Shown: positions 1 through 64,000 of the stretch, in pieces
Numbering within the stretch: position 1 is the first letter of the stretch
Layout of the letters: each line of letters opens with the position of its first letter
Program-made: the position numbers and the translations under genes
Notes under the pieces: model-generated
What the model saw: the letters and a program-made list of their open reading frames with translations, nothing else
The model's database searches: none
Told to the model about the DNA's origin: nothing
Assembly: GCF_014698845.1 (NCBI RefSeq)
Contig: NZ_JACJTV010000008.1
Location: 62,001-126,000 of the forward strand
DNA: 64,000 nucleotides
Source: Coleofasciculus sp. FACHB-1120
GTDB lineage: Bacteria > Cyanobacteriota > Cyanobacteriia > Cyanobacteriales > FACHB-T130
Direction: 5' to 3'

Positions 1-657
1 CTCAATTGCAGCGTGCAAACCTTTGGCTGGCAGCAGCCAGACTGGGAAAAATTACGACAACAAGCAGCAGCGTTAATCCCACACTTCCCCGTTCTCAGAA
101 TTACCCTATTTCCCGATGGGCGAGAGTGGATTAGCGGGCGGTTTTTTCCCGGTGATTTGACAGAAAGACAAAAGTATGGGGTTAAAAGTTGGCTAGCGGC
201 AGAGCCGTTATTTTGCCGCTCAATTCCCGAACATAAAACGGGGAACTACCTACCTGCTTGGCTGGCATTGAGAAAAGCTCAGCAGATGGAAGCGACAGAA
301 GCAATTTTGGTCGATGATAGAGGAAATTGGTTAGAAACCAGTACGGGCAACCTTTGGGGATGGCGAGATGGCAAGTGGTGGACGCCGCCTCTAGATGCCG
401 GAATTTTGCCGGGAATCGCGCGATCGCAACTGATCAACTGGCTGGCAAGTCAGAATCTAACCCCTGGGCAAGTACCTTGGGATGCTGACTTTGTGAAAGG
501 ATTGTCAGTTCTTGCTTATAGTAATTGCGTGGTGCAAGTCGTTCCGATCCATACCGTTCTTTGCCAAGAAGGTACTTTAACGTTTGACTCGTTGCACGAC
601 AGCATAGAGCAATTGCAGAGCTTGTTTCAGTGCTACCAAGCCCATAAGGCATCCTAA
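1..657 (+). CDS. Aminotransferase class IV (aminodeoxychorismate lyase-like), 5'-truncated by window edge
   Basis: PLP-dependent fold-type IV enzyme. The reading frame is open to base 1, so the first roughly 60 residues lie outside the window, and a GTG at 13 is probably internal. The segment HKTGNYLPAWLA fits the lysine-containing motif that binds PLP in this family. ETSTGNLWGW followed by PPLDAGILPGIAR is the usual phosphate-binding and substrate-side signature. Family members include 4-amino-4-deoxychorismate lyase (folate synthesis), branched-chain aminotransferase and D-amino-acid aminotransferase. The short, divergent sequence fits the cyanobacterial PabC-like group best, but the missing N-terminus prevents a firm choice. 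The gene is followed by a hairpin-forming repeat. Confidence 0.75.
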   Translation, partial: LNCSVQTFGWQQPDWEKLRQQAAALIPHFPVLRITLFPDGREWISGRFFPGDLTERQKYGVKSWLAAEPLFCRSIPEHKTGNYLPAWLALRKAQQMEATEAILVDDRGNWLETSTGNLWGWRDGKWWTPPLDAGILPGIARSQLINWLASQNLTPGQVPWDADFVKGLSVLAYSNCVVQVVPIHTVLCQEGTLTFDSLHDSIEQLQSLFQCYQAHKAS

Positions 658-714
658 CTGAGCGCAAAAAGCTCGACAACTGAAGTCGCGACTCCACAAA
701 CGAAACCTGTCTCC

Positions 715-774
715 TAGCCCCACCCTTCTAGGGTGTGGGAGTTGTGTAGCCCCATTTCTAGGGTGTAAGAGTAT
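715..774. repeat. Two tandem imperfect copies of a hairpin-forming repeat
   Basis: Two copies start at 715 and 747 (period 32), each beginning TAGCCCCA and containing TTCTAGGGTGT. The first copy folds on itself through CCCACCCT and AGGGTGTGGG. It lies between the aminotransferase stop and ftsH and may act as a terminator, although no clear T-run follows. The rest of the 658-948 gap holds only the ftsH leader. Confidence 0.55.
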
Positions 775-948
775 ATTGTTCCGGCTAGGATGGTTGTTTT
801 TGTGGCGACGGTTACGATGAAGATAGATGACGTTGTTGAAGGTTTCTATGAACCAACCGTGTCAAGGAATTCTGAGACGGGTTAACATAAGTTAATACAA
901 ATAAAAATTCAAAGCGTCCCCATATCCTAGAGCTTAGGAGGAAACTCG

Positions 949-2787
949 GTGAACAAACGGTGGAGAAATGCAGGGCTGTATGCGCTGCTGGCAATAGTTG
1001 TAATCGCCTTAGGAACAGCATTTTTAGACAAACAACCCCAAAGCCGGGAAACCTGGAAATACAGCAAGTTAATTCAGGAAGTTCAAGACGGTCGGATTGA
1101 AAGAGTTGGTCTTAGTGCCGACCGCACTAAGGCGCTTGTTACAGCACAAGACGGCAGCAAGATTGTCGTTAACCTGCCTAATGACCCAGACCTGATTAGC
1201 ATTCTGTCCACCAAGGGTGTAGACATTTCAGTTTTGCCCCAGAGCGATGACAGCTTCTGGTTCCGCGCCTTGAGCAGTCTGTTCTTCCCCGTTCTGCTTC
1301 TGGTTGGATTGTTCTTTTTGCTACGACGCGCTCAGAGTGGCCCAGGCTCTCAAGCGATGAACTTTGGCAAATCCAAAGCCAGAGTCCAAATGGAGCCACA
1401 AACCCAAGTAACTTTTGGGGATGTCGCTGGCATTGACCAAGCCAAGCTAGAGCTGAATGAAGTCGTTGACTTCCTCAAGAACGCCGACCGCTTCACCGCG
1501 ATTGGAGCAAAAATTCCCAAAGGCGTGCTGCTAGTTGGACCTCCAGGAACGGGTAAAACGCTGCTAGCTCGTGCAGTTGCTGGGGAAGCAGGCGTGCCTT
1601 TCTTCTCTATCTCTGGTTCTGAGTTTGTAGAAATGTTCGTCGGTGTCGGTGCATCTCGCGTGCGCGACCTGTTTGAACAAGCCAAGGCAAATGCTCCCTG
1701 TATCGTATTTATCGATGAAATTGATGCCGTGGGGCGTCAGCGGGGTGCAGGTTTAGGCGGCGGTAACGATGAGCGGGAACAAACCCTCAACCAGTTGCTG
1801 ACCGAGATGGACGGCTTCGAGGGCAACACGGGGATTATTATCATCGCTGCTACGAACCGCCCAGATGTACTGGATGCAGCACTGCTGCGTCCGGGTCGCT
1901 TTGACCGTCAGGTGGTCGTGGATCGTCCCGATTATGCCGGTCGCTTGGAGATTCTCAACGTTCACGCCCGTGGCAAAACGCTGGCGAAGGATGTGGATCT
2001 GGAGAAGATCGCTCGTCGTACCCCTGGTTTCACGGGTGCTGACCTCTCCAACTTGCTCAACGAAGCAGCCATTCTGGCGGCTCGTCGCAACCTCACCGAA
2101 ATCTCGATGGATGAAATCAATGATGCCATCGACCGAGTGCTAGCTGGCCCAGAGAAGAAAGACCGAGTGATGAGCGAGAAGCGCAAAACCTTGGTGGCTT
2201 ATCACGAAGCGGGTCACGCTCTCGTCGGTGCATTGATGCCAGATTATGACCCGGTGCAAAAGATCAGCATCATCCCTCGCGGTCGTGCAGGTGGTTTGAC
2301 TTGGTTTACACCGAGTGAAGACCGGATGGATTCTGGTTTGTACAGCCGCTCTTATCTGCAAAATCAGATGGCAGTTGCCTTGGGCGGTCGGCTTGCTGAA
2401 GAAATCATCTTCGGTGAAGAAGAAGTGACAACAGGTGCCTCAAATGACTTGCAGCAAGTGGCTCGTGTGGCGCGTCAAATGGTGATGCGATTTGGCATGA
2501 GCGCTCGCTTGGGACAAGTTGCTTTAGGTCGTCAGCAAGGCAATATGTTCTTGGGACGCGACATTGCCGCCGAGCGGGATTTCTCGGAAGCAACTGCGGC
2601 GACGATTGATGATGAAGTCCACAATTTGGTGGATCAAGCTTACCATCGTGCCAAAGAAGTGTTGCTGAATAACCGCCACATTCTGGATCAATTGGCTCAG
2701 ATGCTCATTGAAAAAGAAACGGTAGATGCTGAGGAACTGCAAGAGGTTCTGGCGAATAACGACGTGAAGATGGCAGCGATCGCATAA
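949..2787 (+). CDS. ftsH: ATP-dependent zinc metalloprotease FtsH
   Basis: Membrane-anchored AAA+ protease that extracts and degrades damaged or misfolded membrane proteins. In cyanobacteria FtsH complexes maintain photosystem II (D1 turnover) and iron responses. There are two membrane segments near residues 8-26 and 109-125, with a lumenal or periplasmic loop between them. Walker A is GPPGTGKT at 197-204, Walker B VFIDEID at 253-259, the second region of homology follows near 300-320, and the zinc site HEAGH is at 419-423. The 612-residue length is normal. The start is GTG at 949, chosen because a strong AGGAGG lies just upstream at about 937. The N-terminus ([13 protein letters not shown]) looks like the FtsH1/FtsH3 group rather than FtsH2; this paralog assignment is from memory. 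A strong terminator follows. Confidence 0.97.
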
Positions 2788-2812
2788 TTCGCTAATTGCT
2801 CGTTGAGCATTA

Positions 2813-2860
2813 AAAAATTGGGGGAATTCTAGGATATTTTCTAGAATTCCCCCAATTTTT
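2813..2860 (+). terminator. Rho-independent terminator of ftsH
   Basis: Perfect 20-bp inverted repeat (arms 2813-2832 and 2841-2860, 8-nt loop). The G5/C5 core is flanked by A and T runs, so the right arm ends in TTTTT. It lies 26 bp after the ftsH stop. The A-run on the left arm means it could also work on the other strand. Confidence 0.9.
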
Positions 2861-3470
2861 GTTTGGCGTTGCACAAATACATTAGGAGCGAGCAGGTACG
2901 GGTGAAAAATCTCCCTGAGCCTAAAGCGCTACAGGGATTCGAGGGCTTAGGCTGCATCGGGATTTGCGCGATCGCAAAAGGCTGAAACAAGCTTGCCTTA
3001 GAGGCTAATAGCATGACTGAAACAACAAGGGCAATGCTCAAAAAGCGGAGAACGATCGCTAAACAATGATTGCAGCCTTCGAGATATCACAACAAATCTC
3101 CTCTGATTGTTTGCAGCCTAAAAAATTCCCAGCATCCGTAGCTGTAGTGCAAAAAAATTCAGATGCTTCAAATTGGCAGACGATTTGATTGGGTTTTAGC
3201 TGTGAGTTCTAAAACTTTCCTCTCTTCTCAGGAGTAAGTTGAAGGATAGAATGCGATCTCGAAGTTTGAAGTTTGATTTCAAACTGTGAATTTAGCAGTC
3301 AGACCTTACTCTCCAAGCATCGATCCTACCTGCAATCTCTAGCAGTTCCAATTAGAACCTCCAACGATCGGCCTTTATGCGATCACGACCTGTAGCTGAT
3401 GCCGCATACATAGCGGTCTAACGGCAAAGCTCAGCGGTGGCTAATAATCTTGAACTCCTGCCAATAACTT
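2861..3470. other. Intergenic region without a recognisable gene
   Basis: No convincing ORF or RNA gene was seen. A GTCTAAC motif at about 3417 is followed by GGCAAAGCTCAGCGG. It resembles one end of integron-type attC sites and is discussed as a weak signal in the findings. Confidence 0.4.
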
Positions 3471-3716
3471 TTATTCCGTCTGCTGCACCACAGTGTTGGA
3501 CTGCTGGCGCTGGGCAACCTGAATCAGAAGGCGTAATGCTTCATTTACTGCTGCATCATCAGGAAAGACTTGGGCAACATCGGGATCTAACAGCACTAAA
3601 TTTGTCCCCAGACGATATCGCTCGACATATTTCCCCCTAACTCCTCCCTTCATTTGAGCGAAGTTATACTCAGGGCGTAATTCGTCCTCCATTTCATTTT
3701 CAACTTCCTTCTTCAT
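3471..3716 (-). CDS. Putative antitoxin of a BrnT-type toxin-antitoxin pair
   Basis: Small protein of 81 residues, rich in acidic residues at the N-terminus. Its C-terminal part (a short strand GTNLVLLDPDVAQVF, then helix DDAAVNEALRLLI) looks like a ribbon-helix-helix-type fold, which would suit a DNA-binding antitoxin. The start is ATG at 3714-3716, inside the last codons of the toxin gene, giving a 17-bp overlap and likely translational coupling. A longer frame upstream exists but would run through the toxin sequence. It is not a standard BrnA by sequence. The antitoxin role is inferred from position and size. Confidence 0.72.
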   Translation of the reverse strand: MKKEVENEMEDELRPEYNFAQMKGGVRGKYVERYRLGTNLVLLDPDVAQVFPDDAAVNEALRLLIQVAQRQQSNTVVQQTE

Positions 3717-3975
3717 AAAACCTCCTTTCCTGTCGGGTTGCTTTTCGGGCACTAATGACTCGAACTTTTTCCCCTCGGTCAGTATGTGCAACAACTAAAA
3801 GTTGCCCAAACCGAGATATACCAATGATAATGTAGCGATTTTCTCCAACAGAACGATCGGGATCGGGAAAGGTGAGGGAGAGTGGGTCGTTAAACACAGT
3901 TGAAGCTTCCTGAAAGGAAATACTATGCTTCTCAAGGTTTAGTTTCGCTTTATCCGGGTTCCATTCAAATTCCAT
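3700..3975 (-). CDS. brnT: BrnT family toxin
   Basis: 91-residue protein with the BrnT signature: N-terminal FEWNPDKAKLNLEKHSISFQEA, a central SVGENRYIIIGIS strand region and C-terminal VRVISARKATRQERRFYEE. BrnT is a RelE-superfamily ribonuclease toxin that inhibits translation and is neutralised by its partner. Here the partner is the overlapping downstream gene. Toxin-first order and overlapping frames are typical of brnTA operons. The pair opens an accessory patch that extends to about 6.5 kb. Family assignment is firm; activity in this organism is inferred. Confidence 0.88.
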   Translation of the reverse strand: MEFEWNPDKAKLNLEKHSISFQEASTVFNDPLSLTFPDPDRSVGENRYIIIGISRFGQLLVVAHTDRGEKVRVISARKATRQERRFYEEGS

Positions 3976-4037
3976 GAGTAGAAATATTCATAACTTGCAC
4001 GCACGATCGCAGCAGATCGCAGAGGTATGAAAATAAC

Positions 4038-4766
4038 TTAACGTCTCAACTCCGCCAATTGAATTAACTCGTCTACTACTAAACGTACTCCTAAGCGAAT
4101 TTTCTCTAAATCAGCGCGAATAGCGTTGTATCGTCTATTATGAGCTGCTCGATCGCCAAGAGCTTTCAATTCGCGCAGAACAGATTTTGTTTCACGCCCC
4201 AGTGAAAGCCCACTTTTATCAACAGCATCAGCAATAATTCCTGACAGCATAAAATAATTGCCGTCAGAATCAGCTATACGAGCTTGAGTTTTATTGTGTT
4301 CGTAGCACTCAATTAGAAGTGTTTCAACTAACCGACGAAGAAGCACAGATGCACCATCATAAAATCCATATTGAAAGCAACCATTTGCTTGAAAAGCAAT
4401 TTTTTCAATATAGCCCCTTGTATTTTTCCAGATCGCTTCTGGTAGATAGCCATGCTCTAAATCAACATCAGCAGCTACACCCTCTAGAATTGGCAGAAGC
4501 CAACCCTTAATCGTACCGCGCTCAGTTGGCTTAAGCTTAAATCCAGCCTGGCTCTTGAGTGCAAGTTTTGTTTTCACAATCGCTTCCTCAAGTTGCGTTG
4601 GGTTAGGATTTCCAAGTCCAGCAGTGTAAATAGTACGTGCGAGTGTGCTTGCTTTTATATATACACCTGTGGTTTCACAGTCATGAAACCACAGAATAGC
4701 TAAAGCACGTTGAGCATTTGAAAGCTCAAGCTGATTCAGTCGAATACAAAAATCTTCTAGCTCCAT
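4038..4766 (-). CDS. Uncharacterised protein with HEPN/DUF4145-like C-terminal region
   Basis: 242 residues and soluble. The N-terminal 75 residues (RALAILWFHDCETTGVYI, then LGNPNPTQLEEA) look like a winged-helix-type domain. The C-terminal half (about 130-240) is helical: YDGASVLLRRLVETLLIECYE, later LRELKALGDRAAHNRRY. This is similar in pattern to the LGN-AAH motif of DUF4145/HEPN-type proteins. The canonical HEPN RX4-6H spacing is not exact, so RNase activity cannot be assumed. It lies 7 bp downstream of the next gene, so the two form an operon. No specific function is recognised. A role in defence or stress is a guess from context (next to a toxin-antitoxin pair). Confidence 0.7.
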   Translation of the reverse strand: MELEDFCIRLNQLELSNAQRALAILWFHDCETTGVYIKASTLARTIYTAGLGNPNPTQLEEAIVKTKLALKSQAGFKLKPTERGTIKGWLLPILEGVAADVDLEHGYLPEAIWKNTRGYIEKIAFQANGCFQYGFYDGASVLLRRLVETLLIECYEHNKTQARIADSDGNYFMLSGIIADAVDKSGLSLGRETKSVLRELKALGDRAAHNRRYNAIRADLEKIRLGVRLVVDELIQLAELRR

Positions 4767-4773
4767 TTATGTG

Positions 4774-5412
4774 CTACGAACTCTTTTTGCCATTAGAAGC
4801 AGGTAAATCATGCTCAACTACGTTCTCACCGTGATTAGTAATTTTGATACTGCCTCGTTCCGAGGTATCAACCCATCCTCTACGTTTTGCAGTATCCCGA
4901 ATAGATTGAGGCATGTGTTTTGGAGTTTTTCGTTCAACATCCTTGAAACAAGTAAACACATGCTCTGGCGTTACCTTATCTAGCTCCAGAACTCGTTTCA
5001 GGTAATAAACCGCTATAGTAATGGCTTGCTCTTGAGTAGATGGTTGTTTCTGAGCATAGAAATCTCTAAACGAAAGCTTATCTTCTGGTCGCAAGTTCAA
5101 ATCCTTCACGATTGACATAATGGGAGGCTTTGAAGAACTCTTTTTAGGTTTTGAGTTCGCGGTCACACCAGGTAGAAGCTGATTGTCCTGTTCATCCTCA
5201 GAATCAATTTCAGAATCTAGCTCCTCGATAAGTTCATCTTCATCAAGAGGAGTTGCAGAAGCTGGTAATATCTTGACAATCTTTGGAGAGGACTGAAAAA
5301 TTTTGTTGGCGGCTACGTTGATTGCCTGCAAACCTTCCTGAATAGTTTCGTCATCACCCTCAACCTCTGCGAAAAAAACACGGATGCGTCCACGACCACC
5401 ATTTTTTGCCAT
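4774..5412 (-). CDS. Uncharacterised protein, first gene of a two-gene module
   Basis: 212 residues in three parts. An N-terminal region of about 55 residues begins with a basic GGRGRIRVFFAEVEGDDE. A disordered acidic and Ser/Lys linker spans about 58-100 (EEDEQ- and KPKKSSSK-type). A C-terminal helical domain spans about 110-205, with YYLKRVLELDKVTPEHVFTC and IRDTAKRRGWVDTSE. From memory, this C-terminal pattern recurs in hypothetical bacterial proteins on accessory DNA and looks like a small helix-turn-helix domain. It is followed after 7 bp by the HEPN-like gene. The start ATG at 5412 has no strong Shine-Dalgarno sequence. Function is unknown. Confidence 0.7.
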   Translation of the reverse strand: MAKNGGRGRIRVFFAEVEGDDETIQEGLQAINVAANKIFQSSPKIVKILPASATPLDEDELIEELDSEIDSEDEQDNQLLPGVTANSKPKKSSSKPPIMSIVKDLNLRPEDKLSFRDFYAQKQPSTQEQAITIAVYYLKRVLELDKVTPEHVFTCFKDVERKTPKHMPQSIRDTAKRRGWVDTSERGSIKITNHGENVVEHDLPASNGKKSS

Positions 5413-5620
5413 TTTTCGTGTGGAAAACTTTAGCTACTTAGTATAGCCTTTGTATCAATTAATGTGCCACCATATCTGGTGCTTCAGCCAGAAAATTTAG
5501 AATATTTCTCTATATATGGTATCCAACAAACTGATGTTAGTAGCTAGCAGGTTACTTTAAAGTTACTGTCTCAACCAAGATTTGAAGCAGCTTAACTACT
5601 TACTGCCCATCTATTTCTGA

Positions 5621-5686
5621 TGGATAGCTAGAATCTTTCCGTATATCATTCCAACTTAAGTGGATAGGTAGAATTGTTTCGTATAT
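5621..5686. repeat. Imperfect direct repeats, 40-bp period
   Basis: Two 26-bp copies (5621-5646 and 5661-5686) share TGGATAG-TAGAAT and CGTATAT, 22 of 26 positions identical. A more degenerate copy may lie near 5497-5517. They are upstream of the two-gene module on its 5' side and could be operator sites or simple decay products. The rest of the 5413-5880 gap is featureless apart from HIP1 octamers near 5820 and 5850. Confidence 0.45.
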
Positions 5687-5880
5687 TAAGCGGTTTCTGG
5701 AAAATAGGCTGAAGTTTTCTGTATCTCTTCAAGATCGATCGCCCTTCGCTGTAGGTTGAGCTATCACATCCTTACTTGTGAATCAGTCGGTAACGTGAAA
5801 CCAACCATGACTCGATTGGGCGATCGCATTAAGTTGAGGGATAGGATGCGATCGCGGAACGTTATGATGTAGCGCGGTTG

Positions 5881-6069
5881 TTAGGCAGTGACCTTAATAA
5901 GCGCGACCATCTTTGCTTTGTGCGTTAAAGCCCATTCACCATTCGGCAATTGTGTTGCTTTGAGATCGTCATTTGGGAATTCGACCTCATCTCCTTCAGT
6001 GCGATCGCCAATCTCAAGATAGGTTACATTTTCCTGAGATCGATTAATCAGTTGATGGGAGATTCCCAT
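5881..6069 (-). pseudogene. Decayed cupin-domain protein (C-terminal remnant)
   Basis: The translation HQLINRSQENVTYLEIGDRT, then GDEVEFPNDDL and GEWALTHK, matches the C-terminal third of small cupin proteins, which normally have about 150-160 residues. The N-terminal two thirds are absent: an in-frame stop lies two codons before the first ATG. Near 5911-5920 an extra five bases, GCAAA, repeat the preceding AAGCAAA context. Without them the frame would continue as HKDGRAY and stop at 5894, a family-like C-terminus. Both defects point to a pseudogene. Confidence 0.65.
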
Positions 6070-6105
6070 GCCTCACAACTCACCCTTCCTTGTTATGTTA
6101 ATGGC

Positions 6106-6458
6106 CTAACAAACCCAAGCTTTCTTTACCTTTCCAGTACCGTTAAACCATAGCATTTCAGCCACCATGCCCGATGCCCTCGGTAATAGAGCGTGATGCT
6201 ATCTACACCCGTCAGGACTTCTTTCAGTTCAAAATGAAGGTCAGGAATTTGCGCTAACCCCTTCTTCCAGTAAGCTCTCACATCCGCCTTGCCATGTAGA
6301 ACGCCGTTAGATTCTTCAGCAATCGATGGGATCAAAAGGGAAGCTAACTCGAAGTCATCTGCGTAGTGGCTCAGGACAGCATCGATGTCATGTTGATTCC
6401 ACCCCTCGATCCAACTGCGGGCAAAGCTTAATGCGAAATCTGCGTTCAGGATTGGCAC
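6106..6458 (-). pseudogene. Frameshifted SnoaL-like (NTF2-fold) protein
   Basis: Residues from the GTG at 6458 read NADFALSFARSWIEGWNQHD, then DAVLSHYADDFEL and HGKADVRAYW. These are typical of SnoaL/ketosteroid-isomerase-like proteins. After YYRGHR (near 6163) the open frame becomes nonsense (AWWLKCYGLT). The neighbouring frame instead gives GMVAEMLWFNGTGKVKKAW and stops at 6106, the expected family C-terminus. A single missing G in the HRG codons explains this. It may be a true mutation or a sequencing error. The start overlaps no other gene and lies 44 bp after the ZIP-like gene. Confidence 0.7.
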
Positions 6459-6502
6459 GATCTGCAAAGACGCTTTGATTGCAAACAAAGCTCGGCACCG
6501 CT

Positions 6503-7276
6503 TCACAGTTCCAGCAGCAGCGCGGCATAGATACCTGCACCCAGAGCGAAAGCCCAAAAGCGGCTATCGCGATCTTCCGGGAGTTCTTCCTTCAGCACGT
6601 TCAGGACGACTCCTCCGGCGAGGAAGGCAAACAAGACAGCGATCGCTGCCTCGTGAATTTCGGTTCCGCTCCCAATGACCCATCCCACGATAATCGCCGC
6701 CGCCAGTATCCAGCGCCCCTTCTTGTGATAGGCATCCTTATGGTGTTCGCGCAAGCCGTTGTCGTTGACCATGAAATGCAAAGCCATTGCGAAGAAAAAC
6801 AGAAAAAGACTTTGAAAACCCGGTTCCTCCGGGTGGATTAACAGGTAGCCGATCAAAGCATTGTAAACGGCGAATGAAGCGATGTGCGGCCAGAAGACCC
6901 CAGCTTCTGTAACATCTCCATTTCCCGCCTTTTGGTTGCGCTGGCGCGACAGTGTAGCAGCTCGCTCCAGTCCATAAAACACGCTGACGCCTATGAGTGC
7001 CACCAGGTAAACGTGGTGTTCCAGAAAGGCAAACCCCCCGTCCAACGTCTCCTTAACCGTCTCCTGTGCCTGACTCAGTTCCGGGAGGATATGGACGAAA
7101 ATGTAGGCGACAGATACGCCACTCCCGATAGAAAGCCAGATACTGCGAGGGGTGGCATCCAGAAAGCGCAGTTTACCGGAGTAGAGATGTACCAGAGCCA
7201 ACGCGACTGCAAGGATTGCAGACAGGAAGCGTACGTCAGGATTGAATACCGAAGACTCTGCAACTGCCAACAGCAT
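6503..7276 (-). CDS. ZIP-like integral membrane protein
   Basis: About 257 residues from ATG at 7276; a longer start at 7336 is possible. There are seven or so hydrophobic segments. The C-terminal part, GSGTEIHEAAIAVLFAFLAGG then VVLNVLKEELP, resembles the last helices of ZIP-family metal transporters, where HE-type motifs bind Zn or Fe. LEHHVYLVAL and HFMVNDNGLREHH supply further histidines. It lacks an obvious His-rich loop and classic HNxxD motif, so it is a divergent relative and transport of metal is not proven. It lies upstream of the broken SnoaL-like gene. Confidence 0.65.
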   Translation of the reverse strand: MLLAVAESSVFNPDVRFLSAILAVALALVHLYSGKLRFLDATPRSIWLSIGSGVSVAYIFVHILPELSQAQETVKETLDGGFAFLEHHVYLVALIGVSVFYGLERAATLSRQRNQKAGNGDVTEAGVFWPHIASFAVYNALIGYLLIHPEEPGFQSLFLFFFAMALHFMVNDNGLREHHKDAYHKKGRWILAAAIIVGWVIGSGTEIHEAAIAVLFAFLAGGVVLNVLKEELPEDRDSRFWAFALGAGIYAALLLEL

Positions 7277-7581
7277 CTTAGTTGAGAATAGAGAATATTT
7301 TTTAGACTGAATATCTTTACTAAAAAGGCACGCCACTCCTCAATAGCGAATCTGAAATCAGTGCCCTTGCTCTTCAGATTGATAGGATTTGGGCACTAAG
7401 GCGTCCTCCGCTCAGCCGATTTTTCTGAAGATTCTTCAAGTTTTAAACAGGTTGATTGACTGATAAACTTTCATCTTTAGGCAGGGGATCGGTTCTCTCT
7501 CTAGGCGGGGGCAGAACCAGAGCTAGTAGAGGTAATGTTTTGAAGTGGGGTATTCCCTCCTTTTTGCAACATGAGACAGCT

Positions 7582-8151
7582 ATGCAAACTCACTCAGACA
7601 CCCACTCACCTTCCCCAACTAAACAAAAAATCTCCAATATTTTTCGTCTTATAGGCTGGATTGCCTTCTGGGTAGGTTTAGGATTGGCTGTTGCTTCTGG
7701 CATCGCTTTATTATTTGCTATCTCAGGTCGTAACTTTGCCAACGAAGCAAATCCTGCCCTGGGAGTCGGTATATTCTGGGCGGTTTGCGGACTTTTAGCT
7801 CTTTTATTTGGTGTCTTTTTATCTTTCCGTTACACTCGCATCGCTAAGCATTTAGCAAATCCTAATTCGGCTGTGCATCCCTCCAAAGCCGATACTGTTC
7901 AAGTTCTGCGGCTAGCTTTAATTACAGGTTTGGTGGGAATTTTGTTATGTCTGTTGGGTGGTGGAGCAAGTCTGGGAGTGCTGGTAGCAAAATCTGTATC
8001 CCAACCTCCAGGTGTGGCAATCACCGACCCCTACAAGATTATTCGAGCGCTTGATGTTTTTGTGGTGTTAGGGAATTTTAATGGGATTGCCGGTCATTTT
8101 GTAAATCTGGTTGCTGCTCTAGGGCTGCTCAAGTGGGTGCATAATCAGTAA
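7582..8151 (+). CDS. DUF3611 family membrane protein
   Basis: 189 residues starting at ATG 7582; the frame is open to 7456 but the extra 42 residues look non-native. It has four hydrophobic segments: FRLIGWIAFWVGLGLAVASG, the helix around GVGIFWAVCGLLALL, LALITGLVGILLCLL, and a C-terminal GHFVNLVAALGLLKW. DUF3611 proteins occur in cyanobacteria and plastids and have no known function. It is monocistronic and convergent with the following minus-strand gene. Confidence 0.78.
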   Translation: MQTHSDTHSPSPTKQKISNIFRLIGWIAFWVGLGLAVASGIALLFAISGRNFANEANPALGVGIFWAVCGLLALLFGVFLSFRYTRIAKHLANPNSAVHPSKADTVQVLRLALITGLVGILLCLLGGGASLGVLVAKSVSQPPGVAITDPYKIIRALDVFVVLGNFNGIAGHFVNLVAALGLLKWVHNQ

Positions 8152-8227
8152 TAATTTTCCACAACTCTAAGTCCTTGGTTTATTGCTAAAGACTCAGAAT
8201 TTATCGTTCACAACGCATTAAAAATTT

Positions 8228-8815
8228 TTAACGACGGCGCTTTGGCGATACTGGTTGATCTTCGACAGTTGATTTTGGATGAACTCGCTCTTGTAGCGCC
8301 CACACACTCACCAGCGCTGCGGTTAACGCTCCAATTGTGTCCATAATTAGATCCACAATGGTGTCATCAAGGTCATTGATCACTTGCACAACCCATTCAA
8401 ATATCTCCCAAAGAGCGCCGATAGCGATTCCGAAGCTAGCGATCGTTAAGATATACAGCAGTCGGTGGTAGCGAAACGGGGTCAGCATTGACTCATACAC
8501 GAGAAAACTCAGCGCCAGGGTTACAGAAAAGGTTGTAAAGGCATGAGCAATTTCATCGTAGGGTCCCGGTGGGTAAAATAAACCCCAAACCCAGCCACCG
8601 GCATTGATCAACGCTGCGACTACAAATAGAAAATCGAACAACGTTGGCAGTTTATTTTCCAGAGTCACAAACATAAACGAAGCCGCGAGGAAGCAGGCGA
8701 GTGTAAATGAACCCACCCAGTTCCGGTGATACAATTCAACGGCGATCGCGATCGCTAGTAAGAATTGTCCAACCCATGCTGCTATCCGATATCCTCGCCA
8801 ATCGCTACTCAGCAT
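8228..8815 (-). CDS. DUF2238 (YjdF-like) membrane protein
   Basis: 195 residues with about six membrane segments. The conserved stretch PGPYDEIAHAFTTFSVTL, then GALWEIFEW and DTIVDLIMDTIGA, matches DUF2238 membrane proteins. The acidic and histidine residues within helices (DEIAH, WEIFE, DLIMD) are the hallmark of the family. A basic tail, PKRRR, ends the protein on the presumed cytoplasmic side. No biochemical function is established. It belongs to a local group of membrane proteins. Confidence 0.72.
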   Translation of the reverse strand: MLSSDWRGYRIAAWVGQFLLAIAIAVELYHRNWVGSFTLACFLAASFMFVTLENKLPTLFDFLFVVAALINAGGWVWGLFYPPGPYDEIAHAFTTFSVTLALSFLVYESMLTPFRYHRLLYILTIASFGIAIGALWEIFEWVVQVINDLDDTIVDLIMDTIGALTAALVSVWALQERVHPKSTVEDQPVSPKRRR

Positions 8816-8959
8816 CGCTGTTTCCTCATAAATGGGTCATAGGTAAAGAGAGTTTTGAGTTTCGAGTTAGAACAGAGTTCTCTAATTCAAAACTTCAAAC
8901 TTTTTCCAAATTACTCATTATTAACAAACTATAAACGAAGCAATTAATTTAATTTGCGA

Positions 8960-9766
8960 TCATGCTTCTGGTTTCTGACGGGAAAGCGACTGAATCTCAG
9001 TCCGCAATGCAACTATCTCTTCGTGCAACGCGGCAATAGACTTGGCACTCGCTAACTCGGCTTCTTCGTTTTCAGCATCGCGCCCGATAAAGAATGTGGC
9101 GAGGGTTGCCGTTACGTAACCAAATACGGTGAAGGCGTACAGCGCTAGGATTAGGTGTAACACGCGACCTTCTGGAGTCTGTGGCACGTATTCGCCACCT
9201 ATCGTTGTCATTAGCATCGCTGTCCACCAAAGTGCTTCCCCGTAGTCATTCAGTCCATCACCATTAGGAAGGTTGCTTTCAAAGGCATACATCCCTGCGG
9301 CTCCCACCAGCATCACCACCAGCGTCAGCGCGATGATGTAGCCAAAACCACGACGACCCATGCTGGCTCGGAGGGCACGCATCCCGCGATTCAGAGAACT
9401 AATGACTCGCACCAGCCGCAGCCCCCGGCTGGCTCTGAGTAAGCGAAGTACGCGGGTAATTCGGAAGACGCGCAATGCTGGCAACAATAGGGAAAGGGCG
9501 GTTAGCCAGTTTTGCTTGAGATAGACAAATTTGTAAGGAGCCAAAACTAATCGCAAGGCGAAGTCTAGAATAAAGACGATCCAGATGACGTTGCTGATGA
9601 TTTCCAGAAGGGGATTTAAGCCCCAAATTAGTTCGACAACCAACAACGCCAGCCACCCGAAACCGAGCAATAGCATCGGTGTTTCTAGCGAGTCTTCTAA
9701 CTGTTGCAGAACTTCGCCTTGTTCTTTTTTGAGTTCCCGTTTTTCAGATGGACTCAGATTGCTCAT
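8960..9766 (-). CDS. Voltage-gated-type ion channel with non-canonical filter
   Basis: About 268 residues from ATG at 9766; a GTG at 9787 would add seven. It has six membrane segments in the voltage-gated ion channel layout. The S4 is strongly charged (RVFRITRVLRLLRASRGLRL, about residues 106-125 of the longer form), followed by the pore loop and S6. The filter reads TTIGGEY where K+ channels have TVGYG, so it is unlikely to be an ordinary potassium-selective channel. An acidic E in the filter is unusual for K+ selectivity. A C-terminal coiled coil (ALHEEIVALRTEIQSL) may mediate tetramer assembly. It may have an osmotic or electrical role in the membrane. Confidence 0.8.
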   Translation of the reverse strand: MSNLSPSEKRELKKEQGEVLQQLEDSLETPMLLLGFGWLALLVVELIWGLNPLLEIISNVIWIVFILDFALRLVLAPYKFVYLKQNWLTALSLLLPALRVFRITRVLRLLRASRGLRLVRVISSLNRGMRALRASMGRRGFGYIIALTLVVMLVGAAGMYAFESNLPNGDGLNDYGEALWWTAMLMTTIGGEYVPQTPEGRVLHLILALYAFTVFGYVTATLATFFIGRDAENEEAELASAKSIAALHEEIVALRTEIQSLSRQKPEA

Positions 9767-9889
9767 AAGATTTTTAATGATTCGCACGGCTGAGATTAGT
9801 AGAAGTGCAGTGAAATATGCCTCTAGCTAGAGAGCGAACTCCATTACAGTGCGAGATGGTTACAGGGGACGGACACTTATGTAGCTCCA

Positions 9890-11164
9890 ATGCGCCAACT
9901 ACTTGTACAGGTTCCCCGTGGGTGTGGGAAAACTGTCCTTGACATCGCCCAAGCTTGTGACGGAGCGAATCTTTCCCAGTTTGAAGCGACTGGGGCTGAT
10001 GAATCTTTAGACGTGGTAATCGTCCACGTCTCGAATGGAAAGGTTGAGGAACTACTCGAACAGTTGCAATCGGTGCCAAAATTGCACGTCACACTGCTTC
10101 CGCGTGGAGTCATCGCCTTGCAGCCACCGCCTTTTAAAGCAGCGCAGCAGGTGACAGATGTGCAGGCACGCAGCCCTATCGAAATTTTCCTCTCAGGGCT
10201 GCAAAGCGTTGGCTCGTGGAAAGGGTTTCTGGGATATGCAGCGGCGGCGGGTGTGGTGGTCTGGATCGGCTTGTTCACGAATACTAGCTATCTTCTCGTC
10301 GCTGCCATGCTGATTGCACCGTTTGCGGGGCCAGCGATGAATACAGCGATCGCTACGGCACGCGGTGATGGAGAACTTCTCGGACGGAGCCTTTTACGAT
10401 ATTTTTCAGCCCTGGCGGTAACAATCCTAGTAACTGGGGCAATCACTTTGATTCTGCGGCAGGAAGTAGTGACATCTTCCATGAACGCAACCAGTACGGT
10501 TTCGGCAGTAGCAGTTCTGCTGCCACTGGTTGCAGGTGCGGCAGGCGCTCTGAATCTTGTGCAATCGGAAAGAAGTAGCCTCGTGTCTGGGGCAGCCGTC
10601 GGAATGCTCGTTGCGGCTTCGCTGGCACCGCCTGCTGGAGTGGTGGGAATGGCTTGTGCAATGGGTCGCTGGGATATGGCTGTAAACGGCGTCTTTGTAC
10701 TGTTGCTGCAACTGGTTGGGATTAATCTCTCCGCCTCCCTGATGTTCCGCGTCTATGGTCTGTCTGCTCAAGGTGCCCGCTATAACCGTGGCAAGCGCTG
10801 GATATTTCCGTCTGCCTTTGCAGCCACCGCCGTAGCGCTCTTTGGCTTGCTGACTTGGCAGTTTTCCTCCTCCCCAGAGCTTCAGCGCGGTAGCCGCGAA
10901 CAGCGTGCTGTTGCCCAAATCCAGAAGGTAGTGAATGATAGCGGTTTGGCAAAACTGGTGGAGGCAAATGTTCGATTCACCCCCACGAATATCAAAGGTC
11001 AGAACACGCTGTTGGGTACCATTTATGTTCAGCGTCAGGCGGGTGTTACTGAGTCTTCGGAAGAGATTCGCTCTCGCATGACGCAGACGATCCAAAGGCA
11101 ATTACTGGACAAAAGGTTTAACGTCACCCCTTTAATTGATGTCAGCGTTCTGGAAGCGCCTTAA
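9890..11164 (+). CDS. DUF389 family membrane protein
   Basis: 424 residues. An N-terminal soluble domain (1-95) begins MRQLLVQVPRGCGKTVLDIA. The membrane domain follows, with the signature LLVAAMLIAPFAGPAMNTAIA near residues 135-155 and LVSGAAVGMLVAASLAPPAG near 230-250, which define DUF389. The C-terminal 100 residues form a soluble domain after the last helix (VALFGLLTWQF). Function is unknown; relatives are widespread in bacteria and archaea. It is divergent from the ion channel and convergent with the phosphoesterase. Confidence 0.82.
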   Translation: MRQLLVQVPRGCGKTVLDIAQACDGANLSQFEATGADESLDVVIVHVSNGKVEELLEQLQSVPKLHVTLLPRGVIALQPPPFKAAQQVTDVQARSPIEIFLSGLQSVGSWKGFLGYAAAAGVVVWIGLFTNTSYLLVAAMLIAPFAGPAMNTAIATARGDGELLGRSLLRYFSALAVTILVTGAITLILRQEVVTSSMNATSTVSAVAVLLPLVAGAAGALNLVQSERSSLVSGAAVGMLVAASLAPPAGVVGMACAMGRWDMAVNGVFVLLLQLVGINLSASLMFRVYGLSAQGARYNRGKRWIFPSAFAATAVALFGLLTWQFSSSPELQRGSREQRAVAQIQKVVNDSGLAKLVEANVRFTPTNIKGQNTLLGTIYVQRQAGVTESSEEIRSRMTQTIQRQLLDKRFNVTPLIDVSVLEAP

Positions 11165-11186
11165 TCGGAAAGTTAAATTAGGAGGG

Positions 11187-12122
11187 CTAGGAGGGCGGCT
11201 GGAGCGTGAATATCGTGATTTCAGGTGGGGCATTAATGCGGAGGGGAACCCGACTGAAACCAATGCCTCGATTTACATATAAGTGATTCCCCGGTTGCCC
11301 GTAGTCTTCAATCCAACCAGCGTCATGCACCAGTTCCTCTTCGTCATAGGTGAGCAAAAACCACACGGGCGTCAATCCAAAGGGCAAGAGGTTAATCTGC
11401 CCGCCGTGGGTGTGTCCTGCCACTGCTAGCGGTGCGGTACTGGGAGGTAGTGCATCAAAGGTGTTGGGATTGTGCATCATCACTAACCGGGGTGCCGACT
11501 TTGGCACCTGAGCTAAAGCAACTAGGGGTTTGTCTTGTTTCGGGAGGTGTGCCCCTATGCCCACCAGGTATAAAGGTTGATTGGCGATCGCTTCTGCCTG
11601 ATTGCCGGTTCCAGGCAATTCCAGCGCCACGGCTTCATTGTTGAGGACTTGCACACCTATAACTTCTAGTGCTTGACGCATTTGCGTGGCTAACGGCTCA
11701 TCATTGGAAGTTGCTTTGGAGTTTTTCATCCGATAGTCATGATTGCCCAGCACGGCATAGGTGGGAATGTCTGCCTGGGTTAGCGGACGTACCAGTTCAG
11801 CAACTTTGTTGATTTCTTCAGTGGGGTTCTTACCGGGTTCATAGAGAAAGTCACCCGCAATTAGCACGGCGGCGGGACGCTCTTCTATCAGTTGCTTGAC
11901 AATCCGGCGGATGGTGGAGGTATTACCCAAAGGCATCCCCACCTGCATATCGGAGATTAAGCCAATTTTTTTCCCTTGCCAGCTAGAGGGGAGATCGGGG
12001 ATTTGTGCAACATACTCTTCCCGATCGATTAAATAGGGTTCGATGGCTAAACCCCAAATCCCGTAGGTACTCAGCACTCCCAATAGGCTAAGTAGGATGT
12101 ATTTGAGGGTTTTCTGCTTCAT
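11187..12122 (-). CDS. Membrane-anchored metallophosphoesterase
   Basis: 311 residues with an N-terminal membrane anchor (about 7-27, YILLSLLGVLSTYGIWGLAI). The metal-binding motifs of calcineurin-like phosphoesterases appear in order: ISDMQVG (first motif, Q replacing the usual H), AGDF, GNHD, HNP and GHTHGGQ. The layout resembles the YkuE/YaeI group, which cleave phosphodiesters or act on lipid substrates at the membrane. It is followed, 3 bp upstream on the same strand, by the DUF2254 gene, so it is probably the last gene of the MscS-DUF2254 operon. The substrate is unknown. Confidence 0.85.
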   Translation of the reverse strand: MKQKTLKYILLSLLGVLSTYGIWGLAIEPYLIDREEYVAQIPDLPSSWQGKKIGLISDMQVGMPLGNTSTIRRIVKQLIEERPAAVLIAGDFLYEPGKNPTEEINKVAELVRPLTQADIPTYAVLGNHDYRMKNSKATSNDEPLATQMRQALEVIGVQVLNNEAVALELPGTGNQAEAIANQPLYLVGIGAHLPKQDKPLVALAQVPKSAPRLVMMHNPNTFDALPPSTAPLAVAGHTHGGQINLLPFGLTPVWFLLTYDEEELVHDAGWIEDYGQPGNHLYVNRGIGFSRVPLRINAPPEITIFTLQPPS

Positions 12123-12125
12123 CGT

Positions 12126-13457
12126 TTAAAACTCCTCTAGCGCTTTTACTGCTGCCAAATATCGCTCCTCAATATCCTTTCGGTCTACCTCTTCTGATAC
12201 CTCTTGTTGGCTGCTGCGCTCGATCATCTGGGCATGACGCAGCAACGCCGCCCGATCTTTCTGGTTGCGGGTGTGGTTGGCGATGAGTGCGATCGCTTCC
12301 AGCAATCGAATCCTCACTGCTATATCCGGTTTGCTGTACTGTCGAATCTGGTTAAAGGCAGCATCAACTAATTCTGCAAACGTCACCGGATTCGCGATCG
12401 CTCGCAGGTTGTTGTCGTTGTCGTAGCGGTAGGGCGAGGGAAAATCTCTCTCCGCCAGACGGCAAAGTGCAGCGGTTATCTGGTTAATACACTGGATCGC
12501 CGTGAACGGATCGTTGATGCCAGGAGAAATGGCACGAGCGGCAATTTCAACTAACTGATTAATGGGGAATTCTATATCCTGTTGTTCGGTGCGTTGCTCG
12601 CCAAAAATAAATGCTTGGTTCAGGTGGTGGATGAGTTTTTTATTCACCCGTTCTCCAGGCCAAATCATCACCAGTTCGCTTCCTTCCACAATAAACTTGC
12701 CAGGACGATATTTCAGACGCAGGAGGAGGTCTTTTGAGGTGGCGATCTTCATTAACAGCTCGTCATCAATTGCTTGAAGATAACCGCTTTCTTTCGCCAA
12801 GATGGGAGCCGCTTCCTTGTCGAACTCGGCTGGGATTTCCGCCACCGACCGCTGCTTTGGTACTGATTTACCCTGCCCGATCTTCTGCGGAAATAAGCGA
12901 TCGATAGCATTATCCAACTCTCTGCCAACGTCTCTGATGATATGCGATGCCTGCATCGAGGTTGAGACGTGATGGATAAAGTAAATCAGGACGCCGATGC
13001 TAGCGATCGCTAGCACCATGCCCATTGTGACGGAAGTTTGCGGCACAAACACGTCGTAATCATCTCCCCGCACGGTTCGCAGTACCAGCAAGCAGTAGAT
13101 GAATGTACCGATAAATGTGCCCAGGACGACTTGATTGCCCGTATCCTGCATGAAGTTCCGCATCAGTCGTGGGCCGAATTGGGAGGAAGCAAGGGTGAGG
13201 GCAACAATCGTAATCGAGAAGGCGGTTCCGGCAACGGTAATCATCGAACCAGCAACAGATGAAAGCAGCGTTCGCGCTCCATCTGGCCCTCCTGTATAGA
13301 TCCAACCCAAGGACTCTAGCGGGCCAGATTTGCCTGCTCGATCGAGGCTTAGCATTCCGACTGCTAGCGCGATCGCAATCACTGCCATCAGTGTTGGTAC
13401 GAACCAGTAGCTGGAGTGGAGCGAGTCCCAAAGTTTGCCCAGCTTAATGTTTTTCAT
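12126..13457 (-). CDS. DUF2254 family membrane protein
   Basis: 443 residues with four membrane segments in the first 170 residues (FVPTLMAVIAIALAVGMLSL; the SMITVAGTAFSITIVALTLAS helix; LGTFIGTFIYCLLVLRTV; GMVLAIASIGVLIYFIHH). A large cytoplasmic part follows with the conserved ARAISPGINDPFTAIQCI. This order is characteristic of DUF2254. The function is not known. It starts 4 bp after the MscS gene stop, so the two are probably cotranscribed and translationally coupled. Coupling with MscS and a phosphoesterase suggests a membrane-stress function, by inference only. Confidence 0.85.
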   Translation of the reverse strand: MKNIKLGKLWDSLHSSYWFVPTLMAVIAIALAVGMLSLDRAGKSGPLESLGWIYTGGPDGARTLLSSVAGSMITVAGTAFSITIVALTLASSQFGPRLMRNFMQDTGNQVVLGTFIGTFIYCLLVLRTVRGDDYDVFVPQTSVTMGMVLAIASIGVLIYFIHHVSTSMQASHIIRDVGRELDNAIDRLFPQKIGQGKSVPKQRSVAEIPAEFDKEAAPILAKESGYLQAIDDELLMKIATSKDLLLRLKYRPGKFIVEGSELVMIWPGERVNKKLIHHLNQAFIFGEQRTEQQDIEFPINQLVEIAARAISPGINDPFTAIQCINQITAALCRLAERDFPSPYRYDNDNNLRAIANPVTFAELVDAAFNQIRQYSKPDIAVRIRLLEAIALIANHTRNQKDRAALLRHAQMIERSSQQEVSEEVDRKDIEERYLAAVKALEEF

Positions 13458-13460
13458 CCA

Positions 13461-14495
13461 TCAATTATCGTTGGCAGTTTGAGAGCGATTGGGGTTCTCG
13501 TCTCTATGGCTACCATTGCCATCTTTTTGGGCACGCATTTCTGCCAGCTTCCGGAGTGAACCGCCGATGCTACGGGGTTTTGGCACTTCTTTATTACCCG
13601 CAGGCCATCCTTCACGCTGACGTGAGCGATCGCCGTCTGTTTCTTCGGTTTGGTCGTGGAACAGGATTTGCTGCGTCGGGAAAGGCATATCGATGCCATT
13701 AGCAGTGAGTTTGTTCTTAATGGCAGCGAGAACTTGATCCTGCTTATCGAGAACATCTGCACGTCGCGGCGGCTGTACCCACCAACGGGCGCGGATTTTC
13801 ACAGTACTGTCAGCCAGCTCTACCACAAGGGCATCGGGAGCTGGATCTTCCAAAACATCATCGACGCTAGCGATCGCTTCCAGAATCAGTTGTTTTGCCC
13901 GGTCAATATCGTCGCCGTAACCAATACCCACGTCGTACTGAAGGCGGCGATTCTCGAAAGCAGTGTTCACAGTTACCGAATTTGTGAACAGCTCAGAATT
14001 CGGAATCACGATGCGACGACCATCATAGGTTCTAATTGTCGTGGCTCGCGTTTGGATGTTTTCAACCGTCCCCTCAAAATCTTTGAATACGATCTGGTCA
14101 TCGATCTGGAACGGTTCAGTCAATAGAATTAAGATGCCAGCCAGAAAATTCTGGAGAATATCGCGGAAGGCGAAACCAATTGCCACCCCACTGATACCTA
14201 GCAGTTGAACTAAATCTCCAGCTTTGAATGTCGGGATGACGATGGATAATGATACAAATAAACCGACTAAAATAACAATTCCCTGTGACAAACGACCTAG
14301 TACCAGCCCCAGATTCCGAGCTTGTCGATGCCTTCTGGTAAGCCGTCTGACTGTCGCCTTAATCGTTCTTGCTGCGAAAAAGAATATCGCAAAGACGATT
14401 ACTGCTAACACAATATTTGGCAGCATGACAATCAGGCTATCGCTCATTGCCTGAATTTTTTCCCACGCTGTTGATACCGATGTTTCGGGATTCAT
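13461..14495 (-). CDS. Small-conductance mechanosensitive channel (MscS family)
   Basis: 344 residues with three membrane helices. TM1 is near 24-43 and TM2 near 70-90. TM3 contains the pore-lining LLGISGVAIGFAFRDILQNF and then LAGILILLTEPFQIDD, the MscS signature. The beta domain follows with TVENIQTRATTIRTYDGRR and VIPNSELF. The C-terminal tail (about 270-344) is charged and disordered, longer than in E. coli MscS. It releases solutes on hypo-osmotic shock. It is first gene of the probable mscS-DUF2254-phosphoesterase operon, with the promoter in the 14496-14842 gap. Confidence 0.92.
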   Translation of the reverse strand: MNPETSVSTAWEKIQAMSDSLIVMLPNIVLAVIVFAIFFFAARTIKATVRRLTRRHRQARNLGLVLGRLSQGIVILVGLFVSLSIVIPTFKAGDLVQLLGISGVAIGFAFRDILQNFLAGILILLTEPFQIDDQIVFKDFEGTVENIQTRATTIRTYDGRRIVIPNSELFTNSVTVNTAFENRRLQYDVGIGYGDDIDRAKQLILEAIASVDDVLEDPAPDALVVELADSTVKIRARWWVQPPRRADVLDKQDQVLAAIKNKLTANGIDMPFPTQQILFHDQTEETDGDRSRQREGWPAGNKEVPKPRSIGGSLRKLAEMRAQKDGNGSHRDENPNRSQTANDN

Positions 14496-14842
14496 TACTC
14501 TTCGCCGCTTAAAAACTTTCGTTAATATTACTAGGAACTTAATTATTTCGGCTCTGCCTAAGGTTAGTATTTAGACGATGGAAATCCGATAATGAGTAGA
14601 GCAGTAGGTCAGCACCAGTCAACTTATCGAATAGCACGGTTAATCATTCTTCATTGTTCAGGCTTCTCGAAAAAATTGAAGATTACCATAGATTTTAGAG
14701 ACGCGATCGCCCTTATCTCTACACAGTGACGATTCTGGCATCTTTTGACTAACCTAACCGTATTGATTGCACAAGCGCAGCCGATTAACCTCTAAGAGCC
14801 GCCGCCACCCAGTACGCAACCGCCTTAGTGATCGAGCATTTG
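14496..14842. other. Intergenic region between convergent-free minus-strand genes
   Basis: No gene was seen. It must hold the promoter of the mscS operon. A degenerate copy of the GAGACGCGAT palindromic repeat lies near 14698-14724. Confidence 0.4.
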
Positions 14843-16882
14843 TTATCGAGTATTTGTGAGCGGCACCCGCCAAATTTTGATAGTACTGTCACCACTGCCA
14901 GTAGCAATTGTCTGCCCATCCGGGCTAATCACAATACATTTAACCCAGCTAGAATGCCCGGTAAGCGTGCGAATTTCTTCACCCGTTGAAAGATTCCAAA
15001 TTCTAATTGTTTTGTCCGCACTGCCACTCACTAAAGTTTGTCCATCTGAGCTAATTGCAACCGAATTCACATAGTTAGAATGCCCGGTGAGGGTGTGAAT
15101 TTCTTTCCCAATGTTTAAATCCCAGATTTTAACTGTTTTATCGGCACTAGCACTGGCTAAAATCTGCCCATCCGGGCTAATCGCAACGGAATTAACAGGT
15201 TGAGAATGACCCTGAAGCGTACGGATTTCTTTGCCCGTAGAAATATCCCAAATTTTAATCGTTTTATCGGCGCTGCCACTGGCTAAAATCGTCCCATCTG
15301 GGCTAATTGCAACGGAATTAATAGGTTGAGAATGACCCTGAAGCGTGCGGATTTCTTTACCTGTATAAATATTCCAGATTTTAATCGTTTTATCGGCGCT
15401 CCCGCTGGCTAGAGTCTTCCAATCAAAGCTAATCGCAACAGAATTAATAGGGTCAGAATGTCCTTTTAATCTACGAATTTCTTGACCAGTGGAGATATTT
15501 AAAACTTTAATTGTTTTATCGGCGCTGCCACTTATTAATGTATTTCCCTCTGGGCTAATCGCTAGAGAATTCACGTAGCTGTCATGCCCTTTTATGACGC
15601 GAATCTCTTTGGCTGTAGACTTCTTCCAAATTCTAATTGTTTTATCGGCACTACTACTGGCTAAAATTTGCCCATCCGGGCTAATCGCTAGAGAATTTAC
15701 CTGGCTTTCATGCCCATGAAGCGTTTTAACTCCCGAAAGATTTTCATAAGCGATGACTTTGGGCGCGTCTTGGTAAGATAGTTTCCAAATTCCATATCCT
15801 CCTAATCCGACCAAGCAAGTAACAGCTCCCCCCACCAACCATCTATTTTTATTTTTCTTACCAACAATGATCGTTGGAGCTAATGAAGGTTTCCAAGGGG
15901 GAAGTATACCAACAACTGACCCGATACCGATCAGACTAAAGTTAGGGGAAGATTTATGTCGAGATAAAGATTGTGAAATTTTAGCGAGGTCATCTAAAAT
16001 TTCTTGAGTATTTTTGTGCCGCGCTCCGGCGGTAGGAGCCATCAGTTTATCAATAAAATCTGCCAATAAAGGTGAAATACCCGGTGCATGGTTGCGCCAA
16101 TTAAATTTATCCGTTAAAGGTTCATAAATTGCGCGATCCGTTGCTTGTTTGCCAGTCAATAAATAAACAAAACTACGCCCTAATGCATAAAAATCTGATT
16201 GGGGTACGGCATGACCCTTTTCTTGCTCTGGAGGCGTATAGCCAGCGGAACTAATCCTTGTGACACTGCCTGCACCACCGACTTCGGCAAGGTAAGTATA
16301 GGTCATCTCCCTGGCAGTGCCAAAGTCAATCAAGACCAGATGCCCTGTGGAGCGCATCATGATATTTGCGGGTTTAATGTCTCGATGGAAATAGTTTTTT
16401 TGGTGGACAAGATGTAAAATCTCAGCGAGCTGTTTTAACCAGTCAAGAGCTAGCTGCTGATCGAGAGGGCGATCGCCCTGTTGTTGCATCCACTCTTTTA
16501 AGTTAGGCCCATCAATTTTCTCCATGATGATGCCATAAACTGGCTCTCGGCTGTTTCTGGGATAAAACTGGAAGTATCCATCTGGCTCAACTTTGGGGAT
16601 ACCGGGATGATTCAGCTGACTTAATACAATGGCTTCTTGCTGAAATAGCTCGACGACTCTGGCATTCGTGTTGTGATCTTTTTTGAGGATCTTCAGGATT
16701 TTGGGCGTTGCACCCTCGTAGGCTTCATAAATATTGCCGAAGCCGCTGTTGTCACTCAATAGGCGCATGACCTGATAGCGACCTTGTACCAGCAACTCTG
16801 AGCCACAATTGCGGCAGATACGGTTGTTGGCGTTGGCTGGATCGTTAGGTTTAGGGCAGCTGGGATTGATGCAGTAGCTCAT
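14843..16882 (-). CDS. Ser/Thr protein kinase with seven WD40 repeats
   Basis: 679 residues. The N-terminal zinc ribbon (Cys4, 9, 23, 26) is typical of cyanobacterial PknB-like kinases. The kinase domain spans about 36-300, with ILKILKK for ATP binding, HRDIKPAN (HRD 166-168) and DFG at 186-188, so the catalytic residues are present. One membrane helix lies near 347-368. Seven WD40 blades of 42 residues follow (about 383-675), each with a GH, SPDG and SADKTIKIW pattern, forming a beta-propeller for protein interaction. The blades face the opposite side of the membrane from the kinase. The domain combination is common in filamentous cyanobacteria. The ligand or partner is unknown. Confidence 0.93.
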   Translation of the reverse strand: MSYCINPSCPKPNDPANANNRICRNCGSELLVQGRYQVMRLLSDNSGFGNIYEAYEGATPKILKILKKDHNTNARVVELFQQEAIVLSQLNHPGIPKVEPDGYFQFYPRNSREPVYGIIMEKIDGPNLKEWMQQQGDRPLDQQLALDWLKQLAEILHLVHQKNYFHRDIKPANIMMRSTGHLVLIDFGTAREMTYTYLAEVGGAGSVTRISSAGYTPPEQEKGHAVPQSDFYALGRSFVYLLTGKQATDRAIYEPLTDKFNWRNHAPGISPLLADFIDKLMAPTAGARHKNTQEILDDLAKISQSLSRHKSSPNFSLIGIGSVVGILPPWKPSLAPTIIVGKKNKNRWLVGGAVTCLVGLGGYGIWKLSYQDAPKVIAYENLSGVKTLHGHESQVNSLAISPDGQILASSSADKTIRIWKKSTAKEIRVIKGHDSYVNSLAISPEGNTLISGSADKTIKVLNISTGQEIRRLKGHSDPINSVAISFDWKTLASGSADKTIKIWNIYTGKEIRTLQGHSQPINSVAISPDGTILASGSADKTIKIWDISTGKEIRTLQGHSQPVNSVAISPDGQILASASADKTVKIWDLNIGKEIHTLTGHSNYVNSVAISSDGQTLVSGSADKTIRIWNLSTGEEIRTLTGHSSWVKCIVISPDGQTIATGSGDSTIKIWRVPLTNTR

Positions 16883-17505
16883 AGATAGCTACAGAATTGT
16901 CATATCCCTAATATATGTTGGGAATTTTTAATTATCCACCTATTGCTAGAGGATGCAAGTCCGATAGTTGTTATAGAGCAAGGATTTTAGCTGGCGACAA
17001 AAAAAGACGGGATGGGCAAGCCTATCCCCCAAAATTTAGTCAGGACTTTCACAGTGAAAGCTTGAAACCTAGATCCCTCCTAGCCGCCTGATAAATTGAA
17101 GCAAACCGGAAAAGTCCCCAATTTATTAGGCATTTAGGAAGATATCCCTATCAGTCCTATTGGTTTGAAATTATACTTTATTCTATTTTATGGATACAAA
17201 AGAAGTCTGTTGTTGTCGGTTTTAAGGTATTTAAAAACTACGAATATATTATCTTGAATTGAATTAGACTCTCTCCGAACTTATCTTATATAGTTAAGAT
17301 TATCGATTTAATGATATATCTTAAAATTGTCTATTCTTGCGACAATGCTTAAACTAAATAGCCTTCAATTGAACTAAGCACCGAGCCTAACTTAGAGTCA
17401 AATAGCCTTCAATTAAGGTTAGGTAATGCATTTCCTTGTAAGGCAGGGAAAATCATTTAAAGCCTCTCTCCGAGAGAGAAGGAGAGAGCCTGGAACAGAG
17501 GTTTG
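16883..17505. other. AT-rich intergenic region with a 15-bp direct repeat
   Basis: No gene was seen. The sequence AAATAGCCTTCAATT occurs twice, at 17356-17370 and 17400-17414, 44 bp apart. The region also holds the promoter of the WD40 kinase gene near its left end and a possible terminator at 17461-17491. Confidence 0.45.
17461..17491 (-). terminator. Possible terminator of the MCE gene
   Basis: 11-bp arms with one mismatch (17461-17471 and 17481-17491) around CCTCTCTCC/GGAGAGAG. On the minus strand TTTAAATGATTTT follows. It lies 15-45 bp after the MCE stop. The sequence also resembles dispersed cyanobacterial repeats, so a repeat origin is possible. Confidence 0.5.
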
Positions 17506-18927
17506 CTAATTCTTATTCTCAGAGTCAGCCAAGGGCTGAATAGATTCTTCACCCCAGTAAGCGGAGGGTAAAGCCTTTCCGATGGGTTGGCGCTGTACAG
17601 ACTTTAATTGCAACGCCTTCTTTGCGGCAATGGGTGCCAAGGAAGGCGATGAAGGGGGGAGCAAAGAATTATTCTGCTGTGTTCCAATTCCGGTTTTTTG
17701 ATTGACTGCTGCTGATACGGGTTCTAGAGCCTGAGCCACTTGAACCTGCTGCTGTAGGTCTTCTGTTGAAGACACTAGATTGCTGAGTCCATTCACCAAA
17801 TTTCGTAAATTGTTGCGGAAAGCTTCGTCCCCTGTCAAATCATCCAGGTCAGATGTAATTTTCTGAGCATTTTCAAACGTCATCCGCGCTGAGTCTAAGG
17901 TTTGTTGCAACACAACCAAATTGGTTGGACTGTTAAGAGCGGTGGAAAGATCGCGAAAGTTAGCCGATGCCTGCGCTGCATTAAGGGACGCTTGCGCCGC
18001 ATTTGCAGACAGGAGTTCTAAGTTCCGCCGCAGTTGTCCACCTCCAAACTGGGTGACTTGTCCATTTAGGTTACTCGCACTCAGGCGCAACTGTTCGCTA
18101 GCTTGGCTAAAGTTGTTCAAGGTACTGACAAGAGTCGTGCGGTTGGCGACAACTAGACCATTCAGATTATCAACAAGCTGATTGAGCTGGGTGGCAGTCA
18201 CGCTATATTGATTCGCGGTTTTAGAAATTTGGTTTGCTGCCAAACCAACTTGATTGGTAGTTTGATTGGCAGCACTCGTCACTGAATTGGCTGCGACTGA
18301 GAAGGTTTTAATTTCTTGTTGCACTGAGCGACTTAAACCCGTGAGTTCGCGGGTAAGTTGAGATACCCCAACGGCGGCGACGCTAGTATTTTTAGCAACT
18401 GAGTTGAGGTTAGCAAAGAATGTGGGGTCACTGTAGAGATTGGCGATGCGGGTAGTGCTGCGAAGCAGTTCATCAAAACTGACCCCAATTTGACCTTGCA
18501 CACGATCCTCGTCACAAACAATCAAGCTAGACTGGCATTGCGGATCGAGCGGATTCGCCACCTTAGCGTCTGGCTGGAAGGGCTTCAGGGGAGTAATATC
18601 AATTGAGGTTTCGCTGAGCAGACCGGATTGATTGGCTTCAACAACGACATCACGCGGAATTAGTAAGTCAGCCGGTGAAATTTGCATTACCACATCGACG
18701 CCATTCGAGCTTGGATTGATGGCGGTAATTTTCCCAACATTGACGCCGCGATAGCGGACGGGTGCGCCAGCTTGCATCCCGCCAGCATTGGCAAATTCCG
18801 CCACGACTGTGTAGCTACGGCTACCGGGGTTCAGCCCGCGTATCCACAAAATCAGACCCCCAAATAAGAAAAGGGACAGCAGGATTAACAAACCGACGGA
18901 GCCTTCTCGAACCGTTCGCGATCGCAT
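17506..18927 (-). CDS. MCE/MlaD family lipid-transport protein
   Basis: 473 residues. An N-terminal anchor (about 10-32, SVGLLILLSLFLFGGLILWI) precedes one MCE domain, about 38-115, with SYTVVAEFANAGGMQAGAPV and RYRGVNVGKI as the conserved core. A long helical region rich in Asn, Gln and Ala (about 165-400) follows, the kind that forms a tube or coiled bundle across the periplasm in MCE proteins. The Mla-type machinery moves phospholipids between membranes. It lies 88 bp downstream of an ABC ATPase gene on the same strand, which fits one transporter. No MlaE permease gene is present in the window. Confidence 0.9.
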   Translation of the reverse strand: MRSRTVREGSVGLLILLSLFLFGGLILWIRGLNPGSRSYTVVAEFANAGGMQAGAPVRYRGVNVGKITAINPSSNGVDVVMQISPADLLIPRDVVVEANQSGLLSETSIDITPLKPFQPDAKVANPLDPQCQSSLIVCDEDRVQGQIGVSFDELLRSTTRIANLYSDPTFFANLNSVAKNTSVAAVGVSQLTRELTGLSRSVQQEIKTFSVAANSVTSAANQTTNQVGLAANQISKTANQYSVTATQLNQLVDNLNGLVVANRTTLVSTLNNFSQASEQLRLSASNLNGQVTQFGGGQLRRNLELLSANAAQASLNAAQASANFRDLSTALNSPTNLVVLQQTLDSARMTFENAQKITSDLDDLTGDEAFRNNLRNLVNGLSNLVSSTEDLQQQVQVAQALEPVSAAVNQKTGIGTQQNNSLLPPSSPSLAPIAAKKALQLKSVQRQPIGKALPSAYWGEESIQPLADSENKN

Positions 18928-18954
18928 CTGTTTTCCTCATACCATTAACAATTA

Positions 18955-18984
18955 AGAATTAAAAATGCAAGCATTTTTAATTCT
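18955..18984. repeat. Perfect 14-bp inverted repeat of the AATTAAAAATG type
   Basis: Arms 18955-18968 and 18971-18984 are perfectly complementary around AA. TTAATTTTTAATTTTTAAT-like sequence follows. It sits between the ABC ATPase and the MCE gene. The same AATTAAAAAT unit recurs at several other gene borders. Confidence 0.6.
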
Positions 18985-19015
18985 GCCTTTCTTAATTTTT
19001 AATTTTTAATTGATT

Positions 19016-19798
19016 TTAGCCGATGACGTGAATTGGGCCAGTCACACTCCCACTAAAAAATTGTTGAACGATAGGATTGTCGGTAGTATCAATCTCGCTA
19101 ACGGCACCTTCCCACTGTACTTGTCCCTGATAGAGAAATACCACGCGGTTAGCAGTGCGGCGAATGGTACTTTCTTGGTGCGTCACCATGACATAACTGC
19201 TACAACCGCCAGGGATTTGCTGCAACTGACGAACTAAATCCTCAATGACTGTCGAAGCAATGGGGTCAAGACCAGCGGTAGGTTCATCATAGAGTAAAAC
19301 TTCTGGGTTGTCTTGGGGATGGTCTGGATTGGACATAATCGCACGGGCGAAGCTCACCCGTTTCCGCATTCCACCCGACAATTGCGAGGGGTAGCGATCG
19401 CTGACTCCCGGCAACCCAACCATCTCTAGCTTTTCCTCCACCAATTCTCGTATCCGCCGACGCGACAGTTTAGAACGCTGAAACAGCAGAAAGCCGACAT
19501 TCTCTTCCACCGTCAGCGAATCGAATAAAGCCGCTTGTTGGAACACCATCCCAATTCCCAGGGGATCTTCGGCATCTTCAATTAAGCCGCGACGCCGTTT
19601 TCCCAGAATATAAACTTCACCGGCATCAGGAGCTAAAAGTCCGGCAATAATCCGCAAAATCGTCGATTTACCAGTCCCGGAGGGGCCAATAATTGCCAGC
19701 GCATCGTTCTGATAAATTGTCAGATTGACCCCATCTAAGATGACATTGTTGCCAAAGGATTTACAAATTCCCTTGAGTTCGATGAGTGGCTCTGGCAT
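19016..19798 (-). CDS. ABC transporter ATPase, MlaF-like
   Basis: 260 residues. Walker A is GPSGTGKS at 38-45, the signature is LSGGMRKRVSFARA, Walker B is LLYDEPTAGLDP, and the switch histidine is in VMVTHQ. The LSGGMRKR form and the PLGIGMVFQQAALFDSLTV Q-loop are characteristic of the MlaF/Mkl subfamily that energises lipid transport with MlaE and MCE proteins. The MCE gene follows. The start ATG at 19798 was chosen because MPEPLIELKGICKSF is the usual N-terminus. The strand A-loop and all catalytic motifs are intact, so it should be active. Confidence 0.92.
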   Translation of the reverse strand: MPEPLIELKGICKSFGNNVILDGVNLTIYQNDALAIIGPSGTGKSTILRIIAGLLAPDAGEVYILGKRRRGLIEDAEDPLGIGMVFQQAALFDSLTVEENVGFLLFQRSKLSRRRIRELVEEKLEMVGLPGVSDRYPSQLSGGMRKRVSFARAIMSNPDHPQDNPEVLLYDEPTAGLDPIASTVIEDLVRQLQQIPGGCSSYVMVTHQESTIRRTANRVVFLYQGQVQWEGAVSEIDTTDNPIVQQFFSGSVTGPIHVIG

Positions 19799-19869
19799 AG
19801 GGAGATTGGGGATTGGTAAAAAGTTTTGAGTTTTGAGTTTTGAATTAAAGAACTCTTTTATAACTCAAA

Positions 19870-19921
19870 ATTCAACGCCCATAAATTAAAAGTTTTTGTT
19901 TTAAATTTATGGGCATTGAAT
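19870..19921 (-). terminator. Long inverted repeat, probable chlI terminator
   Basis: Arms 19870-19887 and 19904-19921 match at 17 of 18 positions (core GCCCATAAATT). The minus strand continues TTTTGAG, a short T-run. It lies between the chlI stop and the ABC gene. It is surrounded by heptamer repeats of the TTTTGAG type. Confidence 0.6.
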
Positions 19922-19968
19922 CAAAAAACTCTCTAATCATTCAACACTCAACACACTCTCATGCCTGA

Positions 19969-21117
19969 TTACCGAACGCTCTGACGAACTCCATTGGCTG
20001 AAGCTGCGTTGGTGTCTGCTGAGGACGCTTCCAGTCCAAAGACGCGACCAAACACTTTTTCCACCTTGTAGCCGGAATCAATCGACTCCAAGGGGTCTTT
20101 GCGGAGCCGGTGACGCAGACACAGAGTGATGACGCGGCGGATATCGTCTACGGTGACTTCAGTGCGTCCTTCTAGGGCAGCGATCGCGCGAGCGGCTCGG
20201 TTGATCACCATATCGCCCCGCAAGCCGTCTACATCCAATTCCGAGCAAACTTCCGAGATTTTTACCCGCAAGTCATAGTCCATCGTCACTGAGATCAGGC
20301 GTTCCTGAGCGCTGACGAGCTTTTGTTGCAATGCTTGTTGCTGAGGAAGATATTTTTCCAGAAACTTCGGGGGATTTTGGTCAAACTCAGCCCGTTGCTC
20401 CACAATTTCCACTCGCAGCGCCGGTTCCTTCACTGTGCGAATTTCTGCGTGCATTCCAAAGCGGTCGAGCAGTTGAGGTCGCAGTTCGCCTTCTTCCGGG
20501 TTGCCGGAACCAACGAGAACAAATCTCGCCGGGTGACGGATGGAAATTCCTTCCCGTTCGACGGTGTTCCAGCCACTTGCCGCTGAGTCAAGTAGTACAT
20601 CGACTAGGTGGTCGTCAAGTAGGTTGACTTCATCCACATAGAGAATCCCCCGGTTAGCTTTGGCGAGGAGTCCGGGTTCAAAGGCTCTAACTCCTTGAGA
20701 TAAAGCTTTTTCAATGTCGATAGTGCCGCAGACGCGGTCTTCTGTCGCACCAAGCGGCAGGTCAACCATTGTGACTTTTTTCTGGGCGATGGGAATTTCT
20801 TCCTGTTTCGCCACGCGATCGCGCACGCTGTCGCTCATCAAATCGGGATCGCTGGGATGACTATTAAACGGGTCATCAGCCACGACTTCGATTTCTGGCA
20901 ACAGGTCAGCCAAAGCCCGGATCGTGGTGGATTTGCCCGTTCCGCGATCGCCCATAATCATCACGCCGCCAATGTAGGGGTCAATCACATTCAGCAGCAA
21001 GGCCAGTTTCATCTCTTCCTGACCCACGATAGCAGTGAAAGGAAAAACGACACGGCGTGCCGTAGGGGACGCTGAGGCTGTCGGACTCACAGAATTGTTA
21101 CCCATCTTATTATTCAC
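19969..21117 (-). CDS. chlI: Magnesium chelatase ATPase subunit ChlI
   Basis: 382 residues. It is the AAA+ subunit of magnesium chelatase (ChlH-ChlD-ChlI), which inserts Mg2+ into protoporphyrin IX, the first committed step of chlorophyll synthesis. Walker A is GDRGTGKS at 56-63, Walker [18 protein letters not shown] near 170, and [21 protein letters not shown] is the AAA+ insertion with sensor 1. The arginine finger region follows. The start ATG at 21117 is one choice; a second ATG four codons later is possible. It is a single gene, with an own upstream region of about 190 bp before the CHASE2 kinase gene. Confidence 0.97.
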
Positions 21118-21307
21118 CGCCTTTCATTGTGCCACTTTTCGCTTCATCCGAACCGAAAATTCCGAATCCATTGAGGATGCGTGAATTCAGAATTTTACCG
21201 AACAGTACCGAACGGTATGGGTTCATTTCCTGCGCGATCGCTTCTTTTCGGTAAATCTCTAGCCAAAACATTTTCTGAACCCTGCCAACTCCCCAGCACT
21301 CGGATTT

Positions 21308-23665
21308 TTACATGGGAGGGGTGGGAAGCTGTTTCAAATCATTTAGCACCTCTGTAACCGACTGGTAACGAGTCACAAAGTGAAAGCGCACCATTTTATC
21401 CAAAATCTCGGCAAATTCGTCTCTAACTGAGGCAAATTCGCGCCAATTGATGTTGCCGGTGTTCCGGTCAGTTTCCAGCTTGCTGGGAGGTATCCCCGTT
21501 ACTGCCTCGACCCCAATCATGCCCAAAGCATAGATATCACTGCTGAACCTAGGGTGGCCGTCATATTGCTCAGCCGGAGTGTAACCACGGGTACCAATGG
21601 CAATCGTGCGGTTTTCCTGGTCGTTCTCTTCTTGGGGTTGAATCTGTTTTACAGCACCAAAGTCAATTAAAACTAAGCGACCGTCTTTTTCGCGGCGAAT
21701 AATATTACTCGGCTTAATATCCCGGTGGATGACTTGGTTTTCATGGATAAATACCAGAATTTCCAGAACCCCGCACAAGATTTCCACCACTTGCGCTTCC
21801 GGTAGGCGCTTATCTATCAACAGTTCGTCCGTGAGCGGATGACCTTTAATAAATTCTTCGACTAAATAGAATTCTTTGTTTTCTTCAAAATAGGCAAGTA
21901 ACTGCGGAATCTGAGAATGGTGCCCCAAACTTTCTAGAATGGCGGCTTCCGTAAAAAATAGCCGATTCGCCAATTTTAAGAATTTTTCATCCCGAAGCGC
22001 AGGCATTAAATGCTTAACCGCACACAGGGGCTTACCCGGTCGCTTGGTATCTTCTGCCAGATACGTATGACCAAACCCGCCCGAAGCCAGAGGCCGAAGG
22101 ATCTTGTAGCGTCCCATCAATAGAGACGGGCTTAGGGAGTCGTTATGCTTTATGGGAGAGGAATCTATTAATGGCGGACGCTCTATCCGCTCAGGTTCTG
22201 TAATTACCTCTAGTCCAGGCTGCCACGGCTGAGTCTCATCATTATCATCATCATAATTATCGCGATTGGGCAGAACCGTTACGGATGAAGGCGCGATCGC
22301 TGTTGCTACCTCTGCTTCTTCCTCAATCTTTGGTTCCTGATTTTTCTGTTGGAGAAGTGCTTGCATCTGTGCCAGGTTGATTTGCTGTTCCTGAACCAGA
22401 AGCACAATTTTTTTCTGATTTTGTTCGGCTTGGTGAGCGCTATAAGCCACGACACCAGCAGCCGTCCCCACCAACGCGATCGCAGAGGGAACCACTGGCA
22501 CCCATCCCGCTTGGGTAAACAGCACCCAACACGTCCCAAACAAGACACCCAGCGCCGCTACCTGTCCCAATAATAAATGCCCTGGATGCCGCAGCCGCAA
22601 AGCCATCAATCCGCCAGTTACAGACCAACCCAGCACCCACAAAGCTTCTCCCCAATCCGACCAGAACCAAAATAAACGACGCCCATCCAGGACAGCACTG
22701 AGCATCTGGCTCACCAGCTGGGCATGAGTGACAACCCCAGGCATTTTCCGATTTCCCTTCTGTGAGCCGCTATAGGGAGTATAGAAAGCGTCATCAATGC
22801 TGGAAGCAGTAACGCCGATGAGAACGATGCGGTCTTTTACCCAGCTAGGGTCAAACTGACCGTTGATGACTTGACTCATCGTTATCTGATTGGAAGGGCG
22901 GTTGGCAGAGCGGTAATTGAGAATAATTTGGTACCCCCGCGCATCCATGCCTTGATATCCTCCATCGTTAGCCTCTAGAGGTTTGAAGACAGTGTTTTTC
23001 CAGCTCAGATGCTCTGCGGTTTCTGGAGCAACGATTCCTTCTTTTTCTAAGTAACGTTGTACGAGCTGGAAGCCTAAGGAATTGGGGTTGGGGCAGGGTT
23101 CGTGTGCAGAGGGAGAAAGAAATAACAAAGCCCGCCGCAGAACGCCATCACGGTCAACCTTAACGTCGCTGAAGCCAACCCGACTCTCTGAGACGCTTGG
23201 GGGTGCAGCATTCCCAGGACTTTCGGAGTCTTTAACTTTACACACGGGAATGATGCGACTATCCTTTCGCATCAGAGCCGCCAATTCTGCATGACCAGGC
23301 TGTACGGGCAAATCACGAAAGATATCTAATCCAATGACACGCGGTTCGTTTGCCAGCAGTTTTGTCAGCATCTGATGCATTCGTTCATCAGACAACGGGT
23401 ATTGCTTGTAGGTTTGGATGTCTGCTTCGGTGACAGCGACGACCAAGATGCGGGGATCTGGCTTTTCGGCTGGTCGTAACCGGATCATCTGGTCATAAGC
23501 ACCCAGTTCCAGCGTTTCTAGCAGACCTTGTTGCCGGACTCCCAGCACTAAGAGGGAGACCACCACACTGACCACAAGGGCTGGTTGTCCCAAAATGAAG
23601 GTAGCAGTGCGTCTTAGGTGCGATCGCACGGTATGAAAATTCCCTTTTGAAAGCCGATCTATCAC
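21308..23665 (-). CDS. CHASE2-domain Ser/Thr protein kinase
   Basis: 785 residues. The N-terminal membrane helix is about 27-45. An extracytoplasmic CHASE2 sensor domain (about 50-330) includes RILVVAVTEADIQTY and VIGLDIFRD. Three helices follow (about 340-410), then a coiled, acidic linker to about 515. The kinase domain at 519-780 has ASGGFGHTYLAED, CAVK (Lys551), HRDIKPSN (HRD 647-649) and DFG at 668-670. All catalytic residues are present. CHASE2 domains sense external small molecules, but ligands are mostly unknown. It is a receptor-like kinase of the cyanobacterial type and is monocistronic. Confidence 0.93.
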   Translation of the reverse strand: MIDRLSKGNFHTVRSHLRRTATFILGQPALVVSVVVSLLVLGVRQQGLLETLELGAYDQMIRLRPAEKPDPRILVVAVTEADIQTYKQYPLSDERMHQMLTKLLANEPRVIGLDIFRDLPVQPGHAELAALMRKDSRIIPVCKVKDSESPGNAAPPSVSESRVGFSDVKVDRDGVLRRALLFLSPSAHEPCPNPNSLGFQLVQRYLEKEGIVAPETAEHLSWKNTVFKPLEANDGGYQGMDARGYQIILNYRSANRPSNQITMSQVINGQFDPSWVKDRIVLIGVTASSIDDAFYTPYSGSQKGNRKMPGVVTHAQLVSQMLSAVLDGRRLFWFWSDWGEALWVLGWSVTGGLMALRLRHPGHLLLGQVAALGVLFGTCWVLFTQAGWVPVVPSAIALVGTAAGVVAYSAHQAEQNQKKIVLLVQEQQINLAQMQALLQQKNQEPKIEEEAEVATAIAPSSVTVLPNRDNYDDDNDETQPWQPGLEVITEPERIERPPLIDSSPIKHNDSLSPSLLMGRYKILRPLASGGFGHTYLAEDTKRPGKPLCAVKHLMPALRDEKFLKLANRLFFTEAAILESLGHHSQIPQLLAYFEENKEFYLVEEFIKGHPLTDELLIDKRLPEAQVVEILCGVLEILVFIHENQVIHRDIKPSNIIRREKDGRLVLIDFGAVKQIQPQEENDQENRTIAIGTRGYTPAEQYDGHPRFSSDIYALGMIGVEAVTGIPPSKLETDRNTGNINWREFASVRDEFAEILDKMVRFHFVTRYQSVTEVLNDLKQLPTPPM

Positions 23666-24624
23666 AGGAACGTTGTCAGGTTAGAACGTAAGAAGCTTAA
23701 TTAGAAAAGGTTGGAATGGTTAAAATGTATCGCTCGTAAGGAGCGATCGCTACGAGGTATGAGAATGCTTACAGTGTACAAATTTGCAGTTACAAATTTG
23801 CCAAGTCACCCTAGCCCTGCTGTCCGGCAACAGCCCGCGTCTGCCACTAAAAGCCTGCACGGCTTTTGCGAATAAATGCCTCTCCCTATTTGCATTCTAA
23901 TATTCGTAACTAACTGTGAGTATGATTCTGCCGTTTCGATCGATCTATTATTTTGCTTTAGTCCTTTGTCGCTCTAGCTCTTCTTTACCATAATTAAGTC
24001 TTGGCTGTAACTCTCTTAGGTGGTTATTTTTCTAACAATTTTACTGGATCTACACTCGTAGCTAGTTTTGGGGTTGGCAGATTCCTGAACAATTGAGACT
24101 ACGAGGCGAGAGGAGGTAAGTTTGGGAATAGGGACGAATAAAAATAGCTTCATCTTTTTCCTCTAAAAAAAACATTTTTATAGTAATAACTTGCTGCCTT
24201 ACCAGTGATAATAATTATTTTTTGATCTCTAATTTAGATTCCTTGTTAACATTACTCTATCTTTATCTTTCTTCTCACCTTCTTTTAATGCTAAATCCTT
24301 AACGATTTTGCCTTTACAATTCATTTATTTTGAAATATTATTAATAATTAAAAACATAGCCGCCGAAAGTATAAAAGTTTTTTATAAAACAATATTTTTG
24401 TCTTTTTTTACCTATTTGGTTTTATCTTGATGCAACAAAATTAAATTAACGATCCTTAATTCCTTCTTGATTTCAGCCCAAAGCTTGCGCTCTACCCAAA
24501 GATTTAGGGGTTAATTTTTCTGAAGTCAGGATTATTTTCCTAAAATCAGCCAAGAAGCGATAGCTGCTCAAGTATCGACTCGCGCTTCTTAAAAAAGGTG
24601 TTATGAGCTGAACGAGGAAATTTA
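23666..24624. other. Long AT-rich intergenic region without a gene
   Basis: 960 bp with no supported ORF. A CTCGTA/TACGAG inverted repeat around a GCGATCGC octamer lies near 23733-23757, a form seen in dispersed cyanobacterial repeats. From about 24100 to 24450 the sequence is poly-A/T-rich with runs such as AAAAAAAAC. It would contain the promoter of the CHASE2 kinase on its left side. Confidence 0.4.
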
Positions 24625-25035
24625 TTAATCTGTGTCCGAGGTTTCAGAGCGAATCAGGTGTACATTTTGTTCCCAATTAACCCCATCAAACGGAACAATG
24701 CGAAAACGAGACGCCACATCCCCATCAAGACAACGCACGTTTACATCAATTGAATCGGGATGGGAACGGGGACGGTAAAATGGATGAATCCCGCAAATAC
24801 GGCAGAAGGTGTGCTTAGCAACACCCGTATTGAAGGTGTAGGTTGTCAATAAATCTGCACCATTTAGTAAGGTGAAACGTTCGGACGGCACAATGAGATG
24901 TAAAAAGCCCTTCTTCCTACAGATGGAGCAGTTGCAATCATCCACCTTATGCTCGTCAACAATGACCTGAAAGCGGACTGCTCCACAGTGGCAGCCACCT
25001 TCGTAGATAATTGGTTCTTCTGTTTGTGCGCTCAT
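24625..25035 (-). CDS. GFA (CENP-V/GFA) family protein
   Basis: 136 residues. It carries the seven zinc-binding cysteines of the glutathione-dependent formaldehyde-activating enzyme family: Cys15 and 17 (GGCHCGAV), Cys34, 36 and 39 (DDCNCSICRKKG) and Cys78 and 81 (HTFCRICGIH). The C-terminal FDGVNWE motif is also typical. Many members do not act on formaldehyde, so the name is only a family name; it may bind glutathione or another thiol adduct. It is monocistronic, in AT-rich flanks. Confidence 0.88.
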   Translation of the reverse strand: MSAQTEEPIIYEGGCHCGAVRFQVIVDEHKVDDCNCSICRKKGFLHLIVPSERFTLLNGADLLTTYTFNTGVAKHTFCRICGIHPFYRPRSHPDSIDVNVRCLDGDVASRFRIVPFDGVNWEQNVHLIRSETSDTD

Positions 25036-25660
25036 ATTAAGTCATTCGCAGTTAGCAGATTCTAATTTATTTCCAGTTCCTAGTCTATTGCGAATGGCTA
25101 TTTTCTCGCACTTCTTTTGCAAACAATGGTTAACGTGCAGATAAAAGTACGGCTCAATACTTTTATAAGCGCTCTTCAATGATAATAAATTAAATATAAA
25201 TATATGTTACTTTACAAAAAAAGACTAAATATTGTTTAGTATAAACAAAGAACAATTTTACAGCTTAGTTGTGAACTTCTAAAGGAGAGGAGCAATTACT
25301 TTAAAACCTCCACCGAGATCCCCCTAAATCCCTATTTAAAAGGGTGACTTTTCCGGGTTTCGCGTCTTTAAGGGGAATTGAGGGATCTAAGTTTTAGCTT
25401 TTTAGTGCGTAAGTCCTGTTTTTTCCGAGTTGGCATAAGCGATTATAATTGCTTACTCCAATATTTACCATAAATACCAATTTTCTATAAACCAAGCGAT
25501 TGAGTTAATTATTATGGAAGTTTAAAATTTAGAGAATCAATGAGGTATTTTAGGCTTAATTAAGCAATTTGCCACCTAGCTAGTTGAATTGGTTTCTTGA
25601 TAAAAAAACATATTGACTCCTCTATCCTCTAGGAGGAAAAAGGGGTAAGAGATTACAAAA
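25036..25660. other. AT-rich intergenic region upstream of the multi-sensor kinase
   Basis: No gene was seen. It holds a copy of a dispersed repeat at 25317-25356 (GATCCCCCTAAATCCC, then AAAAGGGTGACTTTT). The kinase Shine-Dalgarno TAGGAGGAAA is at about 25630; its distance to the ATG at 25661 is long (about 22 bp). Confidence 0.5.
25317..25356. repeat. Dispersed GATCCCCCTAAATC-type repeat, copy 1
   Basis: It begins GATCCCCCTAAATCCC and continues as TTTAAAAGGG, an interrupted palindrome. A second copy lies at 37971-38042. This kind of repeat is common between genes of filamentous cyanobacteria; that statement is from general knowledge. Confidence 0.6.
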
Positions 25661-28600
25661 ATGGACGAAAATAACCAGTCAATTAAGCATGATTATTTAC
25701 AAGATAAAGATGCTTCTGGAAAGTTGCAACAACCTATCTCAGATGCAGATGTAGAACGTCGCCACCTTGAAGAAGAACTGGGTAGAACCAGGGCGGAACT
25801 AGAGGCATATCGAACACTCTACGAAAATACTCCCTGTATCCATTTTACGTTAGATGCGCTAGGAGTTGTTCTTGGAGTCAATCAGTTTGGCGCTGCCCGT
25901 CTCGGTTATAGCGTCCCAGAGTTGATTGGAAAAACAATTTTTAGCACTTTTGCGCCTGACGACGAAGAAAGGTTAAAAGCAGAGTTTACTCAGTTTTTGC
26001 AACAAGCAACTCAAGAAGATTTTGATTTTAATTCAACAACCGAATCGAACGCTTTCGTTACTCATTGGGAGTGGCAAGCCATCTGTAAGGACGGCAGCAT
26101 TTTCTGGGCAAATGTTAGTGCGAGCATTGTACAAAGAGTTAATACGAATGTAGCTGTCGTCTTGGTTTGCAATGATATAACTGAGCGGAAACGGGCACAG
26201 GAACGCCTACATTTATTGGAGCAGGTTCTCCGTGATTGCTGCAATAGCATTGTCATTACCGACTCCAATCAACCAGATAATCCAATTATTTATGTCAATC
26301 CAAGTTTTGAGCGTTTAACAGGCTACTCTGCTGAGGAAGCTGTAGGGCAAAACTGCCGCTTCTTGCAGGGTTCTGAAACTGCTCAGCCAGAACTCGATGA
26401 GCTACGAGTGGCAATTAGCGAGGCTAGAGAATGTTATGTCACCTTACGAAACTATCGCAAAGATGGCACCCTTTTCTGGAATGAACTTTATCTTTCCCCA
26501 ATAGGAAATCCCCAAGGGACTTTAATCGGTTTTGTGGGGATTCAGACGGATATTACTGAGCGAAAACAGGCAGAAGAGGCACTACGCAAAAGCGAAGCGA
26601 ACATTCGCGCTCTTTTAACTGCCATTCCGGATTTAATCTTCCGAATTAGCAAAGATGGCACTTATTTAGACTTCAAAGCGGCAAGAGACTTTGATACATT
26701 CTTACCTGCTCAGGAATTTATAGGTAAAAAGATAGACGAGGTTTTGCCCATAGAGGTCGCTGAGACAGCCAGATACCATGTGGAGCAAGCACTTTCTACG
26801 AACGAAATCCAAATCTTCGAGTATCAGCTACCCAAAAATGGTACTTTGCAAGATTACGAGGCGCGGCTCGTTGTCACCGGAGAAAATGAAGTTTTAGTCA
26901 TTGTGCGCGACATTCGCGATCGCAAAGCCGCTGAAGAGTCACTGAGGCAGCAAACTGAGCGGGAGCGGCTGCTGAGGGCGATGCTAGAACGCATCCGTCA
27001 GTCTTTAAATCTGGAGGAGATTCTCAACACGACGGTGTCTGAAGTCCGGCAATTTCTCGCCTCCGACCGAGTGATCGTTTTCCGCTTTCAGCCAGACTGG
27101 AGTGGCGTCGTAGCAGTGGAGTCAGTTGCTAATGGTTGGACTCCGCTCCTAGGAACCACAATCCAAGATCCTTGCTTTCAGGAAAGCTATGTCCAGCTCT
27201 ATAAACAGGGTCGCACTAAAGCCATAGAAGATATTTATACAGCCGAGTTGAGTCAGTGTCACATCGATTTACTACATCGGCTTCAAATTAGAGCCAGCTT
27301 GATCGTGCCGATTCTCCAGGGAGAGGAATTGTGGGGACTGTTAATTGCCCATAATTGTTCGCAACCCCGACAGTGGCAGCAACTAGAAATTGATTTGCTT
27401 TGTTCCTTGGCAACCCAGGTAGCGATCGCAATTCAGCAAGCCGAACTGTACAACCAAATGCAACAGCAAGCTCAGCGCGAGCAAGCGCTGAATCGGTTTA
27501 CTTGTGCAATTCGTAGCTCTCTAGAATTAGAGGTAATTTTTGCCACAGCAGCAGCGGAAATCGGTCAACTTTTGCATATCGACCATGTTTCTATCCTGGA
27601 ATATCTTCCGCAACGGCAAGTCTGGCTGAATGTAGGAGAGTACCATCAATCTCCTAGTTTGTTGAGCGGTCTAGGGATGGAAATTCCAGATGTAGACAAT
27701 TTGTTGGGAAGGCAACTCAAGCAGTTTCAAGTGGTTTCTATTCCCGATACTCAGACTATCGAAGATGAGGTGAATAAGCCTCTCGCAGAGGCTAATCCGG
27801 GTGCTTGGTTGTTGGTGCCGCTCCACTTTCAAGGGAACCTCTGGGGAAGCTTAACGCTGTCAATGGAAGGTCGTCCTCGCTACTGGCAAGACTCAGAGGT
27901 GGAGCTGGTGTCTGCCTTCGCGGCTCAACTTGCGATCGCTATTGGACAATCCGTCCTGTTTAAGCAGGTGCAGCAGCTGAATGCCAATTTAGAACGCCAA
28001 GTGCAACAACGGACAACCCAACTGCAAAAAGCGCTTGGCTTTGAAGCGGTTCTAAAACGCATCACCGACAAAGTCCGCGATAGTCTCGACGAACGCCAGA
28101 TTTTACAGGTAGCCGTTCGGGAGTTAGCGCTTTCATTTAATATGGGCAGCTGTCATGCTTCCCTCTACAACTTGGAGCAAGAAACTGCCACAATTTCCTA
28201 CGAGTACACCACCTCAATGCCTTCCTCTCAGGGTCGGTTGATGGAAATGACAGCCTTCCCAGAAATTTATGCTCCTCTGCGGCAAGGTAAATGTTTCCAA
28301 TCTTGTTCAATCAGTCCCGACTTTGTCCGAAGTAAGGTGGCAATGTTGGCTTGTCCGATATTGGACGATCAGGGAGTGCTGGGGGATCTGTGGTTATTCC
28401 ACCGCCCAGACTACACCTTCAAAAAGCTAGAGATCCGGCTGGTGCAACAAGTCGCGAATCAATGCGCGATCGCAATTCGTCAAGCCCGATTTTATCAAGC
28501 ATCCCTGGCACAAGTGCAGGAACTAGAAAAACTCAATCGGCTCAAAGATGAATTTCTCAGTACCGTTTCTCACGAATTACGTTCGCCCGTATCCAACATG

Positions 28601-29266
28601 AAAATGGCAACTCAGATGTTGGAAATCACCCTAAAGCGAGAGGGGATCTTAGATGCCAAAATCGCAAAACCCCCGACAGAGGTCAGCAAAGTTAGTCTCT
28701 ACTTGCAGATATTGCAGAAGGAATGCAAACGTGAAACTGACTTAATTAACGATCTGCTGGATTTGCAACGCCTAGAGGCAGGGACACGACCCTTGGATTT
28801 AAACGTAATCGAACTTCATACCTGGTTGCCCCAGATTGTAAAACCTTTTCAAGAGCGTGCCCAAAACCGCCAACAACTCTTGCAGGTTGACATCCCCTCC
28901 CCATTACCTGAATTCGTCTCCGATTCATCTAGTTTGGAACGCATCCTCGCGGAGTTGCTCAACAATGCTTGTAAATACACACCCCCCGGAGAAAAGATTG
29001 CTCTTACCGCCGAAGCAAAAGCAGGAACGCTCCAATTGAGTGTCAAGAATTCCGGTGCTGAAATTCCCCAGAGCGAGCTAACCCGCATTTTTGATAAATT
29101 TTACCGCGTTCCCAATGCTGACCCCTGGAAGCAGGGTGGAACTGGCTTAGGGCTGGCACTGGTAAAGAAACTAACAGAGCATTTGGGAGGCGAAATTTGG
29201 GTTGAGAGTGGGTCGGGTCAAACCGGCTTTATCGTAGAGTTCCCGATTAATTTTGCCTATGCTTGA
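25661..29266 (+). CDS. Multi-sensor histidine kinase with LOV-type PAS and DXCF cyanobacteriochrome GAF
   Basis: 1201 residues, soluble. In order: coiled region (30-50), PAS1 (52-175), PAS2 (188-300), PAS3 (312-425), GAF1 (445-595), GAF2 (610-765), coiled coil (768-792), GAF3 (795-945), HisKA (phospho-acceptor His971 in STVSHELRSP) and HATPase (about 1085-1195, with N and G boxes). PAS2 carries GQNCRFLQ, the flavin-adduct motif of LOV domains (Cys232). GAF1 carries DPCF at 503-506 and CH at 533-534, the two cysteine sites of DXCF cyanobacteriochromes, which bind a bilin. So it may read two light colours. No receiver domain is present; its partner regulator is unknown. It is a single gene in AT-rich surroundings. 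Confidence 0.92.
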   Translation: MDENNQSIKHDYLQDKDASGKLQQPISDADVERRHLEEELGRTRAELEAYRTLYENTPCIHFTLDALGVVLGVNQFGAARLGYSVPELIGKTIFSTFAPDDEERLKAEFTQFLQQATQEDFDFNSTTESNAFVTHWEWQAICKDGSIFWANVSASIVQRVNTNVAVVLVCNDITERKRAQERLHLLEQVLRDCCNSIVITDSNQPDNPIIYVNPSFERLTGYSAEEAVGQNCRFLQGSETAQPELDELRVAISEARECYVTLRNYRKDGTLFWNELYLSPIGNPQGTLIGFVGIQTDITERKQAEEALRKSEANIRALLTAIPDLIFRISKDGTYLDFKAARDFDTFLPAQEFIGKKIDEVLPIEVAETARYHVEQALSTNEIQIFEYQLPKNGTLQDYEARLVVTGENEVLVIVRDIRDRKAAEESLRQQTERERLLRAMLERIRQSLNLEEILNTTVSEVRQFLASDRVIVFRFQPDWSGVVAVESVANGWTPLLGTTIQDPCFQESYVQLYKQGRTKAIEDIYTAELSQCHIDLLHRLQIRASLIVPILQGEELWGLLIAHNCSQPRQWQQLEIDLLCSLATQVAIAIQQAELYNQMQQQAQREQALNRFTCAIRSSLELEVIFATAAAEIGQLLHIDHVSILEYLPQRQVWLNVGEYHQSPSLLSGLGMEIPDVDNLLGRQLKQFQVVSIPDTQTIEDEVNKPLAEANPGAWLLVPLHFQGNLWGSLTLSMEGRPRYWQDSEVELVSAFAAQLAIAIGQSVLFKQVQQLNANLERQVQQRTTQLQKALGFEAVLKRITDKVRDSLDERQILQVAVRELALSFNMGSCHASLYNLEQETATISYEYTTSMPSSQGRLMEMTAFPEIYAPLRQGKCFQSCSISPDFVRSKVAMLACPILDDQGVLGDLWLFHRPDYTFKKLEIRLVQQVANQCAIAIRQARFYQASLAQVQELEKLNRLKDEFLSTVSHELRSPVSNMKMATQMLEITLKREGILDAKIAKPPTEVSKVSLYLQILQKECKRETDLINDLLDLQRLEAGTRPLDLNVIELHTWLPQIVKPFQERAQNRQQLLQVDIPSPLPEFVSDSSSLERILAELLNNACKYTPPGEKIALTAEAKAGTLQLSVKNSGAEIPQSELTRIFDKFYRVPNADPWKQGGTGLGLALVKKLTEHLGGEIWVESGSGQTGFIVEFPINFAYA

Positions 29267-29724
29267 CTTTACCCAGCACAAAGGGAAACATGAAGAGATC
29301 CCATGCGTGCAGCGTGGAAAATATAGCGATTCGTGTTTGGATGCGCCCCGGTTTAACCCCACCCTGTTCGTGGAAAAGGGTTCAATATTCTTCCCGCTCG
29401 TTCGTCTAGAGAGTTTGGGGATGAGGTTCTCAGTTGAAGTATCCCAGCGTATTGCCCGCGAGAGCGAGAACGGCTATCAAGGACGGATGTGAATTCGTAG
29501 CTTCTTAAATCTCTACAATTTTTTTTAGCTGGACAACTGACATGATGTGGTTTTGAATGTAAGAGCATATAAGAGGTCGTAACAAACGCCTCCCTACCCC
29601 ATCTAATTCAGTTGCTAATTTAGTTGCTAAGTTAACCTGATTTGAGTAGGGTGTTAAGTTATGAGTTTCGGAGTGCATCAGTTGCGACTATTTGTGGTTC
29701 AGTTACCCTTGAAAAGCAAGAACG
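29267..29724. other. Intergenic region without a recognised gene
   Basis: No supported gene was found. A small plus-strand frame (29253-29492) overlaps the kinase end but shows no family features. No clear terminator was seen. Confidence 0.35.
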
Positions 29725-30390
29725 ATGAGTGAAAAGAGTACAGCATTTCTGGCCGGGGCTGCCTTCGCCGGAATTGCAGCTTTCGTCTTGCTTAGAAGTG
29801 GAGGGAATCCCGGTCAAGCCAACCTGCCGACTTACCTGCCCTCGCCACCTCAGTCAGGACAACCCTATGGCACGATGCAGCAGCTACCGCCTCCGCCTCC
29901 GATGGCAACTGGTGCCTCACCGGATACGTCTTCCTATTGCTTACAGCAGCAGAACGACACTCAAAGGCTAAAGGATCGGCTGGAACAGCAACAAAGTGAA
30001 ACCGAGCAGGTGAAAGCCCAACTGCGGAATCAGCAGATGGTGATTGAGGCTCTGACCACGCAGGCAAAAGCAAATGTCTATCCTCCGCCGGTCAACCCCA
30101 TGCAAGAGTTGCCTCCACTTCAACCGCAACAGCAACAGCAACAGCCCCTAAATCCCATGCTGACCGGCATCCTTTGGGCTGTGGGAGGCATGGTTCTCAC
30201 GGTCATTAGTGGGGTTGTGCTGGCAGCAGCTTTTGCTTTGCTGTCACAGCAGCAGCGTCCTCCCCGGACAGTGCAGGTGGTTCACCCAATCCAAACTCCC
30301 CCGCCAACCCTATCCCATAGACGGCGTTCTGAGTTTCTGCCCCCGCAGCTAGAAGGTAGGCGAAATGACTCCATCGACTACGATAGGTAG
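29725..30390 (+). CDS. Pro/Gln-rich hypothetical protein with two membrane segments
   Basis: 221 residues. The start (about 7-22, FLAGAAFAGIAAFVLL) is a hydrophobic helix. A Pro-rich and Gln-rich middle (about 33-55 and 115-140) includes a coiled coil (about 78-112, QQQNDTQRLKDRLEQQQSE). A second helix lies near 148-172 (GGMVLTVISGVVLAAAFALL). The C-terminal 45 residues are basic and Pro-rich. No family was recognised. A hairpin-like topology with both ends inside the cell is likely. It could be a scaffold or an envelope-associated protein; no function can be assigned. Confidence 0.65.
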   Translation: MSEKSTAFLAGAAFAGIAAFVLLRSGGNPGQANLPTYLPSPPQSGQPYGTMQQLPPPPPMATGASPDTSSYCLQQQNDTQRLKDRLEQQQSETEQVKAQLRNQQMVIEALTTQAKANVYPPPVNPMQELPPLQPQQQQQQPLNPMLTGILWAVGGMVLTVISGVVLAAAFALLSQQQRPPRTVQVVHPIQTPPPTLSHRRRSEFLPPQLEGRRNDSIDYDR

Positions 30391-30457
30391 ACACTACGAC
30401 AGGTAGACAAATCTTGACCTCTTCTCAGCTATCAAGCAGAATGTTGTGCGATCGCCG

Positions 30458-31167
30458 CTAGGGTGAAAATTCGGACAAATCCGAAGCCAGCATCTGGTCA
30501 ATCAATTCGATTACTCCGGCACCGCGATCGCCCTTAGTGACAAAATCGGCAACTTCTTTGAGCATGGGCAGGGCGTTGGCGACAGCAACTCCGCACTCGC
30601 ACAGGTTCAGCAAGGCGCGATCGTTCTCGGCATCGCCTACGCCTACGGTATTGTGCGGCGATAATCCCAATTCGCTCAATGCCACGCTTAACCCAGAGGC
30701 TTTATTAATCCCTGAAGGCATTACCATAACGGCATCTTTGTTCAAGATGACTTGCAGATCCAGTCCCAAGTCGCGGATCGCTTCGATGACGGTAGTTTCG
30801 TAGGGATGCCAGGTGGCAACGATGACTCGTCCGACGGAGAGGGGATTAACACCGCGAACTGACAAGTCAGCGCTTCGCTATCGCGTAACATTTTGATAAA
30901 CGCCTCTGCTGGGCGATCGCCAAGTCGCTTTTCCTCACGGGTGGCAGGTTGATACAGCAACGCTCCATTCTCTGCCACGACTCGGTCAAATCGGTCAATT
31001 TGAGGGAAGACATGGAGGAGATCGTCCAGTTCTCGTCCGGTGACTAAAATTAATTTCCGACCGGAAGCGCTCAAACGTTCCAGCGCTTCTAAAGTATCCT
31101 CATTTACGCGACCGTCTGAAGCCAAGGTTCCATCATAATCAGTGGCGAGTGCAAGGTAGCGCATCAA
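30458..31167 (-). pseudogene. HAD-family (Cof-type) phosphatase split by a frameshift
   Basis: Two overlapping frames make one protein of about 236 residues. The first part, 30742-31167 in its frame, starts RYLALATDYDGTLAS, the HAD nucleophile motif. It reads up to EALTCQFA, then continues as nonsense. The second frame (30458-30865) resumes SVRGVNPLSVGRVIVATW and ends with GVGDAENDRALL, HAD motif IV. The switch point is close to 30863-30870, where one missing base would restore EALT-LSVRG. All catalytic motifs exist on the two halves. It is either a recent pseudogene or a sequencing error; only a reread can tell. The natural partner would be a sugar- or nucleotide-phosphate substrate. Confidence 0.75.
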
Positions 31168-31345
31168 ATTGTTTTTAAAATTTGGGAAGCATATCTATAC
31201 GTAATTCTCTATCAGCTCCCTCGTCCAAAGGCTTCTGCTCTACAGGATGCTGAGACTTATGGGTAGAATCTACTAGTTTTTCAGTGAGGAGCAAAATTGG
31301 AGTTAAAAAATACTGCATCCAAACGAAGTTTGCTCTAGAAATTCA

Positions 31346-31642
31346 CTAATTCCAATCTTCTTCATCTTGCCGCTTGCTGCGACTCTTATAGACAACACTC
31401 GTGGCATGAATCTGACGAGTTTTTTCAAAGAGTGCATTTTCTGTCAAGTTCCACTGGCGGAGAATTGTATCCAGGTCTTTTTGAATATCTCTTGCGCCTG
31501 GAAAGCCCCGATAGCGAATGCGTAGACGGGCGAGTTCCGCCAGATTCAAATCATTAATTTCCCCAGTTAAGAGGCTGTTAACGAGTTGGCGATCGCGTCC
31601 GTGGAGGGGATGCTGTTGGTCTTTGTTTCCGGTCTCTGCCAT
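31346..31642 (-). CDS. DUF3288 family protein
   Basis: 98 residues. It begins KDQQHPLHGRDRQLVNSLL and has ELARLRIRYRGFPGARDIQKDL, a pattern found in small cyanobacterial proteins assigned to DUF3288. It is soluble and helical, with a charged C-terminus. It lies 31 bp downstream of the MOSC gene on the same strand, which suggests cotranscription. Function is unknown. Confidence 0.72.
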   Translation of the reverse strand: MAETGNKDQQHPLHGRDRQLVNSLLTGEINDLNLAELARLRIRYRGFPGARDIQKDLDTILRQWNLTENALFEKTRQIHATSVVYKSRSKRQDEEDWN

Positions 31643-31673
31643 ATAATCTCTAATTTTTAAGGTTCAGTGTTTT

Positions 31674-32489
31674 TTAAGGTTTGAGTGTTTGAATTTCCAC
31701 TTCGTCTCCCACCTGTAAAATTTTACCGGCTTCCGATTCAGGGATGCGCGTGTTTACTGAGAGTCGGTAAAAATGATTGAATCGGGATGAATCTACCCAA
31801 CTTGGCAAAGTTTCTTTCCTCGCTTGGACAAATATTTTTTGAAAGTTAGGGTAAACTTCACCTCTCAGAGAATCTCGTGTCGGCACCACACAACGCTGAC
31901 AGGGATTGACCCCATTTATCTGCACACCTCGCACCTGAAACGTTACCACATCCTCTTGGGTCGCAAATAGCCGATCTTCCCAAAATGCAGGGACGCTCTC
32001 AATTTCCAGATTCGTCCGCAGGCGTCGCCGCATTTCATCCCCTGTTAAGGGAGGAAACCAGGAGGCAACCGTGTCCAGTGTGGCAGTACTGATAACGGTT
32101 GGTCCGGAAGCATTGGTATCATCTGGAAAGCCTGATACTAAGTTCTGGCAGAGTTTTACGGGAAAGTCGAAATAGTCACTCAACCAAGCTTCTAGTTCAG
32201 CCCGTTCCCGATCGATGTGAAAAATTTGAGTTTGTTCTGTTCCTTGGACTTCTAAACAGACACGAGTAATCTTCTCAGTATCGGTATCAATGTCAAAGGA
32301 AGTCCGAAGTAAGTGAACTTTAGGGTTTCGCTTGCCATTCACGAATCGACCTTGAGCGTCACAGATGGCAAACTCTCGGTCATACTGTAATGCACCACTT
32401 TTGAGGATGGTTGCCTTGGTAACGGAAACACCATCGAGAGATTTGATTGGATAAACCAGAATGCGGGCAAGGTAAGACACGGTAATCAA
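31674..32489 (-). CDS. MOSC domain protein
   Basis: 271 residues. The N-terminal MOSC_N barrel (about 4-120) has ILVYPIKSLDGVSVTKATIL, and the C-terminal MOSC domain has NPCQRCVVPTRDSLRGEVYP. The conserved Cys in NPCQRC is the likely molybdenum-cofactor ligand or sulfur carrier. Homologs include mitochondrial amidoxime-reducing component and YcbX, which use Mo cofactor to reduce N-hydroxylated compounds. The start is TTG at 32489 or GTG three codons later at 32480. It lies just before the DUF3288 gene. Confidence 0.88.
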   Translation of the reverse strand: MITVSYLARILVYPIKSLDGVSVTKATILKSGALQYDREFAICDAQGRFVNGKRNPKVHLLRTSFDIDTDTEKITRVCLEVQGTEQTQIFHIDRERAELEAWLSDYFDFPVKLCQNLVSGFPDDTNASGPTVISTATLDTVASWFPPLTGDEMRRRLRTNLEIESVPAFWEDRLFATQEDVVTFQVRGVQINGVNPCQRCVVPTRDSLRGEVYPNFQKIFVQARKETLPSWVDSSRFNHFYRLSVNTRIPESEAGKILQVGDEVEIQTLKP

Positions 32490-32725
32490 TTAAAAATTAA
32501 AAATGCTTGCTTAAAAATAGACGAATTTTTTCCAATAGACTTTTTCCTTTTATTAAACATTTATCTGCGCCCTCTACCCTTCAAGGAACGGGAAGCTGCT
32601 TCGCTGCTACATCTAAGCTCATTTCTGGTTAAAAATAAAATTTCGCTATTTTTGCAAGAAGCCTATTGTTCATTTTTCATCTTCCTTGAAAGGAGGCAAG
32701 GCTCTAATCAAGTACCCCCTGAATA

Positions 32726-32760
32726 CAAAAACGGTAGAGAAACTATCGCTTCTCTACCGT
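32726..32760 (-). terminator. Rho-independent terminator of clpC
   Basis: A perfect 10-bp stem (32731-32740 and 32751-32760, ACGGTAGAGA) is followed on the minus strand by TTTTTGTATTC. It lies about 57 bp after the clpC stop. Confidence 0.85.
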
Positions 32761-32771
32761 ATAACACTAAA

Positions 32772-32808
32772 AATTAAAAATGAATTGTGGACAAATTCAT
32801 TTTTAATT
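32772..32808. repeat. Perfect 15-bp inverted repeat of the AATTAAAAATG type
   Basis: Arms 32772-32786 and 32794-32808 are perfectly complementary, with a 7-nt loop. It overlaps the 3' end flank of clpC, just before the terminator. It belongs to the AATTAAAAAT group of border repeats; another tandem run is at about 32486-32510, upstream of the MOSC gene. Confidence 0.6.
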
Positions 32809-32816
32809 CTTAATCT

Positions 32817-35297
32817 TTAACTTTCAGCCGCTTGGGGAAGCAATTCTCGCTTCTGACCTTGCAGCACTTTCACTTCTTTGGTGGTTTCATCGACATCCAC
32901 AATCGCTGTGTCTCCATCTGAGACGCGACCGCTGAGGATTTCTTCAGCTAAGCTGTCCTCTAACAGGCGCATAATGGCACGACGTAGCGGACGGGCACCG
33001 TAGCTGGGGTTGTATCCTTCTTCCACGAGACGATCCTTGAAGCGTTCCGTGACTTCTAAGACGATTCCCTGTTCGCTCAACCGTCCGATCACCTCTGTTA
33101 GCATGATGTCGGCAATTTCCTTCACCTCGTCTCTCGTCAATTGACGGAAGACGATGATCTCGTCAAGACGGTTCAAGAACTCTGGGCGGAAGTATTGTTT
33201 GAGTTCCTCGTTCACCAGAGAGCGAATGCGGGTGTATTGTGCCTCTGCTTCGTTCTCTTGGGTGTCGAAGAAGCCAAGCCCGGTTCCACCTTTCTCAATT
33301 ACCTTAGAACCGATGTTGGAGGTAAGAATCAACAGCGTGTTCTTGAAGTCTACTGTGCGTCCCTTGGCATCGGTCAGGCGACCGTCTTCCAAGATTTGCA
33401 GGAGCATATTGAATACATCCGGATGGGCTTTTTCGATTTCGTCGAATAGCACTACGGTGTAAGGACGACGACGCACTGCTTCGGTGAGCTGACCGCCTTC
33501 GTTGTAACCGACGTACCCTGGAGGCGAACCAATCAGCTTGGAAACGGTGTGGCGCTCCATGTATTCGGACATATCCAAGCGAATCATCGCTTCTTCCGAA
33601 CCGAAGAAGTAAGCAGCCAGAGACTTTGCGAGTTCCGTCTTACCTACGCCCGTCGGCCCTGAGAAGACAAAGCTAGCAATCGGTCGGTTGGGATTCTTTA
33701 AGCCAACCCGTGCCCGACGAATGGCTCTGGAAACTGCTTTGACGGCTTCTTCTTGACCGATAAGCCGATTGTGCAGCGTGTCTTCCATGTGCAGCAGCTT
33801 CTCGGATTCGGATTCGGTGAGCTTGTTCACCGGCACCCCAGTCCAAGAGGCGACAATGTGGGCAATGTCTTCTTCGGTGACGACGGGGGAAACATCATCA
33901 CGTTTGTCTGACTCGGTCTTTTTGCTTTGAGCGATCGCGCGAATTTCGGCTTTGATTTCCATTTCGCGATCGCGCAATTCTCCGGCCCGGTCGAAGTCTT
34001 GACTCCGGACTGCATCATCCTTATCTTTGAGAACCTGACGCAGTTCTTTATCCAATTCTTTCGCTGCGGGGGGCAACTGAGAGTTGAGCAGACGCACGCG
34101 GCTTCCGGCTTCATCAATCAGGTCAATTGCTTTATCCGGCAAGTAGCGGTCGGAAATATAACGATCTGAAAGCTTGGCAGCAGCTTCTACGGCTGTATCG
34201 GAGATTTTCAGTTTGTGGTGTTGCTCGTAGCGTTCGCGCAATCCATATAAAATCTCAATCGTTTCGGCAACCGTCGGCTCACCCACCATCACCGGCTGGA
34301 ATCTACGCTCTAGGGCGGCATCCCGTTCGATGTGCTTGCGGTACTCATCTAGCGTGGTTGCACCGATGCACTGCAATTCACCTCTCGCCAAGGCGGGTTT
34401 CAGGATGTTTGCCGCGTCGATGGCACCTTCTGCGGCACCTGCACCAATTAGGGTGTGAACTTCGTCGATTACTAGGATGACATTTCCGGCGCTGCGGATT
34501 TCATCCATAATTTTCTTTAAGCGCTCTTCAAATTCACCCCGGTATTTGGTGCCCGCTACCAGCAAGCCAATATCCAACGTGACTACGCGCTTTTCTTCCA
34601 GGATGTCGGGTACGTCGTTGTTTGCGATGCGACTCGCCAACCCTTCAGCGATCGCGGTCTTTCCAACTCCGGGTTCCCCAATCAGCACTGGGTTGTTCTT
34701 CGTGCGGCGTCCCAGAATCTGGATTACCCGTTCAATTTCTTTTGCCCGACCGACGACTGGATCGAGTTTGCCTTCTGATGCCATCTGGGTCAGGTTAGAG
34801 CCAAACTCATCTAATGTCGGGGTCTTGGTGCGCCCGCTACTTTGCCCCGCAGAGACTTCTGCCGTCTCTCCCAGCATTCTAATTACTTGCGTCCGCACTT
34901 TTGTGAGGTCAACCCCTAGGTTTTCCAACACTCTGGCGGCAACCCCTTCTCCTTCTCGGATCAGACCCAGTAGCAGGTGTTCCGTCCCGATGTAGTTATG
35001 CCCTAGTTGGCGAGCTTCTTCTAGCGATAACTCCAGGACGCGCTTGGCTCTGGGGGTGAATGGAATTTCTACCGCCACAAAGCCAGAACCGCGACCGATA
35101 ATTTTTTCCACCTCAATCCGAGCATCCTTGAGGTTGACGCCCATAGATTTCAGGACTTTGGCGGCGACGCCGGTTCCTTCTCCAATTAGACCCAGGAGGA
35201 TCTGCTCCGTACCGACGAAGTTGTGTCCCAGGCGACGAGCTTCTTCCTGGGCCAGCATGATTACCTTAATGGCTTTTTCTGTGAAGCGTTCAAACAT
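32817..35297 (-). CDS. clpC: ATP-dependent Clp protease ATP-binding subunit ClpC
   Basis: 826 residues, the AAA+ unfoldase that feeds ClpP protease. The N domain has two repeats (about 3-140, [16 protein letters not shown] and [16 protein letters not shown]). The first ATPase has Walker A GEPGVGKT (207-214). The middle domain contains a UVR-like helix ([20 protein letters not shown]). The second ATPase has [28 protein letters not shown] and a ClpP-loop type region follow. In cyanobacteria ClpC is essential and constitutive, handling regulatory and damaged proteins. The start ATG 35297 matches the usual [10 protein letters not shown]. It has its own terminator. Confidence 0.98.
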
Positions 35298-35569
35298 GGC
35301 GGATTTAGTTTCCCCTGCTGCGTGCCTGTAATGGTGATTCTAGCATAGGGTTTTTATCCGGCTGTCACATTGAAGATAGATGAAATCTATCCCGCAAGAT
35401 TTTTCTAACTTTGTTAGTAGAAACCAGCGATTGCTACATCTCGCTACTATCTAAAGTTAGAAAATTGACGGAGCAAAAAAGTGAGTAAATTTACACATTG
35501 GCAAAAAGCGCCAGTTGAACCACAATGTCCCCTACAACCTTATAACTGAACCTTATAACCGTCAACCTT

Positions 35570-36226
35570 CTATCCTTGAACTTCATCGGCTTCTAAGAAC
35601 TGCCGATGAGAGTAACGAAAGCGATCGCGAATTGAGGAATGCCAGTCGCTTAAGGTTTGCGGAAATTCGGGGGCTTGAAGACCACTACGCCACAAAATCA
35701 AAGCATCTTCGCCAGTATCTTTGTAATAGCGCCGACGCCTACCAACTTCCTGAAACCCAAATTTTTCATAGAGAGACTGGGCAGGTCGATTTGATGCTCT
35801 CACCTCCAGCGTTGCCCACTCCAACCGGCGTTCCCAAGCTTTTTTGAGTAGGGCATAGAGCAGTGCCTGCCCCAAACCCTGACCCCGATAGTTGGGATGC
35901 ACTCCCAAAATCGTAATGTGTGCCTCTTCTAAGATTGCCCAGAGACATCCGATGCCCACGAGCGCTCCCTCTAGAGGCGGGTCTCCTTGCGTACTTCCTT
36001 CCGTACTCAATACAGTCGGGATGGATTCCCCCACGTACTGAGTGGAACCAATTACCTTTTGCTCCTTGCCGTTCACTTCTTCTATAACCAGCAAGTCACT
36101 ATTGGGGCTTTCTAATTCTCGCTTGTAACCGTCTAGAGTCCAGAGTTGACCAAAACACAGTTGATCTAGTTCCACTACCGCCAAGAGCTGCTCCGCTGTC
36201 AGCGGCTGAAGTTGCAAAAAAGTCAC
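35570..36226 (-). CDS. rimI: Ribosomal-protein-alanine N-acetyltransferase RimI
   Basis: GNAT-fold acetyltransferase, about 218 residues. Motif A is VHPNYRGQGLGQALL (acetyl-CoA pyrophosphate binding, R-Q-x-x-G-x-A type), followed by ARSLYEKFGFQEVGRRRRYY-like sequence, typical of RimI. It acetylates the N-terminal alanine of S18 in E. coli. The start is uncertain: GTG at 36226 (VTFLQLQPLTAEQL) is preferred because it gives the usual N-terminus and leaves 71 bp to the divergent lysA; an ATG at 36277 would leave only 20 bp. The central stretch (about 80-115) is an insertion with Thr and Gln residues relative to E. coli RimI. Confidence 0.85.
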   Translation of the reverse strand: MTFLQLQPLTAEQLLAVVELDQLCFGQLWTLDGYKRELESPNSDLLVIEEVNGKEQKVIGSTQYVGESIPTVLSTEGSTQGDPPLEGALVGIGCLWAILEEAHITILGVHPNYRGQGLGQALLYALLKKAWERRLEWATLEVRASNRPAQSLYEKFGFQEVGRRRRYYKDTGEDALILWRSGLQAPEFPQTLSDWHSSIRDRFRYSHRQFLEADEVQG

Positions 36227-36297
36227 AGTTTTCAATTGTAGACTGAAAAACAAGACGCATTCACGCTTGTTAAGCATCCAAGGATAACTATTAGATC

Positions 36298-37770
36298 ATG
36301 CTATCGACTCAACCAGTCGGGGTTCAAAATTCTGGACGGCAATATTTACCGCTTCCGCTTACCCCTACAACCCGTACAGACGCAAATCATCACGTCAGTG
36401 TAGATCGCTCACCCAATCAGGAACTTTTGCCCCTGACATCTGGGGTTAACAGCCGCGACTGCCTGGAGATTGGGGGTTGTGACGTCACGAAACTCGTGCA
36501 GCAATTTGGTTCGCCCCTTTATATTTTGGACGAAGAAACGCTACGGACAACTTGTCGTCAATATCGGGATGGTTTGAGCTGCTATTACGGCGGTGAATCT
36601 CAGGTGCTTTATGCTTCTAAAGCCTGGAGTTGCTTAGCCGTTTGCGCGATCGCTGCGAGTGAAGGCTTGGGGATCGATGTCGTCTCTGGCGGCGAACTCT
36701 ACACGGCGCTACAAGCTGGCGTCAGTCCCGACAAAATTTATTTTCACGGTAATAACAAATCTCGTGAAGAACTGACTCTAGCTGTTTCAACCGGCTGCAC
36801 GATTGTAGTAGACAACTGGTTAGAGTTACGCACCCTCGCGGCTTTGGAATCGGGACAAGCGCCTCAGGAATCAGAGGTTAACCCCTCTAATCATCCAAAA
36901 TCCAAAATCCGGATCATGCTGCGGTTCACCCCCGGCATTGAGTGCCACACTCATGAATACATCCGCACCGGACACCTCGATAGCAAATTTGGCTTCGATC
37001 CTAACCAATTAGAAGAAGTCTTTGTTTTTATCAGCCAGCAGTCAACTTTGGATTGTATCGGGTTGCACGCCCACATCGGCTCCCAAATCTTTGAGCGCCA
37101 ACCCCATCACGATCTCGCGGGGGTTCTGGTGGAGTGGTTTAAAAAAGCAACCACTCATGGATTGCCCGTCAAAGAGTTAAATGTCGGGGGTGGCTTAGGA
37201 ATTCGTTACACCGAATCAGACGATCCTCCCAGTATTGACGAGTGGGTAAAAACTGTCAGCGATGCCATTACCGCCGCCTGCCAATCCCAACAAATCCCCT
37301 TACCTAAATTATTGTGCGAACCAGGGCGATCGCTCATTGGGACTGCCTGCGTCACCGCCTACACCGTAGGCTCATCAAAAGTTGTTCCCGACATCCGCAC
37401 CTACCTATCTGTTGATGGCGGAATGTCTGACAATCCCCGTCCCATTACCTACCAATCCCTGTATCGAGCCGTTGTTGCCAACCGGATGTCAGCACCCTTG
37501 ACAGAAACTGTCACCCTTGCCGGTAAGCACTGCGAATCTGGAGACATTCTGATTAAAGAAGCATCGCTGCCGAAAACTGAGCCGGGAGATATTCTCGTCG
37601 TCATGGGCACAGGTGCCTACAATTACAGCATGGCTTCTAATTACAATCGCCTGCCTCGTCCGGCAGCGGTTTTAGTAGGTCGAGGAGAAGCTAATCTGAT
37701 TTTGCAGCGGGAAACCTACCAGGATTTAATTCGGCAGGATCGCCTACCTGAGCGATTAGTAGTTAGTTAG
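36298..37770 (+). CDS. lysA: Diaminopimelate decarboxylase
   Basis: 490 residues, fold-type III PLP enzyme making L-lysine from meso-diaminopimelate, the last step of lysine synthesis. The PLP lysine is Lys108 in VLYASKAW. Other motifs are LHAHIGSQIF, ELNVGGGLGIRYTE, CEPGRSLIG and KHCESGD, the last with the catalytic Cys. An N-terminal extension of about 55 residues precedes the family core. The gene is transcribed divergently from rimI and precedes cdaA, the usual cyanobacterial order, with a repeat-filled gap of 787 bp between. Confidence 0.96.
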   Translation: MLSTQPVGVQNSGRQYLPLPLTPTTRTDANHHVSVDRSPNQELLPLTSGVNSRDCLEIGGCDVTKLVQQFGSPLYILDEETLRTTCRQYRDGLSCYYGGESQVLYASKAWSCLAVCAIAASEGLGIDVVSGGELYTALQAGVSPDKIYFHGNNKSREELTLAVSTGCTIVVDNWLELRTLAALESGQAPQESEVNPSNHPKSKIRIMLRFTPGIECHTHEYIRTGHLDSKFGFDPNQLEEVFVFISQQSTLDCIGLHAHIGSQIFERQPHHDLAGVLVEWFKKATTHGLPVKELNVGGGLGIRYTESDDPPSIDEWVKTVSDAITAACQSQQIPLPKLLCEPGRSLIGTACVTAYTVGSSKVVPDIRTYLSVDGGMSDNPRPITYQSLYRAVVANRMSAPLTETVTLAGKHCESGDILIKEASLPKTEPGDILVVMGTGAYNYSMASNYNRLPRPAAVLVGRGEANLILQRETYQDLIRQDRLPERLVVS

Positions 37771-37847
37771 ATTGGTAATTTTTTATTTTGCACCCATTGC
37801 AGTCAACTAAAATCCATACAGCTTAATCCCTTTCGATTCAAGCTAGC

Positions 37848-38084
37848 GTGTACACACAAGTGACTTATTTTTCTCACAGCGCTCCCAGTCAGACCTAACA
37901 AGAACAGCCCTTTCCCTACAAGGGAAGCTACCCTGTACACACATCTTTGGTTAAGAGGCAAAACGTGATTGATCCCCCTAAATCTCCCTTAAAAAGGGGA
38001 CTTTGACTCCAGTTCCCCCCTGTCAAGGGGGGCTAGGGGGAGCGAAAACGTTGTGGGGCAACATTAGAAAACTTGTGTGTACAC
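37848..38084. mobile_element. MITE-like element with 13-bp terminal inverted repeats
   Basis: 237 bp bounded by GTGTACACACAAG (37848-37860) and its exact complement CTTGTGTGTACAC (38072-38084). The inner motif TGTACACACA is repeated at 37934-37943. The interior holds the second copy of the GATCCCCCTAAATC repeat and a CCCCCCTGTCAAGGGGGG hairpin (about 38015-38032). No ORF is inside. No clear target duplication was seen, so mobility is inferred from the terminal repeats only. Confidence 0.55.
37971..38042. repeat. Dispersed GATCCCCCTAAATC-type repeat, copy 2
   Basis: It begins GATCCCCCTAAATCTCCC and continues as CTTAAAAAGGGG. A CCCCCC/GGGGGG stem follows. It shares GATCCCCCTAAATC with the copy at 25317, and lies within the MITE-like element, so it may be a nested insertion. 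Confidence 0.6.
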
Positions 38085-38186
38085 GGTAGACAAGGGAAGG
38101 GGAGCCTTCAAAGCCCCTCTGGGCATTTGAGCAAAGGGGAGAGCAGGGGAATACATAGCCGTTCTCAAAGAGCATGAGATACCTAT

Positions 38187-38219
38187 GTAGGGGCGCTTGC
38201 GTGAGCTGTGCGCCCCTAC
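38187..38219. repeat. Dispersed GTAGGGGCGC palindromic repeat
   Basis: Perfect 10-bp arms, GTAGGGGCGC at 38187-38196 and its complement at 38210-38219, with a 13-nt loop. This palindrome type is frequent in cyanobacterial intergenic regions by general knowledge. The remaining gap to cdaA (38220-38557) holds the cdaA promoter but no gene. Confidence 0.65.
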
Positions 38220-38557
38220 CATCAAATGTGTTGAACGCAATGGAAAACCGCTATATAGTCGATTGATGCAAAATTTCAGTCATCGGAAAATCCGATGACT
38301 TACTACCTAATTAGCTAGTACCCAAGGGGTCGCTTCAGTTAAAATCGAGCCTTAAGGGCAAAAGAAACTAAAAAAATAGAAACCGCGATTAGCTATTCAC
38401 TGTTTAGGTGGTACATAACCACAGGTACACTAGATTTAGATTCTAGACAGATAATTAAAGCGAATAGCTAACTGTTGTCCTTGCTTTTTACATTCTTGCC
38501 TTTTGCCTTTAAACTCGCCCGTATCCAGCAAACTTCAGCCAATCTGATAAAAGTTCA

Positions 38558-39472
38558 ATGAATTCGGGTCCCGGTCAAGACCCTCCCGGAACTTCGACCT
38601 TGTTGCTTCAAAGTATTGACATTGTTTTAGTTCTCATCCTCACGTATCTGGTGCTACTCTTTATCGGGGAGCGTCGCACATTGTGGATGGTACGAGGTTT
38701 GATTGTCTTAATGCTAGCCTCAGCGGTAAGTAATCGCTTGGGGTTGGTACTGTTGAGTTTCGTGCTGGAAAAGTTAGTAGTCGGCTCTGCTGTGGCGATG
38801 GCTGTCATTTTCCAGTCAGAGTTTCGTCGGTTTCTAGAACAATTGGGCAGGGGAGAACTAATGCAGTTGCTACAACCCTCCCGACGAGCGATTCCCAAGG
38901 CAGATAGCGTTATTGATGAAATTGTGGATGCGGTCAAAGAATTGTCCCAAAACCGCACGGGTGCATTGATCGTACTAGAAACAACCGGACCAATTGATGA
39001 GCGGGATTTTTCTGTTCAAGGCGTCAAGTTGAATGCTGAGGTTTCTAAGGAAATCCTACAGACTATCTTTCAAACATCTACACTTCTGCACGACGGTGCA
39101 ATATTCATTAGTGGCTCCCGCATTGTTGCCGCTGGGGTGATTTTGCCCCTATCTGAGCGGACAGCATCGCGGCAGCTGGGGACTCGACACCGGGCAGCAA
39201 TGGGAATTACGGAACGGGTCGAAAATTGCCTATGTATTGTTGTATCTGAAGAAACCGGCTCTATTTCTTTAGCGGAGCGGGGGGGACTGAATCGCCCCCT
39301 AACCAGCAGTAAACTGAAAGAACTCTTAGAGGCGCGATTCTCCACGTCAAGCGAAGAGAGAGCCGTCGCCCCCGGTCTACGTAGTTTGGGACGTCAGATT
39401 AGCGATCGGGGAAAGGCACTGGTTTCGCGTTTGCTTCGTCTTCCACCACCGGGTTCTCGTGACAAGAAATGA
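38558..39472 (+). CDS. cdaA: Diadenylate cyclase CdaA
   Basis: 304 residues. Three N-terminal membrane helices (about 19-35, 43-58, 62-86) precede the DAC domain (about 90-250). DGA at 179-181 and RHR at 210-212 are the ATP-binding and catalytic motifs; both are intact. It makes cyclic di-AMP, which regulates potassium and osmotic balance, and in cyanobacteria the day/night response. The gene overlaps uppS by 4 bp (ATGA), so the two are coupled. The position downstream of lysA is a common cyanobacterial arrangement. Confidence 0.95.
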
Positions 39473-40218
39473 CTTCAAAATCAACTGTCTTACAAAATTT
39501 GCCTGCTGACCTCGATCGAGACCGCCTGCCCAAGCATGTGGCAGTAATCATGGATGGAAATGGTCGATGGGCCAAAAGTCAAGGGCTACCTCGAATTATG
39601 GGCCATCGGCGGGGAGTCTACGCGCTGAAGGATTTACTGCGCTGCTGTAAGGATTGGGGAATTCCAGCGCTGACTGCTTATGCATTTTCTACGGAAAATT
39701 GGAAACGACCGCTGGAAGAGGTTGATTTTTTGATGACCTTGTTTGAGCGGGTGTTGCGGCAGGAACTCCGGGAAATGGTGCAGGAGAATGTGCGAATCAA
39801 CTTTATGGGAAATTTAGCAGATTTACCGCGAAGTCTCCAGGCAGAAATTGAGCGGTCAATGGCTGAAACTCAGGACAATGCCAGCATTCAGTTCACTGTG
39901 GCAACTAATTATGGGGGACGCCAGGAAATTCTGCAAGCTTGCCGAGCGATCGCAACTCAGGTGCAGGAAGGTGTTTTACAGCCTGATGAAATTGATGAAG
40001 CTTTGTTTTCACGCCACCTCTATACTGCCAAAGTTGGCGATCCCGACCTACTGATTCGCACCAGTGGGGAAATGCGCCTCTCGAACTTCTTGCTGTGGCA
40101 ATTAGCTTATGCAGAACTCTATATCACAGAGACGCTGTGGCCTGATTTTGACCGGGCAGAGTTTCATCGGGCATTGTGTGCCTATCAACAGCGCGATCGC
40201 CGTTTCGGCAAAGTATGA
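39469..40218 (+). CDS. uppS: Isoprenyl transferase (undecaprenyl diphosphate synthase)
   Basis: 249 residues, cis-prenyltransferase that makes the C55 lipid carrier for peptidoglycan and other glycans. Motif I is [13 protein letters not shown] (catalytic Asp29). [15 protein letters not shown] is motif III, and [19 protein letters not shown] with YAELYIT is the C-terminal signature. Start ATG 39469 overlaps the cdaA stop. Coupling with cdaA suggests coordination of c-di-AMP and envelope synthesis; that is inference. Confidence 0.96.
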
Positions 40219-40245
40219 AGATTGGCAAAGTATAAGTAAATTTGT

Positions 40246-40268
40246 AGAGACGCGATTATCGCGTCTCT
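40246..40268. repeat. Dispersed GAGACGCGA palindromic repeat
   Basis: Perfect 10-bp arms, AGAGACGCGA (40246-40255) and TCGCGTCTCT (40259-40268), with a 3-nt loop. It lies in the uppS-DUF3143 convergent gap and may stop transcription from either side, though there is no T-run. A heptamer-type run of CTCAAAA units follows at about 40297-40325. Confidence 0.65.
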
Positions 40269-40326
40269 GTAATCAAAGGACTTTGACTGATTTCTTAAGC
40301 TCAAAGCTCAAAACTCAAAACTCTTT

Positions 40327-40599
40327 CTAAGGGCCTGCAAAGACCGCGTCTTCTACATCTTGGCGAGTTAGAGAATATTTGAAGGAGCGCAGGATATCTC
40401 GTCCGCCTTCACCCGCTTCTAGATAGCGCACGGTCAGCTCCTCAACATCTAGAGACAGCTCTGCTTTCCAAAAAGGTCTAGCAATGTGCCAGCAGTGCAG
40501 CTGAGTTCGATCTTGTTGACATCCCATCTTTTTGAGCCACTGTTCAATATCAGGCAAGGGATGGTTATAAAGGGGCGTATCAGCAGTGGGAAGAGTCAT
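40327..40599 (-). CDS. DUF3143 family protein
   Basis: 90 residues, soluble. PLPDIEQWLKKMGCQQDRTQ, then WHIARPFWKAELSLDVEEL, then FKYSLTRQDVEDAVFAGP are the conserved blocks of DUF3143, known only in cyanobacteria and some algae. The function is unknown. It follows the J-domain gene by 38 bp on the same strand, an arrangement that suggests an operon with a chaperone-like partner. Confidence 0.8.
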   Translation of the reverse strand: MTLPTADTPLYNHPLPDIEQWLKKMGCQQDRTQLHCWHIARPFWKAELSLDVEELTVRYLEAGEGGRDILRSFKYSLTRQDVEDAVFAGP

Positions 40600-40637
40600 A
40601 GGTCGTTTTTATTTGGCTAGGGGCGGATTCTCCCAAA

Positions 40638-41291
40638 TTATCTGTCATCCGGCAAGTAGATTGAATCAACTCGCTTGTTTTGAGGGATGAGTGGGGCAAG
40701 CCGCGACCCAGATGCTACGGGTTTAGATAGAGGTTGAGGATGAACAGGAAGAGGAGGAGTCACCTGTTGCTCGACTGGTTGCAGGGTGTGTAGACCGGAA
40801 ACCTGGAAAGCGGTTTCTCCCCGTGTTAAGCCAATGGTGATCGCTAACAGTAGGCAACCCACAAGAGTTAGACCCATGATAAATAAGACAAAAACCTCTC
40901 CTGAAGAGAGGGGACGGTCGGTTGGATCTAAGTAGGCTGAGGAAGAATATGTTTTTTTGATTGGGGAAACCGGAGGCTTCAAGTTTGGTGGTGCTTGAAT
41001 TACGCTAATGCGGGAATAGCCAATTTTTAGGTCATAAGCCACTCGCCGTTGTGGGTTGCTGAGAGTGGAATAGGCTTCGTTTAGCTGCTGGAACTTAGCC
41101 GTTGCTACGTTAGCAGGCAATTCTGTGGTATCAGGATGGTAGGATTTGCTTAATTCTCGATATGCCCGCCGGATTTCGATTGGCGACGCCGAAGGATGCA
41201 GCCCTAGCAAAGCGTAATGACTGGTCGCTAAGGTTGTTTGATACGGCATCCTGCGACTTTGACTATTCAGATTTTCCCTGTTTTGAGTCAC
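40638..41291 (-). CDS. J-domain protein (DnaJ-type) with one membrane helix
   Basis: 217 residues. The J domain (about 24-90) has HYALLGLHPSASPIEIRRAY, the HPD motif in YHPDTTELP and LNEAYSTLSNPQRRVAYDL, so it should stimulate a DnaK ATPase. A membrane helix near 131-155 (VFVLFIMGLTLVGCLLLAITI) anchors it, and the C-terminal part is disordered and Pro-rich. It lacks the Gly/Phe and zinc regions, so it is a type III J protein. The start is GTG at 41291 or ATG at 41249. It is cotranscribed with the DUF3143 gene. Confidence 0.87.
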   Translation of the reverse strand: MTQNRENLNSQSRRMPYQTTLATSHYALLGLHPSASPIEIRRAYRELSKSYHPDTTELPANVATAKFQQLNEAYSTLSNPQRRVAYDLKIGYSRISVIQAPPNLKPPVSPIKKTYSSSAYLDPTDRPLSSGEVFVLFIMGLTLVGCLLLAITIGLTRGETAFQVSGLHTLQPVEQQVTPPLPVHPQPLSKPVASGSRLAPLIPQNKRVDSIYLPDDR

Positions 41292-41450
41292 CGCAGCTTC
41301 ACTCTGCTTAGTTAAGAGTGGTTTTCAATTATTCTAAGCGATCGCATAGGACGCCCCACATTATCTCGTCGCATCGAATGCTTGCCGTTGTGGGGTATAC
41401 AAGGAGATGGGGAAAGAATGCGATCGCATTCCTTACAACTTCCCACAAAA

Positions 41451-42449
41451 TCATCTGTACCACCCGCATTGTTCACATCGCCATTGCAGTGCATTTTTAT
41501 TAATATTCTTGGGCAGTTGCAGCAATTTTTCGTGAAGTTCTGCGTAGTATGTATTGCGTAAACTAGGCTCAAGGTATACCCTCATGGTCTCTGGGTCAAT
41601 GGCAATTAGTTTAAGGTCAAAAAGTGTATGTATATCAGCTCGAAGCAGCAACCCATTTGAGGGATCATTTGTTTGCGTGTCATTGTATGGCTTGATGTGG
41701 GCAGCTTCCAAAGCTTGCTCTGCATTACAGCCAGTAATTGCACAGCGATAGTTGTAAGCTTTTAGCAGACTTATCCTAAACTCAGATTGCCCTCGCCGCC
41801 GCACAATAGATACGAAAGCTCGCTCCCTGGCATCTTTAATGCTTTCTGGATTGAAACTGCCATCATTCTCGGCACGTTCCTGTGCAGCAGCAACTTCCTG
41901 AATTACTTTGTTATCAACAAATTTAACTTTAACCCCGTATTTTTCTACGTGAGTTTCCCAAAAATAGTCTAATGCCTCAATATATTCTTCTTTGAACTTA
42001 CATCCTGAATTACGATAATCAAAAAATGCTTTAGAAAATTTATCTTCTTTCTTTAGTATGTCTACATCCAATGGGTTGTTGTAACCTACGACTGAGTCCC
42101 ATTCATAGCAAACCCTTAAATCTTTAGATACATTGCTATATATATCAGTATATGCTTCGCTTACTTCTTGATAATATTTATTATCAAGTTTTAATTTTAA
42201 CTGATACTGTTCTTCAGCATTAATAATATGTCCACGCGCAAAAAAGCCATGAGGCTTGCTACCTACCCTTTTAAAATATGCTTTTTCTCCAACCTGAATC
42301 TTATCTATCTTCCCAACACTCCAATGACTACGATGAACTTCACCACTAGAAATCTTTTCTTGAGCTTGGTTTATTTCATCTTCAATATCCTTATAACAGT
42401 TCTCTTTATTCCACTCTTTTTTATTACATAGAAAAATTCTTGTTAGCAT
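41451..42449 (-). CDS. EVE-like and HNH domain endonuclease
   Basis: 332 residues. The N-terminal part (about 1-85) begins RIFLCNKKEWNKENC, with HWSVGKIDKIQVGEKAYFKR and HGFFARGHI, the shape of an EVE/PUA-like modified-base reader. The C-terminal HNH domain (about 225-300) has YRCAITGCNAEQALEAAHI, IKPYNDTQTNDPSNGLLLR and DIHTLFD, the His-Asn-His catalytic set. EVE-HNH fusions are known as modification-dependent restriction enzymes, for example against methyl- or hydroxymethyl-cytosine DNA. The gene is more AT-rich than its neighbours, with AT-rich flanks at 42450-42592, suggesting acquisition. No methylase is adjacent, which fits a modification-dependent type. Substrate is inferred. Confidence 0.82.
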   Translation of the reverse strand: MLTRIFLCNKKEWNKENCYKDIEDEINQAQEKISSGEVHRSHWSVGKIDKIQVGEKAYFKRVGSKPHGFFARGHIINAEEQYQLKLKLDNKYYQEVSEAYTDIYSNVSKDLRVCYEWDSVVGYNNPLDVDILKKEDKFSKAFFDYRNSGCKFKEEYIEALDYFWETHVEKYGVKVKFVDNKVIQEVAAAQERAENDGSFNPESIKDARERAFVSIVRRRGQSEFRISLLKAYNYRCAITGCNAEQALEAAHIKPYNDTQTNDPSNGLLLRADIHTLFDLKLIAIDPETMRVYLEPSLRNTYYAELHEKLLQLPKNINKNALQWRCEQCGWYR

Positions 42450-42592
42450 TAATGGCTCCTATTATAGTATTTTTGTTACACCAATTATTAAATTCTATAA
42501 TTTGAAATGGCTTTTTTATAAAAAAAATTAAATAAAAATAAATTCATGAAATACAGCTTGCAATTATATAGATTTCCCAAGTGTGTAAATAG

Positions 42593-43993
42593 CTAATTTA
42601 GAGTAAGAGGGAGCGCTCTCTTTTGATAAACTACTCCCCAAATTGCGGCTAACAACAACCACCCCAAAGTATTCACCCGTAAATCAAATATACTTACATC
42701 TACTATGTTAAATAGCGTACAGGCACCAAAAGCAACTAAATAACTAAATAGAATTAATTTATTTCGTAGGGACAGGATTAATCGCTTCTTTGCTAATAAT
42801 AGGACAGCTTGAACCATCACCCAGCCAACTAAACAACAGAAGAAAATGGTTGCGGGGATGCCAGTTTCAGCAGTTAGCATTAACAGCAAACTGTGAGGAT
42901 GCCCCAGCCAAACTTTCATCTGTGCCTCGTAGAGGGGTGTAAAATTCCTTAATCCCCAACCCGTCCAAGGACGTTGCTGAGTCATCGACCAAGCAAACTG
43001 CCACTGAGTTGTCCGTAACAGCGCCACGGGTCGATCTGGATACATTTGGTCGGTGAGTCGCGCCCAAAAGTAATAGGGGACAATCGTGCGAAGCCATTCT
43101 CGCACGGGTGAAGGGCCAAAAGCTGCCCAGAGGATGCTAGTAGCGATCGCCCCCACCGCTGCGATTAGCCAACGCCAACCTTGATAGAAGGCAAAGGCAA
43201 GACAGCTAAGAACGACAATCGCCCAAGCATTGCGGGAATTCGTCAAAATCAGTGCAGCAGCATTTCCAATTACCGCTACACTCAGAAACCCCATCCGCCA
43301 CGTAATCGGAAAGGAAAAAATATATTTTCTTCTGCCTTTTTCTTCCTCTCTTTTTTCTAGCGTAGCGGCGCGTAAACGCAAAGGTTGGGGCGATCGCTTT
43401 TTGCTTTCTTCAATCCACAATCCCAGCGCCAAAATAAACACAATTTGCAGATAGGCTGCCAAAATATTGGCGTACATAAATACCGAAGCCATCCGCCCGA
43501 TGGGATTCCCTTTAGGTTGCAGCGCCCAGCCTACAATACCTTCCAATAGCGCTGGGCTAGCCCAGCCCAAGAATATCTGCCCAAAGCCGAGAATCACTAC
43601 GGGGACAGAAGGCACCACCAAAATCCAAGCTAACCGTCGCAGTTGTGCTGGTGTCTGAATGAGTTCGCTATAGGCAGCAAAAAAGATGAAAAAGGGGAGG
43701 AAATTAAACAATCCCAGCAAGGCTTCTAAAGGAAAAGGGGCGAAGCTAGCTGAAATAATTACCCAGGCGCAAAAGATAGCGAATCCGCGATTGAGAGGGC
43801 GTCGGATAATTGTGGGATATTTTTTTCTCCAGGTGCCGACTAATCCAATAAATATTCCAACAGCACCCAGAATAGGAATTAAGGGGAAAAACAGAAACCC
43901 CAGTTGAGCATAGTGCCAAGAGGCTTGCAAGCTGGGGTCAGGATGCCGACTTAAAAATGGGAAATTAAAAATTAAAAACGGGGATTTCTTCAT
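42593..43993 (-). CDS. O-antigen ligase family membrane protein
   Basis: 466 residues with about ten to twelve membrane segments. The Wzy/WaaL-type periplasmic loop (about 300-375) has PYYFWARLTDQMYPDRP, WQFAWSMTQQRPWTGWGLRN and GHPHSLLLMLTAETG, with the GWG and H-P-H residues typical of the family. Such proteins ligate or polymerise polysaccharides on the outer side of the membrane. The first 15 residues (KKSPFLIFNFPFLSRH) are encoded by an AATTAAAAAT-type repeat, so the true start may be farther in. The start at 43993 is the longest option. The glycan target is unknown. Confidence 0.85.
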   Translation of the reverse strand: MKKSPFLIFNFPFLSRHPDPSLQASWHYAQLGFLFFPLIPILGAVGIFIGLVGTWRKKYPTIIRRPLNRGFAIFCAWVIISASFAPFPLEALLGLFNFLPFFIFFAAYSELIQTPAQLRRLAWILVVPSVPVVILGFGQIFLGWASPALLEGIVGWALQPKGNPIGRMASVFMYANILAAYLQIVFILALGLWIEESKKRSPQPLRLRAATLEKREEEKGRRKYIFSFPITWRMGFLSVAVIGNAAALILTNSRNAWAIVVLSCLAFAFYQGWRWLIAAVGAIATSILWAAFGPSPVREWLRTIVPYYFWARLTDQMYPDRPVALLRTTQWQFAWSMTQQRPWTGWGLRNFTPLYEAQMKVWLGHPHSLLLMLTAETGIPATIFFCCLVGWVMVQAVLLLAKKRLILSLRNKLILFSYLVAFGACTLFNIVDVSIFDLRVNTLGWLLLAAIWGVVYQKRALPLTLN

Positions 43994-44023
43994 TTTTAAT
44001 TTTTAACTTTTGACTTTTAACTC

Positions 44024-44866
44024 CTAAGCAGGTTCCCAGCATTCGGCACGAGTTAGGCGAATTTGCGCTAAGGCAACGATGATAGGGATAATCCGACCGT
44101 AGTTAGTCGCGATCGCTCTCCAGCCCAAATCGGCAAAAAACCACGCCCACATTGCGGGTCCCACTAATGCAAATACACTGCGGATGGCACCATAACGGGC
44201 GGCACTCATTGCCATTCCACGCTTTGCTGTTTGTAGCACCACGTAATTTTGGAACTGTGCAGCCGCCGCAGCACTGCCTTGGATAACCGTTTCTTTGGCA
44301 ACTTGATAGCTAGCAAAGTGAATCGCGAATTGACGGGCAAGTTGTTGTAGCAGCAGCGGCTGGACAATGGAACTAACGGCAAGGGCACTACCGCCCTTAA
44401 CGAGTAAAGCCATCGGGTCGTGCTGCAATTGCACTGGGAGGGGTTCGGAGAGTTGAGACTTCGCGAGCGATCGCTGTACTCTGGCGGTTAACGCTTTCTG
44501 TTCGTGTCGTGGCATTTGTTTCCATGCCCGACCCATCAGGTTGAGAAATACTTCTGCTTCTAAATCAGTCGTCGAAAGTTTTGCAGAATAGGGAAGTTTC
44601 AGATATCGACAAACTTGGATCAAAATTTGGCGATAAGTTACTTCACCCGTGCGTCCTCGCAAAACCGTTACTCCATCCGCCGCTAAAAAGCGAAATCTCT
44701 GCTCGATAGCATCCAACCAAGCTTCACGGTCTTGGCTTTGGATATCGATCGGGTCAGGTGTCTGAACGTAATCTAAGGGATTAAATTTGCGGCGAAATAG
44801 AATATCTGTCAGTTGCTCTAACTCTTCTTCTGTGGCTAATTTCAGCGCGGCTCTCAGCTCGTCCAA
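44024..44866 (-). CDS. YaaW-like protein
   Basis: About 280 residues from TTG at 44866. The start was chosen because GGGAGGAA lies 8 nt upstream. The frame remains open to 45283 but the extra N-terminal sequence overlaps the divergent FAD gene and looks non-coding (many Arg and His residues). Conserved pattern: ALKLATEEELEQLTDILFRRKFNPLDY in the N-terminal part, FLAADGVTVLRGRTGEVTYR in the middle, helices near the end (LVGPAMWAWFFADLGWRAI). This matches the YaaW family, whose function is unknown. The C-terminal hydrophobic segments suggest membrane association. Confidence 0.75.
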   Translation of the reverse strand: MDELRAALKLATEEELEQLTDILFRRKFNPLDYVQTPDPIDIQSQDREAWLDAIEQRFRFLAADGVTVLRGRTGEVTYRQILIQVCRYLKLPYSAKLSTTDLEAEVFLNLMGRAWKQMPRHEQKALTARVQRSLAKSQLSEPLPVQLQHDPMALLVKGGSALAVSSIVQPLLLQQLARQFAIHFASYQVAKETVIQGSAAAAAQFQNYVVLQTAKRGMAMSAARYGAIRSVFALVGPAMWAWFFADLGWRAIATNYGRIIPIIVALAQIRLTRAECWEPA

Positions 44867-44946
44867 CTTCAATTCCTCCCAGACCCCAGATTCGGTGCTG
44901 TCCCTTATTCTACTTCTATATACTTGAAGACTGAGGGTTATCCGTA

Positions 44947-46068
44947 GTGTTTGATGTCGCCGTAATTGGTGCGGGTATCGCGGGACTGACCGTTGCTCAA
45001 CAGTTGCACCAAGCTGGATATAAAGTGGTCGTCGTTGACAAATCTCGTGGCGTTGGGGGAAGGGTGGCAACACGCCGATTACAGGGGACTTGTGCCGATC
45101 ATGGCTTGCGTTATTTAGAACCCCAAGGAAAGTTAAGTGAGAAGTTGATTGATGTTTTAGGGGTGCAGCAAAGCGATTTTGCAGGAAATCGAGGAATTCT
45201 TCAAGTTTGGGAGAATCCTGTTTACGAATGGGAACCTGCAAAGCCGAATTCATCCTCACTTCTGCCCCGTTATGTGGCACCAATGGGGATGAATGCGATC
45301 GCTAAATTCCTCGCTACAGGTTTAGAAATGCAGATGAATCAACGGGTTCAGGAAATTACCGCAACTGATGAGAAAACTTGGCATTTCACTTTTGAGCAGA
45401 AAGCCGACCCATTAATTGCTAAAGCTGTCGTCGTGGCAATTCCAGCGCCTCAAGCTTTGATGCTACTGGAACCCTTAGCCAAAACCATACCAACTGAATT
45501 TCTAGATAGTTTACGAGCTGTGGAGTTTGATCCCTGTCTCAGTGTCATGGCGGGTTATCCAGCTTCTCGACAGCAAGATTTAAGTAATGCAGAGACGGGA
45601 AATTTCCCGTTACACCTAGATGTTACACACGACTCTGACTTGTCGTGGATTGGTTTGGACAGCAGCAAACGTCCCAATCCCCAGATGCCAGTCTTTGTTT
45701 TGCACAGCACCGCTGAATTTGCAAACCGTTACCTGGACGCCGAAGATTTAAACCCAGTTGCACGCCAGATGTTATCCCATGCTGCACAGTTACTTGTTCC
45801 GTGGCTAGATTCTCCCGAATGGTTTCAAATCCATTGCTGGCGCTATGCTTTCCCCAGCCGTCCATTGGATCTAGATTGCCTAGACGCTGGGACACCATTG
45901 CCCCTAGTTTGTTGTGGCGATTGGTGTGGGGGAAACTTGGTAGAAGGGGCGATGAATTCTGGATTAGCCGCCGCCGTCAAGATTAATCAGCAGATGGAAA
46001 TGCGAAGCTTGCCGGGAGAAAGTTTTTTAGAAGCCCTCCAGCAAATATCTAGTAGGAGCGATCGCTAA
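44947..46068 (+). CDS. FAD-dependent oxidoreductase (renalase/amine-oxidase-like)
   Basis: 373 residues. The N-terminal dinucleotide-binding motif is VAVIGAGIAGLTVAQQLHQAG (residues 4-24), followed by GGRVATRRL. The C-terminal FAD motif is LVCCGDWCGGNLVEGAMNSG. It resembles renalase and related NAD(P)/FAD oxidases common in cyanobacteria. The start is GTG at 44947. GrpB starts 17 bp after the stop, so both may be cotranscribed. A copy of the C-terminal tail (SLPGESFLEAL) recurs past the GrpB gene; see findings. The substrate is unknown. Confidence 0.87.
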   Translation: MFDVAVIGAGIAGLTVAQQLHQAGYKVVVVDKSRGVGGRVATRRLQGTCADHGLRYLEPQGKLSEKLIDVLGVQQSDFAGNRGILQVWENPVYEWEPAKPNSSSLLPRYVAPMGMNAIAKFLATGLEMQMNQRVQEITATDEKTWHFTFEQKADPLIAKAVVVAIPAPQALMLLEPLAKTIPTEFLDSLRAVEFDPCLSVMAGYPASRQQDLSNAETGNFPLHLDVTHDSDLSWIGLDSSKRPNPQMPVFVLHSTAEFANRYLDAEDLNPVARQMLSHAAQLLVPWLDSPEWFQIHCWRYAFPSRPLDLDCLDAGTPLPLVCCGDWCGGNLVEGAMNSGLAAAVKINQQMEMRSLPGESFLEALQQISSRSDR

Positions 46069-46085
46069 GGAGTTAATTTAAACCG

Positions 46086-46601
46086 ATGGAAGATTTGATC
46101 CAAGTGGTTGATTACGATACCAATTGGCCTATCCAATTTGAGCAGGAAAAACTCCAGATTCTCCACGCTCTCGGTGATGATGTTTTGGACATTCACCATA
46201 TTGGCAGTACCTCAGTGCCAGGATTAGCAGCTAAACCAATTATTGATATTCTCGTAGGCTTGGAGGAGTTACCACCCAGCGTCACTCAGATTGCATCTCT
46301 CGAAACACTCGGGTATCTCTACCAAGGTGAGTTGGGTATTCCAGGACGACACTTCTTTCGCAAAGGGATGCCCCGCACTCACCATCTCCATCTGGTGAAA
46401 CAAGGAAATCAGGTTTGGGAAAACCAGCTGATCTTCCGCGATTTTCTCAGGGCGCACCCAGAGAAGGCGAAGCAATATGATGCTTTGAAGCGCAAGTTAG
46501 CGGTACAATTCCGGCTAGATCGAGAGGGCTACGTCCAGGCAAAAGCTCCTTTGATTGAGCAGCTACTCTCAAAAGCTAGGGCATGGCGGCAAATTATCTA
46601 A
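46086..46601 (+). CDS. GrpB family (UPF0157) protein
   Basis: 171 residues. DYDTNWPIQFEQEKLQIL, HHIGSTSVPGLAAKPIIDILV and YVQAKAPLIEQLL fit UPF0157/GrpB, a nucleotidyltransferase-fold family of unknown role. The GSTSVPGLAAKPIID block is the conserved metal and nucleotide-site-like motif. The gene starts after AAGGAG in the short gap from the FAD gene. It lies between the two copies of the FAD-gene tail, which suggests it was inserted into this position. Confidence 0.85.
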   Translation: MEDLIQVVDYDTNWPIQFEQEKLQILHALGDDVLDIHHIGSTSVPGLAAKPIIDILVGLEELPPSVTQIASLETLGYLYQGELGIPGRHFFRKGMPRTHHLHLVKQGNQVWENQLIFRDFLRAHPEKAKQYDALKRKLAVQFRLDREGYVQAKAPLIEQLLSKARAWRQII

Positions 46602-46615
46602 GATAAGCAGCGATC

Positions 46616-46652
46616 GCTACCGGACGAAAGTTTTCTAGAAGCGCTTTCTTAA
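46616..46652 (+). pseudogene. Duplicate fragment of the FAD oxidoreductase C-terminus
   Basis: It reads LPDESFLEALS and stop (46620-46652), against LPGESFLEALQ at the end of the oxidoreductase (about 46008-46040). The DNA copies differ by a few bases. It is too short to be a gene. It marks a duplication or insertion event around the GrpB gene. The remaining gap to ocp (46653-46901) shows no gene. Confidence 0.5.
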
Positions 46653-46901
46653 CATTCGCCAAATTTCGTCTTTAAAGCCAAATACATCCCAGTGGTGGCA
46701 GAAGAGCCTCACTGCCCGAAGTTGCGATCGCTGCTTGTCTGCCATTAGCTGCTACTGATTTTCAAAGCACGAGCGTTCATCGAACACCAGTATTTACAAA
46801 CTGTTTCATAACACTTGGGGTGTGGGGAATACCATCAACCCTATGCCATGCATGAAGAATTCTGATTCTTGGCAGTCTGGGAGGGCACGATCACTGTCTC
46901 G

Positions 46902-46929
46902 CATAATGTAAAGTCTTCTTTACATTATG
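46902..46929. promoter_or_regulatory. Perfect 12-bp inverted repeat upstream of ocp
   Basis: CATAATGTAAAG (46902-46913), loop TCTT, then CTTTACATTATG (46918-46929). It lies about 96 bp before the ocp start. It could be an operator or an RNA hairpin near the promoter. TTTACATTATGTAATG also contains AT-rich -10-like hexamers. Confidence 0.6.
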
Positions 46930-46964
46930 TAATGTTTCGTTATATCTTTTAAGACAGGAGACAA

Positions 46965-47011
46965 AGATTCGTAAATCCAGAAGTTTCTGGATTAATAGTT
47001 TTAACGAATCT
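46965..47011 (+). promoter_or_regulatory. Nested palindromic 5' leader of ocp
   Basis: The outer arms AGATTCGT (46965-46972) and ACGAATCT (47004-47011) enclose a perfect 9-bp inner stem AATCCAGAA/TTCTGGATT (46974-46982 and 46985-46993). The structure ends 14 bp before the ATG, and no Shine-Dalgarno sequence is visible there. It may control mRNA stability or translation. Confidence 0.6.
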
Positions 47012-47024
47012 AAATAATGCATCC

Positions 47025-47996
47025 ATGACTTCATCCACGACTTATACGATTGAGTCCGCACAGGGCATTTTCCCTGGAACTCAGATTGCTAATGCGGTTC
47101 CAGCTACCACGGAAGCGTTCGATAAGCTCAGCGTTGACGATCAACTGGCATTACTCTGGTTTGCCTACACCGAAATGGGTGTTTCAATTACTCGCGCCGC
47201 CACAGGAGCCGCCCGCATGATACTAGCGGAAGGTTTACTAGCCCAAATTAAGCAGATGCCATCTGCCGCCCAAACGCAAGTGATGCAGGATATTGCTAAC
47301 CGTGCCGACACTCCCATCAGCCGTTCCTATTCTTCTTTCAGCGTCAATACCAAGCTAGGTTTTTGGTATGAGTTAGGAGAGTTGATGGCACAGGGCATCG
47401 TTGCTCCCATCCCTTCTGGCTATAAAATGACGCCTGAAGCCGCGGCAGTGCTGGAAACCATCAAGAAACTCGATCCGGGTCAGCAAATCACAGTTTTGCG
47501 GAATACCGTCATCAACATGGGATTTGATCCGGCTCTCAACGATTACGCAAAACCCGAAGATCCCTATGTAACACCCACCGCCCTAGCTTCCCGTCCGAAG
47601 ATCAGTATTGATGGCATCAGTGAACCTACAGTGCTGAATTATATTCAAAACATGAACGCATTTGACTTTGAGGCAGCTGTGTCTTTATTTGCGGAAAAGG
47701 GAGCATTGCAACCGCCCTTCCAGAAGCCAATTGTCGGTCGTGAAGCGATTTTTGCATATATGTGCGAAGAATGCCAGGGACTCAAGATGATGCCACAGAA
47801 AGGCGTCTCTGAGCGCATAGAAGATGGCTATACTCAACATAAAGTCACAGGCAAAGTAGAAACTCCTTGGTTCGGTGCCAGCGTTGGTATGAACATTGCA
47901 TGGCGGTTCTTACTAGATCCCCAAGGCAAAATTTTCTTCGTGGCGGTTGACTTACTAGCATCGCCCAAAGAACTCCTAAACCTTACTCGTCAGTAG
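47025..47996 (+). CDS. Orange carotenoid protein (OCP)
   Basis: 323 residues. OCP binds a keto-carotenoid and, when activated by blue-green light, quenches phycobilisome excitation. The N-terminal all-helical domain (about 10-165) and the C-terminal NTF2-fold domain (about 195-318) are both complete. Key residues match Synechocystis OCP: Tyr48 (44), Trp114 (110), Arg159 (155), Tyr206 (201) and Trp293 (288). The linker (about 167-193, FDPALNDYAKPEDPY) differs from classic OCP1. No FRP gene lies nearby, so it may be OCP2 or OCPx rather than OCP1. The gene has a structured leader and a strong terminator. Confidence 0.95.
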   Translation: MTSSTTYTIESAQGIFPGTQIANAVPATTEAFDKLSVDDQLALLWFAYTEMGVSITRAATGAARMILAEGLLAQIKQMPSAAQTQVMQDIANRADTPISRSYSSFSVNTKLGFWYELGELMAQGIVAPIPSGYKMTPEAAAVLETIKKLDPGQQITVLRNTVINMGFDPALNDYAKPEDPYVTPTALASRPKISIDGISEPTVLNYIQNMNAFDFEAAVSLFAEKGALQPPFQKPIVGREAIFAYMCEECQGLKMMPQKGVSERIEDGYTQHKVTGKVETPWFGASVGMNIAWRFLLDPQGKIFFVAVDLLASPKELLNLTRQ

Positions 47997-48051
47997 GACG
48001 TTCAGTACAGTTGCTGAGATAAGATAAGGCACAAATAATCGCCTTATCAAC

Positions 48052-48091
48052 AAAAAGTGTAGGGTGCTAAAATCAGCACCCTACACTTTTT
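48052..48091 (+). terminator. Rho-independent terminator of ocp
   Basis: Perfect 17-bp stem (48052-48068 and 48075-48091), core GTGTAGGGTGCT, loop 6 nt, ending in TTTTT. An 8-bp stem, GATAAGGC/GCCTTATC, lies just upstream at 48023-48048. Confidence 0.92.
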
Positions 48092-48237
48092 GTTACCCTA
48101 AATTACTGTTTGAGTCTGCAAGACATCAAATTTTTTACCCAAACAATTCATAACTCCTAAAAAAGTGGGCGAACTGGGAGTAATAATGCGGCGGGTGAGA
48201 GAATTGAACCCGCTAATCCCGATTTTTGGTGGAGATG

Positions 48238-49656
48238 TTACCCCTCGTTAAGTAATTGAGAAACTAATTTTATGGCTTCTGCGGGGGTAGAGATTTTACC
48301 TTCAGCCCGTGCGATTCCAATCGCGGTGAGAAATTGACCAACTTGTGGCCCAGATGGGAGATTGAAAGTTTGGATTAAATCTTTGCCGGTGACAAAGGGC
48401 GCGGGATGAGCAACTGGGTCGTCAGGAGTAAGATAGCGGTTGATGAGAGGTGTCAATTCTGCGACGGATACCCCATCTGCTAAAGCCAGAACGAGGATGA
48501 CTGGGAAAACCTGTCCGGCTTCCCGAAAAAACAAATACTGCGCTCCTAAAGACATCTGAGATGATTGCAGCTGCGGCAGCAATTTGAGTGCAGTGGTGAT
48601 GGCGCGAATTTCAGCGCGGCTGTATTTTAAATTCAATAATTCAGCTTCAGCAGCTTCCGCTACGGGTGATAAAAGAGTCGCTAGTTTGGCAATTCCTAAC
48701 CAAGAAGTTTTTAAGGTATCGCCTACCAAGCTAGATAAAAAGCTTGCTAATTCATGCCATGTTTCTCCCAGCACTACCGCTGAACGTTCAACCGCTGGCA
48801 AGATTGTAGAAAGATTTTTGGAACCTCTCCCCCAAACCCCCTCCCCGTTGACGGGGAGGGGGCTAAGAGGTGGGTTCATTAACCTCTCAATTCTTCCTTC
48901 CGGTTGCAGGGGAGGCTTCGGGAGAGGCTGGAGGTTCGCGATTGTTCCCTCCGGTTGCAGGGGAGGCTTCGGGAGAGGTTGGGGACTTGAGGCACTGGGA
49001 AACCAAGTTTGGAGTAAACCATCCTCAACGGCAGCAATTATCCAAGGAGTGCCTTCAGAAGTATTCAGGAGATAGGCAAACTCTGCTTGCACTCGTTCTG
49101 CTGATACTTGCCCCAGCAAAGGCGCAAGTTGTCGAATCGCTGATTGGGTATCGGACTCAATCGTAAAATTTAGTTGGGCGGCTTGGCGGTAGGCTCTTAA
49201 TAGCCGTAAAGGGTCATCTTGGAGATTTTTGGGGGAAACCATCCGAATGATGCCCTGTTGCAAATCTGCATAGCCATTAAGGGGATCGATGAGTTCGCCA
49301 GTGTGGGGATTGTATGCGATCGCATTCATTGTATAGTCGCGCCGCTGCAAATCGATTTCCAGATTTGACCCTTCGGCTTGTGCAATATCAACGGTTGCCT
49401 GCTCAAATACGACTCTGGCAATCTGTCGCTGGGCATCTAACAACACAAACCCCACTTTGTAGCGACTGGCAATCTTCCGCGCTGTTTTTACCGCATCCCC
49501 AAGTAAAACAAAATCTAGATCCCGGTACTCGCGGCGGCGTCCCAGCAAAGCATCTCGCACAGCACCCCCCACCATATAAGCGGGTTCCGGGAGCAATTCT
49601 AGGCTAAAAGGCCAAGTTTCTGGCGATAGGGTAGAGGTGTCTGTGTTTAAGTGCAT
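48238..49656 (-). CDS. cca: CCA tRNA nucleotidyltransferase
   Basis: 472 residues from ATG 49656. The frame is open to 49911 but that part runs over ycf34 and is not native. Class II nucleotidyltransferase: EPAYMVGGAVRDALLGRRREYRDLDFVLLG (active-site region; catalytic DLD near residue 45), RRDYTMNAIAYNP and DPLRLLRAYR. The C-terminal body is helical. It adds CCA to tRNA 3' ends. An in-frame insertion of about 55 residues (about 223-278) is encoded by palindromic and tandem repeats (48825-48990), rich in Pro, Leu and Gln (PLPKPPLQPEG twice). It is divergent from ycf34. Confidence 0.93.
   Translation of the reverse strand: MHLNTDTSTLSPETWPFSLELLPEPAYMVGGAVRDALLGRRREYRDLDFVLLGDAVKTARKIASRYKVGFVLLDAQRQIARVVFEQATVDIAQAEGSNLEIDLQRRDYTMNAIAYNPHTGELIDPLNGYADLQQGIIRMVSPKNLQDDPLRLLRAYRQAAQLNFTIESDTQSAIRQLAPLLGQVSAERVQAEFAYLLNTSEGTPWIIAAVEDGLLQTWFPSASSPQPLPKPPLQPEGTIANLQPLPKPPLQPEGRIERLMNPPLSPLPVNGEGVWGRGSKNLSTILPAVERSAVVLGETWHELASFLSSLVGDTLKTSWLGIAKLATLLSPVAEAAEAELLNLKYSRAEIRAITTALKLLPQLQSSQMSLGAQYLFFREAGQVFPVILVLALADGVSVAELTPLINRYLTPDDPVAHPAPFVTGKDLIQTFNLPSGPQVGQFLTAIGIARAEGKISTPAEAIKLVSQLLNEG
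48825..48990. repeat. Repeat cluster inserted in frame within cca
   Basis: It contains a perfect 12-bp stem (CCCCCTCCCCGT, 48837-48848 and 48851-48862) and two near-identical 36-bp copies (48896-48931 and 48947-48982) with a 51-bp period, exactly 17 codons, so the reading frame is kept. The G/C-rich TCCCC/GGGGA pattern resembles cyanobacterial intergenic palindromes. The product is a Pro-rich loop. Confidence 0.75.
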
Positions 49657-49811
49657 CTGTATACTTACGCCATTTAGATAATTTTCCAAGTCCACACAGA
49701 GGAACAAGCGTTTGTGTCTTTGTGAATTTATTCGCCTCAAAGACACATCGCAATAAAAATCAACCCAATAGGTAATTAATAGACGTGTTGACTGAGCTAG
49801 ATTAACAGAAA

Positions 49812-49825
49812 AGCCTCTGGAGGCT
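49812..49825 (+). promoter_or_regulatory. Palindrome covering the ycf34 Shine-Dalgarno
   Basis: AGCCTC-TG-GAGGCT is a perfect 6-bp inverted repeat (49812-49817 and 49820-49825) that contains the GGAGG ribosome-binding site of ycf34, 5 nt before the ATG. If it folded it could hide the site, but the loop is only 2 nt, so folding is uncertain. Confidence 0.4.
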
Positions 49826-49830
49826 GTGCT

Positions 49831-50079
49831 ATGTGTATTTGTGTTAACTGCCAATACGTAGACCGCTGCACCACCTATCATGCGGTAGAAACGCAGCATC
49901 AGGTGCCTCACCTAACTGAAGACCCCGATTTTGAAGCTACTGAACCCACCATCAATGTCAATATCCGCACCGAGGGGGAAATGATTGAGATGGAGTGGGA
50001 TGTTGTGGGTTGTCTCAGCTTTAAGCGGGAAACCGGCAAATGGGCGCGGTTGCGTCCCGGCGAGTTAGTGCCAACCTGA
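49831..50079 (+). CDS. ycf34: Ycf34 family protein
   Basis: 82 residues. MCICVNCQYVDRC is the start, with cysteines at 2, 4, 7 and 13, followed by TTYHAVETQH, INVNI and VVGCLSF. It is homologous to the plastid and cyanobacterial Ycf34, reported to bind an iron-sulfur cluster and support photosynthetic electron transport. A GGAGG lies at 49819. The first 80 bases overlap the bogus N-terminal extension of cca on the other strand; the Cys pattern shows ycf34 is the real gene here. Confidence 0.93.
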   Translation: MCICVNCQYVDRCTTYHAVETQHQVPHLTEDPDFEATEPTINVNIRTEGEMIEMEWDVVGCLSFKRETGKWARLRPGELVPT

Positions 50080-50133
50080 AAACCTCTCAGTCAGATTGCC
50101 CTAAGTCACGGTATTTTACCCAACTTTAACGCG

Positions 50134-50163
50134 ACGGCTACTGCTGCTTCAGTAGCCGTTTTG
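50134..50163 (+). terminator. Rho-independent terminator of ycf34
   Basis: 10-bp perfect stem ACGGCTACTG/CAGTAGCCGT (50134-50143 and 50150-50159), followed by TTTTGTT. It lies about 55 bp after the ycf34 stop. Confidence 0.85.
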
Positions 50164-50674
50164 TTGCGTTTAGGCAATTCAGGTAACTGCATAGAGTCGA
50201 ACTTAGTCAGAAAAATCAATGGCTTCTCAATAATTGCTCGGAATACAGACGACGCGCGTAACGATTGGCTAAGAATCTGCGCTGTCTTAGAGTTATTACA
50301 GTAATTAATAAACTAATGCTTTTTAATCTGCTTGTGGCAACGATACCTCAGCAGGTAGGCAAAAATGAATATAACTGGTGGAGAGGGTAGTAGGAATTAG
50401 GAAAGCGATCGCTCTAAGCTGTATTCCATAATAATTAGCATATTCATCTGAATTAATTTATGAAATATTAGCCATGATAATTAGGAATCTTTAATAGCCG
50501 TTATTCCGTTTTGATTCTGGGAAGATACGTATAATCTCGCCCGTATCTCACCGCTCACCCACAACTACGCTCGAAACAAAGGGAGCTAATAAGAAGTCTA
50601 GTTTGGGAGTAAAGCGACTTGCTTTAACAGAATTTATCTGGTTCAACATCAATTAAGAAAACCAAGGCGTAGTT
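50164..50674. other. AT-rich intergenic region upstream of the membrane kinase
   Basis: No gene was seen. It must hold the promoter of the kinase gene at 50675. A HIP1 octamer with the shape GCGATCGC lies at about 50405. Confidence 0.4.
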
Positions 50675-53161
50675 ATGAATTTAAGTCATTATATCCCAAG
50701 AATAACACCGTTTTACGCCCGAAACAAAGCCGCTATTGGACTAAGTATTTTAATCATTGCCGGATATTTAGGGAACTATTTCCGTTTGTCATTATTTTTT
50801 GATATAGATTTCCTATTTGGCAGCATTGCCGTTTGGATTATAGTATTTTTGTACGGTACAGGTTGGGGTACTTTTGCAGGCTTCGTTTCTGGCATTTGTA
50901 CTTATTTTATTTGGCATCATTCCTACACGGTAATTACCTTTACCGCTGAAGCATTCTTTGTCAGTTTATTGTTTCATCGTCTACGTCAGAATATCGTGCT
51001 GCTAGACGGAATTTTTTGGCTGTTCATCGGGATGCCTCTCATTTGGCTATTTTATGCCATTATCTTGCACGTAGATACTACACAAGCGTTGATTATCTTG
51101 TTAAAGCAGCCTGTAAACGGGATTTTCAATGCTTTAATTGCTAGCTTGATGCTGACTCATTTACCGATTCATAAATGGCTAGGTCGTCCTCAAGCAGTTA
51201 GCACGCTTTCTTTGCAACAAACTGTATTTAATTTGTTAGTTGCTTTTGTCTTCTTTCCTACTCTAATTCTTATAGTTTTAGACAGCCGCCGGGTAATTGA
51301 TAACATCAAGACAACAGCTAATGCAGAACTCAAGGCGGCTTCTATAGATTTAGTTGTTGAAATGCGTTCTTGGCATCAGCAACATCTAAAGGCAGTTCAG
51401 GAAATCGCTCGGATTGCTGCTTCCGCTGAATCAAACCAAGTGGAAACATTGCAGCCAAGTATAGAATTTTCTAGGCGTGCATTTCCAGATTTCCATAATA
51501 TTTATGTTGTCAACCCTGAAGGTAAAGCAATTGCATCTTCTCCACAACAGAATGAATCAGGAGAGTCCATTATTGGCTCGAATCTCACTGTTAAACCCTA
51601 CTTCAAGGAAATCAATAATACTCTGCAACCTACTCTATCAGATGTATTAACCGGACAAAAGGTAATTCTCAGTGTACCCGTACTGAGAGATAATCGCTTC
51701 CGTGGCTTAGTCATTGCAGAACTCGATTTGAACGGTATTGACGAACTCCTAAAATCAAATATTGACGAGCGAGGACTACTAATTAGTCTCGTCGATCGCA
51801 GAAAATCTGTAATTGCTAGTACTCAGCCTGATCGAGTAGCAATGCAAACATTTGATCGTCGTAAGGATGGCGAAATTCTTCCAATTGCGCCGATGACTTA
51901 TCAGTGGCTACCGATAACTGGCAGTCGGCTTGTCATGGTGCGTTGGAACAATTCGTTCTTTGTGCAAGAGACCCTAATCGATAGCCAACTTCCTTGGACT
52001 CTCATTGCAGAATTATCTGCGACACCACACGTCCGCCATATAGAGCGCGTTCATACGAATAGTTTAGCGATTTTGATGCTAATTTCAGCGATCGCGCTCA
52101 TTTTTGCAACCCTTCTAAGCCGCAGCTTAGTTAGCCCTCTCTCAAAACTAGCGCAAGTGACGACAAACCTGCCTTACAAACTTTCAGAGCAAGAATTAAT
52201 CGATTGGCCAAACAGTTCGGTGACAGAACTGGACGCTCTAGTTCGCAACTTTAAGTCAATGGCGGCGACACTTAATCAAAAGTTTTGGGAAATCAAAAGC
52301 ACCAACGAAATGCTTGAAGAACGGGTGCAAGAACGTACTCAAAAATTATTAATCATTAATACAGAACTTGAAGCTGAAATTGCCGAACGACAGCGAACAG
52401 AGGAAAAGTTAAAAGCTTATACCCTCAAATTGGAACAAAGCAACCGGGAATTGCAAGACTTTGCCTTCGTCGCTTCCCACGACTTGCAGGAACCATTGCG
52501 GAAAATTCAAGCCTTTGGCGATCGCCTTAAACTTAAATACGGTGCATCCCTCACGACTGAGGGGCAAGACTACCTGGAGCGAATGCAAAAAGCAGCGCAA
52601 CGGATGCAAACTCTGATTAATGACCTCCTCTCCTTCTCGCGAGTGACAAGCAAAGCTCAGCCTTTTACTCCTGTCAATATCACCAACGTGCTACAAGAGG
52701 TCTTGTCTGATTTGGAGGTGCATATCCAGAAGGTAGGCGCAAAAATAGAAATTGGCGATTTGCCAACGATTGATGCCGATCCGTCGCAGATGCGGCAATT
52801 ATTACAAAATTTGATTAGCAATGCGCTGAAATTCCACCGTGAGCAAGAAGCACCAGTCGTCAAGATTTGGAGTCGCTTGTTAGAGAAGAACGAGCCGCTT
52901 TGGACACAAGAATTACCAACTCATCCGATGTGTCAAATTATGGTAAAAGATAATGGAATTGGTTTTGATGAGAAGTATCTGGATCGGATCTTCACAGTTT
53001 TCCAACGCCTACACGGTCGTACCGAGTATGAAGGAACTGGAGTTGGCTTAGCAATTTGCCGTAAAATAGTCGAGCGTCATGGTGGTAGCATCACCGCAAA
53101 AAGCATCTTAGGGCAAGGATCGACATTCATTTTTACACTACCTGTTGAACAATCTAAATAA
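50675..53161 (+). CDS. Membrane histidine kinase with Cache-type sensor and HAMP
   Basis: 828 residues. A membrane region (about 20-165) of six helices, then a helix near 183-203, an extracytoplasmic dCache-like sensor (about 210-450, YVVNPEGKAIASSP and VPVLRDNRFRGLVIAEL), a helix near 463-483, HAMP (about 485-540) and a coiled coil. HisKA is at about 592-660, with His602 in ASHDLQEPLRKIQAFGDRL; HATPase has NALKF, DNGIGFD and GTGVGLAI. The ASHDLQEPL form is used by phytochrome-type kinases and their Rcp1-type partners, and the Rcp1-like gene follows 92 bp downstream. They should form one two-component system. The signal is unknown. Confidence 0.93.
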   Translation: MNLSHYIPRITPFYARNKAAIGLSILIIAGYLGNYFRLSLFFDIDFLFGSIAVWIIVFLYGTGWGTFAGFVSGICTYFIWHHSYTVITFTAEAFFVSLLFHRLRQNIVLLDGIFWLFIGMPLIWLFYAIILHVDTTQALIILLKQPVNGIFNALIASLMLTHLPIHKWLGRPQAVSTLSLQQTVFNLLVAFVFFPTLILIVLDSRRVIDNIKTTANAELKAASIDLVVEMRSWHQQHLKAVQEIARIAASAESNQVETLQPSIEFSRRAFPDFHNIYVVNPEGKAIASSPQQNESGESIIGSNLTVKPYFKEINNTLQPTLSDVLTGQKVILSVPVLRDNRFRGLVIAELDLNGIDELLKSNIDERGLLISLVDRRKSVIASTQPDRVAMQTFDRRKDGEILPIAPMTYQWLPITGSRLVMVRWNNSFFVQETLIDSQLPWTLIAELSATPHVRHIERVHTNSLAILMLISAIALIFATLLSRSLVSPLSKLAQVTTNLPYKLSEQELIDWPNSSVTELDALVRNFKSMAATLNQKFWEIKSTNEMLEERVQERTQKLLIINTELEAEIAERQRTEEKLKAYTLKLEQSNRELQDFAFVASHDLQEPLRKIQAFGDRLKLKYGASLTTEGQDYLERMQKAAQRMQTLINDLLSFSRVTSKAQPFTPVNITNVLQEVLSDLEVHIQKVGAKIEIGDLPTIDADPSQMRQLLQNLISNALKFHREQEAPVVKIWSRLLEKNEPLWTQELPTHPMCQIMVKDNGIGFDEKYLDRIFTVFQRLHGRTEYEGTGVGLAICRKIVERHGGSITAKSILGQGSTFIFTLPVEQSK

Positions 53162-53253
53162 TAAATTTGGGAATTTTAACTTTTATCTTTTGACTGAAAA
53201 ACTTTAGAAGTAAATGATGCCACGATTCTGCAACTTGGTGTGAGTAAAACTCT

Positions 53254-53715
53254 GTGAATGAAGCTGGAAAACTAATTACTATCTTGATGGCTGATGATGA
53301 TGAAGACGATCGGCTGCTAGCAAAGGATGCATTAGAAGAATGCCGACTCGCTAACGATCTGCACTTTGTTATTGATGGTGAGGATCTGATGGATTATCTT
53401 TACCATCGGGGTAAGTATACTCAGTTAATAAAGTCGCCCCGCCCAGGTTTAATCTTGCTGGATCTGAATATGCCTAAAAAGGATGGGCGAGAGGCTCTCC
53501 AAGAAATTAAAGCCGATCCCGACCTGCGCCCCATTCCAGTTGTTGTGCTGACGACATCAAAGGCTGAGGAAGATGTTTATCGCACTTACGATTTAGGTGC
53601 AAACTCTTATATTGCTAAGCCAGTTACATTTGAATCCCTCGTTTCCGTGATGAAAACTTTAGGAAAATATTGGTTTGAAATTGTTGAGTTGCCACTAAAT
53701 GAAATAGGGAAATAA
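53254..53715 (+). CDS. Rcp1-like response regulator
   Basis: 153 residues, a single receiver domain. Acidic pocket DDDEDD at 14-19, phospho-acceptor Asp70 (LLDLNMPKKDG), Thr in VVLTTSK and Lys in YIAKPV. The extended form with ECRLANDLHFV and DYLYHRGKY loops is typical of the Rcp1/CheY group, which serves phytochrome and related kinases. It has no output domain and would act by protein interaction. The start is GTG at 53254. It is probably cotranscribed with the upstream kinase. Confidence 0.93.
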   Translation: MNEAGKLITILMADDDEDDRLLAKDALEECRLANDLHFVIDGEDLMDYLYHRGKYTQLIKSPRPGLILLDLNMPKKDGREALQEIKADPDLRPIPVVVLTTSKAEEDVYRTYDLGANSYIAKPVTFESLVSVMKTLGKYWFEIVELPLNEIGK

Positions 53716-53828
53716 ATACTTAAACTAAAGCCCCGCCTAATTCTTGGGTTTGATACTGCTTAATGTTGGGAAACATTGAGCAATCCTAAATTACGGGAAT
53801 TGAGTCAGGGAAAACGAGTAATTATTTT

Positions 53829-56800
53829 TTATACATTTTCCATGCCCCAAAATGATTGGGGTTTTGTAAAACTTGAGGCGAAACCATTAAAATCTGTGGT
53901 AAGTTGCTGTGCTGTAACAATTAGTTCTTCTGCTGCATTTTGAGTTAAAGGTTTAGCGAAAAAATATCCTTGCCCATATTCGCATTCCATTTCTCTCAGT
54001 TGGGAAAGTTGCTCGGCTGTCTCTATCCCTTCTGCTGTCACATTTAACTCTAAAGTATGAGCCAGGGTCACGATAGCGCGAACAATTTCTAAACTGTCGT
54101 CTTTTGCTCCCATTCGGCTAACAAAAGAACGGTCAATTTTTAACTGATCGATGGGAAACCGATGTAGATAACTTAAAGATGAATAGCCAGTGCCGAAATC
54201 ATCAATATGCAGATGCACGCCCAAAGATTTTAATTGGAAAAGCATCTTAATTGCCGATTCGGCGTTATCCATGACTGCACTTTCAGTAATTTCTAATTTT
54301 AAACTTCGCGCATCTAGGCGAGTGTCCCGTAAAATTTGGTCGATTTGCTTGACTAAATCTGGTTGTAAAAACTGTTTGCTGGAAAGATTAACACTGATTG
54401 TTAATAGTAATTCTGGAGAGATTTGCTGCCAATCATGCATTTGGTAGCACGCTTTGCAGAGTACCCACAGTCCGATGGGAACGATTAAACCTGTTTCTTC
54501 GGCAATTGGAATAAATTCCGATGGAGAGATTAAACCGCGCTCTGGATGATGCCAGCGTACAAGCGCCTCGAAACCGTCCAGTCTGCCTGTTGTCAAAGAC
54601 ACAATGGGTTGATAGTGAAGCTGAAATTCATGCCGCTCGATCGCACGCCGCAAGTCGTTTTCCAGTTGTAAAAGTGCCACGGCGCGGGTGTGCATGGTGG
54701 TATCAAAGACTTCATGACGCGCTCTTCCCATCGATTTAGCACGATACATAGCGGTGTCAGCATCGCGCAGGAGATTTTCTGGACAGTCATATCCGATTTC
54801 CGGGGCGCTTTGCGAACCACCCCCGATGGCAATGCCGATGCTTGCCGTCGTGAATACCTCTTGCTCATTGAGGTTGAAAGGATGCATCAGTTCTAAGTGG
54901 ATGCGCTCGGCAATGTCAGTGGCGTTGTTGATATTTTTGATATCGTCGAGCAGGATAGTAAACTCATCTCCGCCTAGCCGTGCGACTGTATCGCCACCCC
55001 GCAGGCAAGTTTTCAACCGCTGCGCGATCGCTATCAGCAATTGATCGCCAATCATGTGTCCCAAGCTGTCATTAATCACCTTGAAGCGGTCAATATCGAT
55101 AAAGAGGACGGCAAAGAAATAGTCATTGGTTCGTTTTGAACGTTCTATTGCCTGTCCCAATCGATCCATAAACAAGGCTCGATTTGGCAAACCAGTCAAC
55201 ACGTCATGAAACGCATCATGGAGGAGTTGTTTCTCAACTTGCTTGCGCTCGGTGATATCAGTTTGAGAGCCAGCCATGCGCGAGGCTTTCCCATTCGCGT
55301 CTCGTACAGCCATCCCCCGAATGAGCATCCAACGGTAGGTCCCGTCTTTGTGTAAGATGCGATGTTCGTTCTCAAAATGGGGGGTCAGTCCTTCGAGATG
55401 TAAAGAAATCTGCCCTTTTAACCGCTCTATATCCTCAGAATGAACTCGCTCAAACCAAGCATTGGGAATCTTGTTAATTTCGTTCTCCTCAAAGCCCAGC
55501 ATCGATTTCCATCGGGGAGAAAAATAAATTTCGTTTGTTTTTAAATTCCAGTCCCAAAGTCCATCGTTAGCACCAGAAACGGCGAGTTCGTAACGTTCTT
55601 GACTCTCACGCAATGCTTCCTGAGTTTGGGCAGCCGCAAGGGCTGCCTTGACGCGCTCGGTAATATCTTGGAAGGTAACAACTGCACCCACCATCTGACC
55701 ATTTTCTCGAATAGGGGTGCTGATGTACTCAACGGGAAAACTTGTGCCGTCTTTTCGCCAAAAGACTTCTTCATCTACTTGTTGAACTTTGCCATCCTGA
55801 AAGGCTGCATAAATTGGACACGCTTCTCGCGGATAGGGAGCGCCATCAGATTTTGAATGATGGCAGATAAAATGTAAGGGTTTGCCAATAAGTTCTTCGA
55901 CTTCCCATCCCAGCATTCTCGCAGCAGCTGGATTGACAAAGGTGGCATTTCCATGAACATCCAAACCATAAATTCCTTCACCCGCTGAGTTGAGAATTAG
56001 TTCGTTTTGGTGGCGCAGTCGTTCAATTGCCTCTTCGGTTTGCTTGCGAACCGTGATGTCGTTCTGCAACCCGATGAAGTTGATGAGTTTCCCTTCGTTA
56101 TCAAAAACTGGGTTGATGGTGAGTTCATTCCAGAACGGTGTCCCATCTTTGCAGTAGTTCAGCACTACACAAATAATAGGTTGCTTTGATGCGATCGCTT
56201 CTCGCATCACTTTCACAACAGAGGAATCGGTGTCTTTCCCTTGTAGGAAGCGGCAATTGCGACCCATCACTTCCGCTGCTGAGTAGCCAGTGATGGCAGT
56301 AAAAGCAGGATTGACAAAGATAATTGGATTGTCAGGTAAAGTTGGATCGGTGATCGTCACTCCAGTTGTCAGGTTAGCGATCGCCGCCGCTAGCTGGCTG
56401 TTTTCGCGCATGGCTGACCGCAAGGCTTCTTCTGCCTGCTTGCGTTTGGTAATATCGGCAGCCAAACCATCGATTCGGATGACATTCCCATTCGCATCAC
56501 GCCCTAGATGAGCGCGATTGCGAACCCAACGTTCTTCCCCGTCCGGTCGGAAAATGCGATACTCTTCGTCTGCTGCACCGACTTGGAGTAACGCTTGCAT
56601 CATCGCTTCTATTCGTTCTCGATCGTCTGGGTGAATCACCTCCAGCCAGAGGTTCGGGCGCTCAAAGAACTGAGAGACTGGACGACCATAAATTTCCGCC
56701 GCCGCCGGACTGATGTAAATCGGCTCCCCGGTAGTGGCTGAAACCGACCACACGCTGTCTTCGAGCGAGCCAAGAATATTCTCCAGCCGCGATTCACTCT

Positions 56801-57206
56801 CTCGCAGCGCCTCTAACGTTTTGACTCGCTCGATCGAGTAGCGGATCGCTCGCTCCAACAGCGGCGCGTCCATCTTCCCCTTAACTAAGTAATCGGCAGC
56901 TCCCGCTTTCATTGCTGCAACGTCTACTTCCCGATCTCCTTGCCCGGTCAGCAAGATGATCGGCGCTTTACAGTTAGTTAAAATGGCTTCTTGTAACAAT
57001 TCCAAGCCATTGTGTGCGCCAAGACGATAATCCACTAAATAGACATCATGTTGATGCATCTGAATTTTTTCTAAGGCAGCATCATAACTATTTACCCATT
57101 CGAGATCAAACTTTTCTCTCTCAATTTCTAAGAGGAGATCGCGAGTCAGAACATAGTCATCCTCGTCATCCTCAATTAAAAGCACTTTTATTGAGTCTTT
57201 AGACAT
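53829..57206 (-). CDS. REC-PAS/LOV-GGDEF-EAL protein (c-di-GMP turnover)
   Basis: 1125 residues. Receiver domain 1-125 with phospho-acceptor Asp59 in LVDYRLG. Four PAS domains: about 138-252, 270-388, 398-515 and 532-653. The second carries GRNCRFLQ with Cys318, the LOV flavin-adduct motif. GGDEF (about 660-835) has intact GGDEF at 745-749. EAL (about 850-1105) has EAL at 880-882. Both active motifs are canonical, so it may make and/or break cyclic di-GMP, perhaps with blue light and phosphorylation as inputs. The gene is convergent with the Rcp1-like regulator, not in its operon. Confidence 0.94.
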   Translation of the reverse strand: MSKDSIKVLLIEDDEDDYVLTRDLLLEIEREKFDLEWVNSYDAALEKIQMHQHDVYLVDYRLGAHNGLELLQEAILTNCKAPIILLTGQGDREVDVAAMKAGAADYLVKGKMDAPLLERAIRYSIERVKTLEALRESESRLENILGSLEDSVWSVSATTGEPIYISPAAAEIYGRPVSQFFERPNLWLEVIHPDDRERIEAMMQALLQVGAADEEYRIFRPDGEERWVRNRAHLGRDANGNVIRIDGLAADITKRKQAEEALRSAMRENSQLAAAIANLTTGVTITDPTLPDNPIIFVNPAFTAITGYSAAEVMGRNCRFLQGKDTDSSVVKVMREAIASKQPIICVVLNYCKDGTPFWNELTINPVFDNEGKLINFIGLQNDITVRKQTEEAIERLRHQNELILNSAGEGIYGLDVHGNATFVNPAAARMLGWEVEELIGKPLHFICHHSKSDGAPYPREACPIYAAFQDGKVQQVDEEVFWRKDGTSFPVEYISTPIRENGQMVGAVVTFQDITERVKAALAAAQTQEALRESQERYELAVSGANDGLWDWNLKTNEIYFSPRWKSMLGFEENEINKIPNAWFERVHSEDIERLKGQISLHLEGLTPHFENEHRILHKDGTYRWMLIRGMAVRDANGKASRMAGSQTDITERKQVEKQLLHDAFHDVLTGLPNRALFMDRLGQAIERSKRTNDYFFAVLFIDIDRFKVINDSLGHMIGDQLLIAIAQRLKTCLRGGDTVARLGGDEFTILLDDIKNINNATDIAERIHLELMHPFNLNEQEVFTTASIGIAIGGGSQSAPEIGYDCPENLLRDADTAMYRAKSMGRARHEVFDTTMHTRAVALLQLENDLRRAIERHEFQLHYQPIVSLTTGRLDGFEALVRWHHPERGLISPSEFIPIAEETGLIVPIGLWVLCKACYQMHDWQQISPELLLTISVNLSSKQFLQPDLVKQIDQILRDTRLDARSLKLEITESAVMDNAESAIKMLFQLKSLGVHLHIDDFGTGYSSLSYLHRFPIDQLKIDRSFVSRMGAKDDSLEIVRAIVTLAHTLELNVTAEGIETAEQLSQLREMECEYGQGYFFAKPLTQNAAEELIVTAQQLTTDFNGFASSFTKPQSFWGMENV

Positions 57207-57442
57207 AAAATAGTATTAGAAACAAAATACCTCTATCTTAGAGTTCCTCTCCTCAAGGGTAAAGCTAGAGAAGTCAGCACTCAGCCACATTTGCAAATTC
57301 ACTCACAACTAGTTTTTGGCTTGAGTCCTGACGAGTATTACTTTTTAACAGGCTTAAGAAGAATCAAATTAAAATTTGGCATCTTTTGGCATCTTTCCGT
57401 TGAGATACCTACTGAAAATATTTTTTAAGGCTAAGCAGCCAA

Positions 57443-57464
57443 TAAAAAAGGCGAAGACTCGCCT
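57443..57464 (-). terminator. Orphan minus-strand terminator, possible small RNA 3' end
   Basis: AGGCGA-GTCT-TCGCCT followed on the minus strand by TTTTTTATT is a good intrinsic terminator (arms 57449-57454 and 57459-57464). No minus-strand gene ends here. A small minus-strand RNA from about 57640 to 57443 would be consistent. Other stems (TTCTC/GAGAA) occur in the same stretch. No known RNA family is recognised. Confidence 0.5.
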
Positions 57465-57666
57465 ATTACATCCTCCGGTTCTCAAGGAGAATCTTGGGTT
57501 GCCTCTTTGCCGATGAACAGGAGAGCGATCGCGCCTGAGTGCTAGCGGCAGAATCCTCGCGCGTAGCCGTCTCGATGACAATCTCAAGATTTACCGCCCA
57601 GATTGACACCCTGAGCGGATCGAGCCACTATGATAGAAGTATGAATCTATGTAAAGACCCAGATAA

Positions 57667-58299
57667 ATGTCTTTAGAATTTGTATCTGTAGAAAATATCA
57701 AAGAAATTGCCCACCACTACGGTTACTGGGCAGTTTTTTTGGGGATTTTGCTAGAAAATCTTGGCATTCCCATCCCTGGGGAAACGATTACCCTCGCCGG
57801 GGGCTTCTTGGCGGGTAGTAAAGAACTGAATTTCTGGTTCGTGCTAGGGAGTGCGATCGCGGGTGCTGTTCTCGGTGGTACTTGCGGTTACTGGATTGGC
57901 AGAAAAGGTGGCTGGCCCTTGCTTGTGAAAATTGGGGGATTTTTCCGCATCCGCGAAGAAAAACTCTTACAACTCAAGCAACAAGTGAGCGAGAACGCCG
58001 GAAAAACAGTGTTTCTCGGTCGTTTCCTCGCTCTGCTGCGAATTGTCGCCAGTCCCCTGGCTGGAATTGCCCAAATGCCCTTCCTCAAGTTTATGGCTTA
58101 TAACATCGCTGGGGCGACTGCTTGGGCATCGGTAATGGTCACGTTGTCCTTTTTTGCAGGGCGACTCGTACCCTTGGAACAATTAGTTGTGTGGGTCGCA
58201 CAATTTGGTTTAATTGCGTTATTCCTATTGATTGCCTGGATTGCCGTTCCTCTGTGGCTGGAGTCTCGCGAAGCCAAGCGTTCAATCGAGGGAGATTAG
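57667..58299 (+). CDS. DedA family membrane protein (VTT domain)
   Basis: 210 residues. GVLLENLGIPIPGETITLAGG-type sequence lies near the start, with GYWIGRKGGWPLL and FLGRFLALLRIVASPLAGIAQM, the conserved DedA/VTT motifs (F-R-P-R type with R and G). About four to six membrane segments are present. DedA proteins move undecaprenyl phosphate or phospholipids across the membrane. A TTGACA at 57603-57608 and a TATGAT at 57629-57634 (20-bp spacing, a bit long) could be its promoter. Upstream is a 460-bp gap with the orphan terminator. Confidence 0.9.
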   Translation: MSLEFVSVENIKEIAHHYGYWAVFLGILLENLGIPIPGETITLAGGFLAGSKELNFWFVLGSAIAGAVLGGTCGYWIGRKGGWPLLVKIGGFFRIREEKLLQLKQQVSENAGKTVFLGRFLALLRIVASPLAGIAQMPFLKFMAYNIAGATAWASVMVTLSFFAGRLVPLEQLVVWVAQFGLIALFLLIAWIAVPLWLESREAKRSIEGD

Positions 58300-58353
58300 A
58301 AAAAGTTTTGAGTGATGAGGAATTAAGTTTTAAATAAAAAGAATTTTTTTTCT

Positions 58354-58385
58354 AACTCAAAACTCAAAACTCAAAACTCAAAACT
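58354..58385. repeat. Heptamer tandem repeat (AACTCAA)
   Basis: About four and a half copies of AACTCAA lie between dedA and argG. Related heptamer runs are at 40297-40325 and about 19825-19870. Confidence 0.7.
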
Positions 58386-58391
58386 TTCAGA

Positions 58392-59594
58392 CTAACCTCT
58401 CGCTTTTTGCGACCAAACGCGAGTCGGCAATCCCCAAACGTAGATAAATCCTTCAGCAGCTTTATGGTCAAACTGGTCTTCAGCCCCATAAGTTGCTAAC
58501 GTTGGGCTGTAAAGGGACTTGTCAGACTGACGCCCCACAGTCATCGCGTTGCCCTTAAAGAGTTTAACTCGCACCGTTCCTGATACCCGCTCCTGTGTTT
58601 GTTGAATGAAGGCATCTAGGGCGGCTTTGAGCGGACTATACCAAAGACCGTTATAAACTAGCTGAGTATAAGTTTCTTCGATACCACGCTTGTAGTGGGT
58701 CACATCTGCGGTCAAGGTGAGACTTTCTAAGTCGCGGTGGGCATTAATCAAAACCATTAAAGCCGGGGCTTCATAGATTTCCCGCGATTTGATACCAACC
58801 AGGCGGTTTTCGATCATATCGATCCGCCCGACACCGTGATTTCCGGCAATTTCGTTGAGTTTCGTAATTAGCGCGACAGGCGGCAAAGCTTCACCGTTGA
58901 GGGCAATCGGAATGCCTTTTTCAAAACCAATTTCAACGTATTCTGGCTCGTTGGGCGTGTCAGCGATCGCTTTGGTCATCACATAGATTTCTTCTAGCGG
59001 TTCCGTCCAAGGATCTTCTAGGGGTCCTGCCTCAATGCTGCGACCAAATAAATTGCGATCGATACTGTAGGGAGATTTCTTTTTCACGGGCGAAGGAATC
59101 CCATAACGCTCACCATAAGCGATCGTTTCCTCTCGGCTCATTCCCCACTCTCTCGCTGGTGCCAACACCTTCAAATCTGGGTTCAGCGCGGCAATCGATA
59201 CATCAAACCGAACTTGGTCATTCCCCTTCCCGGTGCATCCGTGCGCCACCGCATCCGCACCGTATTTTTCAGCCGCTTCGACTAAAAGTTTGGCAATCAG
59301 CGGACGCGCCAAAGCAGTCTGGAGGGGATAGCGATTTTCATAGAGAGCGTTCGCTTGAATCGCTGGAAATGCATAATCTTTGACAAAACTTTCTGTAGCA
59401 TCAGCAACCAGCGATTCACTGGCACCCGATTTTAGCGCTTTTTCCCGGACTGGCTCTAGTTCGTCTCCCTGTCCCAAATCCGCCGCCAGGGTAATCACCT
59501 CTTCAACTCCCCACTCCTCCTTCAGGTATGGGATACAGACGGAGGTATCGACTCCACCTGAATATGCCAGCACAACTTTGGTAGCACGACCCAT
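58392..59594 (-). CDS. argG: Argininosuccinate synthase
   Basis: 400 residues from ATG 59594; the frame is open 14 codons farther but [18 protein letters not shown] is the usual start. The [10 protein letters not shown]-loop binds [16 protein letters not shown] and the C-terminal catalytic regions ([21 protein letters not shown]) are complete. It joins citrulline and aspartate in arginine synthesis. It is a single gene, divergent from the glycosyltransferase. The heptamer repeat marks its 3' end. Confidence 0.97.
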
Positions 59595-59785
59595 TGATCT
59601 CTCACTTCTGCAAAACAACGAGTTCTTATTATGCAACTAATCCATGCCAAGTCTTGTCAGGAATAGCACAGATTAATCGACAGCCATAGTCATCTGGGGC
59701 ACCAAGGGATAGATGAAAATGCTTTCTGTTCAGTGGCTTATAGTTCTTTGAGAGATACTAAAAGTGTTGCAATCCGGGGGAAATC

Positions 59786-60727
59786 GTGTTTTTTAGCGTT
59801 GTCATTCCAACTTATAACCGCAAGCCGATTCTAGAAAAATGCCTCAGAGCAATGGAACATCAGCAGTTGAATGCTGGTAGCGTTGTCAGCGGCTATGAAG
59901 TGGTGCTGGTGGATGATGGTTCGACGGATGGCACGTTGGAGTGGTTATCCCAACACGCCGCTGAATTTCCTCACGTGCGATCGCTCTTGCAAGATCATCA
60001 AGGGCCAGCCGCCGCCCGTAATCTAGGAGTAGAACAGGCTCAGGGTGACACGATTATCTTTATTGATAGCGATTTAGTCGTCACCGAGCATTTTCTCCAA
60101 GCACATGCCGACGCCTTAGTTGAGGGAGAAAAGAACCTCGGAAGCGATCGCCTTTTTACCTACGGTTGGGTGATCAATACCAATAACTTCGATAATCCCA
60201 CCTCCGAACCCTACAAAATCACGGATTTTTCCGCTGCTTACTTTGCCACGGGGAATGTAGCGATCGCTCGTAAATGGCTCGAAAAAGCTGGATTATTTGA
60301 CACCCGCTTTCAACTTTACGGCTGGGAAGACTTAGAACTCGGCATCAGACTGAAACAACTCGGTTTAAAACTGATTAAATGTCCAGCCGCCGTTGGCTAT
60401 CACTGGCATCCTCCCTTTGCCTTAGAACAAATTCCCCCCATGATTGATCGAGAAATTCAACGGGGGCGGATGGGCGTTTTATTCTACCAAAAGCATCCTA
60501 CCTGGGATGTCAAAATGATGATTCAAATGACCCTACTTCACCGCATCCTCTGGGGTCTTCTTTCCCTCGGTGGCAGGCTCAACGAGCGCACAATGGCACC
60601 CTTTTTGCAATGGCTAATTAATCAAGGTAAACCCCAATTAGCCTTAGAAATCGCTCGAATTTTCCTTAATTGGTACAACGTTCAAGGTGTTTATGCAGCC
60701 TACGCTGAAGCTAGGCAAAAAGCATAA
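59786..60727 (+). CDS. Family 2 glycosyltransferase
   Basis: 313 residues. The N-terminal GT-A fold has VVIPTYNRKPILEKCLRAME, VLVDDGSTDGTLEWL, the nucleotide-sugar DxD-type IFIDSDLVV, and the acceptor site ATGNVAIARKWLEKAGLFD with GWEDLELGIRL (ED base). These mark a GT2 inverting enzyme with an unknown sugar donor. No membrane helix was seen. The start is GTG at 59786. It is divergent from argG and has no glycan genes beside it. Confidence 0.9.
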   Translation: MFFSVVIPTYNRKPILEKCLRAMEHQQLNAGSVVSGYEVVLVDDGSTDGTLEWLSQHAAEFPHVRSLLQDHQGPAAARNLGVEQAQGDTIIFIDSDLVVTEHFLQAHADALVEGEKNLGSDRLFTYGWVINTNNFDNPTSEPYKITDFSAAYFATGNVAIARKWLEKAGLFDTRFQLYGWEDLELGIRLKQLGLKLIKCPAAVGYHWHPPFALEQIPPMIDREIQRGRMGVLFYQKHPTWDVKMMIQMTLLHRILWGLLSLGGRLNERTMAPFLQWLINQGKPQLALEIARIFLNWYNVQGVYAAYAEARQKA

Positions 60728-60953
60728 TTTACACCCTTGTACTGCCAACGATACAAGCAAGCGATTTGTTTTGCGCGATCGCTAATCTTTGTAATCTTTT
60801 CATTGCCTCATTGCCAAATATCCACAAATGAGGCTAATACAACGGTGCTAGCTTATTTTTCAATGTTTTTCCCGTAAATTTTTCTATCAAAGCCCTTATA
60901 ACTCTGATAGACTGGAAGAGTTGTCTAAATTCGTACATTCCGCACATTCAGGG

Positions 60954-61003
60954 TTTCGGGTGTTTCCGCTGGAAATACGCCTGGATGGAGGATTAACCCG
61001 AAA
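60954..61003 (+). promoter_or_regulatory. Structured 5' leader of rpsB
   Basis: TTTCGGGT (60954-60961) pairs with ACCCGAAA (60996-61003), which overlaps the Shine-Dalgarno AAAGGAAA. A smaller TTTCC/GGAAA hairpin (60964-60976) lies in the loop. The leader could control rpsB-tsf translation, as S2 feedback does in other bacteria, but sequence homology to that element is not shown. Confidence 0.5.
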
Positions 61004-61014
61004 GGAAAATAAAT

Positions 61015-61815
61015 ATGTCAGTTGTTTCTTTGGCTCAGATGATGGAGTCGGGTGTTCACTTTGGGCACCAGACCCGCCGGTGGAACCCAAAAATGGCTCC
61101 ATACATCTATACATCCCGCAATGGCGTCCACATCATCGACTTGGTGCAGACTGCCCAGCTGATGGAAGATGCCTACACCTATATGCGAACCGCAGCCGAA
61201 CAGGGCAAAAAGGTTCTCTTCATCGGCACCAAGCGTCAAGCCGCAGGAATTGTGGCTCAAGAAGCCGCTCGTTGTGGTTCTTACTACATCAACCAACGTT
61301 GGTTGGGGGGAATGCTCACCAACTGGACGACCATTAAGACACGGGTAGAGCGCCTAAAAGACTTGGAACGCCGGGAAGAAACCGGAGTCCTTGATTTGCT
61401 GCCTAAGAAAGAAGCTTCGATGCTGCGCCGGGAAATGACCAAATTGCAGAAATACCTTGGCGGTATCAAGCAAATGCGGAAAGTTCCTGACATTGTGGTG
61501 ATTGTGGATCAGCGTCGGGAATATAATGCAGTTCAAGAATGCCAGAAACTGGGAATTCCCATCGTCGCGCTGTTGGATACAAACTGCGACCCGGATGTAG
61601 TAGATATTCCTGTTCCAGCCAATGATGATGCCATCCGCTCGATTAAGCTAATAGTGGGTAAGTTGGCAGACGCTATCTATGAAGGTCGTCACGGTCAGCT
61701 AGACGCAGAATCGGAAGAGGATTACGAAGATTACGAAGGCGCTGAAGACGATGTCGAATACGAGGAAATCGACTCGGCTATTCCTGATGGTGACGAAGAA
61801 GAAACCGAGGGATAA
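61015..61815 (+). CDS. rpsB: 30S ribosomal protein S2
   Basis: 266 residues. [21 protein letters not shown] and [13 protein letters not shown] are universal S2 motifs, followed by [15 protein letters not shown]. The last 40 residues are an acidic extension ([19 protein letters not shown]), longer than in E. coli and typical of some cyanobacteria. It is followed 42 bp later by tsf, the conserved rpsB-tsf order. The start ATG 61015 has AAAGGA upstream. Confidence 0.98.
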
Positions 61816-61857
61816 TTCAGCGTTAGAAACATCAATTCTTAGTTAGGAACTGAGGAA

Positions 61858-62517
61858 ATGGCGGAAATATCTGCAAAACTCGTGAACGAGCTGCGCCAAA
61901 AAACTGGTGTCGGCATGATGGACTGCAAGAAAGCGCTAATAGAAACCGATGGCGATATAGCCAAGGCGATGGAATGGCTGCGGCAAAAGGGAATGGTTAG
62001 CGCGGGGAAAAAAGGCGAACGCCAAGCCTCAGAAGGACTTGTCGGCAGCTACATCCATACCGGAGGTCGAGTTGGCGTCCTGGTGGAAGTGAACTGCGAG
62101 ACAGACTTTGTCGCCCGCAACGAAGCTTTCCAAACTCTGGTGCGGAACATAGCCATGCAGATTGCAGCGTGCCCTAACGTTGAATATGTAAAGGTTGGCG
62201 ACATTCCCGCTCAAATCGTTGAGAAGGAAAAAGAAATCGAAATGGGGCGGGATGACCTAGGCAACAAGCCACAGAACATCAAAGAAAAGATTGTTCAGGG
62301 TCGGATTGACAAGCGCCTGCAAGAGTTGAGCTTAATCGATCAGCCCTACATTCGTGACCAAAGTATCACGGTGGAAGAGTTGATCAAGCAAAATATTGCG
62401 ACTTTGGGTGAAAACATTCAAGTCCGTCGCTTCGTCCGATTTATTCTGGGCGAAGGATTGGAAAAGAAAGAAAGCAATTTTGCTGAGGAAGTTGCAGCTC
62501 AAATGGGCGGCAATTAA
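61858..62517 (+). CDS. tsf: Elongation factor Ts
   Basis: 219 residues. [21 protein letters not shown] at the start and [16 protein letters not shown] are the EF-Ts signatures. It exchanges GDP for GTP on EF-Tu. The protein is shorter than the E. coli form (283) because a core subdomain is reduced, which is normal for cyanobacteria. It is the second gene of the rpsB-tsf operon and is followed by a terminator. Confidence 0.97.
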
Positions 62518-62545
62518 TCATCAAGTTTTCTGGCTGAATCGTTAG

Positions 62546-62584
62546 AAAAGACAGGTTTCCATCATGGAGACCTGTCTTTTTTTA
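62546..62584 (+). terminator. Rho-independent terminator of rpsB-tsf
   Basis: 15-bp stem with one G-U pair (62546-62560 and 62566-62580, core AAAAGACAGGT), followed by TTTTTTT-type sequence. It lies 28 bp after the tsf stop. Confidence 0.9.
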
Positions 62585-63020
62585 TCTTTATTTTAAAGAG
62601 ATTTTCAGCGCTTGTAGGTAGGGCATCACCATTCTATATATTTCAAAAAATCAACACGTTTGAAACCATTTATAAAGACAGAAACACTAAAAGCAGAAAA
62701 ACTTTTTGTTTCAGTGGAATTCTTAACATCCCCCCTAGGAGTGTTTTCTCGCTGCTTGTGTTAGACTTTTGAGCGCGAGTAGATGAAGGGGACACTGCGA
62801 AACGCCACTGAGGAGTGCAAAGTCACCAGAAAAGCCACGGACTTTTTCAGCCCTTAAATAGACAGAAGCGTATCTTGGAGTCAGCATCAAGCTGACTATT
62901 TGCTAGTAAATTTTAGAGCGCTACGGAAGTGACGTTTAGCTGGTGCGGGAAATCCTGTTAGGGTATTCAATTCTATTGATAATCTATTTCTGATAGTTCT
63001 AGGAAGAGGGAAGGATCGTA
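62585..63020. other. Intergenic region upstream of the phytochrome gene
   Basis: No gene was found. The stretch 62720-62950 has many short G/C-rich palindromic parts (for example GCCACTG and GGGAAATCC) but no family could be assigned. The phytochrome RBS may be GGAAGAGGGAAGG at 63002-63014. Confidence 0.4.
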
Positions 63021-64000
63021 ATGAAAATCAATTTACAAGTGCCAGGGATTAATTTAACTAGCTTGAAAGAGGCACCGATTCATACCGCCAGTCAAATTCA
63101 GCCTCATGGGATACTGTTTGTTCTTGCAGAACCTGAGTTAACCATATTGCAAGTTAGCAGCAATATATCTACAGTTTTCGGAATCTCTCCCGAAAAGATA
63201 CTGCAAAAAAAATTAGAAGAACTCCTCGATCCATTCCAGGTAGAGAGAATTAAAACAGGACTCTTAGAAGACAATCTTGATTTTATCAACCCTATTAAGA
63301 TTTGGGCTAGAAGAAAAGGCGACGAATACTTAGTGTTTGATGGTGTTTTCCACCGGAATCCAGATGGGTTTTTAGTTTTGGAATTAGAGCCTGCAATTTC
63401 TCAGGAGAATATCCCCTTCTTAAGCTTTTATCATCTAGCTAGAGCTTCCATCAACCAGTTAGAAAAAACATCAACTCTAGGTGATTTTTGTCAGATTATT
63501 GTCAAAGAGGTGCGAAAAGTCACTGGATTTGACAGAGTGATGCTATATAAATTTGATGACGATGGTCATGGATCGGTCATCGCTGAAGAAAAACTAGAAA
63601 GTATGGAGCCTTACTTAGGTCTTCACTACCCAGAATCAGATATTCCTAAACCAGCTAGAAAATTATTCACCTCGAATTGGATCAGATTAATCCCGGATAC
63701 TACTTCTCAGCCTGCTAAACTTTTTCCGACTCTTAATCCAGCTAGTCAGCTTCCGCTTGATTTAACGAACTCTATTCTCAGAAGCGCGTCTCCTTGTCAT
63801 ATACAGTACTTACACAATATGGGTGTGGGTGCTTCTCTGACAATTTCATTGATGAAAGATCAAAAACTTTGGGGTCTGATTGCTTGCCATCATCAGTCAC
63901 CCAAATATGTTCCTTATGAGCTGCGTAAAGCTTGCGAATTTTTGGGGCGCGTTATCTTTTCAGAAATCTCAACGAGAGAAGAAACTGAAGATTACGACTA
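63021..64000 (+). CDS. Cyanobacterial phytochrome, 3'-truncated by window edge
   Basis: The first 326 residues are visible without a stop; the gene continues past base 64000. PAS domain about 15-125 (HTASQIQPHGILFVL), then the GAF domain about 145-315 with PESDIPKPARKLF (the D-I-P of the chromophore pocket) and SASPCHIQYLHNMGVGASLTIS. Cys259-His260 is the bilin attachment pair, equal in position to Cys259 of Cph1. No Cys lies in the first 20 residues, so it binds a phycocyanobilin-type chromophore through the GAF Cys, not like bacteriophytochromes. PHY and kinase or other output domains must lie beyond the window. Start ATG 63021. Confidence 0.9.
   Translation, partial: MKINLQVPGINLTSLKEAPIHTASQIQPHGILFVLAEPELTILQVSSNISTVFGISPEKILQKKLEELLDPFQVERIKTGLLEDNLDFINPIKIWARRKGDEYLVFDGVFHRNPDGFLVLELEPAISQENIPFLSFYHLARASINQLEKTSTLGDFCQIIVKEVRKVTGFDRVMLYKFDDDGHGSVIAEEKLESMEPYLGLHYPESDIPKPARKLFTSNWIRLIPDTTSQPAKLFPTLNPASQLPLDLTNSILRSASPCHIQYLHNMGVGASLTISLMKDQKLWGLIACHHQSPKYVPYELRKACEFLGRVIFSEISTREETEDYD

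Follow-up and report, generated by a model that had tools for sequence, protein, structure and literature searches.

Neochromes pair a phytochrome with LOV, and Ppr of R. centenum carries PYP with a bacteriophytochrome, and both resemble the kinase described here in that a single polypeptide houses photosensors of two kinds. The accessible part of PMC9614035 treats neochromes, Ppr and cyanobacteriochrome (CBCR) arrays as several photosensors in one chain, and that of PMC11879098 describes dualchrome, a cryptochrome with a phytochrome. However, none of neochromes, Ppr and dualchrome pairs LOV with a CBCR, unlike the histidine kinase of Coleofasciculus sp. FACHB-1120 that is analyzed below. At the level of the organism, LOV and bilin-GAF are the photoreceptor combination that bacteria most often possess, according to the accessible part of PMC4844311. 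A LOV-CBCR fusion goes unmentioned in the accessible parts of PMC9614035 and PMC4844311. No natural LOV-CBCR kinase was found described in the open-access literature searched; the main surveys lie outside that literature and may list the pairing.

Among solved structures, the closest relative of the first GAF domain of this kinase (GAF1) is the "dual sensor histidine kinase" of entries 6oap/6oaq/6ob8, likewise a GAF in a multi-sensor kinase, which we take to be PPHK (Shin et al. 2019). Where GAF1 has D-P-C-F, however, 6oap has D-x-Y-F, and it therefore lacks the DXCF cysteine. The second input of PPHK is reportedly a phosphorylation signal and not LOV. TePixJ, a DXCF CBCR, resembles GAF1 in its aligned DPCF and CH motifs and in its fold, which is close to the predicted one. 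The PDB names it a methyl-accepting chemotaxis protein, whereas here GAF1 sits in a kinase with LOV upstream. The LOV-PAS-histidine kinase of Brucella abortus (6ph4, 6pps) shares the succession of LOV, then PAS and kinase; both entries match our LOV domain by sequence and the LOV-PAS part of our kinase in the fold search. As titled, these constructs are without a bilin GAF, whereas the present protein has GAF1-GAF3 after PAS3 and ahead of the kinase.

Domain Architecture of the Kinase

The gene lies within the window, by which we mean the whole stretch of 64,000 nucleotides that was analyzed. Its features, numbered by position in the window, are as follows.

25661..29266, + strand: whole gene, a 1201-aa multi-sensor histidine kinase in a single open frame (Pfam PAS, GAF, HisKA, HATPase_c)
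25781..26200, + strand: PAS1 (aa about 41-180), without the LOV cysteine (Pfam PAS stretches)
26210..26587, + strand: LOV domain (aa 184-309; LOV profile 185.3 bits, solved LOV relatives)
26354..26356, + strand: Cys232 codon in GQNCRFLQ, predicted flavin adduct site (position in translation)
26585..26950, + strand: PAS3 (aa about 309-430), located between LOV and GAF1 (sequence, segment comparison)
26960..27457, + strand: GAF1 (aa 434-599), DXCF-type CBCR GAF (GAF1 profile 273.7 bits, PDB CBCR matches)
27167..27178, + strand: DPCF (aa 503-506), second-cysteine motif (aligned on TePixJ DPCF)
27257..27262, + strand: Cys533-His534, predicted site of bilin attachment (Cys) with the adjoining His (aligned on TePixJ CH)
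27476..27967, + strand: GAF2 (aa 606-769), without CBCR cysteines (motif positions read)
28043..28498, + strand: GAF3 (aa 795-946), without CBCR cysteines (motif positions read)
28544..28783, + strand: HisKA (aa 962-1041), H-box SHELRSP at 970 with His971 (Pfam E 2.1e-12, motif position)
28922..29245, + strand: HATPase_c (aa 1088-1195) with NNACKYTP, IFDKFYR, GGTGLGLAL and G1-box KNSGAE (Pfam E 1e-24, motif positions)

The initial annotation, made from the sequence, had proposed one kinase carrying a LOV-type PAS, a DXCF-type GAF and two further GAF domains without the CBCR cysteines, and each of these elements stands. The frame begins with ATG, contains no internal stop and encodes the domain order PAS1 - LOV - PAS3 - GAF1(DXCF) - GAF2 - GAF3 - HisKA - HATPase. 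A Pfam scan lists 11 families in total, with PAS, GAF (three stretches), HisKA and HATPase_c among them. PHY is absent from these 11 families and GAF1 is of the CBCR type, so the protein does not contain a neochrome-type PAS-GAF-PHY phytochrome module. In the PAS1 part of the frame, the LOV profile gives no match at E 1e-15.

The LOV assignment had been based on GQNCRFLQ, containing Cys232, and on the FWNELYL strand after it, which are located at aa 229-236 and 272-278, respectively. Loss of the Asn and Gln residues of the FMN pocket had been named as the finding that would speak against it; the comparison shows the pocket to be intact. The six key positions, taken from a profile built from relatives, read N,C,Q,N,N,Q, as they do in 95 of 105 LOV domains with the cysteine (loci L164-L283). 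The adduct cysteine in GxNCRFLQ, the flavin-pocket Asn, Asn and Gln, and the Gln of RFLQ, which together mark a LOV domain, are all found. Among solved LOV proteins, 8c05 is the best match (E 1.6e-35; gap-free across the 125 residues of the alignment shown), aa 181-318 match YtvA 2pr5 at E 2e-32, and NYRKDG, FWN and GIQ align with their counterparts. An NCBIfam YtvA_fam stretch spans aa 185-322 with a score under the model's own cut-off, and confidence in the structure model is middling over LOV (block means 52-77).

In GAF1, both proposed cysteine sites are present, DPCF at aa 503-506 and LSQCHIDLL at aa 530-538 (Cys533-His534), and comparison with DXCF CBCRs bears out their identity. Against TePixJ 3vv4 (E 1.1e-41), DPCF aligns on DPCF and QCH on ECH. 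The best solved relatives are CBCR GAFs, namely 6oap (E 6.3e-60), miRFP670nano and TePixJ, and the eight CBCR positions tested read D, D-C-F, C-H, H and W. The predicted fold is near those of CBCRs, with Z 24.2 and rmsd 2.1 over 149 aligned residues for 4glq, the blue form of TePixJ, and Z 25.2 for 6mgh; the rows of this search cover mainly GAF1 (model 247-422) and so bear on GAF1, not on LOV. The genome also encodes, elsewhere, a bilin reductase (PF05996, E 1.1e-79) and a heme oxygenase (PF01126, E 3.1e-91), both above the family cut-off. Those marks of a DXCF CBCR that can be read from sequence are all in place: Cys-His, a second Cys in DXCF, a CBCR-type GAF without PHY, and a bilin-making host. 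GAF1 is a CBCR GAF by sequence and by predicted fold. Because the LOV and GAF1 stretches match solved LOV and CBCR proteins, their motifs are not chance occurrences.

Both remaining GAF domains were read, and neither GAF2 nor GAF3 has a Cys at either CBCR position. The kinase end retains the H-box, N-box, an F-box-like motif and G2. Its G1-box reads KNSGAE, with Asn where Asp is usual, which makes the ATPase box a poorer fit to the textbook pattern and leaves the Pfam family assignment unaffected. The same Asn occurs in four relatives, and CusS-like active kinases also carry it. Among the 8-9 neighboring frames scanned, no response regulator family was detected. In a scan of named genomes, relatives of the window were overwhelmingly cyanobacterial.

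A same-genus orthologue (G001) is 88% identical overall and keeps both the LOV and GAF1 motif sets. The dN/dS values between the two proteins are 0.24 for LOV, 0.10 for GAF1 and 0.08 for the kinase; the other domains give 0.27 (PAS1), 0.24 (PAS3), 0.23 (GAF2) and 0.10 (GAF3). LOV, GAF1 and kinase are thus under purifying selection, with LOV not singled out by it, since its value is no lower than those of the unassigned PAS3 and GAF2.

Recurrence and Origin of the LOV-DXCF Pairing

The initial annotation had also implied that a LOV domain with a DXCF GAF is a rare combination, and this view is not supported by the counts. The kinase's own genome and 59 others, nearly all of its order, were searched with LOV, and 41 of the 60 gave a match at 1e-31. 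From these, 120 loci, a non-random sample, were fetched and their frames read, counting only GAFs of at least 150 bits. LOV with its cysteine was found in 104 frames, 29 of which carry such a CBCR-like GAF; both GAF cysteines are present in 24 and a full DXCF in 22, spread over 12 of the 60 genomes. Four LOV-DXCF frames (C8, C27, C38, C45) occur in the host genome and four in its congener. The three additional frames in the host genome, together with the 22 among 104 in the order, rule out a unique oddity. The other five of the 29 frames lack both GAF cysteines (L184, L187, L189) or one (L254, L267), indicating that LOV-GAF kinases can lose one sensor.

Outside the order, 14 loci were chosen non-randomly from 69 LOV rows, partly for look-alike frames or for appearing in a second search. 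A full DXCF is present in five of these 14 chosen loci, of which four belong to one genus and the fifth to another family; in a further locus the first GAF cysteine is lost. Two frames outside the order were common to two 106-genome searches, that of G142, whose GAF (L286) is without the first cysteine, and that of G120, whose GAF (L287) is a full DXCF. The LOV-PAS-GAF of the host genome's 829-aa hybrid (C45 type), used as a query, matched only in the host genome among 291 genomes of the class, a result not to be read as absence because a cut-off of 1e-115 was excessively stringent and no more than 6 candidates per genome were scored. A simple motif search of 80 named-genome loci, from a scan driven by the kinase end and other patterns, found no LOV-DXCF frame, and a plasmid search found no record covering 80% of the query among the 5000 records listed. 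Judged from the sequences, the pairing in several related cyanobacteria looks like a recurring candidate two-color light integrator.

The ancestry of the pairing was examined with trees of both domains. In the GAF tree (68 rows), GAF1 of the window and its orthologue group with the GAFs of frames L139 and L140, called LOV-free from the lack of a LOV match on their contigs at 1e-31. Away from the window pair (GAF1 and its orthologue) stands a main clade of 27 rows, in which 22 of the 28 LOV-joined rows fall. A single clade of LOV-joined GAFs was rejected (p 2.8e-4 for 25 rows; p 4e-5 without L191; L254 and L267 left out as another GAF type), although LOV-free rows within the main clade may be losses, which alone can produce this rejection. 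A clade uniting the window pair with the whole 27-row main clade, which makes a fairer comparison, was not rejected (AU p 0.107), and the forks of the window's separate placement have SH-aLRT values of 80-98. Resolution is poor in the LOV tree (104 rows, 124 columns), where 44 of 101 inner branches are open. In a comparison of 29 LOV-to-GAF segments, PAS3 had strong matches in just two, those of the same-genus orthologue (3.7e-69) and of L209 (2.5e-25); a second PAS type was strongly matched in ten segments, and six contain no PAS. The tree forks and the different PAS3 favor, but do not prove, a separate origin for the LOV-GAF fusion in the window.

A sibling kinase of Kastovskya adunca (L009) is 78% identical to the window kinase in GAF1 and 57% in the GAF3-kinase end. 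It shares PAS1, with 35% identity over 1-325, and this region includes a PAS that is not of the LOV type. GxNCRFLQ is absent from L009, and the non-LOV PAS sits at the place of LOV. The comparison fits a gain or loss of LOV through a swap of the middle sensory part. From equal frame length and GAF identity, L139 may be the same protein as L009.

Such swapping of middle domains among siblings also speaks for an alternative that we consider unlikely, namely that shuffling in a genome very rich in PAS and GAF domains brought the two sensors together by chance, without shared function. The host genome (6.2 Mb) has 130 PF01590 matches, and hybrids vary both in the PAS between the sensors, which is missing from the six segments mentioned above, and in output. 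Against this, purifying selection keeps both ends of the window kinase, and GAFs with both cysteines are overrepresented beside LOV. Among 92 PF01590 frames of the host genome, separated by contig and length, such GAFs occur in 4 of 7 frames with the LOV cysteine and in 7 of 85 others (Fisher p 0.0034), an excess that is weak evidence because paralogous frames are not independent. One of the eleven both-cysteine frames reads ExCF; the p value becomes 0.0022 or 0.0049 when this frame is dropped or the C13 DXCL frame is added.

Proposed Function

The assembled domains suggest that the kinase is probably a dual-chromophore photoreceptor histidine kinase joining a flavin and a bilin photocycle. 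From the behavior of the two photoreceptor families, blue light should drive both sensors; LOV resets by thermal decay and the DXCF GAF by longer-wavelength light. Sequence and domain order, the intact key residues, the bilin genes, conservation and recurrence are observed, whereas we infer chromophore binding, colors, dimer, kinase activity, logic and a partner regulator. In the soluble-looking receptor, LOV would bind flavin and form an adduct at Cys232 under blue light, which would decay in the dark. GAF1 would bind a bilin, which may be phycocyanobilin or phycoviolobilin, via Cys533, with Cys505 of DPCF providing a second, light-breakable link. Through this link, as in DXCF CBCRs, the dark state would absorb blue and the photoproduct would absorb at longer wavelengths (green, teal or orange). 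Both sensors would signal down one helix chain (LOV - PAS3 - GAF1 - GAF2 - GAF3) that ends in a single kinase dimer. Both would be switched by blue light, darkness would reset mainly LOV, and green-side light would reset mainly GAF1. With these different resets, the kinase could sense how intense blue light is and, at the same time, the blue:green ratio.

The accessible part of PMC6798134 argues that the coiled coils joining regularly spaced PAS/GAF tandems integrate signals, and it cites the engineered LOV-PAS kinase YHF as combining two inputs. By analogy, signals could be integrated along a shared helical spine of the window kinase.

It is less probable that only one sensor is in use, either as a DXCF CBCR kinase with a photoactive but uncoupled LOV or as a LOV kinase whose GAF1 is passive. 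L009, in which a non-LOV PAS occupies the LOV position, retains GAF1 and the output, so LOV is dispensable for the output. The tighter constraint on GAF1 than on LOV (0.10 versus 0.24) and the loss of GAF cysteines from some LOV-GAF frames point the same way. However, the window kinase and its congeneric orthologue both retain every residue tested in LOV and in GAF1, and LOV and DXCF-type GAFs share frames above expectation in the host genome. Flavin serves as a redox sensor in certain LOV and PAS domains, but a redox or flavin-state sensor in place of a light sensor is very improbable here, given that the adduct cysteine and the whole GxNCRFLQ, needless for a redox-only role, are kept in the window and the orthologue.

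Considering the dual-photoreceptor reading, the modules and the output are known, and the LOV-CBCR pairing seems undescribed yet recurrent. It is possible, and we propose it tentatively, that LOV and DXCF domains were joined several times independently in cyanobacteria, the pair being a useful circuit in which the same blue light starts both photocycles, darkness resets the flavin and green-side light resets the bilin, and one kinase can thereby separate light intensity from color. Because the hybrids differ in linking PAS and in output (24 frames with both GAF cysteines), the rule of integration is testable by comparison. Kinases with LOV and kinases with CBCRs are both familiar classes, and a natural kinase with both would be a ready test case for tandem sensors sharing an output. 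Such a kinase might also serve in optogenetics as a part that can be reset in two ways.

LOV frames with altered GAF domains or none scored

Besides the 1201-aa kinase, two further LOV frames in this genome:

Window 56025-56381, minus strand: second LOV domain (motif GRNCRFLQ), within a 1128-aa frame.
Locus L171, 3802-6369, minus strand: 856-aa LOV-PAS-GAF kinase on contig C21 of the same genome; counterpart L281 in the congener.

The 1128-aa frame contains no cyanobacteriochrome (CBCR) GAF scoring at least 150 bits. The LOV motif of L171 is GRDCCFLQ. In L171 and L281, the GAF carries SxCF and an insertion, with CQ replacing CH; it appears to be eroding. A CBCR-like GAF whose two cysteines have been lost immediately follows LOV in loci L184, L187, and L189 (three genomes, same family).

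GAF array and an archaeal-titled contig

Contig C13, same genome (L112, L121-L128): 1808-aa frame, array of CBCR-like GAFs.

These GAFs are near-identical and bear DYF and CH, a red/green-like motif signature; the last has DXCL. A frame at L024, 57% identical to the GAF3-kinase end of the window protein, lies on a contig titled Woesearchaeota MAG, which is possibly misbinned cyanobacterial DNA.

A compact hybrid

Contig C45, same genome (L167): 829-aa frame, compact LOV-PAS-GAF(DXCF)-kinase.

Close relatives of 796-825 aa occur in the congener (G001) and in genomes G002, G005, G030, G025, and G051. Compared with the 1201-aa window protein, this hybrid is the simpler one to study at the bench.
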